From Pseudomonadota bacterium (GTDB taxonomy: Bacteria > Pseudomonadota > Gammaproteobacteria > Xanthomonadales > Rhodanobacteraceae), in contig JAFEDX010000005.1 in assembly GCA_018241365.1 (NCBI GenBank), forward strand, positions 1 through 45,584: DNA of 45,584 nucleotides, written 5' to 3'. Each line of letters starts with the position of its first letter. Within the stretch, counting starts at the first letter, position 1. The translations under genes were made by a program, and so were the position numbers. The notes under the pieces are model-generated. The model ran no database searches and had not been told where the DNA came from. It was given only the letters and a program-made list of their open reading frames with translations. This document shows, in pieces, positions 1 to 45,584 of this stretch.

Positions 1-1211
1 GCGCGCTTCAGCGCCACCACGGCGTTGAGTCCGCCAAACGCGAAGGCGTTGGACAACACCGCGCGCACAGGCGCCTCGCGCGCAACGTTGGGCACGTAGT
101 CGAGATCGCACTCGGGATCGGGGTCGATGAAGTTGGCGGTGGGCGGGATGACGCCTTCACGCAGGGCGCCGAGCGCAGCGATGATTTCCAGCGCGCCGGC
201 GGCGCCGAGTGCGTGCCCGTGCACGGATTTGGTGGACGACACGGCAACCTGTTTCGCACGCTCGCCGAACACCTTGTGGATTGCCTTGGTTTCGGTCGGA
301 TCGTTGGCGGGCGTCGCGGTGCCGTGGGCATTGATGTAATCGACGTCCGCGGGATCCAGCCCGGCATCGCGCAGTGCCGCGGCGATGGCCTGGGCGGCGC
401 CATCGGCGGAGGGCAGCACGATGTCGCCGGCGTCGGCGCTCATGCCAGCGCCCGCGAGCTCGGCGAGGATTTCCGCGCCGCGCGCGCGCGCATGCTCGTA
501 GTCTTCCAGCACGACCATGCCGGCGCCTTCGCCCAGCACCAGTCCGCGGCGTTGTTTGCAGAACGGCCGGCAAGTGTCGTCGGCGAGGATGCGCATGGCT
601 TCCCACGCGCGCAGGGTGCCGACCGACAGGCAGGCTTCGGCGCCGCCGGCCACTGCCACGTCCACCATGCCCGAACGCACCAGCGCCAGCGCCTGGGCGA
701 GGGCGTGGTTCGAGGTGGCGCAGGCGCCGGTGACGCCGAACGACGGCCCGGTGATGCCGAGTTCGATGGACACATGCGAAGTGGGCGCGCTGGGCATCAC
801 CCGCACCACCGTCAACGGGTGGATCCGCGGATTGCCCTCGCGATACAGGCGCTTGGCGGCTTCGTCGTGCGCGGTTTCCCCGCCGACGCCGGTGCCGACC
901 ACGCAGGCTGCGCGCTGGCCGAACTTCCCCTCCCTGAAGTCGAGGCCGGACTGCCTGGCCGCCTCGCGCGCGGCGATCACCGCGAACTGCGAGACGCGGT
1001 CCAGCAGCGGCAGTTTCTTCGGATCGATGTGCTGCGCCGGGTCGTAGTCGCGCACCTGCGCGGCCACCTTGACCCGCATGTCCTCGCTCTCGAAGCCGGT
1101 GAGCGGCGCGATCGCGCTGCGGCCTTCGCGCATTCCGGTCCAGACCGCGCGCGCATCATGACCCAGCGCGCAAATCGCACCGACTCCGGTGATGACGACC
1201 CGACGATTCAT
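1..1211 (-). CDS. FabF-like beta-ketoacyl-ACP synthase (3' end cut by window edge)
   Basis: The reverse-strand frame starts MNRRVVITGVGAIC and stays open to the left edge, about 403 residues, so only the last few residues are missing. It is a condensing enzyme that should join an acyl chain on its active-site cysteine to malonyl-ACP. The thiolase-fold catalytic triad is visible: the nucleophile lies in VTGACATSN (Cys164), followed by the histidine motifs NAHGTATPAND and STKSVHGHALGAAG, with the conserved Lys in the latter. A glycine-rich FGGLNA end is also present. It begins 10 bp after the stop of a dedicated ACP gene and lies downstream of a hydrolase gene, so it probably belongs to a secondary lipid or polyketide-like pathway rather than housekeeping fab synthesis. 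That role is inference; the family call is firm. Confidence 0.9.
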   Translation of the reverse strand, partial: MNRRVVITGVGAICALGHDARAVWTGMREGRSAIAPLTGFESEDMRVKVAAQVRDYDPAQHIDPKKLPLLDRVSQFAVIAAREAARQSGLDFREGKFGQRAACVVGTGVGGETAHDEAAKRLYREGNPRIHPLTVVRVMPSAPTSHVSIELGITGPSFGVTGACATSNHALAQALALVRSGMVDVAVAGGAEACLSVGTLRAWEAMRILADDTCRPFCKQRRGLVLGEGAGMVVLEDYEHARARGAEILAELAGAGMSADAGDIVLPSADGAAQAIAAALRDAGLDPADVDYINAHGTATPANDPTETKAIHKVFGERAKQVAVSSTKSVHGHALGAAGALEIIAALGALREGVIPPTANFIDPDPECDLDYVPNVAREAPVRAVLSNAFAFGGLNAVVALKR

Positions 1212-1221
1212 GCGCAACGCT

Positions 1222-1530
1222 TCACGCGGCGGCAGGCGGATTCCCCGGCGGCGGCGCGGGGGGATTCGCGGCCTTGTCGGCCAGCAGTTTCTCGACCGTG
1301 TCCACCAGCCCCTTCACCGATTCCGTATCGAAGTTCGGATCGCGATCGGGCATCTGGATCTTGAAGTGGTCCTCGATCTCGAAAATGATCTGGATCGCGT
1401 CCAGTGAGGGGATCTCCAGGTCCTTCAAGGTTGAGTCCAGCGTGACCTTGCCCTCGTCGATGCCGGCTTCCTTGGCGATGATCGCAAACACGGTTTTCCG
1501 GACGTTGTCTGGTGTGAAATCGTCGCTCAT
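1222..1530 (-). CDS. Acyl carrier protein, dedicated type
   Basis: This is a 102-residue protein starting MSDDFTPDNV. I chose ATG 1530 because a GAAGGGA Shine-Dalgarno precedes it and the fold begins there. It has the four-helix ACP layout and a phosphopantetheine serine in the motif IPSLDAIQ, near residue 42. Classical FabF-partner ACPs have DSL here; this one has PSL, which keeps the serine but loses the preceding Asp. The sequence after helix II is acidic, and the C-terminus is an unusual Pro/Ala-rich tail (PPAPPPGNPPAAA) beyond the normal 75-80 residue length. It sits 10 bp upstream of the ketosynthase gene and most likely carries that enzyme's substrate. The biological product is unknown. 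Confidence 0.88.
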   Translation of the reverse strand: MSDDFTPDNVRKTVFAIIAKEAGIDEGKVTLDSTLKDLEIPSLDAIQIIFEIEDHFKIQMPDRDPNFDTESVKGLVDTVEKLLADKAANPPAPPPGNPPAAA

Positions 1531-1687
1531 GATGGGTTCCCTTCGGCATCGTTGCGAGGTGACACGGGCGGACCGGATCGTGCGTCGCTGCCCGGCAACA
1601 GGATACCAGCGGCGCTGCTCGCCGACGTGGGGCACGACCCGCGTCAATCGCCGTCAAGGGTGCGTGGCGGCTGCGCGCCGGCTTCGA

Positions 1688-2563
1688 TCATGCCGCCGAA
1701 ACGGCTGCCGCGAGGTGCGGGCGGGATACGCGCAACGGGCTGTTGGCGAGGATGCGGGTGAAGAAATCCGCCGAACGCGCGATCACCTTGTCGCGTTCGC
1801 CATCGACCGTGATCATGTGGTAGCTGTCGTTCAGCAGCACGGTTTCGGTCGGGCCGGTGACGCGGCGTTCGATCACGCGCGCGTTGCGCACGCTGGCGAT
1901 GTCGTCGTCGGCCGCGTGCATGATCAGGGCCGGCGCGCGCACTTCCTGCAGGCGCGGACGCACGTGCCACACCAGCTTGTGGAACTCCGCCAGCGACGGC
2001 CACGGATTGCCGGGCAGGCCGGCGGCCTCGCTCTGGCCGTCCAGCATGGCGCCGGCGATGCGCATGCGCACGCGCTCGTCCTTGATGCCGTAGGGGAAGC
2101 TTTCCATGAAACGGCGTTGCTTGAACAAGCCCATGCCGCACACCAGCGGCAGCATGAACGACAACCGTGCCATCCGCGGGATGGTCCAGCCGTCGTAGAA
2201 CAGCGTGCTGCCGTACAGGCCCAGGCCATCCACCAGTTGCGGGCGTTCGATTGCAAGGTTCAGCGCCAGCACCGACCCCATCGACAGGCCGGCGACGAAC
2301 AGGTGATCGACCTCGCGGTGCAGGCGGTCGGCGCCCTCGCGCACGCTGCGCGCCCAGTCGCGCCAGCCGGTCCTCAACAGATCCGCCTCGCTGCCGCAAT
2401 GGCCGGCGAGCTGCATGCCGTACACGGTGAAGCCGGCGCGGTTCAGACCCTTGCCGACGAAACGCATCTCCGCCGGCGTGCCGGTGAGACCGTGGATCAG
2501 CAGCACTCCCGCGCGTCCGCCGCGCAGCAGGAAGTCTGCCTGTTTGATCATCGACTGGGTCAT
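1688..2563 (-). CDS. Alpha/beta hydrolase (carboxylesterase/thioesterase-like)
   Basis: This 291-residue protein starts MTQSMIKQAD at ATG 2563; a second Met four codons later is an alternative. It has an alpha/beta hydrolase fold: an oxyanion motif LLIHGLTGTP (22-30), a nucleophile elbow GLSMGS with Ser94, a late Asp in HAADDD and His in NDSYHMI. The length and motifs resemble monoacyl esterases of the Est30/carboxylesterase group. There is no signal peptide, so it should be cytoplasmic. It is the first gene of the leftward set with the ACP and ketosynthase (157 bp gap to the ACP). In that context a thioesterase or acyl-transfer job on ACP-bound chains is plausible but inferred. The substrate cannot be read from sequence. 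Confidence 0.85.
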   Translation of the reverse strand: MTQSMIKQADFLLRGGRAGVLLIHGLTGTPAEMRFVGKGLNRAGFTVYGMQLAGHCGSEADLLRTGWRDWARSVREGADRLHREVDHLFVAGLSMGSVLALNLAIERPQLVDGLGLYGSTLFYDGWTIPRMARLSFMLPLVCGMGLFKQRRFMESFPYGIKDERVRMRIAGAMLDGQSEAAGLPGNPWPSLAEFHKLVWHVRPRLQEVRAPALIMHAADDDIASVRNARVIERRVTGPTETVLLNDSYHMITVDGERDKVIARSADFFTRILANSPLRVSRPHLAAAVSAA

Positions 2564-3106
2564 GGTCGTCCCGTCACGCCACGTGCAGCAGCGACGGGGC
2601 ACCGGACCCCGTGGCCGCCTCGGCGGCACCGCGTCTGCAGCACATCTGCCCGTTCACCTCGCAGGCGGCCGGGCCAGGCAACAACAGCAGGATGGCAAGA
2701 GGGGAAGTCATGTCGGGGGGTCGCCGGCGCCGCGGAGGGTGTACGCCGGTTCGCAGTCAATGTGCATATTGTCGTCGATTCTTTGCCTGTCCGCCACGCT
2801 GCGGGCCGGCGAAGTCCAGGAGCGCCTGCATGCGCTTCCGTCCGTTCGCGTGCCGCGGCCGGCAGCCCGTCCCGGCTCCGACGGGTCAGGATCCCGTGTT
2901 CAGGCGGCACGTCGCTGCCGGGCGTGATCCGGCCATCTCGGCCGTGATCGCACCAGGACCAAGGCCATAGCATCCTCCTGCCGCCTTTCGCCGAGGTTTC
3001 GTCCGCCGATCGGGCCATTCCGCCGTTCACGTACAGGTCCGGGTACGGCAGGTCGTGCTGAAGGCCACCGCGGACCCCGTCTCCCGGTTGGTGACATACT
3101 GGCGGC
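2564..3106. other. 543-bp intergenic region between divergent genes
   Basis: This lies between the leftward hydrolase and the rightward propeller gene. No convincing gene is seen. The only strong translation signal is on the reverse strand: AGGAGG at 2974-2979, five bases before an ATG at 2966-2968. That ATG opens a 22-codon frame (2900-2968, beginning MALVLVRSRP). A leader peptide or gene remnant is possible. No clear sigma-70 promoter could be picked for either flanking gene. Confidence 0.5.
2574..2711 (-). CDS. Candidate 45-residue exported peptide (doubtful)
   Basis: A 45-codon reverse-strand frame begins MTSPLAILLLLPGPAAC and stops 10 bp before the hydrolase start. The N-terminus has a hydrophobic run followed by PAAC, which resembles a lipobox except for Pro at -3, and then two adjacent Cys residues. 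No Shine-Dalgarno is visible before its ATG, and no family is recognised. It could be a small lipoprotein in the hydrolase operon or a chance frame in GC-rich DNA; I consider chance somewhat more likely. Confidence 0.2.
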   Translation of the reverse strand: MTSPLAILLLLPGPAACEVNGQMCCRRGAAEAATGSGAPSLLHVA

Positions 3107-4525
3107 ATGCTGCGCCGGGCTGCGATCGTTTTGCTGCTGGGCATGGGCGTGACCTTCGCGGCCGCCGCCCAAAGCCCCGGTGCGCAGGACTGGCCGATGT
3201 TCGGCGGCAACGTCGAAAGCAGCAGCGCCAATCCCGCGCCCGCCGGCATCACCGCCGCCAACCTCGGCAAGCTGGTACTGCGCAAGGTCGAGCTGCCCGG
3301 CACCGTCGATGCAAGCGCGATCTACCTGCACGCCGTCGACATCCGCGGCACGCGGCACGACGCCATCTTCGTCACCACCACCTACGGCAAGACGCTGGCA
3401 ATCGACGCCGACAGCGGTGCGATCCTGTGGGACTACACGCCGGCCAGTTACGCCGGCCTCGCCGGCAGCTACCGGATTACCAACTCCACCCCGGTGGCCG
3501 ATCCCGACCGGCAATTCCTCTACGCCGCTTCGCCCGACGGTTTCATCCAGAAGTTGGCCATCAGCGACGGCCACGTGGTCTGGCGCACCGCCATCACCCG
3601 GCTGCCCGAGCGCGAGAAGATGGATTCGCCGCTGAAATTCTTCCGCGGCCACGTGATCGCGGTGACCGCGGGCTACATCGGCGACCAGCCGCCGTACCAG
3701 GGCCACGTCGCGATCCTCGACGGCCAGTCCGGCAAGCTGCTGCACGTATGGAACTCGCTGTGCAGCGATCGCACCGGATTGATGTACCCCAGTTCCTGCC
3801 GGGAAAGCGATTCCGCGATCTGGGGACGCGCGGGCGCGGTGATCGATCCCGCAAGCGGCGACATCTTCATCGCCACCGGCAACGCCGACTGGAACGGCAA
3901 GACCCACTGGGGCGACGCGGTGATCGAACTCGATGCCGACGCCACGAAAATGCTCGGCAATTACACCCCGACGAATACCGATTTCCTCAACGAGCACGAC
4001 CTCGACCTGGGTTCGACTTCACCGGTGCTGCTGGGCGGCGACCTGATCGCGCAGGGCGGCAAGGACGGCAAGCTGCGCCTGCTGAGCCGCAAGGCCATCG
4101 CCGGCAGCGCACCGCATCGGGGCGGCGAATTGCAAATCGTCGACACGCCCGATCGCGACAAGCTGTTCACGCAGCCGGCAACGTGGCAGCACGCCGGCCA
4201 GACCTGGCTGTTCCTCGCCGACAACCACGGCACCGCGGCCTGGCAACTGGCGGACGGCAAGCTGCGGAAGCAGTGGGGCAATGACACCAGCGGCACCAGT
4301 CCGTTCGAGGCCGACGGCCTGCTGTTCGTGTACGCGCGCGAAGGCGGATTGAACGTGTACGACGCGGCTTCCGGCAAGCGCATCGCAACGCTGCCGTCCG
4401 GCCCCGGCCACTGGAACAGCCCGATCGTGGCGGCGGGCCGGATCATCCTGCCCGAAGGCAACGCCAACGACCACGCGACACACGGCGTGCTGGACATCTG
4501 GAGCCTGCCGCGCGGCGCGCCCTGA
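3107..4525 (+). CDS. Exported PQQ-type beta-propeller repeat protein
   Basis: This is a 472-residue protein with a signal peptide (MLRRAAIVLLLGMGVTFAAAAQ, cleavage likely after AAA/AQ), so it should be periplasmic. The mature part has repeated propeller-blade motifs: KTLAIDADSGAILWDY, GFIQKLAISDGHVVWR, VAILDGQSGKLLHVW and LNVYDAASGKRIATL. These resemble the PQQ/quinoprotein dehydrogenase repeat. A quinoprotein alcohol dehydrogenase would normally be longer, with a Cys-Cys active-site disulfide. Here the only cysteines are the pair in NSLCSDRTGLMYPSSC, so enzyme activity is uncertain and a structural or binding propeller is equally likely. It stands alone, convergent with the next gene, with only 21 bp between stops. 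Confidence 0.8.
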   Translation: MLRRAAIVLLLGMGVTFAAAAQSPGAQDWPMFGGNVESSSANPAPAGITAANLGKLVLRKVELPGTVDASAIYLHAVDIRGTRHDAIFVTTTYGKTLAIDADSGAILWDYTPASYAGLAGSYRITNSTPVADPDRQFLYAASPDGFIQKLAISDGHVVWRTAITRLPEREKMDSPLKFFRGHVIAVTAGYIGDQPPYQGHVAILDGQSGKLLHVWNSLCSDRTGLMYPSSCRESDSAIWGRAGAVIDPASGDIFIATGNADWNGKTHWGDAVIELDADATKMLGNYTPTNTDFLNEHDLDLGSTSPVLLGGDLIAQGGKDGKLRLLSRKAIAGSAPHRGGELQIVDTPDRDKLFTQPATWQHAGQTWLFLADNHGTAAWQLADGKLRKQWGNDTSGTSPFEADGLLFVYAREGGLNVYDAASGKRIATLPSGPGHWNSPIVAAGRIILPEGNANDHATHGVLDIWSLPRGAP

Positions 4526-4546
4526 CGCGTGACGCGCCGATGCCGT

Positions 4547-5371
4547 CTACGCCACGTAACCGCCCGCGAAACCGCGCACCGGGTCGCCATAGATGTCGAC
4601 GAGTTGCTGCGCGGGCGCCCAGGTCTGCATGAACGCCGACACCTGCGCCGGGCTGCCGACCAGGCAGCCGATCTTGGTGCGGCCATCGCGCGCGACCACC
4701 GACGACAGGCAACAAGATCCTTCGCGTGCCGCCGCCATCAACAACTCGCGGACCGGCGTGGCGCGCATGTCCGCCGCGTAGATATCGTTCGCCAGCGCCA
4801 CACGCGGTGCCTGCCGCAACACTGCGCGTGCGGACTCCACGTCACGCATCACCTTTTCTTCGGAACGCCGCTCGAACGCGGCGCGCGACGCCACGTGCCA
4901 CGCAAGCAGGCGATCCGGATCGACCCCGGGACACTCGCCGCGATACGCGGCGCCGAGGCAGTGGTCGGCCGCCGCGACCATGCGCATCTCCGACGTCACG
5001 CTGATTTCGCCCACAACGCCATTCACCAACACCGTGACAGTCTGGCCAATGCTGGATGCCTGCCAATACTCGGCGGGCGGACGGCCGTAGCCGGGATCGC
5101 CGGGATAGTGGTGGTCGATCCTTGTGGCACCCGCGGGCGCGTCACCGACGCATTCCACCAGGAACACCTTGCCGCCGCGTTGCCGGACGGCGAGGGCCGC
5201 GGACGGCGCTTCCGCCTTGTAGGCGTTGGCCGGATACACGCGCTTGCCATCGACCATCGCCGGCACGCACGGCACGCCGCGTTCCGCCAGCAGGCGTTCG
5301 ATCGCGTGCATTTCGGGATCGGCCGCGCCCAGCACGAACAGCATATCGCCACGCGTCGGCACCACGTTCAT
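4547..5371 (-). CDS. DHH-like conserved protein of unknown function
   Basis: This is a 274-residue protein starting MNVVPTRGDM; an internal Met at 5344 (MLFVLGAADPEM) is an alternative start. The sequence contains RIDHHYPGDPGYGRPPAEY, with an Asp-His-His motif as in DHH phosphoesterases, then ASSIGQ, and later an AADHCLGAAYRGECPGVDP block that looks like a second metal or substrate site. I infer a cytoplasmic hydrolase of the DHH superfamily or a relative. The family's usual DHHA1 GGGH signature is not seen, so the function is open. It lies 36 bp downstream of the aminotransferase gene and probably shares its transcript. No reaction is assigned. Confidence 0.65.
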   Translation of the reverse strand: MNVVPTRGDMLFVLGAADPEMHAIERLLAERGVPCVPAMVDGKRVYPANAYKAEAPSAALAVRQRGGKVFLVECVGDAPAGATRIDHHYPGDPGYGRPPAEYWQASSIGQTVTVLVNGVVGEISVTSEMRMVAAADHCLGAAYRGECPGVDPDRLLAWHVASRAAFERRSEEKVMRDVESARAVLRQAPRVALANDIYAADMRATPVRELLMAAAREGSCCLSSVVARDGRTKIGCLVGSPAQVSAFMQTWAPAQQLVDIYGDPVRGFAGGYVA

Positions 5372-5407
5372 GTTGCGTGGCCTGCGTACGCGAGCGTGGC
5401 ATCCCCC

Positions 5408-6589
5408 TCAACGCGCATGGCAGCGCGCCAGGCGTTCCAGCGCGGCGTCGATCGCCGCGGTCGGGGTCGCGAGATTCATGCGCTCGAAGCCCGCGCCCTC
5501 CTCGCCGAAGATCGTGCCCTCGTCGAAGAACACCAGCGCCTGCTGCTCGTGCAGGGCCTGCAATTCGCGCGCGCTCCTGCCGAGTCCGCGGAAATCCATC
5601 CATTGCAGGTAGGTGCCTTCGAGGTCGAACACCGTCACCGCGGGCAGGCGTTCGGCCATGAATGTTTTCACCAGGTCGTGGTTGCGCCCGATCAGTTGCA
5701 ACAGGCCTTCCAGCCAGGCTTCGCCCTTGTCATAGGCGAGCTCGCAGGCCTTGTAGCCCAGCGTGGTCAGGAAGAAGAAGCCGATCGCCTCGAGTTCTGC
5801 CTCGAAACGCGCGCGCAGGCCGGGCTCCTGGATCACGATGTTGCTGGCCTGCATGCCGGCGAGGTTGAAGGTCTTGCTGGGCGCAGTGCACACGAGGCTG
5901 CGCCGCGCGATCGCTTCGCCCAGCGTGGACACCACGGTGTGGCGATGGCCGGGCAGGACCAGGTCGAAGTGGATCTCGTCGCTGACCAGGATCAGATCGT
6001 TGGCCAACACGATGTCCGCAAGCTCCTGCAGTTCGTCGCGCGTCCACACGCGCCCGGTCGGGTTGTGCGGGCTGCAGAACAGCAGCAGCTTGTTCGCGGG
6101 ATCGGCCGCGAGGCGCCGCAGCCCGTCGAAGTCGATCCGGTAACGGCCATCGCGCAGCACCAGCGGATTGCGCGCGAGCCGGCGCTGGTTGCGGGTGATG
6201 GCGTTGTAGAACGGGTAATACGCGGGTGTCTGGATGATCACGCCGTCGCCCGGTCCGGTGAACGCGCGGATGGCCAGGTGGAAAGCCGGCACCACGCCAG
6301 GGCTCTGCACGATCCACTCCGGATCGACCGTCCAGCCATGCCGACGCTGCATCCAGCCGACCACGGCCTGCGTGAACGAAGCGGGCGGCATGGTGTAGCC
6401 CAGCACCGCGTCGTCGAGGAAATCCTTCAAGCCTTCGATGATCTCGGGCGCGTTCGGCAAGTCGAGGTCCGCCACCGAGAACGGCGGGATGCCCGCCGGC
6501 ACCTCGGGGTTGGCGCGCCGCATGGCAAGCCATTTTGCGGACGCCAGCCGCGAGCGGTCGATGACGGTGGTGAAGTCGTACCTGGACAT
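5408..6589 (-). CDS. PatB/MalY-type aminotransferase, putative C-S lyase
   Basis: This 393-residue PLP fold-type I enzyme starts MSRYDFTTVI at ATG 6589, with GGGGAG upstream. Family marks are SVADLDLPNAPEI (the PatB/MalY cluster reads D-M/L-D-F-P here), the PAYYPF loop, FCSPHNPTGR, SDEIHFDL with the cofactor Asp, and TAPSKTFNLAG with Schiff-base Lys239. MalY/PatB proteins are cystathionine or cysteine-S-conjugate beta-lyases that release pyruvate, ammonia and a thiol. That activity is inferred from family; a plain aminotransferase is the alternative. It is cytoplasmic, with no signal peptide. It is followed after 36 bp by the DHH-like gene. Confidence 0.88.
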   Translation of the reverse strand: MSRYDFTTVIDRSRLASAKWLAMRRANPEVPAGIPPFSVADLDLPNAPEIIEGLKDFLDDAVLGYTMPPASFTQAVVGWMQRRHGWTVDPEWIVQSPGVVPAFHLAIRAFTGPGDGVIIQTPAYYPFYNAITRNQRRLARNPLVLRDGRYRIDFDGLRRLAADPANKLLLFCSPHNPTGRVWTRDELQELADIVLANDLILVSDEIHFDLVLPGHRHTVVSTLGEAIARRSLVCTAPSKTFNLAGMQASNIVIQEPGLRARFEAELEAIGFFFLTTLGYKACELAYDKGEAWLEGLLQLIGRNHDLVKTFMAERLPAVTVFDLEGTYLQWMDFRGLGRSARELQALHEQQALVFFDEGTIFGEEGAGFERMNLATPTAAIDAALERLARCHAR

Positions 6590-6703
6590 GGCGCTCCCCG
6601 TGGCTGGCCGTATGCGGCGTTGATGCCGGGCGCCAAGAGTATGCGCCGCGATGTTGCGGCCGCGTGCAGGGGTTGGCAAAACGCGGTTGGGCAAGGAGCG
6701 CGG

Positions 6704-7165
6704 TCAGTGCGGCGCCATCGCGCACGTCCAGGCTTCCGGCATGCGGGCGCCCTCGATCGCCTTGACCAGCGTTCCTTCGGCATCCCCGGCCGCGACGCGA
6801 TCGGCCGCGGCGTACACGATCTGTTCTTCCTTGGGGTTGTGCATCTGCAGCAGCTGGAACAGCTCGCGCGCGGGGTCGGGCAGGGCGGCGATCGGTTGAC
6901 CGGCGGCACAGGCAGCGTCCAGCGCCTGCAGCAACGGCCACATCAAGCCATGTTCGCGTTGCATCACGAACACCGGCATGGTGAGCCCGGACTTGGCCAG
7001 CGGCGGGAACAGCAGCGTTTCTTCGACGTACAGGTGCAGGCGCAGTTGCGCAAGCGACGCGGCGAGCGCCGACAGATCTCCCGTGCCATCGGCGGCACCC
7101 CCGATTCCCGCGTCGATCGTACGGTGCTGTGCCGCAAGCAATGCACCGGGAAGCGTCGTCGCCAT
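6704..7165 (-). CDS. Hemerythrin-like domain protein
   Basis: This is a 153-residue protein beginning MATTLPGALL at ATG 7165, chosen because GGAGAG lies seven bases upstream; longer starts add a Cys-rich, unlikely tail. It shows the ligand pattern of hemerythrin/HHE domains: QHRTID (first His), HLYVEETLLFP (His and Glu), REHGLMW (His) and MHNPKEEQIVY (His-x3-Glu). These should hold a di-iron centre for oxygen or NO sensing or for iron handling. The protein is small and soluble with no partner domain. It is divergent from the nicotinamide phosphoribosyltransferase gene across a 194-bp spacer, so co-control is possible but unproven. Confidence 0.85.
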   Translation of the reverse strand: MATTLPGALLAAQHRTIDAGIGGAADGTGDLSALAASLAQLRLHLYVEETLLFPPLAKSGLTMPVFVMQREHGLMWPLLQALDAACAAGQPIAALPDPARELFQLLQMHNPKEEQIVYAAADRVAAGDAEGTLVKAIEGARMPEAWTCAMAPH

Positions 7166-7359
7166 GTCTTGCTCTCCACATGCTGATTGGCTGGCAGCGC
7201 AGCGCGCCGCCTCACGCATCTTGGTACCGTCCGCGCATCACAACCGTGACCTTGGGCAAGGCGGCTGCGTCCGCGTGCTCCATACTCGGCTGTTGCAACC
7301 GTGGCCATCGCACGCGCATGTACAACGATGGACAATGCGCGTTCACAACGGACACCAGC

Positions 7360-8778
7360 ATGCAACTCGCCGACAACCTGATCCTCAACACCGACAGCTA
7401 CAAGGCCAGCCACTGGCTGCAGTACCCACCGGGCGTGGATGCGACATTCTTCTATCTCGAAAGCCGTGGCGGGATATACGAGCGCACGCTGTTCTTCGGC
7501 CTCCAGGCGATCCTGAAGGAATACCTGTCGCGGCCGGTGACGGCGGCGATGATCGATGATGCCAAGGCATTTTTTGCCGCGCACGGCGAGCCGTTCAACG
7601 AAGCCGGCTGGCGGCACATCGTGGACGCGCACGGCGGCAAGCTGCCGCTGCGCATCCGTGCGGTGGCGGAAGGCGCGGTGGTGCCGACGCACCAGGCGCT
7701 GTTGACGATCGAGAGCACCGATCCCGCGTGTTTCTGGCTGCCTTCCTACGTCGAAACCCTGCTGATGCGGGTGTGGTATCCGATCACGGTCGCGACGGTC
7801 AGCTGGCACGTCAAGCAGACGATCCGCGAATACCTCGACAAGACCAGCGACGACGCAGCCGCGCAGATTCCGTTCAAGCTGCATGACTTCGGTTCACGCG
7901 GCGTGTCCAGCGCGGAATCGGCGGCGCTGGGCGGGATGGCCCACCTCGTCAATTTCAAGGGCACCGACACGGTGCTGGGCGTGCTGGCCGCGCGCGACTA
8001 CTACGGCGAGGCGATGGCGGGTTTTTCCATTCCCGCCGCCGAGCACAGCACCATCACCGCGTGGGGCAAGGAACATGAAGTCGATGCCTACCGCAACATG
8101 CTGCGCCAGTTCGCCAAGCCGGGCGCGGTGGTCGCGTGCGTGTCGGACAGCTACGACCTGTTCCACGCGATCAAGGCGATGTGGGGCGGCGCGTTGCGCG
8201 AGGAAGTGATCAAGAGCGGCGCGACGCTGGTGGTGCGGCCCGATTCCGGCGATCCCGCCGACATCGTGCACCAGACGCTCAAACTGCTCAACGAAGCCTT
8301 CGGCAGCACGGTCAACGGCAAGGGCTATCGCGTACTGAACCACGTGCGCGTGATCCAGGGCGACGGCGTGAACCCCGATTCCATCCGCCTGATCCTGGAG
8401 CGCATCACCCACGCCAAATATTCCGCCGACAACCTCGCGTTCGGCATGGGCGGTGCGCTGCTGCAGAAAGTGAATCGCGACACCCAGAAGTTCGCGCTGA
8501 AATGTTCGGCCGCACGTATCGATGGCCGCTGGACCGACGTGTACAAGGATCCCGTCACCGACCACGGCAAGGCGTCCAAACGCGGACGACTCACCCTGGC
8601 GCGGCACCGCACACACGGCACCTTCAAGACCGTCGCGCTGCCGGACGGCGCGATCGCGGGTGACGCCGCGACGCTGGGCCAAGGCTGGGAAGACGCGCTG
8701 GCAACCGTGTGGGAAAACGGCAAGCTGCTGCGCGACTGGAGCTTTGCCGAGCTGCGCGCGCGCAGCGAGGGCGGTTGA
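7360..8778 (+). CDS. nadV: Nicotinamide phosphoribosyltransferase
   Basis: This 472-residue protein joins nicotinamide to PRPP to give NMN in NAD salvage. The start MQLADNLILNTDSYKASHW matches the family N-terminus; an upstream in-frame ATG at 7318 would add 14 unrelated residues. Diagnostic stretches are LHDFGSRGVSS followed by NFKGTDTV, the phosphohistidine motif PAAEHST (His229), and VVRPDSGDP, which contacts phosphate. These are NAMPT/NadV features, and the length (about 470-490) fits better than nicotinate PRTase (about 400). No strong Shine-Dalgarno is visible. Its TGA stop at 8776-8778 directly abuts the stop of the convergent MFS gene, leaving no spacer. Confidence 0.93.
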   Translation: MQLADNLILNTDSYKASHWLQYPPGVDATFFYLESRGGIYERTLFFGLQAILKEYLSRPVTAAMIDDAKAFFAAHGEPFNEAGWRHIVDAHGGKLPLRIRAVAEGAVVPTHQALLTIESTDPACFWLPSYVETLLMRVWYPITVATVSWHVKQTIREYLDKTSDDAAAQIPFKLHDFGSRGVSSAESAALGGMAHLVNFKGTDTVLGVLAARDYYGEAMAGFSIPAAEHSTITAWGKEHEVDAYRNMLRQFAKPGAVVACVSDSYDLFHAIKAMWGGALREEVIKSGATLVVRPDSGDPADIVHQTLKLLNEAFGSTVNGKGYRVLNHVRVIQGDGVNPDSIRLILERITHAKYSADNLAFGMGGALLQKVNRDTQKFALKCSAARIDGRWTDVYKDPVTDHGKASKRGRLTLARHRTHGTFKTVALPDGAIAGDAATLGQGWEDALATVWENGKLLRDWSFAELRARSEGG

Positions 8779-9954
8779 TCAATCCGCGGTCGCGTCCGCC
8801 GATCGCCACAGCGAAACCGCGGCCAGCAGCACCACCACGGCCGCCAGCAGCAGCATCGCGGAGAATCCGTGTGGAACGTGCGCGACCGCGCTCACCAGCA
8901 ACGGCCCAGCGATCTGGCCGATCGCGAACGCGGCGGTCATCACCGCGATGAAGGCCGTGGCCTCGTCGCCGGCCGCACGCCGCGCTTCGCGCAAACCCTG
9001 CATGGTCACCACCATGTAGGTGCCGCCGACCAGCAGGGCCGCAATCAGGATCGCCGTCAGGCCGGGCCACAGTGCGGGCAACGCGGAACCCGCCGCCATC
9101 AGCACGTAGCAGACGGCCCACAATTTGCGGTCGTTGACGTGCGCCAACCAGCGCGCCGCGATCAGGGTGGACAACGCGGAAGCCGCACCGAACACCGGCC
9201 ACGCGAGGCCGAACACCAGCGGATCGGTGATGTAACGGTGCGCCATGTCCGGCAGATACGTCGCCGGAATGATGTAGCCGATCCCGAGCGCGCCGTAGCA
9301 CCACATCAGGCGGCGCTTGTCGGCGTTCCAATGGATACGCGTCTTCGCCGTCGGAACGGTGCGCGTGACCGGATCGCCGCCACGCCATGCCCGCCACAGC
9401 GCCAACGTCACCAGCAGCGACAGCACGCCAAACACCTGCCAGGTGCGATCCGAACTCCAGTGCGCCTGCATGGTGCCCATCACCACCAGTCCGGCCGCGG
9501 CAACGCCGACGCCGACACCCGCATACACGGTGCCACTGGCAGCGCCGCGCCCGAGTGCAAGCAGGCGCGTCAGCGCCCAAGACGACACGTGCACCAGCAC
9601 CCAGGCGCTGGCGATGCCGGCCGCGAGACGCAGCAACAGTTGCAGCGCGAACACGTCGGTGACGCCCATCGCGAAGGTCACCACCGCGATCAGCAGCAGG
9701 CCGCCGCGCACCGCTTGCGTCAGCGATAAGCGCGCTGCGCACAATGCACCGAGGAAATAGCCGAGGTAATTCGCGGCCGCCAGCCAACCCGCCGCACGCA
9801 GCGTCAGGCCGGCATCGGCTTCCATCATCGGCATGATCGGGGTGAACGCGAAGCGGCCGATGCCCATCGCAACCGCGAGTGCGACCAGGCCGGCACCCGC
9901 CACGGTCGCGGCACCGGTTCTGGCACCCTGGATCGCTGGCAACGGCGCACGCAT
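8779..9954 (-). CDS. MFS transporter, YbfB/YjiJ type
   Basis: This 391-residue membrane protein starts MRAPLPAIQG at ATG 9954. It has about 12 hydrophobic segments: the first is ATVAGAGLVALAVAMGIGRF, and a YLGYFLGALCAARL helix follows. GIGRFAFTPIMPMM is typical of the YbfB/YjiJ branch of the major facilitator superfamily. It should be an inner-membrane secondary transporter; the substrate cannot be told. Longer in-frame starts add a low-complexity basic stretch that overlaps recC antisense and are rejected. The gene is convergent with nadV with zero spacing and divergent from recC by 109 bp. Confidence 0.85.
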   Translation of the reverse strand: MRAPLPAIQGARTGAATVAGAGLVALAVAMGIGRFAFTPIMPMMEADAGLTLRAAGWLAAANYLGYFLGALCAARLSLTQAVRGGLLLIAVVTFAMGVTDVFALQLLLRLAAGIASAWVLVHVSSWALTRLLALGRGAASGTVYAGVGVGVAAAGLVVMGTMQAHWSSDRTWQVFGVLSLLVTLALWRAWRGGDPVTRTVPTAKTRIHWNADKRRLMWCYGALGIGYIIPATYLPDMAHRYITDPLVFGLAWPVFGAASALSTLIAARWLAHVNDRKLWAVCYVLMAAGSALPALWPGLTAILIAALLVGGTYMVVTMQGLREARRAAGDEATAFIAVMTAAFAIGQIAGPLLVSAVAHVPHGFSAMLLLAAVVVLLAAVSLWRSADATAD

Positions 9955-10063
9955 CGCCGCATTGTAATGACGCGATCGCGCGGGGCCGTGCGGGTATTCC
10001 GCTGTCGCGCCGGTTGAGACGCCGCCGTGCATACTTGCGCGATCCCCAGAGAGATCGCCCGGC

Positions 10064-13000
10064 ATGTTCCGCCTGTACACGTCCAACGATGCCGCGAAGC
10101 TGGCGACCAGGCTGGGCAAACGGCTGCGCGCGCCGCACGCCAATCCGTTGCAGCCTGCGCGGGTGCTGGTGCCGCAGGCGGGCCTGAAACGCTGGCTGCA
10201 GGCGCATCTCGCGGAGCAGCTTGGCGTCATCGCCAACGTCGAATTCGTGCCGCCCGCGCAGTTCACCTGGGAATTGCTGCGCGCCGCGCGTCCCGATCTG
10301 CCCGCGCACTCGCCGTTCGACGTCGAGGTGCTGCGCTGGCATCTGTACGACCTGCTCGGCACGCATCTCGAAGGCAAGGCGTTGGCGCCGTTGCGCGCCT
10401 ATCTCACGGTCGATGGCGATCCGCTGCGGCGTTACGCGTTGAGCTTCGAACTGGCGCGCGCGTTCGAACGCATGCAAGGCTATCGGCGCGAAAAACTGCT
10501 GAAGTGGGAACGCGGCGAAGGCAGCGCCGACTGGCAGGCCGAACTCTGGCGCCGCCTGCTGCCGCGCGTCGGTGGGTCGTCACGCGCCGCGCGGGTGGAC
10601 GATTGGTTGCGCCGTTTCGATCCCGAACATCCGGGCGATCCACGCCCGGACAAACCCGCTCCACCCGGCCTGCCGGAACGCTTCGCCTGCTTTGCCTGCG
10701 CCAACGTGTCGCCCGACGTGCTGCGGATGCTGGCGGTCGCGGGCCTGCATTGCGACGTGGATTTTTACCTGCCGCTGCCCTCGCGCGAATACCTCGGCGA
10801 CACGCCACAACGGCGCGGCGAGGTGCACGCTTGGCTGCACGACAAGCAGGGCGGCAACCCACTGATCGTTTCGCAAGGCGGTGCGCTGGCCGGGTTCGTC
10901 GAACTGCTGTACGGCTACCAGCAAGTGCGGCCGGATGAGGAGCACGCATGCTTCGTGGACATCACCGGCAAGCGCGTACTGGATCGCGTGCGCCGCGATC
11001 TCCTGAACCACGCGTTGCCCGACGATGGCACCGCACTCCCCGCGCTGCCCGACGACTCGCTGCAATTCCACGCCTGCCACACGCCGCTGCGCGAGGTGCA
11101 GACGCTGCACGATGCGCTGCTGGCGATGCTCGATGACCCGCGTTTCGAGCCGCCGCTGCAGCCGCGCGACATCGCGGTGATGCTTCCCGACCTCACCGCA
11201 TACCGCCCCGCGATCGAAGCGGTGTTCGGCGGCATCGCGCACGCCGATCCGCGCTGGCTGCCGTTCAACCTCGGCGACGGCGGCGCGGCCACGCTGCACC
11301 CCGTGGCGGAGCTGTTCCTGAAACTGCTGGAGGCGCCGGCCTCGCGCTGGGAAATCGACGAGCTGGTGGACGTGCTGGCAGCGCCGGGCGTAATGCGCCG
11401 CTTCGACCTCGACCCCGACGCGGTCGAACACCTGTCGCGCAACCTGCGCGACGCCGGCGTGCGCTGGGGCGAAGACGAACACGCGCGTGCCGGCGTCGGC
11501 GACTACCGCGACTTCAGCTGGGCCTTCGGCGTCGACCGCATGCTGGCCGGCTTCGCCTGCGGCGACGCCGACGACGCGCTGACGGGCGGCGTCGTGCCAC
11601 TCGCGGGCATCGAAGGCGCAGCCTTCGCACACCTCGACGCGGTGCTCGCGGTGACGACGACCTGGCGCCACCTGCGCGACCTGTCGCGGCGCACGCAAGC
11701 CCCTGTGGCGTGGCAGCAGGCGTTCAACGCCATCCTCGAGAGCCTATACGAACCCGATCCGCGCGACATGGCGGAATCCCGCGCGCTCGAACGCATCCGC
11801 GGCGCGCTGGCGCGGCTCGTGGACGACTGTGCCGCCACCGGCGCGCAACTCGAATTGCCGTGGCCCGACGTACGAGCGTGCCTGCGCGATGCGCTCGCCA
11901 CGCCCGATCCGCAGCAGCACCTGTTCACCGGCGGCATCACCTTCTGCGGCATGGTGCCGTTGCGCGTGGTGCCGTTCCGCGTGATCTGCCTGCTCGGGAT
12001 GGACGAGACGGCGTTTCCGCGGCGCGAAACCAACGGCCTCGACCCGCTGCTCGCCGACCGCCGTGCGGGCAGCGCGGAAAAGGGCGACCGCGACGTGCGC
12101 GCCGACGACCGCCTGCTGTTCCTGCAACTGCTGGCCGCCGCGCGCGATGCGTTCTACGTAAGCTGGATCGGCCGCGACGCCCACACCAACGAAGAGCGTC
12201 CACCCTCGGTGGTGGTCGCGGAACTGATCGACCTCGTGCGCGGGCATTACCTGGCCAGGCCCGCCGATGACGATGAAGCAGAACGCCGCAACGCCCTGCT
12301 TCCGCGCGTCGAACCGCTGCACCCCTTCGCACCCGAGTTGTTCGGCGCAGACGGCAAGCCGCCGCGTTCGCACCACGCCGAGTGGCTGCCCGCCGCCGTG
12401 GCGCCGCAGCGCAACGCGGACGGACCTGCGCGCTTCGTCGCGCAGCCGTTGCCGGCATCGGAACACCCTGTCTCCGAAATCACGCTCGAAGAACTGAAGC
12501 GCTTCTTCGACGATCCCGCGCGCGGTTTCCTCGAAGGCGCGTTGCGGCTGCGCCTGCCGCGCGACACGGAAGGCGACGGCGCGCTGGAGCCACTCGACCC
12601 TGCGAACGCGTTGCTGCGTTACGCGCTCTCCAGCACGCTGCTCGAGTACAACGACGCCGACGGCGCGCGCCAGCGCGAGCTGCTGCGCGCACAAGGCCAG
12701 CTTCCCCCCGGTGCGCTGGCCGATGCCGCGCTGGCCGAAGCGCGCCCACGCGCCGACGCCATCCGCGAAGCGATTGCCGTGTTCACGGGTGGAGCGGCGC
12801 CGCTCGATGCGCTGGCCGCACGCGTCGAGTTCGATGACGGCGCGGTACTTTCTGGCAACGTCGCTGATCGCTATGCCACCGGTCTTGTGCGCGCGAGCAC
12901 CGGGAAACTCAACGGCAAGCGCACGCTCGCCGCGTGGATCGACACCCTGCTCAATGCCGCTGCGACCGGCGCGCCCGCACGTTGCCGGTTGCTGTGGCTC

Positions 13001-13387
13001 GACAAGGACAAGGCCCAGGTGGCCGAGATCGTGGCCGACGATCCCGCTGCCGCGCGCAGGCAGCTCGCCGCACTCGTCGGGTTGATGCGCGATGGTTCAC
13101 AGGCGCCTCTGCCGCTGTTCCCGAAGGCATCATGGGACGCGCTCAAGCGCACGCGCAAAAAGGGCGAGGCCGACTTCGATGAATTCCTGCGCGAGTTCCG
13201 CAAGCTTGCGGGCAAGGACGAGGATGACGCCTATGCACCGGGCTCGGAGTTCGCGAAGCCGGCGGTGCAGCTCGCATGGCGCGGGATCGACCTCGCAGAT
13301 CCGGACGACGCGCTGTCACGTTCGTTGTACGACACCGCGCACGCGGCGCTGCCGATGCTCACGTTCGTACCGGCGGTACCGCGATGA
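10064..13387 (+). CDS. recC: Exodeoxyribonuclease V gamma subunit
   Basis: RecC (1107 residues; E. coli 1122) is the Chi-recognising, inactive-helicase scaffold of RecBCD, which repairs double-strand breaks. The N-terminus MFRLYTSNDAAKL and VLVPQAGLKRWLQ match the family's helicase-like first domain. FCGMVPLRVVPFRVICLLGMDETAFPR is the hallmark stretch around residues 625-655, and the C-terminal pin/nuclease-like region follows. It is first in a recC-recB-recD operon, and its TGA overlaps the recB ATG (ATGA at 13384-13387). It is cytoplasmic. No frameshift or missing block is seen. Confidence 0.96.
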   Translation: MFRLYTSNDAAKLATRLGKRLRAPHANPLQPARVLVPQAGLKRWLQAHLAEQLGVIANVEFVPPAQFTWELLRAARPDLPAHSPFDVEVLRWHLYDLLGTHLEGKALAPLRAYLTVDGDPLRRYALSFELARAFERMQGYRREKLLKWERGEGSADWQAELWRRLLPRVGGSSRAARVDDWLRRFDPEHPGDPRPDKPAPPGLPERFACFACANVSPDVLRMLAVAGLHCDVDFYLPLPSREYLGDTPQRRGEVHAWLHDKQGGNPLIVSQGGALAGFVELLYGYQQVRPDEEHACFVDITGKRVLDRVRRDLLNHALPDDGTALPALPDDSLQFHACHTPLREVQTLHDALLAMLDDPRFEPPLQPRDIAVMLPDLTAYRPAIEAVFGGIAHADPRWLPFNLGDGGAATLHPVAELFLKLLEAPASRWEIDELVDVLAAPGVMRRFDLDPDAVEHLSRNLRDAGVRWGEDEHARAGVGDYRDFSWAFGVDRMLAGFACGDADDALTGGVVPLAGIEGAAFAHLDAVLAVTTTWRHLRDLSRRTQAPVAWQQAFNAILESLYEPDPRDMAESRALERIRGALARLVDDCAATGAQLELPWPDVRACLRDALATPDPQQHLFTGGITFCGMVPLRVVPFRVICLLGMDETAFPRRETNGLDPLLADRRAGSAEKGDRDVRADDRLLFLQLLAAARDAFYVSWIGRDAHTNEERPPSVVVAELIDLVRGHYLARPADDDEAERRNALLPRVEPLHPFAPELFGADGKPPRSHHAEWLPAAVAPQRNADGPARFVAQPLPASEHPVSEITLEELKRFFDDPARGFLEGALRLRLPRDTEGDGALEPLDPANALLRYALSSTLLEYNDADGARQRELLRAQGQLPPGALADAALAEARPRADAIREAIAVFTGGAAPLDALAARVEFDDGAVLSGNVADRYATGLVRASTGKLNGKRTLAAWIDTLLNAAATGAPARCRLLWLDKDKAQVAEIVADDPAAARRQLAALVGLMRDGSQAPLPLFPKASWDALKRTRKKGEADFDEFLREFRKLAGKDEDDAYAPGSEFAKPAVQLAWRGIDLADPDDALSRSLYDTAHAALPMLTFVPAVPR

Positions 13388-16300
13388 TGCCGCTTACCGA
13401 TCCGCTGACACTGCCGCTCGATGGCATCCGCGTGGTCGAGGCCAGCGCGGGCACCGGCAAGACCTACACCATCGCAACCCTGTACCTGCGCCTGATCCTC
13501 GAACGCGGGCTGGCGCCCGAGGCGATCGTGGTTGCCACCTTCACCCGCGCCGCAACCGCCGAGCTCGCGACCCGGCTGCGCGCGCGCGTGGTGCGCGCCG
13601 ATGCGCTGCTCGCAGGCAACGATCCAGCAGCGACGCGCAGCGACGACGAAGCCGAGGACGCGAGCGTGCGGGAGGCGATCCGGCAGGCGCTCGACCAGAG
13701 CGTCGCACTCGACACGCTGCGCGAGCGTGCCCACACCGCTGCGCTCGCGCTGGACGGGGCGATGATCGGCACCCTGCACGCGTTCTGCTTCCGCGCGCTG
13801 GACGAGTTCGGTTTTGACACGGGCCAAGGCCTCGCGCGACGCGAGTTGGTCGAGGACGTGGCCGCGCTGGAGCTCGAAATCGTGCGCGACTTCTGGCGAC
13901 GCGGCAGCGGCAACCCGAAAACCGCACAACGACTGGTCGACGGCTGGGGCTCGCCCGAAACACTGGCGCAGCAGCTCCGCGACGCACGCTGGCGCGGACG
14001 CGAGGCCTCGGTACCCAAACCGGACGACGCGGCGCTGAACGCCGAGTTCGAAGCCATGCGCCGACGGATCGCCGGGTGGAACGAAAGCGTATGCAAGCGT
14101 TTTGCGGCCGAGCTCGAACGCTGCGTGGAAACGAAGCGCACCGTCAACGAACGCACGCACGCGTTCACGGAGTTGCGTCAATGGGCCGCTGGCAACGCCG
14201 CGCGCAACGCCTTCGACGCGAAGGGCGCCGCATCGCTCACCGCCGATGCGTTGGAAGACCTGAAGCCCAAGGGTGAGCGGCCAGTAGGGCAGGCGTTCGA
14301 CGACATCGACTCGCTGTGTGCGGCCGATGCAGCCTTCGCGGAAGCGTCCAAGGCCCGCGAACTACAACCCTTGGCCGAATTGCTGTGCGAGGCGCGCACA
14401 TATCTGGAATCGGAACGACCACTCAGGCTCGCAGCACAGAACCTCGTCAGCCACGACACCGCGATCGACCGCCTCCGCGCAGCACTCACTGACGCAACGC
14501 GCGGCAAGGCCGCGGCGGCGGCGATGCAACGGCGCTGGCATGCGGCACTGATCGACGAGTTCCAGGACACCGACACCGCACAGTGGGACATCGTGCGGCG
14601 TCTCTTTGGCGAATCCACGCTGGTCGTCGTGGGCGACCCCAAGCAGTCGATCTACGGCTTCCGCGGCGGCGACGTGTACGCGTGGCGGGAAGCCGTCGCA
14701 GGTTCACCGAACCCGCGGCTCACGCTGGCAACGAGCTACCGCTCGGGCGCTGGGATGGTCGCGGCGACGAGCGCCCTCTTCGCGCGCGACGGCGCTTTCA
14801 TCGAAAAAGACATCGAGTGTCCGCCCGGCGCAGCGGCCGAGCGGGTCGCGCTGCGCGCGCTGCTGCGCGGCGACGAGGCGCTGCCCGGCATGCTGTTCTG
14901 GCGCTTCGCTGCGACCGACGTCGGACAGCTTGACGGCCATGCCGCGAGCAACGCACGCGTGCTCGCCGGCGTGGAATCGGCGTGCGTCGGCTGGATCGTG
15001 CGCGCTCTGGCCGACCCGGCCATGCGTTTGCGCGACCGCGACAGTTCGTTGAAGAAGCTGCGCGCGGAAAACATTGCAGTGCTGGTCGGCAAGAACGAGC
15101 AGGCAGCGAGCATGCAAGCCTCGCTGAGCCGCGCAGGCGTGCCGGCCTCGTGCAACCTGCGCGCCAGCGTATACGCCAGTGATGAGGCCGCCGATCTCGC
15201 CCTGCTGCTGGACGCCATTGCCACGCCGGACGACCTGCGCCGCGCGCGTGCCGCACGCGCAAGCATGCTGCTGGGTGATGACGCCGCCACGATTGCCGCG
15301 GGCGTTGACGACGACGCGAAGCAAGCCGATCTGCTGGAAGCCATCGCGGCGGCATCCGCCGCGGTGCAGCACCAGGGGCCGCTGCCGTGGCTGCATGGTT
15401 TGACCGCGCAGGCCGCACCACGACTGCTCGCGCTGCCCGACGGCGAACGCCGCATCGCCAACTACCTGCAACTGGCCGAGCTGCTGCAGGATCTCGACGC
15501 TGCCAGCTTCGGCATCGAGGATCTCGCAACGCGCTTCGCACGCGCTCGCGCGGATGCGACGGACGACGCCGACAGCGCGCGTCTGCGGCTCGACACCGAC
15601 GCCCACGCGGTGACGGTATCGACCGTGCACGCGGCCAAGGGTCTCGAATACGACGTCGTGCTGCTGCCCTATGCCGTACTCGGCCGTGATCCCGCAGCAT
15701 CCAAGGCCACCGTTCCGCTGTACTGGCACCACGCCGGCAACGCGGCGCGGGTCGCGCTGGGTCAGGGCACGCCTGCGGCGATCCGTGAGATCGCGCAACG
15801 CGAGATCGAGGCTGAAACGATCCGCGTCCTGTACGTCGCCGTTACCCGCGCGCGTGCGCTGTGCATCGTGCCGTGGGGCGAAGCCAACGCCGCGCGCTTC
15901 AGCCCGCTGCACCATCTGCTGCATGTGCTCGGGCACGCGACGCCGCTCGCGACCGACGCCGCCGGCTGTGCCGCTGCGCTGGAAGCCCTGCGCGAGCGCG
16001 CGGGGGCTGCGGTCGGCGTCGAGGCGCTGCCGGCGGGCCCTGCGCGGCGTGGCACACGCACGGAACCTGCCGCAGTGGACGGCCTTGCCGCGCGCGCATT
16101 CACCCGCAAGGACCTTGAACGCGACTTGCAGGTGTGGTCATTCTCGCGGCTGGTGCGCGGCAGCGCCAACCAGGCCAGCGCCGACCCACAGCCCGGCGCG
16201 GGCGACGCCGACGCGGCGTCCTCCAGCGACGAGGATGCCGGGATCGGTGGCGCGCGCTTCGGCACCGCCGTGCACACCGCGTTCGAGCGCACCGACTTCG

Positions 16301-16962
16301 CCGCGTGGCGCGACGCCGACGGCGTGCCGGATTCCGAGCGTGCGCTGTTGGAACGCTGTCTCGCCGACGAAGGGCTGGCCGGCGAACATGGCGTGTCGCC
16401 ACGCGCGGTCAGGCTGACGGGCGATTGCATCCGCGACGCGTTGAACGCGGAACTTCCCTGCGGCGTGCGCCTGTGCGGCATCGCCGCCGATGCGCGCAAG
16501 GCCGAGATCGAGTTCCATCTTGCGCTGCGACCAGCGCGTGCCGCCGACCTGTACGCGCTGCTGCACCGCCACGGCTACCAGCAGGCGCGCAGCGGCGTCG
16601 CACCGGCCACGCTGCACGGCCTGCTCACCGGCAAGATCGACCTGACCTTCACGCACGCGGGCCGCTTTCATCTCATCGACTGGAAGACCAATCGCTGCCC
16701 GCCGTACGACGCCGCCGCGTTGCGCACCGAGATCGCGCTGCACGACTACGACCTGCAGTGGCTGATCTACACGCTGGCGCTGCATCGCTGGCTGGGCCAG
16801 CGCCTGCCGGGGTACGACTACCACCGCCATGTCGGCGAAGCGTACTACCTGTTCGTGCGCGGCATGGCCGACGGCCGCGGCATCCATGTGGATCGTCCGC
16901 CGCGCGAACTGATCGAAGCCATGGATGCGCTGTTCACTACGCGCACCGAAGGTGGCGCATGA
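13384..16962 (+). CDS. recB: Exodeoxyribonuclease V beta subunit
   Basis: RecB (1192 residues) is the 3'-5' UvrD-type helicase and nuclease subunit. The ATG at 13384 overlaps the recC stop. Helicase motif I is SAGTGKT (21-27), motif II is LIDEFQDTD, followed by VVVGDPKQSIYGFRGGD, and the late motifs STVHAAKGLEYDVV and YVAVTRAR are present. The C-terminal nuclease keeps His964 in GTAVHTAFE, Asp1086 in GKIDLTF and Asp1099/Lys1101 in IDWKTN, matching the E. coli catalytic set H956, D1067, D1080 and K1082. The enzyme should therefore be fully active. Its TGA overlaps the recD ATG in the same ATGA manner, indicating tight translational coupling. Confidence 0.97.
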   Translation: MMPLTDPLTLPLDGIRVVEASAGTGKTYTIATLYLRLILERGLAPEAIVVATFTRAATAELATRLRARVVRADALLAGNDPAATRSDDEAEDASVREAIRQALDQSVALDTLRERAHTAALALDGAMIGTLHAFCFRALDEFGFDTGQGLARRELVEDVAALELEIVRDFWRRGSGNPKTAQRLVDGWGSPETLAQQLRDARWRGREASVPKPDDAALNAEFEAMRRRIAGWNESVCKRFAAELERCVETKRTVNERTHAFTELRQWAAGNAARNAFDAKGAASLTADALEDLKPKGERPVGQAFDDIDSLCAADAAFAEASKARELQPLAELLCEARTYLESERPLRLAAQNLVSHDTAIDRLRAALTDATRGKAAAAAMQRRWHAALIDEFQDTDTAQWDIVRRLFGESTLVVVGDPKQSIYGFRGGDVYAWREAVAGSPNPRLTLATSYRSGAGMVAATSALFARDGAFIEKDIECPPGAAAERVALRALLRGDEALPGMLFWRFAATDVGQLDGHAASNARVLAGVESACVGWIVRALADPAMRLRDRDSSLKKLRAENIAVLVGKNEQAASMQASLSRAGVPASCNLRASVYASDEAADLALLLDAIATPDDLRRARAARASMLLGDDAATIAAGVDDDAKQADLLEAIAAASAAVQHQGPLPWLHGLTAQAAPRLLALPDGERRIANYLQLAELLQDLDAASFGIEDLATRFARARADATDDADSARLRLDTDAHAVTVSTVHAAKGLEYDVVLLPYAVLGRDPAASKATVPLYWHHAGNAARVALGQGTPAAIREIAQREIEAETIRVLYVAVTRARALCIVPWGEANAARFSPLHHLLHVLGHATPLATDAAGCAAALEALRERAGAAVGVEALPAGPARRGTRTEPAAVDGLAARAFTRKDLERDLQVWSFSRLVRGSANQASADPQPGAGDADAASSSDEDAGIGGARFGTAVHTAFERTDFAAWRDADGVPDSERALLERCLADEGLAGEHGVSPRAVRLTGDCIRDALNAELPCGVRLCGIAADARKAEIEFHLALRPARAADLYALLHRHGYQQARSGVAPATLHGLLTGKIDLTFTHAGRFHLIDWKTNRCPPYDAAALRTEIALHDYDLQWLIYTLALHRWLGQRLPGYDYHRHVGEAYYLFVRGMADGRGIHVDRPPRELIEAMDALFTTRTEGGA

Positions 16963-18728
16963 AGTCCGTGCTCGAAACACTGCAAAAGTCGGGCCGCTTG
17001 CAGCGCGCCGACGCCGCGCTGGGCGAATGGGTCGCACGCGGCTTTCCCGATGCGCCGCCGGAAACCGCGCTGGCCGCGGCATTGGCGGCGCGCGCCGTTG
17101 CCGACGGCCACAGCGCGCTGGCACTCGACCAGGCACAGGCGTGGTTCGCCGGGCTCGACGGCGAGGGCAAGCCGCCGACGTTGCCCGGCATCGTGGCCTG
17201 GCGCAAAGCCCTGCGGGATGCTTCCTGCGTGCACCTGCACACCGGCGATGCGCCCAGCCCCTGCGTGCCGCTGGTGCTGGATGCGCAGGACCGCATCTAT
17301 CTGCGGCGCTACTTCGAGTACGAGCGCCAACTTGCGCACGCGCTCATTGCACGCACCAGCGCCAGCGGCGGAAGCACACCGCTTCCCAAGCCTCCTGCGC
17401 GCGCGGAACAGGGCGGTGACGAATCCGGCATCGACCCCGAACAACAGCGCGCGATCGAGATCGCGCTCGCGCACCGCTTCACGCTGGTCACCGGAGGTCC
17501 CGGCACCGGCAAGACCCACGGCGTGGTGCGCATGCTGGCGGCACTGGCCGCGCACGCGCATGCACAAGGCACAGAATTGCGCATCGCAATGGCGGCGCCT
17601 ACCGGCAAGGCCGCGGCGCGGCTGCGTGAGTCGGTACGCGCGCAACTCGACCGGCTGCACCTGCCTGCGCCGATCGCTGCCTGCATCCCCGATGCGGCGT
17701 CGACGCTGCACCGTTTGCTCGGGCTTTCGCCGTGGTCGCCGCGGCCGCGTCATGGCCGAACCACAACACTGCCATTCGACGTGGTGGTGGTGGACGAAGT
17801 GTCGATGGTGGACCTGCCGCTGATGGCGAAGCTGGTCGCGGCCGTTCCCGCGAACGCGCACCTGGTCCTGCTGGGCGATCCGGACCAGTTGTCCGCGGTC
17901 GAGGCCGGCAACGTGCTGGGCGCGCTGGTCGACGCCGCCAACAATGGCCCGCTGCTCGACTGCCACGTCGCATTGACGCGAAGCCATCGCTTTGCCGCCG
18001 GTTCACCGCTGGGCGCGCTCGCGGCGGCTATCGCACAACAGGGCGCCGACGCCGCGATCGCCGTGCTCGAACGCGGCGACGGCGTGGCACTGGTCGACGA
18101 GCCGCGCATCGCGCGACTGGCTGACCATGCCGCCGACGCCTACCGTGCGGTACTGGATGCGACGGGACCGGGCGAGGCATTGCGCGCTGCACGCAGCTTC
18201 CGCGTCCTGACCGCGCTGCGGCGCGGACCTTCCGGCTGCCTCGCGCTCGACGATGCGATCGCCGCGCGCCTGAAGCGCCATGCGGGCGTGCGCGCGGACG
18301 CCGCGTGGTGGCGCGGCCGGCTGGTCCTCGTCACCGCCAACCGGGCCGAACTTGGCTTGTTCAACGGCGACACCGGTGTCGTGTGGCCCGACGAACACGG
18401 CGTGCCGCAGGCCTGGTTCGAAGGCGCGGAAGGCGCGCTGCGGCGCTTCGCGCCGGCCGCGCTGCCGGCGAATGAAGGCGCGTTCGCGCTGACCGTGCAC
18501 AAGGCGCAGGGCTCGGAGTTCGAGCGCGTCGCGCTGGTCACCGGCCCCGATTCGGCGGTACTGACCCGCGAACTGCTGTACACCGGCGTCACCCGCGCGC
18601 GCAGCGCGGTCACCCTGTACACCACACCGGAAATCCTGCGCGCCGGCATCGGACGACGCACGCTGCGCATGACCGGTCTCGCGGATCGTTTGCGCGAGAC
18701 GCAAGACACCAATCCCGAACGCGCCTGA
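16959..18728 (+). CDS. recD: Exodeoxyribonuclease V alpha subunit
   Basis: RecD (589 residues; E. coli 608) is the fast 5'-3' SF1B helicase of RecBCD. The ATG at 16959 overlaps the recB stop. It has the N-terminal RecBC-binding domain, then Walker A GGPGTGKT (179-186), an APTGKAAARL motif Ia, VVVDEVSMVD (motif II), LLGDPDQLSAVEAG (motif III), and C-terminal ALTVHKAQGSEFERV and LLYTGVTRARSAVTLY. All helicase motifs are intact. A second, decayed copy of its last 36 or so codons lies at 20681-20797 beyond the nei-like and HEPN-like genes. A GATCCCGC/GCGGGATC inverted repeat follows the stop. Confidence 0.97.
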   Translation: MKSVLETLQKSGRLQRADAALGEWVARGFPDAPPETALAAALAARAVADGHSALALDQAQAWFAGLDGEGKPPTLPGIVAWRKALRDASCVHLHTGDAPSPCVPLVLDAQDRIYLRRYFEYERQLAHALIARTSASGGSTPLPKPPARAEQGGDESGIDPEQQRAIEIALAHRFTLVTGGPGTGKTHGVVRMLAALAAHAHAQGTELRIAMAAPTGKAAARLRESVRAQLDRLHLPAPIAACIPDAASTLHRLLGLSPWSPRPRHGRTTTLPFDVVVVDEVSMVDLPLMAKLVAAVPANAHLVLLGDPDQLSAVEAGNVLGALVDAANNGPLLDCHVALTRSHRFAAGSPLGALAAAIAQQGADAAIAVLERGDGVALVDEPRIARLADHAADAYRAVLDATGPGEALRAARSFRVLTALRRGPSGCLALDDAIAARLKRHAGVRADAAWWRGRLVLVTANRAELGLFNGDTGVVWPDEHGVPQAWFEGAEGALRRFAPAALPANEGAFALTVHKAQGSEFERVALVTGPDSAVLTRELLYTGVTRARSAVTLYTTPEILRAGIGRRTLRMTGLADRLRETQDTNPERA

Positions 18729-18740
18729 TCTGGCGCAGGC

Positions 18741-18775
18741 GATCCCGCAGCGTCGATCGCTAGACTCGCGGGATC
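18741..18775. terminator. Inverted repeat after recD
   Basis: GATCCCGC (18741-18748) and GCGGGATC (18768-18775) form a perfect 8-bp stem with a 19-base loop. It lies 12 bp after the recD stop and 26 bp before the nei-like start. There is no T-run, so it may instead be an operator or attenuating hairpin for the glycosylase gene. Confidence 0.35.
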
Positions 18776-18801
18776 ACCGCGCCCATCGAATCGACCACAC
18801 C

Positions 18802-19620
18802 GTGCCCGAAGGTCCTGAAATCCATCGCGTCGCCGACCGTCTTGCCGCGGCCGTGCTCGGCAAGCCGCTGGTGCGCGTCGAGTTCGCGTTCCCCGCGCTG
18901 AAGCCGTACGAACGCAAGCTGCGCCGGCGCGCCATCGAGTCGATCTCCGCGCGCGGCAAGGCGCTGCTCACCGCCTTCGATAACGGCTGGACGATGTATT
19001 CACACAACCAGCTCTACGGCGTGTGGAAGGTGGCGCCGGCGGGCGAGCGGCCGGTGACGACGCGCAGCCTGCGCGTCGCGCTGGAGACGGCCGACACCGC
19101 GATCCTGCTGTATTCGGCGTCCGACGTCGAAATGTGGCGCAGCGATGCCATCGAATCACACCCGTTCCTCGCCAAGCTTGGCCCGGACGTGCTCGACCCG
19201 CGCCTCGATGCTGCGGCCGTCGCCGAACGGCTGCGCTTGCTCGCGTTCCGCCATCGTGCGCTCGGCGGACTGCTGCTCGACCAGGGCTTCCTCGCCGGAC
19301 TCGGCAACTACCTCCGCGCGGAAATCCTGTTCGCCGCGCGCCTGCTCCCGACCGCCCGGCCTTGCGATCTCACGACCGCGCAGCTCCGCACGCTCACGAA
19401 GGCATGCCTCGCCATCCCGCGCCTCAGTTACGCCACCCGCGGCGTCGAGCCCAAACCCCACATGCACGGCGGCTATCAGGCGCACGAAGGCCGCATGTTC
19501 CACTTTCGCGTGTTCAAGCGCGAAGGCCAGCCCTGCGAGCGCTGCGGCACGCCGATCGTGAAGACCACGTCCGACTCGCGACCACTGTTCCTGTGTCCGC
19601 GGTGTCAGGCAGCGAGCTAA
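18802..19620 (+). CDS. nei: Endonuclease VIII-like DNA glycosylase
   Basis: This 272-residue Fpg/Nei-family glycosylase/AP lyase excises oxidised bases. It starts at GTG 18802: the protein must begin (M)PEGPEIH, because Pro2 is the Schiff-base nucleophile and Glu3 the acid, and both are present. The helix-two-turn-helix stretch LLDQGFLAGLGNYLRAEIL carries the conserved Gly-Asn. A zinc finger closes the protein with Cys245-x2-Cys-x16-Cys-x2-Cys268. PEGPEIHR and the lack of the Fpg PELPEVE start favour Nei over MutM. It follows recD by 73 bp and may be co-transcribed with recCBD as a repair unit, or may use its own promoter; no strong Shine-Dalgarno is seen. Confidence 0.93.
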   Translation: MPEGPEIHRVADRLAAAVLGKPLVRVEFAFPALKPYERKLRRRAIESISARGKALLTAFDNGWTMYSHNQLYGVWKVAPAGERPVTTRSLRVALETADTAILLYSASDVEMWRSDAIESHPFLAKLGPDVLDPRLDAAAVAERLRLLAFRHRALGGLLLDQGFLAGLGNYLRAEILFAARLLPTARPCDLTTAQLRTLTKACLAIPRLSYATRGVEPKPHMHGGYQAHEGRMFHFRVFKREGQPCERCGTPIVKTTSDSRPLFLCPRCQAAS

Positions 19621-19795
19621 GTGGAGCCTTGCGATCCAGCAGCGGCTTTTCTTTCGTCCTATTGAGTTCCCCAATAGCGGACTTTTGCTCGCGCCACGAC
19701 ACGAAAGATTGAAGGACATGGAGCGTTCGCCTGAACGTTGGCGGGTGTGGAGGCCTGCGGTTTCAGCGTTCGAGAAGATGGATTACCCTCGCAGT

Positions 19796-19850
19796 TGTAA
19801 CAGTCTCTGTCACAGTCATCCTAGGCGATGAGACCCCGGGGATTTATACT
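19796..19850 (+). promoter_or_regulatory. Palindromic operator and possible -10 box before HEPN-like gene
   Basis: TGTAACAG-TCT-CTGTCACA (19796-19814) is a near-perfect 8+8 inverted repeat that matches at 7 of 8 positions, a typical repressor-site shape. A TATACT box at 19845-19850 could be a -10 element, though no good -35 sits 16-18 bases upstream. The HEPN-like ATG is 28 bp further on. Which protein binds is unknown. Confidence 0.4.
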
Positions 19851-19878
19851 GGCGACGATCAACAACACGGGGGTTTTG

Positions 19879-20388
19879 ATGGCCAAAGCGGACAGCGGAA
19901 AGGGGGTGCTGACTACGATCTGGCCGCCGTTGAAGCCACCCAGCCCGCTCACAAAGTTTGAGGTCGCTGAACGCCAGCTCGTGGTGGCGGCGAGGCTCTA
20001 TATAGAGGACGACGACTATCTGGCGATCCTTACCCTCGCAGGAGCAGCGGAGGATATTTTGGGCCCGCTCGCGCGGCGAGCAGGCAAAAAAGCCATGCTC
20101 GATGAAATCGTAGAGCTGGATCGAAAACTAACCGGCGGACGACCGTTTGCGGAAGTGAGGGAGGAGGTCAACGGTGCGCGAAACTCCATTAAGCACGCAA
20201 GAGAACCGAAGGAGGACTACGCCGTGTTTGTTGAGCGAGGCGAGACCACCGCCATGTTGTTGCGTGCTTTCGTGAACTACAAAAGGGTGGCTGGAAGATT
20301 TCCCGATGTAATGGAAAACGCAAGGCAAAAGCTGGTCACAGAGATCAACGCAGAGTCAGGCCATCCGAGAAGACCGATCCGAGATTGA
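19879..20388 (+). CDS. Small HEPN-like protein with Rx4H motif
   Basis: This 169-residue soluble protein starts MAKADSGKGV at ATG 19879, with GGGGG about six bases upstream. An ATG at 19828 would add 17 residues and lacks a site. The mid-part is all helical in character (FEVAERQLVVAARLYIEDDDY, LTLAGAAEDILGPL), and it ends in NGARNSIKHAREP. R101-N-S-I-K-H106 matches the R-(polar)-x3-H signature of HEPN-superfamily RNases and RNase-like toxins. The base composition is clearly less GC-rich than the flanks. No antitoxin or MNT partner gene is adjacent. Membership in HEPN is inferred from the motif and helix pattern only; RNase activity is a hypothesis. Confidence 0.6.
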   Translation: MAKADSGKGVLTTIWPPLKPPSPLTKFEVAERQLVVAARLYIEDDDYLAILTLAGAAEDILGPLARRAGKKAMLDEIVELDRKLTGGRPFAEVREEVNGARNSIKHAREPKEDYAVFVERGETTAMLLRAFVNYKRVAGRFPDVMENARQKLVTEINAESGHPRRPIRD

Positions 20389-20680
20389 AGGGTCACTCGG
20401 GACGATCATTTTGGACACAAGCTCGTAGGACGCCAATCGCCGGAACGAGGTGTCACGACGTTAAGCGAACGATGCATCGGCCGGAGGCCTCGCAACGCCC
20501 AACTTCCTTCTTGAGAAATCCCGGTACAGCACGAGTTCAAGACTGGCTGATCCAAAAGCTGCCACTCGCCACTGGCTGCAGAGGGCCGCAATCCACCATC
20601 TGAGCATCGTCTCGCACGGTGAGACACGCCGCTGACACGGTGCGCCAATGAACTTGGCGATCCATCTTCCCTACGACCGG
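20389..20680. other. Non-coding patch after HEPN-like gene
   Basis: About 290 bp without a credible gene, of lower GC than its surroundings. A GTCTC/GAGAC inverted repeat near 20609-20625 is the only structure seen. It is probably decayed DNA between the HEPN-like gene and the recD remnant. Confidence 0.4.
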
Positions 20681-20797
20681 CGCGCACGCAGTGGGGTCAC
20701 CCTGTACACCACACCGGAAGCCTTGCGCATCGACATGGGTCGGTGCACGCTGCGTAGGATCGGGCTTGACAATCGCCTGCGTGAAGCCGCGTTCGCG
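20681..20797 (+). pseudogene. Decayed second copy of the recD 3' end
   Basis: Nucleotides 20681-20797 align base for base with recD 18595-18711 (offset 2086), with an exactly matching run around 20694-20718. Translated in the same frame, RARSGVTLYTTPEALR and GRCTLRR correspond to RARSAVTLYTTPEILR and GRRTLRM of RecD; I count 25 identities in 36 residues. The copy lacks every helicase motif and any start, so it is a fragment. It could be a duplication remnant or the tail of an incoming recD-like gene. The homology is seen directly; the origin is inferred. Confidence 0.8.
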
Positions 20798-20846
20798 CCT
20801 GCTTCAGTCTCCCATCCATCATTCGACACCACCTGACAAAAACCTT

Positions 20847-20949
20847 CGTCATTCCGGGGCCACACGAAGCGTGGAACCCGGAATCCGGCTCTTGGTCTGA
20901 CATCAACAGCTGGATTCCGGATCGCTGCTCCGCAGCGTCCGGAATGACG
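20847..20949. repeat. CGTCATTCCGG palindromic repeat (MITE/REP-like)
   Basis: CGTCATTCCGG (20847-20857) is matched by CCGGAATGACG (20939-20949), perfect 11-bp terminal inverted repeats around an 80-bp core that also carries GGAATCCGG/CTGGATTCCGG sub-repeats. The right end contains the first in-frame ATG of lhr (20944). Such GTCATTCCGG elements are widespread in proteobacterial intergenic DNA. The gene-proximal position suggests it also forms part of the lhr leader. Confidence 0.75.
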
Positions 20950-20967
20950 AACAAACCTCCATACGCA

Positions 20968-23900
20968 ATGCCGATGCAAGACTTCCACCCCGCCGTCGCC
21001 GCCTGGTTCGCGTCGGCGTTTCCCGCGCCGACGCCGGCGCAGTCGCAGGCGTGGCCGGCAATCCGCGCCGGCCGCAACGTGCTGGTCGCGGCACCCACGG
21101 GTTCGGGCAAGACGCTGGCGGCCTTCCTCGCCGCGCTCGACGAGCTGGTATGCGAAGGCACCGCGGGAACGCTCGCCGATGAAACCACCGTCGTCTATGT
21201 GTCGCCGCTGAAGGCTCTGTCCAACGACGTGCGCATCAACCTGGAAGTGCCGATCGAAGGTATCCGCGCACAACTGGAAAAAATCGGCCTGCCGGATGTC
21301 GAAATCCGCACCGCGGTGCGCACCGGCGACACCCCGCAGGCCGAGCGCAACGCGATGCGCAAGCGTCCGCCGCACATCGTGGTGACGACGCCGGAATCGC
21401 TGTACATCCTGATGGGCTCGGACTCCGGTCGGGCGATGTTGCAGACCACGCGCACGGTGATCGTGGACGAGATCCACGCGCTGGTGCAGAGCAAGCGCGG
21501 CAGCCATCTCGCGCTGACGCTGGAACGGCTGGATGCGCTGTGCGGTCGGCGCTGCACCCGCATCGGCCTGTCGGCGACGCAGAAGCCCATCGGGGAAGTC
21601 GCTCGTTTCCTGGTCGGCGCACCTTCTTTCCTTTTCCCTTCCGAAGAAGGTGTCCCGAGGATTGCGAACGCAAGTCTCGGGGCGGATGAGGGTACGGGTT
21701 CGACCGAACCACTCGCAGGCTCCGAACCCTCACCCCAGCGCTGCGCGCTCGGCGCTTCGCGCCGCCTCTCCCGGAGGGAGAGGGGTTCGACGGATGAGGG
21801 TTCGGCCTCGCACATACCTTCTGCAAGTTCCGGACCCTCACCCCAGCCCCTCTCCCGAGGGGAGAGGGGTTCACAGCAGTGCACCATCATTGACGCCGGC
21901 CACCAGCGCGCGCGCGACCTCGCGATCGAACTCACCAACGTGCCGCTGCAGCCCGTGATGAGCAACGACGCGTGGGGGCTGGTGTACGACCGCCTCGCGG
22001 AATTGATCGAGCAGCACCGCACCACGCTGGTGTTCAGCAACACCCGGCGTGGCGTCGAGCGCACGACGCGACATCTCGCCGAACGGCTGGGCAAGGACGC
22101 GGTGGCTGCGCACCACGGCAGCCTGTCGAAGGAGAAACGCCTCGACGCCGAGCAGCGCCTCAAATCCGGCCAGTTGCGCGCGCTGGTCGCGACGGCGTCG
22201 CTGGAGCTCGGCATCGACATCGGCGAAGTGGACCTGGTATGCCAGCTGTCCTCGCCACGTTCCATCGCGGCGTTCCTGCAGCGCGCCGGGCGCGCCGGAC
22301 ACGCGGTCGATGGCATTTCCAAGGCGCGGCTGTTCCCGACCTCGCGCGACGACCTCGCCGAATGCGTGGCGCTGCTCGACAGCGTGCGCCGCGGCGAGCT
22401 CGACACCTTGCGCATGCCGCCCGCACCGCTGGATGTGCTGGCGCAGCAGATCGTGGCGGAAGTCGCCTGCGGCGAATGCGACGAGGTCGCGCTGTTCGAG
22501 ACGTTTCGGCGCGCGTATCCGTACCGGCATCTCACGCGCGAAACTTTCACCGAAGTCGCGCGGATGCTGGCCGAAGGCTACGCGACCCGGCGCGGCATCC
22601 GCGCCGCGCACCTGCACCGCGATGCAGTGAACGGCAAGCTGCGCGCGCGCCGCGGCGCGCGCATTACTGCGCTCACTTCCGGCGGCGCGATCCCGGACAC
22701 CGCCGATTACGACGTGGTGCTGGAACCGCAATCGATGCGGGTCGGCAGCGTCAACGAGGATTTCGCGGTCGAGTCGATGGCCGGCGACATCTTCCAGCTC
22801 GGCAACCAGTCCTACCGCATCCTCAAGATCGAGCGCGGCCGGATGCGCGTGGAGGACGCGCACGGCGCGCCGCCGTCGATTCCATTCTGGCTCGGCGAGG
22901 CGCCCGGGCGCAGCGACGAATTGTCGATCGCGGTGTCGCGGTTGCGTGAGGAAATTGCAGCGCGGCTCGATTTCCCCTCTCCCTCCGGGAGAGGGCGCCC
23001 TGAAAGGGCGGGTGAGGGTTCGGCCCAGAGCGAACGTTCAATTGATTCCGAACCCTCACCCCCAACCCCTCTCCCGGAGGGAGAGGGGGGCAAAACCGCG
23101 TTGTCGTGGTTGGTGGATGAAGTCGGCATCGGCGAGTCAGCCGCGCGGCAACTGGTCGACTACTACGCCACCGCGCAGGTCGAACTCGGCCTGCTGCCGA
23201 CGCAAGCGACGCTGGCGATGGAGCGCTTCTTCGATGAAGCCGGCGGCATGCAGCTGGTGATCCACTCGCCGCTCGGCAGCCGCCTGAACCGCGCGTGGGG
23301 GCTCGCGCTGCGCAAGCGCTTTTGCCGCAGCTTCAACTTCGAGTTGCAGGCCACGGCCACCGAAGATGCGATCGTGCTGTCGCTCTCGACCAGCCACAGC
23401 TTTCCGCTGGACGAAGTCGCGCGCTACCTGCACTCCAATTCGGTGCACGACGTGTTGACGCAGGCGCTGCTGGACGCGCCAATGTTCGCGCTGCGCTTCC
23501 GCTGGAATGCCGCGTCCGCGCTGGCGCTGCCGCGCTTCGCCGGCGGTGCGAAGGTGCCTCCGCAGCTGCAGCGGATGAAATCCGAAGACCTGCTGGCCAC
23601 GGTCTTTCCCGACCAGGTGGCCTGCCTTGAGAACATAGTGGGCGAGCGCAGGATTCCCGATCATCCGCTGGTGGCGCAGACGCTGCACGATTGCCTCAAC
23701 GAAGCGATGGACCTCGAAGGACTGACCGCGCTGCTGCGCCGACTGGAAAGCGGCGAAGTGCGGATCATTGCCCGCGACCTGACCGCGCCATCGGCGCTGG
23801 CCGCCGAAATCCTCGGCGCCAAGCCGTACGCCTTCCTCGACGGCGGTGAGCTGCAGGAGCGCCGTACGCAGGCTGTGTCCGCGCGTGAAGCGAATGATCC

Positions 23901-25872
23901 GCAAAGCGTGCGGGATCTCGGTCGGCTGGATATGGAGGCCATCGACGCGGTACGCGAAGAAGCCTGGCCCGCACCGCGCGACGCCGACGAGATGCACGAG
24001 GCGCTGTTGCTGCTGGGGGCTGTATGCGCCAGCGACCTTGCGCGCAATTCCGAATGGCAAAGCTGGCTCGACGAACTGGCTACAGCACGCCGAGCTGCGC
24101 TTCTTCTCCCCTCTCCCTCCGGGAGAGGGGCGGGGGTGAGGGTTCGAGTCCATGGCGAATCTCCATGCGAACCCGGACCCTCACCCGCCGCTGCGCGGCC
24201 CCCTCTCCCGGAGGGAGAGGGGTTAATGCTTTGGGTCCCCGCCGAAACGTTGCCGATGTGGCAGGTCATCCATCCCGACGCGCGCATGCAGCCATTGATC
24301 GACGCACCCGCCGAATTCGCGGCGCGCGCATGGACGCGCGACGATGCGCTGCCGGAACTGCTGCGTGCGCGGCTGGGCTGCGCGGGCGTCACCGATGCCG
24401 CTGCCTTGGCCAGCACATTCGCGGTTCCACGCAGCGATATCGAGATCGCGCTGGCAAAACTTGAACGCGAAGGCACCGCCATGCGCGGCCGCTTCACCGG
24501 ATGCACCTCCGCAGAATCGGCACAGGGAGGTGCCGACGGATCGGTTGATTCGACGACCGATCCGGAGAGCGTGGCGTGGCTTGGCCGCGACCGCTCGCCC
24601 GGCGCTTGCGGCAGGATGCCCAATGCGCCGGTACAAGAAGAACAATGGTGCGAGCGTTCGCTGCTCGCACGCATCCACCGCCGCACCCTGCAACGCCTGC
24701 GCCGCGAGATCGAGCCAGTGGCGCCGCGGGATTTCATGCGCTTCCTGCTGGATTGGCAACACGTCGCTCCGGATGCGCAGTTGCGCGGGCCCGACGCGCT
24801 GGCGGCGGTATTGGCGCAACTGGAAGGTTTCGAGGCAGCGGCAGGCGCGTGGGAATCGCAACTGCTGCCGGCGCGCATGCGTGATTACGACATCGCCTGG
24901 CTGGACGCGCTGTGCGGCGCCGGACGCATCGCATGGACGCGTTTGCGCGCCGCGAGCGGCGGCACGCACGCCGCACCCGTGCGCGCGTCGCCAATCGTCT
25001 TGCTGCCGCGTGCGCACCTGCCAACATGGAACGCCGTGGCCGCGCAAGCCGACACCGCAACGCCGGGAGTGTCATCGCGTGCGCAGGCCGTCATCGATTT
25101 TCTCGCGCAGCGCGGTGCTTCGTTTTTCGGTGAAATCGCCGACGACACGCACCTGCTGAAAGTGGAACTGGTAGACGCGTTGGGCGAGTTGGTCGGCGCC
25201 GGCCTGGTCGGTGCGGACAGCTTCGCCGGGTTGCGCGCGCTGTTGCAGCCGGCGGCGCAACGCAACCACGCTCGTCATCGGCGGCTGGCGCGGCACATGT
25301 TCAGCGGGATCGAGGATGCCGGGCGCTGGAGCCTGGTGCGGAACGCCGCAATGCACTCGCACGCTTCCCCTCACCCCGGCCCTCTCCCGCAAGCGGGAGA
25401 GGGAGAGAACCTTGAACACATCGCGCACGTGCTGCTGCGCCGCTGGGGCGTGGTGTTCTGGAAACTGCTTGAGCGTGAAGCGGCATGGCTGCCGCCGTGG
25501 CGGGAGTTGCGGCGCGTGTACCAGCGACTGGAAGCACGCGGCGAAATCCGCGGTGGCCGCTTCGTGGAAGGCGTCGTGGGCGAGCAATTCGCGCTGCCGG
25601 AAGCCGTCGAGGCGCTACGCCGCGTGGGCAAGCGTGCATACGACGGCGTACCGGTCACGATCAGCGGAGCCGATCCCCTGAACCTGATCGGCAACATCCT
25701 GCCCGGGACCAGGGTGCCCGCACGGGCGGGCTCGCGCATCACCTGCCGCGACGGCGTACCGGTCGCGACGCGCATCGCGGGCGAGGTTGCGTTGCTGGAA
25801 GCCTTGTCGCCGACCGACGAGCGCGCGATACGCGCTGCGTTGCGGCAGCCGGAAGCAACCGTGTCCGGGTGA
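20968..25872 (+). CDS. lhr: Lhr-type large ATP-dependent DNA helicase with in-frame repeat insertions
   Basis: The product is about 1634 residues from ATG 20968 (ATGs at 20944 and 20974 are alternatives; 20944 lies inside a repeat). Lhr is a 3'-5' SF2 helicase of the DNA-damage response. Motifs are Walker A APTGSGKT (Lys48), VVDEIHAL-type box VDEIHAL (Asp167), [22 protein letters not shown] and QRAGRAGH (Gln438). The Lhr-specific winged-helix and C-terminal domains follow. Usual length is about 1500; the excess is explained by translated palindromic repeats at 21630-21875, 22974-23090, 24106-24223 and 25364-25406, plus another insert near 24505-24640. The frame stays open throughout, so insertions appear tolerated. 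Whether the helicase is still active is not known. It is convergent with the next gene. Confidence 0.93.
21630..21875. repeat. Palindromic element copy A, inside lhr (double unit)
   Basis: Two adjoining units with the arms CTCTCCCGGAGGGAGAG and CTCTCCCGAGGGGAGAG and the flanking GGATGAGGGT / ACCCTCACCCC blocks. It encodes about 82 extra residues (roughly 222-303 of Lhr) containing PSEEG, SRRERG and PLSRGERG. It sits between FLVG and TIIDAG, where other Lhr proteins have only a short loop. Confidence 0.85.
22974..23090. repeat. Palindromic element copy B, inside lhr
   Basis: It begins CCCCTCTCCCTCCGGGAGAG and ends CTCTCCCGGAGGGAGAGGGG, with GGGTGAGGGTTCG and CGAACCCTCACCC facing each other inside: a complete unit of 117 bp (39 codons). 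It is read as SPSGRG ... PLPEGEG in Lhr. Confidence 0.88.
24106..24223. repeat. Palindromic element copy C, inside lhr
   Basis: A complete unit with the same ends and inner GGGTGAGGGTTCG / GGACCCTCACCC blocks. It is read as [10 protein letters not shown] ... PPLPEGEG in Lhr. It lies in the C-terminal half, in a region that is variable between Lhr proteins. Confidence 0.88.
24505..24640. repeat. Unrelated in-frame insert in lhr with a perfect inverted repeat
   Basis: About 45 extra codons between MRGRFTG and [15 protein letters not shown], where related proteins have a short linker. It contains GATCGGT/ACCGATC (24539-24545, 24556-24562) as a perfect 7-bp stem. The sequence does not resemble the CCCTCTCCC family. 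It may be a second kind of element or a natural loop expansion. Confidence 0.4.
25364..25406. repeat. Palindromic element copy D, half unit, inside lhr
   Basis: CCCCTCACCCCGGCCCTCTC joined to CCGCAAGCGGGAGAGGGAGAG: only one arm of the element, read as [14 protein letters not shown]. The stem CTCTCCCGCAAGCGGGAGAG is intact. Confidence 0.8.
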
Positions 25873-25891
25873 ACGTGGCTGGACCCGTTCA
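25870..25891. terminator. Small hairpin at convergent lhr end
   Basis: TGAACG (25870-25875, including the lhr stop) pairs with CGTTCA (25886-25891). The convergent gene's stop follows within two bases. It is short and lacks a T-run, so it is a weak candidate for a bidirectional terminator. Confidence 0.25.
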
Positions 25892-25892
25892 G

Positions 25893-27620
25893 TCAGTCGT
25901 CCAGCAATGAAGGCATGCGCTGGAACAGCACGCTTTCCTTCGCATCCGAACAATCGCTCGACACGCTGATGCGTGCCATTGCATTCGAATAGAGCTGGAA
26001 CCAGTCGGGTCCGCGCGGGTGTTGCGCATCTTCGGACGGGATCTGGGAGCGGCTCCACAATTGGTGCGTCCAGGGAAATTCGTGCTTGATCTCCTGACCG
26101 AACATCAACGGCAACACGAGTTTTTGCCCGAATCCCATCGTCGGCAGCTTGGCCCGGGGCTGGGCGTACAACTCGCCGCGCACCTGCTGGGTGGGTACGT
26201 CCTTGGTGATCGCGGGGGTCGGCCCGTAGACCGTGCCACCCGGGAACTGGTTGGTGAACTCGATCTTGCCGGAAACGTGGCACGCGCCCGTACCCGCGTC
26301 GGCAAGGTGCCGCAGGCGCACGATTTCCACGCGCGCCATCGGCGGGATGTCGATGGAATGGGGCGCGGGCTTGGTGATCACTCCGTCCGGCAGGCACAAC
26401 TTTTCGCTACCGTGTGCGTGCGCCTCGGCGTCGCCGACGCATCCGGGCGAAAAAGCGGTGGACTTGAGCGTGTCGCCTGCGGCAACGAGCCCCTTGCGCA
26501 GCAGGTCCTGGCAACCAGCGGTGCACGGAATCCCGGTTTGCGAAGCCACCGCGTCCGCAGCGAACTGCACGGCGCCATCGATGCCCTGGTCCACGAGTTG
26601 GTTGAAATTGGGCAGGGACGGCGGGACGCCGAGCGCCAGCATGCCAGCGTCGGCGGCGGCGTTGGCGATCGTGCGGCAGGCGCTGCCCGCGCCCGCCCCA
26701 GCGACGCCGATCAAGTCGCAAGCGTGGGTGACGTCCAGGATCGTGTTCACCACGGCGGCTTTCAGGCCGTTGTAGGCGCCGGCGACCCAATCGAAGGCGC
26801 TGGTGATGCCGTCGGCGGCCCACGTGATGAAATCGCCGACGGAGTCGATGTGGCGACCCTCGCCGCGGTACGCTTTCGGACAAATCTGCGCGCCCACGGG
26901 AAACCGGGTTTGGAGCGAGCCAAAGGAACCTGCGGGCGGGCCCGGCTTGTGTCCCGTCACGACCACGCAGCCCCAACGATTGGGATCGGCAAAATCGGGC
27001 GGCGTGAATTCGACCAGCTTGATGGTGTACAGGTTCGGCTTGGGCTTGGCGGCCGTGGACGGCAAGTGCAGGTCCTGTGTTGGCGGGGTTCCGGCGACAT
27101 ACACCCGGATCACGTTCGACGGCCGTCCGGCAAGCACGTTCGCCCCGTTCCCGACCAGCGGCAGGACCCTGACGTAGACGCTGTCCGGGTTGCGGCCCGC
27201 GAGGAGCGACTTGAGGTTTCCCGTGAACATGCCCGCAGTTCCGGAGCCGTCGCCCTGCGCCAGCAGGCCCGACGGCTCCAGGTCTGCGGCCGCACCGCCC
27301 ACGAACGCGGGGAACGGTTGCGCCGCGATCTGCCAGCGCGCGCCGTGCGCACCCGCGATCTTCCCGACGTCCCAGTAAAACGCGTACGCCGCCGTGGCGG
27401 CGCTGGTATCGGCCCGGTAGTCGTCGGTGACAGCCAGATCGCCAACCTTCCGGTACACGGACGCACTCGGCAACAGCCGCAACGGCGTTGCCGGGGCCCG
27501 GATTTCGGTTTGCTTCGCGCCGGTGGGCACGGAGGAAAGGACCGGCGGCGGTGCGGCCAGGGACTCCGCCAGGGCGCCACCGACGAGTACCACGCCAAGC
27601 ACCAAGCGCAGGAGTTGCAT
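25893..27620 (-). CDS. Exported protein of unknown family
   Basis: This 575-residue protein starts MQLLRLVLGVVLVGGALA at ATG 27620 behind a run of G (GGGGGGTGG); a GTG two codons earlier is possible. A Sec signal peptide ends near SLAAPP, so it should be periplasmic, outer-membrane-linked or secreted. The N-terminal third has beta-rich, fibronectin-like stretches (YAFYWDVGKIAGAHGARWQI, NVIRVYVAGTPP). The middle holds a helical, small-residue-rich segment with Cys in THACDLIGVAGAGAGSACRT and PCTAGCQD, and the C-terminus has several further Cys. I recognise no family. It faces lhr with no spacer and lies 98 bp downstream of the M61 peptidase start-side region; no functional link is evident. Confidence 0.75.
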   Translation of the reverse strand: MQLLRLVLGVVLVGGALAESLAAPPPVLSSVPTGAKQTEIRAPATPLRLLPSASVYRKVGDLAVTDDYRADTSAATAAYAFYWDVGKIAGAHGARWQIAAQPFPAFVGGAAADLEPSGLLAQGDGSGTAGMFTGNLKSLLAGRNPDSVYVRVLPLVGNGANVLAGRPSNVIRVYVAGTPPTQDLHLPSTAAKPKPNLYTIKLVEFTPPDFADPNRWGCVVVTGHKPGPPAGSFGSLQTRFPVGAQICPKAYRGEGRHIDSVGDFITWAADGITSAFDWVAGAYNGLKAAVVNTILDVTHACDLIGVAGAGAGSACRTIANAAADAGMLALGVPPSLPNFNQLVDQGIDGAVQFAADAVASQTGIPCTAGCQDLLRKGLVAAGDTLKSTAFSPGCVGDAEAHAHGSEKLCLPDGVITKPAPHSIDIPPMARVEIVRLRHLADAGTGACHVSGKIEFTNQFPGGTVYGPTPAITKDVPTQQVRGELYAQPRAKLPTMGFGQKLVLPLMFGQEIKHEFPWTHQLWSRSQIPSEDAQHPRGPDWFQLYSNAMARISVSSDCSDAKESVLFQRMPSLLDD

Positions 27621-27718
27621 CGCCACCCCCCCGGGTCATCGTCGTGGGTCGAAGTATACACTCCGGTGTCGGGTCGCTTCCGGGCCTCGGGGTGCCCGGA
27701 CGCGACGGGAGCGCGCTG

Positions 27719-29677
27719 CTACCGGCTCTTGATGATCTGCGACAAATAGTCCGGCGTGCCTTCGATGCGCTCGAGATGCGGGTACTGCAAGCCGCCGTGG
27801 TAATCGACCGGCACGGTCTGGTACTGGTCCTGGTACTTCAGCAACAGCTCGATCGGCGCCTTGCCGTCTTTCGCGTCCTTGATCGCGTCGGTCAGCACTT
27901 CGGCGGTATACGCCTGTCCGTTCACCGCCACCAGCGTTTCGCCGGAACCGATGCCGGCCTTGAACGCAGGCCCGTTCCAGCGCACGTCGCCGATCTCGCC
28001 GTCCTTGCCGACCTGCAGGCCGATGCCGAACGCGGCGCCGATGTCGCTGTGGTAACGCTTCGAAGCCAGCTTCTCGAAGTCGTTCGGCTTGTCGGTGTAG
28101 ACCAGTTTCCAGCCGGTGGCCTCGATCCCGCTGGCCAGCGGCGGATTGAGTTCATCGAGATAACGGTGCAGGAACCCGGCCCAGTCGTACTTGGCGACGC
28201 CGCCGAGTGCATTCACGACGTCTTCGTAGGTGTAGGTCCTGGTGACGAAGCTGCCGTCATCCACGCCGAAGAACGCCTTGGCAAAATCATCCAGCGATTT
28301 CTTGTCGTGCGTCAGCGCGCGGATCTTCGCGTCCACCGTCAGCCACATCAACTGGCCGGCGCTGTAGTACTCCTCGCCCATCTGCCAGCTGCGGTACGGC
28401 CGCGGCGCGCGCTGCGCCATGGTCGGATCGTTGGTGGTGTCTTGCAGCGTGCGCCACACGAATCCGGGACGATCGCGGTCGTAGGTGCCGGCCACCATCG
28501 CGATGGCCTGCCGGAACTGTTCGGGCGTCCACAACCCGGAGCGCGCGGCCAGCACGTAGCCCCAGTACTGGGTGCCGCCTTCGTACACCCACAACAGCGA
28601 GTCGCCCATCGGCACGTTGAAGTTGGGCGTCCACAGGTCGGCCGGGCGGCGGAACTTGCCGTTCCACGAGTGCGCGTATTCGTGCGCCAGCAGGCCGCCG
28701 ACGGTCGGCCAGTTGTCCTTCCAGTTGGTGAAGAAGTCGGCGCGCGTGCCGTCCTCGCTGGACTGGTGGTGTTCCAGCCCCTTGCCGCTCAGGCTGTCCG
28801 ACAGCGAGAACAGGAAGTCGTAGTGATCGTAGTGGTGCGAGGCGAACAGCTTGTGCGCCTGGGCGACGACGTTGCGCAGGCCCTGCAATTGCTGCGGCGT
28901 GACTTCCATGTCTTTCGGCGCGTCGGCGAAGATGTCCATGTGCACCGGCGCCTTGGCATTCGGCGCAAGGTCGAGCCGCTTGAAATACTTGCCGGCATAC
29001 ATCGGCGAATCGACCAGCGTGTTGTAGGTGGTCGGCTTGAAGGCGGTGGTGTCGCCCGACTGCGAAGCCCCGCCGTCATCAACACGTTCCAGCGCGGTAC
29101 CGAACTGCCACCCGGCCGGCAGCGTAACGCTGGGCGCGAAGGTGATGTCGCGCGTGTAATGCCCGGCCGGATACAGCGACACCTTGCTCCAAACGAGATC
29201 GAGCATCTTGTCGGTCATCTCGATCGGGCCCTGGCCGCGCGCGCGCGCCGACAGGAACTGGAAACCGACGTCGATGCTGGACACGCCTTGCGGGATGTCC
29301 ACCTTGAACGCGTACACGTCGTACTTGTCGCGCGTCCACGCCAGCGGCTTGCCATTGGCGGTGATGGTGAGCCCCGCCAGCTTGTCGATCGGCCCGGTCG
29401 GCGAATGATTGCCGGGGATCCACTTCGGATACAGCAGCGTCAATTCGCCCGTCTGCACCGGAATGGTTTCCTGCACACGAAAAATGCCCTGCGCAGTGTC
29501 GCTGGCATCGACGTGGATCTTGATGGTGCCGGCGTAGGGTGTGTCCTGCGGTGGTGCGATGTGCGCGTCGGCGGCATCGGCGAGCGCGGCGCCGGCGAAG
29601 CCCAAACCGGCAAGGCCCAACGCGAGCAGCACGGGCAAACGGACCGGCAACGGTGAACGACGGGGCAAACAGGACAT
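27719..29677 (-). CDS. M61-family metallopeptidase with C-terminal PDZ-like domain
   Basis: This 652-residue protein starts MSCLPRRSPL at ATG 29677; an upstream frame extension overlaps the leader and is rejected. A signal peptide (LPVLLALGLAGLGFAGAALA) sends it to the periplasm. The N-terminal beta domain precedes the zinc site HEYAHSW (His332-Glu333-x2-His336), with the WVYEGGTQYWGYVL helix giving the third ligand Glu, as in glycyl aminopeptidases and M61 proteins. The C-terminus has a PDZ-like stretch FGIGLQVGKDGE and AGIGSGETLVAVNG. Family members trim N-terminal Gly/Ala from peptides. The architecture is complete for the family. Confidence 0.92.
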   Translation of the reverse strand: MSCLPRRSPLPVRLPVLLALGLAGLGFAGAALADAADAHIAPPQDTPYAGTIKIHVDASDTAQGIFRVQETIPVQTGELTLLYPKWIPGNHSPTGPIDKLAGLTITANGKPLAWTRDKYDVYAFKVDIPQGVSSIDVGFQFLSARARGQGPIEMTDKMLDLVWSKVSLYPAGHYTRDITFAPSVTLPAGWQFGTALERVDDGGASQSGDTTAFKPTTYNTLVDSPMYAGKYFKRLDLAPNAKAPVHMDIFADAPKDMEVTPQQLQGLRNVVAQAHKLFASHHYDHYDFLFSLSDSLSGKGLEHHQSSEDGTRADFFTNWKDNWPTVGGLLAHEYAHSWNGKFRRPADLWTPNFNVPMGDSLLWVYEGGTQYWGYVLAARSGLWTPEQFRQAIAMVAGTYDRDRPGFVWRTLQDTTNDPTMAQRAPRPYRSWQMGEEYYSAGQLMWLTVDAKIRALTHDKKSLDDFAKAFFGVDDGSFVTRTYTYEDVVNALGGVAKYDWAGFLHRYLDELNPPLASGIEATGWKLVYTDKPNDFEKLASKRYHSDIGAAFGIGLQVGKDGEIGDVRWNGPAFKAGIGSGETLVAVNGQAYTAEVLTDAIKDAKDGKAPIELLLKYQDQYQTVPVDYHGGLQYPHLERIEGTPDYLSQIIKSR

Positions 29678-29763
29678 GCGCGGCTCCAACGGAATGGTCA
29701 ACCCATCGAACGTAGCACCGCCCGCATCGCAACGCATAGCCCGGATGGCATGGGTGCTTCGAA

Positions 29764-29909
29764 TGAAGCCCTTGAGTTACCGTCGCGAGCGAAGGCCGAT
29801 TGCGTGACGCCGGAGCGCAGCAAGCGGAGCGTACACGCCAGTACGTGAGCATTGCGAGCACCGCCGGCGCGCAAGCTGCCGAGCGCAGCAGGTAAATCAA
29901 GGGCTTCGA
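29764..29909. repeat. Inverted-repeat element between GST and M61 genes
   Basis: TGAAGCCCTTGAGTTAC (29764-29780) faces GTAAATCAAGGGCTTCGA (29892-29909), near-perfect arms with one mismatch around about 110 bp. The right arm contains the stop codon and the last codons of the glutathione transferase. The interior (CGTACACGCCAGTACGTGAG) is itself palindromic. It is MITE-like, non-coding. Confidence 0.65.
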
Positions 29910-30598
29910 GCGCCCTGCCCGAACAAGATCTTCTTTTCCTCGTCGCCCATGGTTTTCCCTGAGGATGGGCTCACTTCTTCGCCGCGCGCGAGCGCGCGGA
30001 TCGTGGCGGGACGTGCCGCGATGGCAGCGCGCCAGCGGCGCACTTCGGCGAAGGGTTCCAGATTCAACGGTGCCTTGGAGTACGGATCGATCCACGGCCA
30101 ACACGCCATGTCGGCGATGGTGTAGTCGTCGCCGGTGATGAACCTGCGGCCCTTGAGGCGGCGATCCAGCACGTCGAGCAGGCGTTCGGATTCCTTGCGA
30201 TAGCGATCCATCGCGTAGGGGATCTTCTCCGGCGCGTAGTTGCTGAAATGGCCATGCTGGCCGGTCATCGGCCCGAGCCCACCCACCTGCCAGAACAGCC
30301 ATTCCAGGCATTCGACCTTGCCGCGCGCATCTTTCGGAATGCAGCGCCCGGTCTTGCCGGCGAGATAGACCAGGATCGCGCCGGACTCGAACACGCTGAG
30401 CGGCGCTCCGCCATCGACCGGACCGTGATCGACGATCGCCGGCATCTTGTTGTTGGGCGAGATCGCGAGATATTCGGGCTTGAACTGGTCGCCCCTGCCG
30501 ATATCGACCGGCTTGATGGTGTAGGGCAAACCTGTTTCTTCGAGGAACAGGGTGATCTTGTGGCCGTTCGGTGTCGGCCAGTAGTACAGGTCGATCAT
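29897..30598 (-). CDS. Glutathione S-transferase, YfcG/YghU-like
   Basis: This 233-residue protein starts MIDLYYWPTPNGHKI at ATG 30598. The PTPNGHKI start and DQFKPEYLAISPNNKMPAIVD block are hallmarks of the nu-class GSTs YfcG and YghU, which act as disulfide-bond reductases with glutathione. FESGAILVYLAGK contributes the glutathione-binding Glu-Ser, and a helical C-terminal domain (YTIADMACWPWIDPY) follows with the N-capping Asp. It is cytoplasmic, and the length is normal for the family. The last codons and stop fall within an inverted-repeat arm, so the extreme C-terminus may have been rewritten by the element. Confidence 0.9.
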   Translation of the reverse strand: MIDLYYWPTPNGHKITLFLEETGLPYTIKPVDIGRGDQFKPEYLAISPNNKMPAIVDHGPVDGGAPLSVFESGAILVYLAGKTGRCIPKDARGKVECLEWLFWQVGGLGPMTGQHGHFSNYAPEKIPYAMDRYRKESERLLDVLDRRLKGRRFITGDDYTIADMACWPWIDPYSKAPLNLEPFAEVRRWRAAIAARPATIRALARGEEVSPSSGKTMGDEEKKILFGQGARSP

Positions 30599-30649
30599 TC
30601 TGTCAGGAGCGCCTCGAAGCATCTGTCACGGCGGGTCGCCCGCACACAG

Positions 30650-30675
30650 GCTCCTGCATGGCTTGCAGCAGGAGC
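30650..30675. terminator. Hairpin between permease and GST genes
   Basis: GCTCCTGC (30650-30657) and GCAGGAGC (30668-30675) form a perfect 8-bp stem with a 10-base loop. It lies downstream of the leftward permease stop (30768) and upstream of the GST start. A T-rich stretch is seen on the reverse strand near 30730 (the + strand has AAAAAAA), before the stem. It is a terminator or REP-like element. Confidence 0.4.
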
Positions 30676-30767
30676 GAGCGTACTCGCGACCAGGCAGCAC
30701 AACAGGTGCAGGAAGACTCCTTGTCTCCTTGCAAAAAAACGCACCCTAATACGCAGGAAGTGAAGAT

Positions 30768-32258
30768 TCAGTCGTCGCGCGCCAGATGGCTGTGGCGGAT
30801 GCCGTAGGCGAAATACACGATCAGGCCGACCGCCATCCACACGACGAAACGATCGATGGTGATCCGCGCGAGGCCGCCGATCATGTGGAACTGGCCACCG
30901 GTGACCCACGGCCAGCCGATGATCAGGAACAGCGAGAACAGCATGCCGATGGGCGCGACCAGCCACAGCGCGGGCGAGCGGAAGCCGCGCCGCACGTCCG
31001 GGCGGCGCACGCGCAGGATCAGCACCGACAGGCAGATCACGATGAACGCGGACAGCGTGCCGATGTTCACCAGCTCGGCGACCTCGCCGATCGGCAGGAA
31101 GCCCGCGACCACCGCACTGAAGAGGCCCAGGATCGCGGTGGGCCGATGCGGCGTGCCGTAGCGCGGGTGCACGTGCGCGAACCATCCGGGCAGCAGGCCA
31201 TCGCGCGACAGCGCAAACCAGATGCGCGCCGCGCCCAGCATGAACGCGAACAGCACGCTGGTGAGCCCCGCCACCGCGGCGACGTTGATGATGCCGCGCA
31301 CCCAGTCGAGATGCAGCGCCTTGAAGGCCGAATCCACCGGCGCCGCGGAGTTCAGCTGCGGATACGGCACCATGCCGGTCAGCACCAGCGACACCGCGAT
31401 GTACAGCGCCATCGAGATCGCCAGCGACAGCAGCACCGCGCGCGGCAGGTCGCGCTGCGGATTTTTCGCTTCCTCGGCGGCGGTGGTCAGCGTGTCGTAG
31501 CCGAAACACGCGAAGAACACGATGCTGGATGCCGCCAGCACGCCGGCCCAGCCGAAACGCGAGGTACCGTCTGCGGCGTGCGTCAGTGGCGGCACGAACG
31601 GATGCCAGTTGGCGGGATTGACATAGAACGCGCCGACCGCGATCACCAGCAGCACGCCGATCACCTTGATCACCACGATCACCGTGTTGGCGCGTGCGCC
31701 CCATTCGGTCTTGATGGTGAGCATCCACGCGATCACCAGCGAGATCGCCGCCGCCACCACGTCGAACACCTTGCCCGAGCCGGGATTGGCCGGATCGTAG
31801 GCGCCCTGCAGCCACACCGGCAGGTGCGCGCCGAACAGTTGCGTGATCAGCGCCTGCACGTAACCTGACCAGCCGATCGCGACCACCGCGACGATCAGCG
31901 CGTATTCGAGGATCAGGTCCCAGCCGATGATCCACGCGAACAGCTCGCCCAGCACTGCGTAGCTGTACGTATAGGCGCTGCCGGTGACCGGGATCATCCC
32001 CGAGAACTCGGCGTAGGCCAACGCCGCGCAGGCGCTGCCGATGCCGGCCACGATGAAGCTGACGACCACCGCCGGCCCGGCGTTGACCGCGGCCTGCTGG
32101 CCGGCCAGCACGAAGATGCCGACGCCGATGATCGCGCCGATGCCGATCGCGGTGAGCTGCCAGACGCCCAGCACGCGACGGAACTCGCCGCGGCTGCCGG
32201 CTTCGGACTGCAACTGTTCGACCGTCTTGTGGCGGGTGAGTTGCTGGATCATGTTCAT
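30768..32258 (-). CDS. APC-family cationic amino-acid permease
   Basis: This 496-residue integral membrane protein has about 12-13 hydrophobic helices. LTAIGIGAIIGVGIFVLAGQ near residue 35 is the TM1 substrate loop of the APC superfamily, followed by ALAYAEFSGMIPVTGSAYTYSYAVLGE and FFACFGYDTLTTAAEEAKNPQRDLPRA. These are typical of the YfnA/CAT-like branch that moves basic or neutral amino acids by proton symport. It starts ATG 32258, and that start lies in a 14-bp repeated unit (32247-32288), so alternative ATGs occur upstream but out of frame. It is divergent from ubiA. Confidence 0.9.
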   Translation of the reverse strand: MNMIQQLTRHKTVEQLQSEAGSRGEFRRVLGVWQLTAIGIGAIIGVGIFVLAGQQAAVNAGPAVVVSFIVAGIGSACAALAYAEFSGMIPVTGSAYTYSYAVLGELFAWIIGWDLILEYALIVAVVAIGWSGYVQALITQLFGAHLPVWLQGAYDPANPGSGKVFDVVAAAISLVIAWMLTIKTEWGARANTVIVVIKVIGVLLVIAVGAFYVNPANWHPFVPPLTHAADGTSRFGWAGVLAASSIVFFACFGYDTLTTAAEEAKNPQRDLPRAVLLSLAISMALYIAVSLVLTGMVPYPQLNSAAPVDSAFKALHLDWVRGIINVAAVAGLTSVLFAFMLGAARIWFALSRDGLLPGWFAHVHPRYGTPHRPTAILGLFSAVVAGFLPIGEVAELVNIGTLSAFIVICLSVLILRVRRPDVRRGFRSPALWLVAPIGMLFSLFLIIGWPWVTGGQFHMIGGLARITIDRFVVWMAVGLIVYFAYGIRHSHLARDD

Positions 32259-32288
32259 AGGATCATGTTCATAGGATCATGTTCATAG
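32247..32288. repeat. Triple 14-bp tandem repeat over the permease start
   Basis: GATCATGTTCATAG is repeated exactly three times (32247-32260, 32261-32274, 32275-32288) with a partial GATCA after. On the coding strand each unit carries ATGAACATGATC, so the start-codon region is tripled. Because 14 is not a multiple of 3, gain or loss of a unit moves the upstream ATGs between frames. Confidence 0.85.
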
Positions 32289-32531
32289 GATCAGGCTCAT
32301 CGGGTCTGCCCCACGGCTCCGGAATCGGGCGAGCATAACCGCGCCAGCCGCGCCGCGGCTGTGCCAATCGTCCCGGTTGACCGCGTCGACTGGTGCCACG
32401 CACGGGTTGGAGCCAGCCGTCGGCTGCGCGACAATCCGACGCTGTTCCAGCCGTCGATCCGTCGCCGGGCTCTCCGCCGAGGGCATGTATCTTCGTCACC
32501 TTCCCAGGACATTCCTCCAGCACCGCCCTGC

Positions 32532-33590
32532 ATGCCCCGCAAGCACATCACCAGCCGCAAACCACACGCCTCCGCGAAACCTGTCGAGCAGGCCGAGTTG
32601 CCCTTGTTCGATGCGCGCGGCGTGGACCTGCAGGCGCCCGCAGCGCCCGACACATCGCGCCCGGCCGATGCTTCACCGCGTTCGACGCGCACCATCGAAT
32701 TCCTGCTGCGCGCGCTGCCCGTGGGGTGGCGCGACAAGGCGCGCGACCTGCTGGTGCTGGTGCGGATGGACCGTCCGATCGGCGCGCTGCTGCTGCTGTG
32801 GCCGACCTGGTGGGCACTGTGGCTGGCGGGCAACGATGCGGTGCCGCAGTGGAAATACCTGATCGTGTTCACCGTCGGCGTGTTCGTGATGCGCGCGGCG
32901 GGCTGCGCGATGAACGACTTCGCCGACCGCAAGCTCGATCCGCAGGTCGCGCGTACCGCGGGCCGGCCACTCGCAGCGGGGCGCGTGAAACCTTGGGAAG
33001 CCGTGGCGTGTTTCGTGGGCCTTTCGCTGTTGGGTTTCGTGTTGGTAGTGGTGTTCACCAACCGCCTGACGATTTACCTGTCGTTCGCAGGCGCGGCATT
33101 GGCGCTGCTGTATCCGTTCACCAAACGCTACACGCAGCTGCCGCAGGTGGTGCTGGGCGCGGCGTTCGGCTGGGGCATTCCGATGGCGTTTGCCGCGATC
33201 ACCAACGGCGTGCCGCCGGTCGCCTGGCTGCTGTTCCTCGGCAACATCCTGTTCTCGGTGATCTACGACACCGAATACGCGATGGTCGATCGCGACGACG
33301 ACATCCGCGCGGGCGCCAAGTCCACCGCGATCCTGTTCGGCGAGGCCGACCTGCCGATCCTCGGGATCTTGATGGCGACGCTCTTGTTCACGCTGCTGCT
33401 GGTGGGCCAGCGCGCACAGCTCGAATGGCCGTACCTCGCCGGCCTCGGCGTGGCGCTGCTGCTGTTCGCATGGCAGTTGTGGAACATGCGCTGGCGCCAA
33501 CGCGATGCCTGCTTCGCTGCGTTCCGCAACAACAACTGGGTGGGTGGCGTGGTGTGGCTGGGAATCGTGGTGGCACTGGCAATCAAGTAG
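32532..33590 (+). CDS. ubiA: 4-hydroxybenzoate polyprenyltransferase
   Basis: This 352-residue protein attaches the polyprenyl tail to 4-hydroxybenzoate in ubiquinone synthesis, in the inner membrane. It starts ATG 32532; the N-terminal ~60 residues are an unusual hydrophilic, Pro/Ala-rich extension compared with E. coli UbiA (290). The Mg-PPi motifs are NDFADRKLD (128-136) and DTEYAMVDRDDD (about 246-257), with TAGRPLAAGRV between them. About eight membrane helices follow. The TAG stop lies in the arm of a palindromic repeat shared with the convergent peptidase gene. The neighbours are not ubi genes. Confidence 0.94.
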   Translation: MPRKHITSRKPHASAKPVEQAELPLFDARGVDLQAPAAPDTSRPADASPRSTRTIEFLLRALPVGWRDKARDLLVLVRMDRPIGALLLLWPTWWALWLAGNDAVPQWKYLIVFTVGVFVMRAAGCAMNDFADRKLDPQVARTAGRPLAAGRVKPWEAVACFVGLSLLGFVLVVVFTNRLTIYLSFAGAALALLYPFTKRYTQLPQVVLGAAFGWGIPMAFAAITNGVPPVAWLLFLGNILFSVIYDTEYAMVDRDDDIRAGAKSTAILFGEADLPILGILMATLLFTLLLVGQRAQLEWPYLAGLGVALLLFAWQLWNMRWRQRDACFAAFRNNNWVGGVVWLGIVVALAIK

Positions 33591-33689
33591 GAGGGCCGGA
33601 AAGCCCGATCATGGAGCGCTTGGCCATGGACGGCGTGTGATGGCGCTTGCGATGTGCGGTCTTCATGGTCGCGCTTCCACCGCTCCTAC
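33587..33689. repeat. GTAGGAG...CTCCTAC repeat between ubiA and S41 gene
   Basis: GTAGGAGGGCCGGAAAGCCC starts at 33587 and GCTTCCACCGCTCCTAC ends at 33689. The same sequence, inverted, forms the element at 39993-40039. Both gene stops (TAG at 33588-33590 and TAG on the reverse strand at 33686-33688) are inside the arms. It probably acts as a bidirectional terminator. Confidence 0.8.
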
Positions 33690-35128
33690 AAGCGCGCCTT
33701 CGCCGCGAGCTCCAGCGCCTTGTCCAGCAATGGATCGCGGCCGTGCAGGTAATCGTCGAAGGTATAGGCCACGCGCACGTCGGGGTCGAACGACTGGACG
33801 TGCGTGGGGTAGAACAACATGACCCAGAAACAGTCGCGATGCCCCCAGCATGGCTTCGAGTAATCCTCGTAGCCGGTCGCGTAATGCGCCCACAGCTTCG
33901 AATTGGGCAACTGCATGCCGCGTCCCTCGGCCCAGATGCGCAGATGATCCCCGACCGGCTCGCCGATGGTCGTGACCTTGCCGCCGCCATGCTCCTTGAC
34001 CAGTGCGAGGCTGATGTTGCCCGCCGAAAATGTCCAGGCGCTGGTCAATACGTACACGTGCCCGATCGAGCCTGACAGGGTCGTGATGTGTTGCATGAGC
34101 CCGGCCGTGGTCGTGAAGTTGCCGCCCTGATCCAGCCGCAGGTCCAGCACGATGAAGCGCGGCTGGTCGGTTTTGATCGCCTGCTCCACGTGTGCGATGA
34201 ACGGCCTGATCGGATGGCCCGGCTCGTCTTCATTGCTGCGGAACTGCACGTACAGCGTCCGGGTTTCAGGCCACCACGTGCTGTGGAACGGATTGCCGTA
34301 ATCGCGCAGGAACAGCGGCATCTGCGCATCGCGCGGCAGCAGGGTCGCCCAGTCAGCGGGCTCGCCCGCGATGCGCTGTGGCGCAAGGTAGGCGTCCGAA
34401 TACGCATCGGTCCAGTCGGAACCGGCCTTCACCGCCTGCGGATCGGGCGGATCCGCCGCGATGGTTGCTTGGCGCGACGTGCCATCGCGCATTCGAACCG
34501 CCACGGTCAGCCCGTTAGTCGTGGGCGTCAACCCGGCTGCGTGCAGCAGGTCCGGCGACTCCAGGTAGAACGGCGAGACGTACTGGTCGTAATGATTGCG
34601 CGGCCCCAGCGAATACGCGTACATCCTGTCCGCCAGGGTTGCCGCGGGCTGGCCATCGAGTGTCAGCAGCTTGCCGCCAAGCAATGCGTGGCATGGCGGG
34701 CCGGCGCGCACCACGTACCAGCCGTCGGCAAAGCGGTAGAACCGGCAGGGAATGCGGTTGGCCGTGGCGTACAGCGAGGGCTTGTAGATCTGCGAATGAC
34801 CGGCGTCGGCCAAGGCCACCATGCGCATGATCGCAAGGTCGAACTGTGCCGGCGAGAGCGCGCCGGCCTTGCCTTCGGTATCGCGCCACACCGCCTTGGC
34901 TTCCGCAAGTGACGCCGGCGAATAACTGCGGTTGAGCCCGAAATAGCGCTTGAAGTAATCGAGATCCTGCCTTTGCGCCGTGGCGAGATCATGCGCAGGC
35001 GGGTAGCGGGCGGCCGGCGCCGCCGGATAGAACTTGTGGAAGAACGCAAACGCCAGCAACGCGCACGCGCCGACCAGCACCAGCACACCACCGCCGACCC
35101 AGACACCAATCCGGAATCCGGTCCTCAC
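33686..35128 (-). CDS. S41-like serine peptidase, membrane-anchored
   Basis: This 480-residue protein is taken to start at GTG 35128 (MRTGFRIGVWVGGG) because GGGGGTAAC lies immediately upstream; a GTG at 35152 would add eight residues and overlap that site. One N-terminal membrane helix (VWVGGGVLVLVGACALLAFAFF) anchors a periplasmic domain. FIVLDLRLDQGGNFTTTAG and TSAWTFSAGNISLALVKEHGG correspond to the S41/tail-specific-protease core, where the Ser of the FSAGN motif is the likely nucleophile. There is no obvious PDZ domain, so substrate choice is unclear. It lies downstream of comF on the same strand, 72 bp apart. The TAG stop lies in a repeat arm. Confidence 0.75.
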   Translation of the reverse strand: MRTGFRIGVWVGGGVLVLVGACALLAFAFFHKFYPAAPAARYPPAHDLATAQRQDLDYFKRYFGLNRSYSPASLAEAKAVWRDTEGKAGALSPAQFDLAIMRMVALADAGHSQIYKPSLYATANRIPCRFYRFADGWYVVRAGPPCHALLGGKLLTLDGQPAATLADRMYAYSLGPRNHYDQYVSPFYLESPDLLHAAGLTPTTNGLTVAVRMRDGTSRQATIAADPPDPQAVKAGSDWTDAYSDAYLAPQRIAGEPADWATLLPRDAQMPLFLRDYGNPFHSTWWPETRTLYVQFRSNEDEPGHPIRPFIAHVEQAIKTDQPRFIVLDLRLDQGGNFTTTAGLMQHITTLSGSIGHVYVLTSAWTFSAGNISLALVKEHGGGKVTTIGEPVGDHLRIWAEGRGMQLPNSKLWAHYATGYEDYSKPCWGHRDCFWVMLFYPTHVQSFDPDVRVAYTFDDYLHGRDPLLDKALELAAKARL

Positions 35129-35164
35129 GTTACCCCCGGTTGGGTGGATCACAGGTACGCCAGT

Positions 35165-35184
35165 GTGGGTCAGGGACGACCCAC
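35165..35184. repeat. Short inverted repeat between comF and S41 gene
   Basis: GTGGGT (35165-35170) and ACCCAC (35179-35184) form a stem with an eight-base loop in the 72-bp spacer. It could weaken read-through from comF into the peptidase gene. Confidence 0.3.
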
Positions 35185-35200
35185 GGACCAGTGACAGGTG

Positions 35201-35917
35201 TCAGGTTTTGGGCGCCCGCGCCAAGGCCCACGCATCCACGCGCGACACGCCTGCACGCTTCAGCATGCGCACGCATTCTCCTAGCGTCGCGCCGGTGGTG
35301 AATACGTCGTCCAGCACGGCGACGTGCTCGGGCGGCGCATCGTCGAAGCGCACAGTAAAAGCGCCGCGCACGTTGCGGCGGCGCTGCACGGCGGTCAGTT
35401 CGGTCTGTGCAGCGGTGGCGCGCGTTCGCTGCAACGCGCCGTGCAGCATCGGTACGCCAAGATGTTTTGCCAGTGGTTTGGCGAGTTCCTGCGCCTGGTT
35501 GTAGCCGCGCCGGCGCAGGCGCGAGTGATGCAACGGCACCGGCACGATGGCCTGCGGCAAATCCACTGGCGACGCTGATGCGATCCACGCCAGTGACAGC
35601 GTGCGGCCGGCGGCGAGATCGCCCCCGAACTTGAAGCGTGCTTCCAGTTGCGCCAGCGGCCATTCGTAGCGAAACGGCACCCAGGCGGCGCTCCACGGCG
35701 GCTCGCGCTTGATGCAACGCCCGCACAACGGCGCCGGCGCCTCCAGCGGCAGGGCACAGCGCGCGCAACACGCCGTGTTGCGCGGCAATTCCGCCGCGCA
35801 ATCGCGACACAGGCTCAACGCGCCCTGTCCGCGCGCCCCGCACAGCAGGCAATGCGAAGGCAGCAGTGCGTCCAGGGCTTCGTCAACCAGTTTATGCGTC
35901 GTGAAGTTGACAGACAT
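35201..35917 (-). CDS. comF: ComF-family phosphoribosyltransferase-like protein
   Basis: This 238-residue protein starts [10 protein letters not shown] at ATG 35917, with GCAGGA upstream; longer in-frame starts overlap bioB and are rejected. The N-terminus has a zinc-ribbon-like set of Cys pairs (CLLCG, LCRDC, CCARC and CGRC). The C-terminus has the PRPP-binding loop [11 protein letters not shown], preceded by [17 protein letters not shown]. ComF/GntX proteins are linked to DNA uptake in competent bacteria and have no fixed enzyme role. It is divergent from bioB, the usual arrangement in gammaproteobacteria. It is cytoplasmic. Confidence 0.92.
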
Positions 35918-35936
35918 TCCTGCGTCCCTCGACACT
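35907..35936 (+). promoter_or_regulatory. Possible bioB promoter
   Basis: A perfect TTGACA (35907-35912) lies within the comF start region on the + strand, 18 bases before GACACT (35931-35936), a weak -10. GACACTTGTC (35931-35940) is a perfect palindrome that could be an operator. No BirA-type box (TTGTAAACC) is seen. The transcript would start near 35944, about 25 bp before the bioB ATG. Confidence 0.35.
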
Positions 35937-35969
35937 TGTCGGTCACTATATAGAAGGTCGAACGCAGCG

Positions 35970-37004
35970 ATGGACGGAATGACCTCCGAATTCGCGGTCC
36001 GGCACGATTGGGCACTGGCTGAAATCGAGGCCATCTTCAACCTGCCGTTCATGGACCTGCTGGCGCGCGCGCACGCGGTGCACGCAGCCCACCACGACCC
36101 GCACGCGGTGCAGGTTTCGACCCTGTTGTCGATCAAGACCGGCGGCTGCCCCGAGGACTGCGCATACTGCCCGCAGGCGCAGCGTTACCACACCGGCGTC
36201 GAAGCGCAGAAACTGCTGGATGTGGACGCCGTGCTGGAACGCGCGCGCGCAGCCAAGGCCGCCGGCGCCTCGCGCTTCTGCATGGGCGCGGCGTGGCGCG
36301 GGCCGAAGGACCGCGACATCCCGAAGGTCGCGGAGATGATCCACGCAGTGAAGTCACTCGGACTGGAAACCTGCGCGACGATGGGCCTGCTGGGCGAGGG
36401 CCACGCACGGCAACTGAAGGACGCCGGGCTCGACTATTACAACCACAACCTCGACACCGCGCCCGACTTCTACGGCGAGATCATCCACACACGCGAGTTC
36501 GAGGATCGCCTCGACACGCTGGACGAAATCCGCCACGCGGGTTTGAAAACCTGTTGCGGCGGCATCGTCGGCATGGGCGAGACGCGCACGCAGCGCGCCG
36601 GTCTGTTGCAGGCGCTGGCCAACCTGCCCGAACACCCGCAGTCGGTGCCGATCAACCAGTTGGTGCGCGTGCCCGGCACGCCGCTGGAACACGCACCCGA
36701 CATGGATCCGTTCGAATTCGTACGCACCATCGCGGTGACACGCATCGTGATGCCGGAATCGATCGTGCGCCTGTCGGCCGGCCGTCAGCAGATGAGCGAT
36801 GAACTGCAGGCGCTGTGTTTCTTCGCAGGTGCGGGTTCAATCTTCATGGGCGAGAAATTGCTGACCACCGGCAACCCGGACGTCGAGCACGACCACGCGC
36901 TGTTCGCACGGCTGGATCTGCACCCGCTGCACATCGAAACGGAATCGCAGACGGTCGTCACGACCCACGCCGACATCCTGGAAGCGTGCCCGCACGTGGC
37001 GTGA
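35970..37004 (+). CDS. bioB: Biotin synthase
   Basis: This 344-residue radical-SAM enzyme inserts sulfur into dethiobiotin. It starts ATG 35970 ([10 protein letters not shown]); the Met at 35979 is a close alternative. The SAM cluster CPEDCAYC holds Cys60, Cys64 and Cys67. The second (auxiliary [2Fe-2S]) ligands appear in [20 protein letters not shown] and [14 protein letters not shown], with the Arg of [11 protein letters not shown]. The length equals the family's (346 in E. coli). It is first in the bioB-bioF-bioH-bioC cluster and divergent from comF. A palindromic repeat separates it from bioF. Confidence 0.97.
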
Positions 37005-37010
37005 GCTTTA

Positions 37011-37146
37011 CTCCCTTCTCCCGCCGGAAGAAGGGCGGGGATGAGGGTCCGGAATCACGGTCACACCCATGTTTGCCACACGTTCGTCACCCTTCCACCA
37101 GACCGTACCCTCACCTCTGCCCCTCTCCCACAGGGAGAGGGGTTCG
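37011..37146. repeat. Palindromic element copy E, between bioB and bioF
   Basis: It begins CTCCCTTCTCCCGCCGGAAG and ends CCCCTCTCCCACAGGGAGAG, with the inner blocks GGGGATGAGGGT and ACCCTCACC. It is the same family as the elements in lhr. Its right arm (GGAGAGGGG, 37134-37142) stands nine bases before the bioF ATG and appears to be the ribosome-binding site. Confidence 0.85.
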
Positions 37147-37151
37147 AGCTG

Positions 37152-38318
37152 ATGCGCCCTGATCTGTTGCAAACGCTAGCGCTGCGCGTGGCCGAACGCG
37201 AGCGCGCGGGGTTGTTGCGACGCGTGCGGACGCTCGATCAGGCGCGCAGCACGCGCGTGATGGTCGACGGCCGCGAACTGCTGAACTTCTGCAGCAACGA
37301 CTATCTGGGCCTCGCGCAGGACCCACGCATCATCAAGGCATTGCAGGAGACCGCGAACGAATGCGGCGTCGGCAGCACCGCTGCGCACCTTGTCTGCGGC
37401 CATCGCCGGGAGCACGCGCGACTGGAGGAAGCGTTATGCGAATGGACGGGCCGCGCCGCCGCGCTGCTGTTCTCGTCCGGCTGGCTGGCCAACCTTGGCA
37501 CGTTGCAGGCGTTACTGGACCACAACGGGGTATGCGTGCAGGACAAGTTGAACCACGCGAGCCAGCTGGACGCGGCGCGACTCGCCGGCGCCACGTTGAA
37601 GCGCTATCCGCATGGCGATGCCGCAGGCGCGTCACGCCAACTCGCGGCCTGCGCGGAACAACCCGCATTGCTCGCGACCGATGGCGTGTTCAGCATGGAC
37701 GGCGACGTCGCGCCGCTGGCTGAACTCGCCGCGTTGTGCCGCCGTGACGGCGCAACCTTGATGGTCGACGACGCGCACGGCCTGGGCGTGCTGGGCCCGA
37801 ATGGCGCCGGCAGCGTTGCCGAAGCCGGATTGTCACAACACGACGCACCGGTGCTGATGGCAACGCTCGGCAAATCGGTGGGCTGCATGGGCGCGTTCGT
37901 CGCCGGCAGTCGCGCGCTGATCGACGGATTGACGCAGTTCGCACGCACCTTCGTGTACACCACGGCCATGCCGCCGGCCTTGGCTGCAACCGCAACGGCA
38001 GCCGTGCGCATCGCGCGCGACGAGGACTGGCGGCGCGACAAACTGCAAGCGTTGATCGCACGCTTCCGCGCCGGTGCCGCGCAACTCGGCCTGCCGCTCG
38101 CGAACTCGCGTACGGCGATCCAGCCGATCGTCCTGGGAGACGCGGGCTCAACGGTCATGGCAGCGCAGGCTTTGGAGGCCGCGGGCTTGCTCGTTACCGC
38201 GATCCGCCCGCCCACGGTGCCGCAGGGCAAGGCCCGTCTGCGGGTGACGCTGTCCGCGGCGCACATGGAAGCCGACGTGGACCGGCTGCTGGATGCCTTG
38301 GCGTACCTGCCGCGCTGA
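37152..38318 (+). CDS. bioF: 8-amino-7-oxononanoate synthase
   Basis: This 388-residue PLP enzyme of the alpha-oxoamine synthase family condenses pimeloyl-ACP/CoA with alanine. ATG 37152 (MRPDLLQTLALRV) is chosen because earlier frame codons are read through the palindromic repeat. Motifs are NFCSNDYLGLAQDP, GSTAAHLVCGHRREHARLE, the PLP-ring contact DDAHGLGVLG, and the Schiff-base Lys241 in LMATLGKSVG. The length matches E. coli BioF (384). It is followed after 23 bp by bioH, and its Shine-Dalgarno seems to lie in the repeat arm. Confidence 0.96.
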   Translation: MRPDLLQTLALRVAERERAGLLRRVRTLDQARSTRVMVDGRELLNFCSNDYLGLAQDPRIIKALQETANECGVGSTAAHLVCGHRREHARLEEALCEWTGRAAALLFSSGWLANLGTLQALLDHNGVCVQDKLNHASQLDAARLAGATLKRYPHGDAAGASRQLAACAEQPALLATDGVFSMDGDVAPLAELAALCRRDGATLMVDDAHGLGVLGPNGAGSVAEAGLSQHDAPVLMATLGKSVGCMGAFVAGSRALIDGLTQFARTFVYTTAMPPALAATATAAVRIARDEDWRRDKLQALIARFRAGAAQLGLPLANSRTAIQPIVLGDAGSTVMAAQALEAAGLLVTAIRPPTVPQGKARLRVTLSAAHMEADVDRLLDALAYLPR

Positions 38319-38341
38319 CCCGCATTTATCATTACCGGTCC

Positions 38342-39118
38342 ATGTCCCAACTCTTCATCCACACCGAAGGCCACGGCGACACGCACCTCGTGCTGCTGCA
38401 CGGCTGGGCGATGCACGGCGGCGTGTTCGCGCCACTCATCGAGGCGGCGCGTGACCGTTGCACGCTGCACGTGGTCGACCTGCCGGGGCACGGCCGCTCG
38501 CGCGATTGCACGACGTCGTTGCAGCCTGCCGAATGCGCACGAGCCATGGTCGATCGTGTACCGCCAGCTATCTGGCTGGGCTGGTCGCTGGGGGGGCTGT
38601 ACGCGCTGCAGGCGGCGCTGGATTTCCCACACCAGGTGCAGGCGCTCGCGATGCTGTGCGCCTCGCCGCGTTTCGTGCGGGGCGGCGATTGGCCGCACGC
38701 TGTATCGCCCGAGATCCTGCAGAACTTCGGACGCGACCTCGAAACCGACTACGAGGGAACGCTCGAACGTTTCATGGCGCTGGAGGCACTGGGCAGTGAT
38801 TGCGCGCAGGCCGACTTGCGCAAGCTGCGCGCCGATACCTTCAACGAACACCCGCCGGCTGTGCGTGCGCTGGTGGAAGGCCTGGGCGTGCTGGAACACA
38901 GCGACTTGCGCGCACGCGTGCATGAGCTCACGCAACCCAGCGCGTGGATCGCGGGGCGCCGCGATCGGCTGATCCCGTGGCAGGCGATGCAATGGAGCGC
39001 GGACCAATGCGGTGGTGCATTCACGTGCATTGCAGGTGGCGGCCATGCGCCCTTCATCGGCCACACCCGCGAAGTCGTGGCCGCGCTCGAACCCCTGTGC
39101 GCGGCGGCCACGGCATGA
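38342..39118 (+). CDS. bioH: Pimeloyl-ACP methyl ester esterase
   Basis: This 258-residue alpha/beta hydrolase removes the methyl group from pimeloyl-ACP methyl ester, ending the disguised fatty-acid cycle started by BioC. It has the oxyanion HGWAMHGG and the nucleophile elbow LGWSLGG with Ser82, the same position as in E. coli BioH. Acid Asp in GRRDRLIPW and His in GGGHAPFIGH complete the triad. It starts ATG 38342, and the stop overlaps the bioC ATG (39115-39118). The length is as in E. coli (256). Confidence 0.94.
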   Translation: MSQLFIHTEGHGDTHLVLLHGWAMHGGVFAPLIEAARDRCTLHVVDLPGHGRSRDCTTSLQPAECARAMVDRVPPAIWLGWSLGGLYALQAALDFPHQVQALAMLCASPRFVRGGDWPHAVSPEILQNFGRDLETDYEGTLERFMALEALGSDCAQADLRKLRADTFNEHPPAVRALVEGLGVLEHSDLRARVHELTQPSAWIAGRRDRLIPWQAMQWSADQCGGAFTCIAGGGHAPFIGHTREVVAALEPLCAAATA

Positions 39119-39996
39119 ACGACCAGCGACTCGACCCCCGGCAAGTGCGCCGTGCGTTTGCGCGCGCGGCGACGACGTATGAACAGCACGACGTACTGCA
39201 ACGCGAGGTCGAATCACGGTTGTTCGACAGCCTCGATTACTACGAAGGCAAGCCTGAACGCGTGCTCGACGTCGGCTGCGGCACCGCGCGTGGCACCGCG
39301 CGTTTGAAGAAGCGCTGGCGTGAGGCACAAGTCATCGCGCTGGACGTATCGCTACCGATGCTGCAGCGGGCGCGCAAACACGCCGGCTGGCTGAAACCCT
39401 TCACGCGCGTATGCGCAGACGGACTGGCGTTGCCGTTTCCCGACCACAGCATGGACGTGGTGTATTCCAACCTCCTCCTGCAATGGTGCGACACGCCACG
39501 CGAGCTGTTCCGCGAATGCGTGCGCGTACTGAAACCCGGCGGCTTCCTCGTGGCGTCCAGCCTCGGCCCGGACACCTTGCACGAGTTGCGCGCCGCCTGG
39601 GCCGCCGTCGATGCCGCACAACCGCACGTTGGTCGCTTCCTCGACCTGCACGACCTCGGCGATGCCGCGCTCGCGGCGGGATTGAAGGATCCGGTGCTCG
39701 ACGCCGACCATATCCACATGCATTACGCCGATGTGCGCACGCTGCTCGCCGACCTGAAGGGCCTGGGCGCCACCAACGCCGATGTCGAACGTGCGCGCGG
39801 ACTCACCGGCAAGGCGCGTTTCAAGGCCATGCTCGACGCGTACGCAACGCGTCACGACGACGGCCGTATTCCCGCGACCTGGGAAGTGGTGACGCTGCAC
39901 GCGTGGGGCTTCCCCGCCGATGCCTTGCCGTTGTACGGCGGGCGCGAAACCCGCTTCGAAGTGCTCAGCCGCCGCGGGCCAAGGACGCCCGTGTAG
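39115..39996 (+). CDS. bioC: Malonyl-ACP O-methyltransferase
   Basis: This 293-residue SAM methyltransferase primes pimelate synthesis by esterifying malonyl-ACP. It starts ATG 39115, overlapping the bioH stop. DPRQVRRAFARAATTYEQH is the BioC-specific N-terminus, VLDVGCGTARG (about 50-60) is the SAM loop, and YSNLLLQWCDTP is the BioC motif after strand 4. The TAG stop (39994-39996) is the first triplet of a palindromic GTAGGAG repeat. bioA and bioD are not within this window. Confidence 0.95.
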   Translation: MNDQRLDPRQVRRAFARAATTYEQHDVLQREVESRLFDSLDYYEGKPERVLDVGCGTARGTARLKKRWREAQVIALDVSLPMLQRARKHAGWLKPFTRVCADGLALPFPDHSMDVVYSNLLLQWCDTPRELFRECVRVLKPGGFLVASSLGPDTLHELRAAWAAVDAAQPHVGRFLDLHDLGDAALAAGLKDPVLDADHIHMHYADVRTLLADLKGLGATNADVERARGLTGKARFKAMLDAYATRHDDGRIPATWEVVTLHAWGFPADALPLYGGRETRFEVLSRRGPRTPV

Positions 39997-40039
39997 GAGC
40001 GGTGGAAGCCGCGACGGTCGGGCCTTCCGGCCCTCCTAC
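39993..40039. repeat. GTAGGAG...CTCCTAC repeat between bioC and propeller gene
   Basis: GTAGGAGCGGTGGAAGCCGC begins at 39993 and GGGCCTTCCGGCCCTCCTAC ends at 40039; the inner GGGCCTTCCGGCCC can form its own hairpin. It holds both the bioC TAG (39994-39996) and the reverse TAG (40036-40038) of the neighbouring propeller gene. It is the same family as 33587-33689, about half its length. Confidence 0.8.
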
Positions 40040-41106
40040 CTGCCGACTGCGTCCCCAACCACGAGGATCGTGAAACTGCCCGGCTTCATCGTCGGCCGTG
40101 GATGCGGATGTGCCTTTGTCGGCTGCGGACGCGGCCCGAGCTCTGCCGCCGACAGGTAAATCCGGCCGCTGGCTTCGTCCAGCGCCATCGTGCGCGCGCT
40201 CTTCTGCGTCGGCACGTTTTGCAGCACGGTGTAGTGGTCCGGATCATCCTGATGCACCACGGTCAGGGTGCCGCTGCGGCCATTGGAGCTGAACACCAGT
40301 CCGCGCCTGGCGTCATAGCGCGCGGCATCCGGGCCTTCGCCGATCGGCACGCTGGCAACTTGCTGGCCGTTGGTGGAGTCGGTCACGGCCATCACCTTGT
40401 TTTGGCACACCGAGAACAGGCGATGGTGCGCGACATCGATCGCGAGCCCGGACGGGGAATCGCAGTCCTTGAGCGGCCAGGTGACGATGACCTTCATCGC
40501 GACCGGGTCGATCTCGGCCAGTTCGTTCCTGCTCTCGATGTTGTCGAACACGTGCCCCTGCCCGTCGCTGACCGCGAACTCAGGCCGTCCCGGCAAGGCC
40601 ACATGACCCAGCAGCTTGCCGCTCTTTGCGTCGACCACGCTGGCGTCGTTGCTGTCGCCGTTGAAAGTGAACACGCGCTTCGAATACGGGTCGTACAGGA
40701 TGGCATCGGGATCCTTGGCGCCGACATCAATGGTCTGTTCGACCTGCAGCGTGGCGGGATCGAACACCGTGACGGTGTTCGCGCGCCCGTTGCTGATGAA
40801 GCCTTTCCGCAAATCGTCGGCGAGTGCGATGCCGTGCACGCCTGACAATCCGTCGATCTCGCCGATGACGGAGCTCTTGGCCATGGATGGCATTCTCGCT
40901 GCATCCAGCACGATCACGCGGTCCGAACGGCTGACATACAGGTGCTGTGTAGCCTGATCGATCGCGAGGTAATCCCAGCCGCCCTCGCCACCGAGCGCAT
41001 GGCGGTCCACGGTCCGCCAACCTGAACCAGCCTGACCCGCCACTGCGACAGTCGCTGCGCCCGTCAATACCAGCGCCGCGGCCAAAACCACCAGGGATTT
41101 GCGCAT
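40036..41106 (-). CDS. Exported YncE-like beta-propeller protein
   Basis: This is a 356-residue protein with a signal peptide (MRKSLVVLAAALVLTGAATVAVAG, cleavage near AGQ). The mature part has repeating seven-bladed propeller motifs: HLYVSRSDRVIVLDAA, NTVTVFDPATLQVEQTIDVG, DASVVDAKSGKLLGHVALPG and KVMAVTDSTNGQQVASVPIG. These are the surface-layer/YncE style, in which proteins bind DNA or act as periplasmic scaffolds. No active site can be named. Its stop lies in the repeat at 39993-40039, and it is divergent from the EamA gene by 65 bp. Confidence 0.82.
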   Translation of the reverse strand: MRKSLVVLAAALVLTGAATVAVAGQAGSGWRTVDRHALGGEGGWDYLAIDQATQHLYVSRSDRVIVLDAARMPSMAKSSVIGEIDGLSGVHGIALADDLRKGFISNGRANTVTVFDPATLQVEQTIDVGAKDPDAILYDPYSKRVFTFNGDSNDASVVDAKSGKLLGHVALPGRPEFAVSDGQGHVFDNIESRNELAEIDPVAMKVIVTWPLKDCDSPSGLAIDVAHHRLFSVCQNKVMAVTDSTNGQQVASVPIGEGPDAARYDARRGLVFSSNGRSGTLTVVHQDDPDHYTVLQNVPTQKSARTMALDEASGRIYLSAAELGPRPQPTKAHPHPRPTMKPGSFTILVVGDAVGR

Positions 41107-41171
41107 GTGTCAGGCCTCGCTGGAAATCGTGGCGCACTATCCTACGCCTTCCTTTGCGAACGCTTATCGGC

Positions 41172-42059
41172 ATGACGGACGCCCGCAACTCCACCCGCGC
41201 GGCATGGATCGGGCTGTTGATCCTGACCGTGGTATGGAGCCTCAACTGGTCGGTGATGAAAGTTGCGACCCGCTACAGCGGTCCGTTCACCTTCAGCGCG
41301 CAGCGCTACGTGATCGGCACCGTGGTGCTGTTCGCACTGCTCGCGCTGCAGCGCAAGAACCTCAAACCCACGCCATGGCTGCCGACGATCGTGATCGGCC
41401 TGTGCCAGACGATGGCCTTCCAGGCGCTGGCGCAATGGGCGCTGGTGTCGGGCGGGGCCGGCAAGACCGCGCTGCTGGCCTACAGCATGCCGTTCTGGGT
41501 GGTGCCGCTGGCGTGGTGGTGGCTGCACGAGAAACCGGGCCTTGCCCGCTGGATCTGCATCGCGCTGGCCGCGGCGGGTTTCGTGTGCGTGGTGGAGCCG
41601 TGGAAACCCATCGGCGAACCGGAGAGCATCACGCTCGCGCTGCTGGCAGGGCTGGCCTGGGCGATCGCGACGGTGTTGTCCAAGCGCGTGTTCCAGCAAC
41701 ACCCCGACGTCACGCCCCTGCGCCTGACGGCTTGGCAAATGTTGATCGGCACGGCGGGCCTCGTGATCCTCGCACTCGCCAGCCACGAGCGCGCGGTGTC
41801 GTATACCGGTGAATACATCGCCGCATTGCTCTACAACGGGCTGTTGTCGTCGGGCATCTGCTGGGCGGTGTGGGCGCTGATCGTGCAACGCCTGTCGGCC
41901 AACGTGGCTGGACTTACCAGCCTTGCAGTGCCGGTCGCTGGCGTGTTGTTTGCATGGGGGCTGCTGGGTGAACGCCCGTCGCCGGCCGAATGGCTGGGCA
42001 TCGTGCTGATCGGCATCGCCCTCGCAGCCTTGCAATTCAGGCGACGCGTGCGAGCATAA
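41172..42059 (+). CDS. EamA-family (DMT) transporter
   Basis: This 295-residue inner-membrane protein starts at ATG 41172 ([12 protein letters not shown]); a TTG at 41154 in frame is less likely. It shows ten hydrophobic segments in two EamA halves: the first starts [20 protein letters not shown], and the second half holds [39 protein letters not shown] is the conserved end. Family members export amino acids, nucleosides or drugs; the substrate is not readable. It lies 40 bp before tviB and could be co-transcribed. Confidence 0.88.
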
Positions 42060-42099
42060 CCGGCCTTGGAATCACGCACGTCCTTCACAAGGAATCCGC

Positions 42100-43392
<1,293 letters not shown>

Positions 43393-43441
43393 GGGAAGCC
43401 GCGAATGATCCGCACCAAGCCAAACAATGCTTCCGCGATGT

Positions 43442-43590
43442 TCCCCTCTCCCTTCGGGAGAGGGTGCCCCGGAGGGGCGGGTGAGGGTGCGCATTTGCGA
43501 CATGGCAGCGGTTCGTGCGCGAATTCGTCCTGCGCAAGCCCGAACCCTCATCCGGCGCTGCGCGCCACCTTCTCCCGGAGGGAGAAGGTG
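43442..43590. repeat. Palindromic element copy F, between tviB and epimerase
   Basis: It starts TCCCCTCTCCCTTCGGGAGAG and ends TTCTCCCGGAGGGAGAAGG, with GGGTGAGGGTG and GAACCCTCATCC facing inside: a complete element in the 224-bp spacer. It ends 26 bp before the epimerase ATG, which has its own separate GGAGG site. Confidence 0.85.
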
Positions 43591-43616
43591 AAAAACCATT
43601 AGTCCCGGAGGTTTCC

Positions 43617-44624
43617 ATGCGCATCCTCGTCACCGGCGCCGCCGGCTTCATCGGCTCCGCCCTCTCGCACCGCCTGCTGGCGCGTGGCGACGAGGTGCTG
43701 GGCGTGGACAACCTCAATGACTACTACGACGTCAGCCTGAAGCAGGCGCGGCTGGATCGCCTGACGCCGCACGCGAATTTCCGGTTCGCCAAGCTGGGCA
43801 TCGAGGACCGGCCGGCGCTGGAACGTGTGTTCCATGACTTCAAGCCGCAGCGCGTGGTGAATCTGGCTGCGCAGGCCGGGGTGCGCTACTCCATCGAAAA
43901 CCCCTACGCCTACGTCGAATCCAACCTGGTCGGCTTCATCAACATCCTGGAAGCCTGCCGCCACGGCAAGGTCGGACACCTTGTCTATGCTTCATCCAGC
44001 TCGGTGTACGGAGCCAACCGCAAGCTGCCGTTCTCGGTGCAGGACCCGGTCGATCATCCGGTCAGCCTGTACGCGGCCACCAAGAAGGCCAACGAATTGA
44101 TGGCGCACACCTACAGCCATCTCTATGGCCTGCCGACCACCGGCCTGCGCTTTTTCACGGTGTACGGACCGTGGGGGCGTCCAGACATGGCGCTGTTCCT
44201 GTTCACCCGCAAGATCCTGGCCGGTGAACCCATCGACGTCTTCAACCACGGCCACCACACGCGCGACTTCACCTACATCGACGACATCGTGGAGGGCGTG
44301 ATCCGCACCCTGGACCACGTTCCAAACCCGGACCCGCACTACGACCCCCTGCACCCGAACTCCGCGACCTCGTCGGCGCCGTACCGGGTGTACAACATCG
44401 GCAACAGCCATCCCGTCCAGCTTTCCCACTACATCGAGGTGCTGGAAGCCTGCCTGGGCCGCAAGGCCGAGCAGAACCTGCTGCCACTGCAACCCGGTGA
44501 CGTACCCGACACCAGCGCGGAAGTCTCTGAATTGATGGCGGATACCGGCTACAAGCCGGATACTCCGGTGGAAGAAGGCGTGCGGCGTTTCGTCGAGTGG
44601 TACCGGCGTTATTACGGCGTATGA
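43617..44624 (+). CDS. UDP-sugar C4-epimerase (UDP-uronate epimerase-like)
   Basis: This 335-residue extended short-chain dehydrogenase starts ATG 43617, with CCCGGAGG five to eight bases upstream. NAD loop [11 protein letters not shown] (6-16), catalytic YASSSSVYG, and Tyr152-x3-Lys156 in [10 protein letters not shown] are all present, plus [12 protein letters not shown], seen in UDP-glucuronate 4-epimerases (CapI). The partner tviB suggests the substrate is a UDP-HexNAc-uronic acid (TviC-like role), while the CapI-like sequence suggests UDP-GlcUA to UDP-GalUA; both remain possible. It is cytoplasmic, and the sugar nucleotide feeds the polysaccharide made by the export genes downstream. Confidence 0.88.
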
Positions 44625-44634
44625 AGTTGAGATC

Positions 44635-44651
44635 TGGCACACAAATTGCTT
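44635..44651 (+). promoter_or_regulatory. Sigma-54 promoter before the EPS export gene
   Basis: TGGCACACAAATTGCTT (44635-44651) matches the RpoN consensus TGGCACG-N4-TTGCW with the strict GG to GC spacing; only the seventh base departs. It lies 84 bp before the export-lipoprotein ATG, 11 bp after the epimerase stop, facing rightward. The transcript would begin around 44661. It needs an enhancer-binding activator, as known for PEP-CTERM-type EPS loci. Confidence 0.7.
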
Positions 44652-44668
44652 GAAGTTTCTCAATACAG

Positions 44669-44688
44669 AGTGTGATACGTTTCACACT
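44669..44688. promoter_or_regulatory. CRP/Clp-type palindrome before the EPS export gene
   Basis: AGTGTGATACGTTTCACACT (44669-44688) is a perfect inverted repeat with half-sites TGTGA-N6-TCACA, the CRP/Clp consensus. It lies downstream of the predicted sigma-54 start, so if bound it would probably hinder that promoter or drive a nearer start. Clp responds to c-di-GMP in Xanthomonas; the binding factor here is inferred. Confidence 0.6.
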
Positions 44689-44719
44689 TTCGTAACTCCC
44701 ACGCAAAAAGGGCATAGCG

Positions 44720-45340
44720 ATGAATATCCTGATTCGTCTGGGCGGTTTGGCGTGCCTGTTGCTGCTGGCTGCCTGCACCACCATCCCGGCTTCCAACCAG
44801 GCTCCGCCGGTCGTCGCCCATCCCGAAGCAGTGACGAGCTACCACATCGGCGTCGATGACCAGTTGCAGGTCACGGTCTGGCAGAACCCCGAACTCAGCG
44901 TCAGCGTGCCGGTACGCCCGGACGGCAAGATCACGGTGCCGCTGATCGGCGACGTGCAGGCCGGCGGCCAGACGCCAACTGAAGTTTCCACCGAGATCCA
45001 GGACAAGCTGAAGGCATTCGTGCGCGACCCGCAGGTTGCCGTGATCGTCACCCAGCTGCGCAGCCACGAATACCTGACCCGGGTCAGCGTGACCGGCGCG
45101 GTCCAGCACCCGGTCTCCGCCCCCTACCACCAGGGCATGACCGTGCTGGACGCAATCCTCGCCGCGGGCGGCGTCAACGTCTTCGCGGCCGCCGATGAGA
45201 CCGTGCTGTACCGCAAGGTCGACGGCACCACCAAGGCGTATCGTGTGCGCTTGGACAAGATCCTGCAATCGGGCGACCTCGCGACCAACTATCCGTTGCA
45301 GCCCGGCGACGTGATCACCGTGCCGACGCGCAGCTTCTGA
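44720..45340 (+). CDS. Polysaccharide export lipoprotein, Wza-like, PEP-CTERM/XrtA-associated type
   Basis: This 206-residue outer-membrane lipoprotein starts ATG 44720. The signal peptide MNILIRLGGLACLLLL ends in lipobox LAAC (Cys19). YHIGVDDQLQVTVWQNPELSVSVPVRPDG is the poly-export domain. The SLBB part (VSVTGAVQHPVSAPYHQGMTVLDAIL, AAGGVNVFAA) follows, ending QPGDVITVPTRSF. The short length and these motifs match the export protein of exosortase-linked (XrtA/PEP-CTERM) EPS systems, rather than the ~380-residue Wza. It is preceded by the sigma-54 and CRP-like sites and followed 18 bp later by the chain-length gene. Confidence 0.9.
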   Translation: MNILIRLGGLACLLLLAACTTIPASNQAPPVVAHPEAVTSYHIGVDDQLQVTVWQNPELSVSVPVRPDGKITVPLIGDVQAGGQTPTEVSTEIQDKLKAFVRDPQVAVIVTQLRSHEYLTRVSVTGAVQHPVSAPYHQGMTVLDAILAAGGVNVFAAADETVLYRKVDGTTKAYRVRLDKILQSGDLATNYPLQPGDVITVPTRSF

Positions 45341-45358
45341 GACAGCGCAGGGAAGAGC

Positions 45359-45584
45359 ATGAGCAACGAACTGACCACCGCCCAGCCCGCACTACCGCCA
45401 CCACCTGCGAGCGTACCTTTCAACGTCGCGACGCTGGCCGAGACGATGTGGAAGGAGGCGCGCCGGCACCGCGTCGTACTGGCCGCGATTTTCGCCGTGA
45501 TCGCGTTGCTCGCCCTGACGATCGGTGCATTCTGGCCGAAGAAGTATGTGGCGGAAACCACGATCCTGGTGCAGGAAAACAACA
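45359..45584 (+). CDS. Wzz-like chain-length determinant (cut by window edge)
   Basis: Only about 75 residues are seen, starting MSNELTTAQP at ATG 45359 with AGGGAAGAG upstream. After a Pro-rich lead comes VATLAETMWKEARRHR and a membrane helix VVLAAIFAVIALLALTIGAF, then WPKKYVAETTILVQEN. This is the N-terminal Wzz domain of polysaccharide co-polymerases, close to the XrtA-associated branch. It would set EPS chain length in the inner membrane with the export lipoprotein. The C-terminal kinase or coiled-coil part is outside the window. Confidence 0.85.
   Translation, partial: MSNELTTAQPALPPPPASVPFNVATLAETMWKEARRHRVVLAAIFAVIALLALTIGAFWPKKYVAETTILVQENN

Follow-up and report, generated by a model that had tools for sequence, protein, structure and literature searches.

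Intragenic repeats were first recognised in Rickettsia, and they raise the question of whether their presence in repair genes is accidental or has a cause. The Rickettsia palindromic elements (RPEs; Ogata et al. 2000, 2002), as covered by the review PMC10969869, lie in frame in unrelated genes and encode a conserved peptide. Intragenic REPs in repair genes are already in print as well: the main text of Di Nocera et al. 2013 (PMC3733652) describes REPs tagged GTAG or CGTC within ORFs, including many repair genes and some tRNA synthetases, and a repeat at about the same site in recB of two Xanthomonas species. REPINs were reported from extragenic space, in association with RAYT genes (Bertels and Rainey 2011, PMC3116915), and the G/C-rich intrastrand triplex motif (TM, TMECO) of E. 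coli K-12 MG1655 is said to be always intergenic (Holder et al. 2015, PMC4666352).

In the window, by which we mean the whole stretch of 45,584 nucleotides that was analysed, the DNA-repair helicase gene lhr carries seven CTCTCCC-n-GGGAGAG palindromes, in frame, in four inter-domain loops (S1 to S4), and the same element lies outside predicted genes (37121, 43444). This bears out the earlier note, which had claimed that dispersed palindromes are translated in frame at four places in this gene. The features are:

20944..25872, + strand: lhr, ATP-dependent helicase of 1642 aa, ORF open across all inserts
21625..21876, + strand: site S1, residues about 228-311, array of TM units (palindromes 21764 and 21848)
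22972..23091, + strand: site S2, residues 677-716, inverted TM doublet (palindromes 22975 and 23067)
24104..24227, + strand: site S3, residues about 1055-1095, inverted TM doublet (palindromes 24109 and 24201)
25365..25406, + strand: site S4, one TM unit, CCCTCACCC followed by CTCTCCC-loop-GGGAGAG (palindrome 25380)
37104..37141, no strand: TM copy outside predicted genes (palindrome 37121), same element as the lhr inserts
43444..43588, no strand: TM copy outside predicted genes, with a more diverged partner at 43568

Allowing up to two mismatches, the pattern CCCTCTCCCNNNGGGAGAGGG matched nine times in the window, six of these in lhr, and not once in any of 100 dinucleotide shuffles of the window; the seventh lhr palindrome (25380-25403) has a longer loop. 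The Pfam domains of Lhr follow in the expected order (DEAD, residues 30-214; Helicase_C, 349-453; WH_Lhr, 480-643; DEAD_assoc, 751-953; WH3_Lhr, 1264-1332; WH4_Lhr, 1488-1565), and all four sites lie between them. S1 is located between the two RecA-like domains, where residues 244 to 246 of the solved Lhr chain 5v9x align with a run from 227 to 314 in the window's Lhr; S2 is between WH_Lhr and DEAD_assoc, S3 between DEAD_assoc and WH3_Lhr, and S4 a little ahead of WH4_Lhr. Homologue alignment confirmed that these are variable places of Lhr, with some relatives lacking each insert. Compared to the short alleles of homologues (20-28 residues at S1, 18 at S2, 24-29 at S3 and 21-26 at S4), the four inserts together add roughly 155-170 residues, near the 174 estimated before.

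Judged by sequence match, the lhr inserts belong to a dispersed palindromic element that corresponds to the TM, with the one-strand pattern CCCTCTCCC-loop-GGGAGAGGG-nn-GGGTGAGGG (identity from Table 1 of PMC4666352). The likeness to TM/TMECO extends from this core to the many copies per genome, 53 exact and 61 with a shorter pattern in the window's genome (G000), and to the inverted pairs. The element differs in that it also has in-frame intragenic copies and that 23 of the 50 oriented copies in G000 are a variant with a longer linker and an extra small hairpin, the other 27 having a short linker. It is neither of the tagged types described in the main text of PMC3733652, as an unpaired GTAG or CGTC end tag is absent from the TM units of the window. 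The scan for further copies inside coding sequences that the earlier note had proposed placed 12 of 50 palindrome clusters of G000 in predicted genes (four in lhr and eight in seven other genes) and 38 outside. In ValS and three lipoyl-domain proteins, the inserts fall between domains, whereas that of PxpB and one of the two in a molybdopterin oxidoreductase lie inside Pfam-matched stretches.

The presence in lhr and seven other, unrelated genes resembles what the review reports for RPEs and occurs, as had been proposed, in an unrelated lineage, the host genome having about 66% GC. Set beside the conserved RPE peptide of that review, the reading phase gives a mixed picture. The right-hand unit at S2 and S3 is in the PLPEGEG frame in all 9 exact oriented cases (S2 6/6, S3 3/3), which owes in part to shared ancestry, while exact oriented units at S1 and S4 are found in all three phases (2, 2 and 2 at S1; 3, 1 and 2 at S4).

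The two units of S2 and of S3 are mutually inverted, and each doublet can form a single long hairpin, as REPINs do. The doublet is not general, since the window and 34 further stretches of G000 contain 38 single palindromes and 15 neighbouring pairs less than 180 bp apart. Doublet spacing is 84, 92 and 92 bp within lhr and varies outside genes, where it was taken from a one-substitution pattern and may err by a few bases. These spacings speak against an element length that is itself a multiple of three and do not support the suggestion that the elements keep a length that preserves the frame. Unlike for REPINs, no tie to a RAYT was found for the TM in G000: both Y1_Tnp matches of this genome are on one contig (C211), on which the oriented TM pattern has no place, and no TM lies beside the RAYT-like genes as far as tested, which speaks against RAYT mobilisation of the TM. 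Of two loci searched for repeats, L160 (3327 bp) contains no TM palindrome and carries GTAG-type repeats, and L161 yielded no inverted repeats with the parameters applied. The RAYT-like gene of G000 is flanked by GTAG-type repeats, a family other than the TM.

Among 79 aligned Lhr ORFs (L044 and L094 are not in the alignment; the L094 ORF has one palindrome), 44 of 45 exact palindromes are at S1 to S4. They occur in 23 of the 79 loci, on the Rhodanobacter/MAG side only, and in none of the 16 Pseudomonas, 6 Burkholderiales and 6 Lysobacter/Xanthomonas/Luteimonas/Rehaibacterium rows. Degenerate palindromes with up to two substitutions show the same placement (97 of 100, in 38 loci) and extend to seven Pseudomonas rows and Rehaibacterium, at least three of these (L079, L087, L093) being parts of Pseudomonas REPs. 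Chance palindromes in GC-rich coding sequence are ruled out by synonymous-codon shuffling: 64 palindromes with at most one substitution were counted in the 79 ORFs, compared to a mean of 0.85 and a maximum of 4 in 20 shuffles. At the same threshold, 57 were found in 356,109 bp of lhr and 5 in 805,575 bp of flanking sequence (78 loci). Each of the four sites also has empty alleles, and at S2 the filled L034 and its empty sister L037 differ by 111 bp. The minimum number of filled/empty changes on the Lhr tree is 11 for S1, 13 for S2, 8 for S3 and 8 for S4, counting gains and losses alike.

The same four loops are occupied in other bacteria by unrelated high-copy repeats, namely GTAG-type, CGTC-type and Pseudomonas REPs. 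In their own genomes, these reach 93, 435, 310, 68 and 117 copies (GTAG), 15 and 80 copies (CGTC), and 53, 54 and 6 copies (Pseudomonas REP), with 0 in L038, whose repeat differs; the counts cover these three families, the CTCCCC type and the S2 repeats of L022 and L038 being outside them. The GTAG and CGTC types at lhr are named by their ends, and the family labels on the tree are approximate; by these labels, about a dozen family-by-site combinations fall in four homologous loops in several genera. The main text of PMC3733652 does not contain the word lhr, and several families in four homologous loops across genera were not found in it. Because of the many family-by-site combinations and the empty alleles, lhr allows gain and loss to be measured along with phase and decay, and its insertions are a natural experiment on which places in a protein tolerate inserts.

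The earlier note had asked whether lhr is a hot target. Within the genus (11 genomes, 518 palindromes), lhr contains 24 of the palindromes compared to 0.72 expected, a 33-fold excess. Near-exact palindromes in the window's family, however, were found in lhr in 4 of 29 genomes, in hrpA in 6 of 30, in aceF in 6 of 30 and in valS in 4 of 30; hrpA was chosen without knowledge of inserts, aceF and valS because G000 has inserts there, and aceF is the weakest control, its ORFs being partly over-extended. Furthermore, hrpA and valS have one recurrently occupied loop each. The enrichment over a coding baseline stands (the baseline genomes G014, G042 and G033 were chosen since they bear inserts), and lhr as the sole target is ruled out; since the other three genes are hit in at least as many family genomes, lhr belongs to a group of receptive genes. 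These matched controls shift the answer towards protein tolerance and reveal loops in Lhr, HrpA and ValS that accept tens of added residues.

Taken together, the pattern probably reflects repeated insertion filtered by protein tolerance, with lhr providing four receptive loops. TM copies would enter the DNA widely, most of them persisting between genes. Copies in genes would persist if their total length keeps the frame, if this frame is without TGA, and where a protein loop accepts a Pro/Ser/Gly/Glu-rich peptide. The four Lhr inter-domain loops would then have been filled repeatedly, by the TM on the Rhodanobacter side and elsewhere, including Pseudomonas, by REP families unrelated to it. We infer that insertion is undirected, that filtering occurs as inserts that cannot be tolerated are lost, and that insert-bearing Lhr still works. 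Tolerance alone does not obviously explain why random genes above 800 aa have 0 palindromes in 142.6 kb, compared to 15 in 103.8 kb of lhr and 8 in 108.8 kb of hrpA. Nor does this neutral account so far cover why some shared inserts diverge so little at silent sites and why S2 and S3 favour one frame.

The latter observations would fit a DNA, RNA or peptide role for which the palindromes are kept in lhr, with strong hairpins or triplexes and rare-codon clusters at the domain boundaries slowing transcription or translation and so tuning expression or the co-translational folding of this large multidomain protein. We regard such a role as unlikely. The location of all sites between Pfam domains agrees with it, as do the strong predicted RNA folds of S2 (-93 kcal/mol, z -9.7) and S3 (-98.4 kcal/mol, z -8.6); the fold of S4 has a z of -2.1, and an Rfam search of 20500-26500 gave no structured RNA family at the gathering threshold. 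Rare codons make up 21% of the inserts and 3.5% of 14 other predicted genes of the window (AGA plus AGG, 4.2% and 0.17%). Rare codons and hairpins are, however, an automatic outcome of the element sequence, most copies of which are extragenic, and at any one site many relatives are insert-free. Between the window and L018, whose Lhr shares 87% amino-acid identity over 838 core residues, 0 of 22 fourfold-degenerate sites differ in S2 and 4 of 28 in S3, compared to 30.4% of 444 in the core. Other genome pairs, in contrast, show 18-29% silent divergence at S2, near the core level, and the inserts of L020 and L042 appear decayed. Similarly doubtful is the idea that linker palindromes in large nucleic-acid enzymes are actively maintained, through a hairpin, a triplex, a rare-codon pause or the preferred PLPEGEG frame at domain boundaries. 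If true, it would explain the low silent divergence, the recurring helicases and tRNA synthetases, and the convergence of unrelated families on the same loops.

The excess of palindromes in lhr and the use of identical positions across genera might also be expected if insertion were directed, that is, if a mobilising enzyme preferred sequences or single-stranded stretches at these sites and lhr were its true target. This is quite improbable: unrelated repeat families share the loops, hrpA, valS and aceF carry palindromes in at least as many family genomes, and the positions match domain boundaries, whereas loop sequences differ among genera.

It is very unlikely that the whole pattern stems from a few old, inherited insertions that most lineages have since lost or that moved between species through recombination of lhr segments, even though inheritance certainly accounts for part of it. 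The S3 inserts of the window, L018 and L064 have a common spacer sequence, as do the S2 inserts of the window and L018; L053 and L066 share spacer peptides at S2, yet their sisters are empty. Different families at one site, however, require separate insertions, and TM units of equal orientation are in differing phases at S1, S2 and S4; the many filled/empty changes on the tree point the same way, with the reservation that gain and loss are counted alike. Of the four independent events claimed earlier, independence holds for the sites; the window's own S2 and S3 inserts are inherited, because they are common to related genomes.

An assembly error, a frame-shifted pseudogene or a spurious ORF is extremely improbable despite the draft state of the window's genome (222 contigs), given the open frame over 1642 aa with conserved domains, the identity to L018, and an equal pattern in other genomes, including the single-contig G014.

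The lhr gene of the window contains seven palindromes of the form CTCTCCC-n-GGGAGAG, which are spread over four places (S1 to S4), all four of them between Lhr Pfam domains:

20944-25872: lhr, Lhr helicase of 1642 amino acids (open reading frame and domain matches)
S1, between the RecA-like domains: array with palindromes at 21764 and 21848, 84 bp apart
S2, between WH_Lhr and DEAD_assoc: inverted doublet, palindromes at 22975 and 23067, 92 bp from palindrome to palindrome
S3, between DEAD_assoc and WH3_Lhr: inverted doublet, palindromes at 24109 and 24201, 92 bp from palindrome to palindrome
S4, before WH4_Lhr: single unit, palindrome at 25380

S2 and S3 each fold into one long hairpin (-93.0 kcal/mol, z -9.7, and -98.4 kcal/mol, z -8.6, respectively). 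Nothing in the solved Lhr chain 5v9x corresponds to S1: its residues 244 to 246 lie opposite residues 227 to 314 of the query. Rare codons account for 21% of the inserts compared to 3.5% for 14 other genes predicted in the window.

In sequence, the insert unit corresponds to the intrastrand triplex motif (Holder et al. 2015), for which Table 1 in PMC4666352 gives sequences of the form CCCTCTCCC-loop-GGGAGAGGG-nn-GGGTGAGGG. That paper describes the motif as always intergenic in E. coli MG1655, whereas in the window it is also found inside lhr. Likewise, the REPIN paper (PMC3116915) places inverted palindrome doublets in extragenic space, in contrast to the S2 and S3 doublets. The study of Di Nocera et al. 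2013 (PMC3733652) reports GTAG and CGTC REPs inside genes, many for replication and repair and some for tRNA synthetases, with one common REP site noted, in recB; lhr is absent from its main text. Rickettsia elements are summarised in a review (PMC10969869). Among the matches listed for repeats in lhr, no title described such inserts. According to PMC10953399, E. coli without lhr is viable with mild AZT sensitivity, and its viability is 10-100-fold lower with hydrogen peroxide.

In the genome of the window (3,226,996 bp, 222 contigs), the longer palindrome has 53 exact copies and the shorter one 61. The oriented unit occurs 50 times, in 23 cases with an additional small hairpin in its linker. 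Palindrome copy number differs strongly inside the genus (138 in G006, 6 in G007 and 0 in G009). The genome also has a RAYT-like Y1 transposase gene (contig C211, stretch L160, ~4414-4740); the GTAG-type repeats GTAGGAGCGACCGTGGTCGCGAC around it belong to another family than the lhr element.

We aligned lhr from 78 of 80 loci of named genomes (a motif filter dropped L044 and L094) with that of the window, 79 in total. Relatives without each insert exist, with empty alleles at each of S1 to S4; in the sister loci L034 (filled) and L037 (empty), there is a difference of 111 bp between the S2 alleles. The 79 reading frames contain 45 exact palindromes, of which 44 are at S1-S4. They come from 23 loci, each on the Rhodanobacter/MAG side (23 of 51 rows); the 16 Pseudomonas, 6 Burkholderiales and 6 Lysobacter/Xanthomonas/Luteimonas/Rehaibacterium rows have no exact palindrome. 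When up to two substitutions were allowed, 100 palindromes turned up in 38 of 79 loci, among them 7 Pseudomonas rows and Rehaibacterium; 97 of these palindromes lay at S1-S4 (43, 22, 12 and 20). With at most one substitution, 64 were observed in the 79 frames against a mean of 0.85 in 20 synonymous shuffles, and across 78 loci there were 57 in 356,109 bp of lhr against 5 in 805,575 bp of flanking DNA. S4 of L018 and S1 of L028 contain short tandem arrays of palindrome-derived units (peptides PPHAGEGDERTARVGGG and LPEGEGVKS), and these sequence arrays suggest in-gene duplication. At S1, the close Pseudomonas genes L038 and L074 differ in frame by 105 bp; the extra stretch includes a degenerate palindrome and partly resembles a duplicate of the stretch next to it.

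The same loops also harbor other repeat families. S3 carries a GTAG-type REP or remnant in five Rhodanobacter-like loci (93, 435, 310, 68 and 117 copies in their own genomes, at most one mismatch), and a CGTC-type repeat occurs at S1 of L026 and S3 of L036 (15 and 80 genome copies, at most two mismatches). In three Pseudomonas loci S2 holds a Pseudomonas REP or variant (53, 54 and 6 copies); L038 has a different repeat there and 0 copies of that REP. By approximate labels and reading, at least three families occupy each of S1, S2 and S3, and two occupy S4. On a quick tree, which does not distinguish gain from loss, S1-S4 require at least 11, 13, 8 and 8 filled/empty changes and 17, 14, 11 and 10 family changes.

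The suggestion that lhr is a hot target stood only in part. In the genus, 24 of 518 exact palindromes fall in lhr compared to 0.72 expected (17 of 457 minus the window's own genome), based on the 11 of 16 genomes with an lhr locus examined, some partial; six of these 11 have palindromes in lhr and five do not. Across 31 genomes of the window's family, taken as a matched panel (at most one substitution), lhr, represented by partial genes covering mainly S1-S3, had 15 palindromes in 103.8 kb (29 genomes, 4 of them hit), compared to 8 in 108.8 kb for hrpA (6 of 30), 11 in 65.1 kb for aceF (6 of 30) and 6 in 96.2 kb for valS (4 of 30). Since two genomes of the window's genus supply 11 of the 15, and given these per-genome counts, lhr takes heavier hits in this genus, not more frequent ones across the family. 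As a baseline, 60 random stretches of 20 kb from three genomes had 6 palindromes within 976 kb of predicted genes (those hit encode the glycyl-tRNA synthetase beta subunit, dihydrolipoyl dehydrogenase, a DUF3348 protein and a UPF0176 protein), 27 elsewhere and not one in the 142.6 kb belonging to genes longer than 800 amino acids. Over this baseline, enrichment was ~24-fold for lhr, 12-fold for hrpA, 10-fold for valS and 27-fold for aceF. At up to two substitutions, a single hrpA loop has 8 of 13 palindromes (6 genomes), and a valS stretch of a few anchors (435-440) has 8 of 11 (5 of 27 aligned genomes). Thus lhr, with its four recurrent loops, is not the only gene to have them.

Beyond lhr, the two palindromes of a doublet are 74 and 101 bp apart within genes and 54-162 bp apart elsewhere. 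We ascribe the preserved frame to selection on the gene. Among exact, oriented units, the PLPEGEG frame picked out in the earlier note proved to be the sole right-hand phase at S2 (6/6) and S3 (3/3); the left-hand unit at S2 uses two phases (2 and 3), and right-hand units use all three at S1 (2, 2, 2) and S4 (3, 1, 2). Shared ancestry or a better-tolerated peptide may account for this bias at S2 and S3. Between the window and L018, fourfold sites of shared inserts differ at 0 of 22 (S2) and 4 of 28 (S3), compared to 30.4% of 444 core sites. Five other pairs differ by 8-17% at S3 against 27-31% in the core. This low silent divergence, seen in copies picked for being recognisable, is not uniform, because the other five pairs at S2 differ by 18-29% (11-14 sites each); renewal, gene conversion or selection are possible causes. 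Decayed inserts seem to be present in L020 and L042.

In the window and 34 further stretches of its genome, chosen around 50 of the 53 exact-palindrome places and all 50 oriented-unit places (degenerate copies elsewhere fall outside this count), 12 of 50 palindrome clusters lie inside predicted genes, four in lhr and eight in seven others:

2-oxoacid dehydrogenase acyltransferase: one cluster
dihydrolipoyl dehydrogenase: one cluster
pyruvate dehydrogenase acetyltransferase: one cluster
valyl-tRNA synthetase (ValS): one cluster
3-dehydroquinate synthase: one cluster
5-oxoprolinase subunit PxpB: one cluster
molybdopterin oxidoreductase: two clusters

The inserts of the three lipoyl-domain proteins and of ValS lie between domains. 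The PxpB insert and one of the two molybdopterin oxidoreductase inserts lie inside a domain-matched stretch. In the three lipoyl-domain proteins, which belong to dehydrogenase complexes, the element sits in linkers (L134:2507-5783, L127:3404-4774). In valS (L139:3068-5971) it separates, in frame, the catalytic domain from the anticodon-binding domain, and valS of other genera has palindromes at about the same place.
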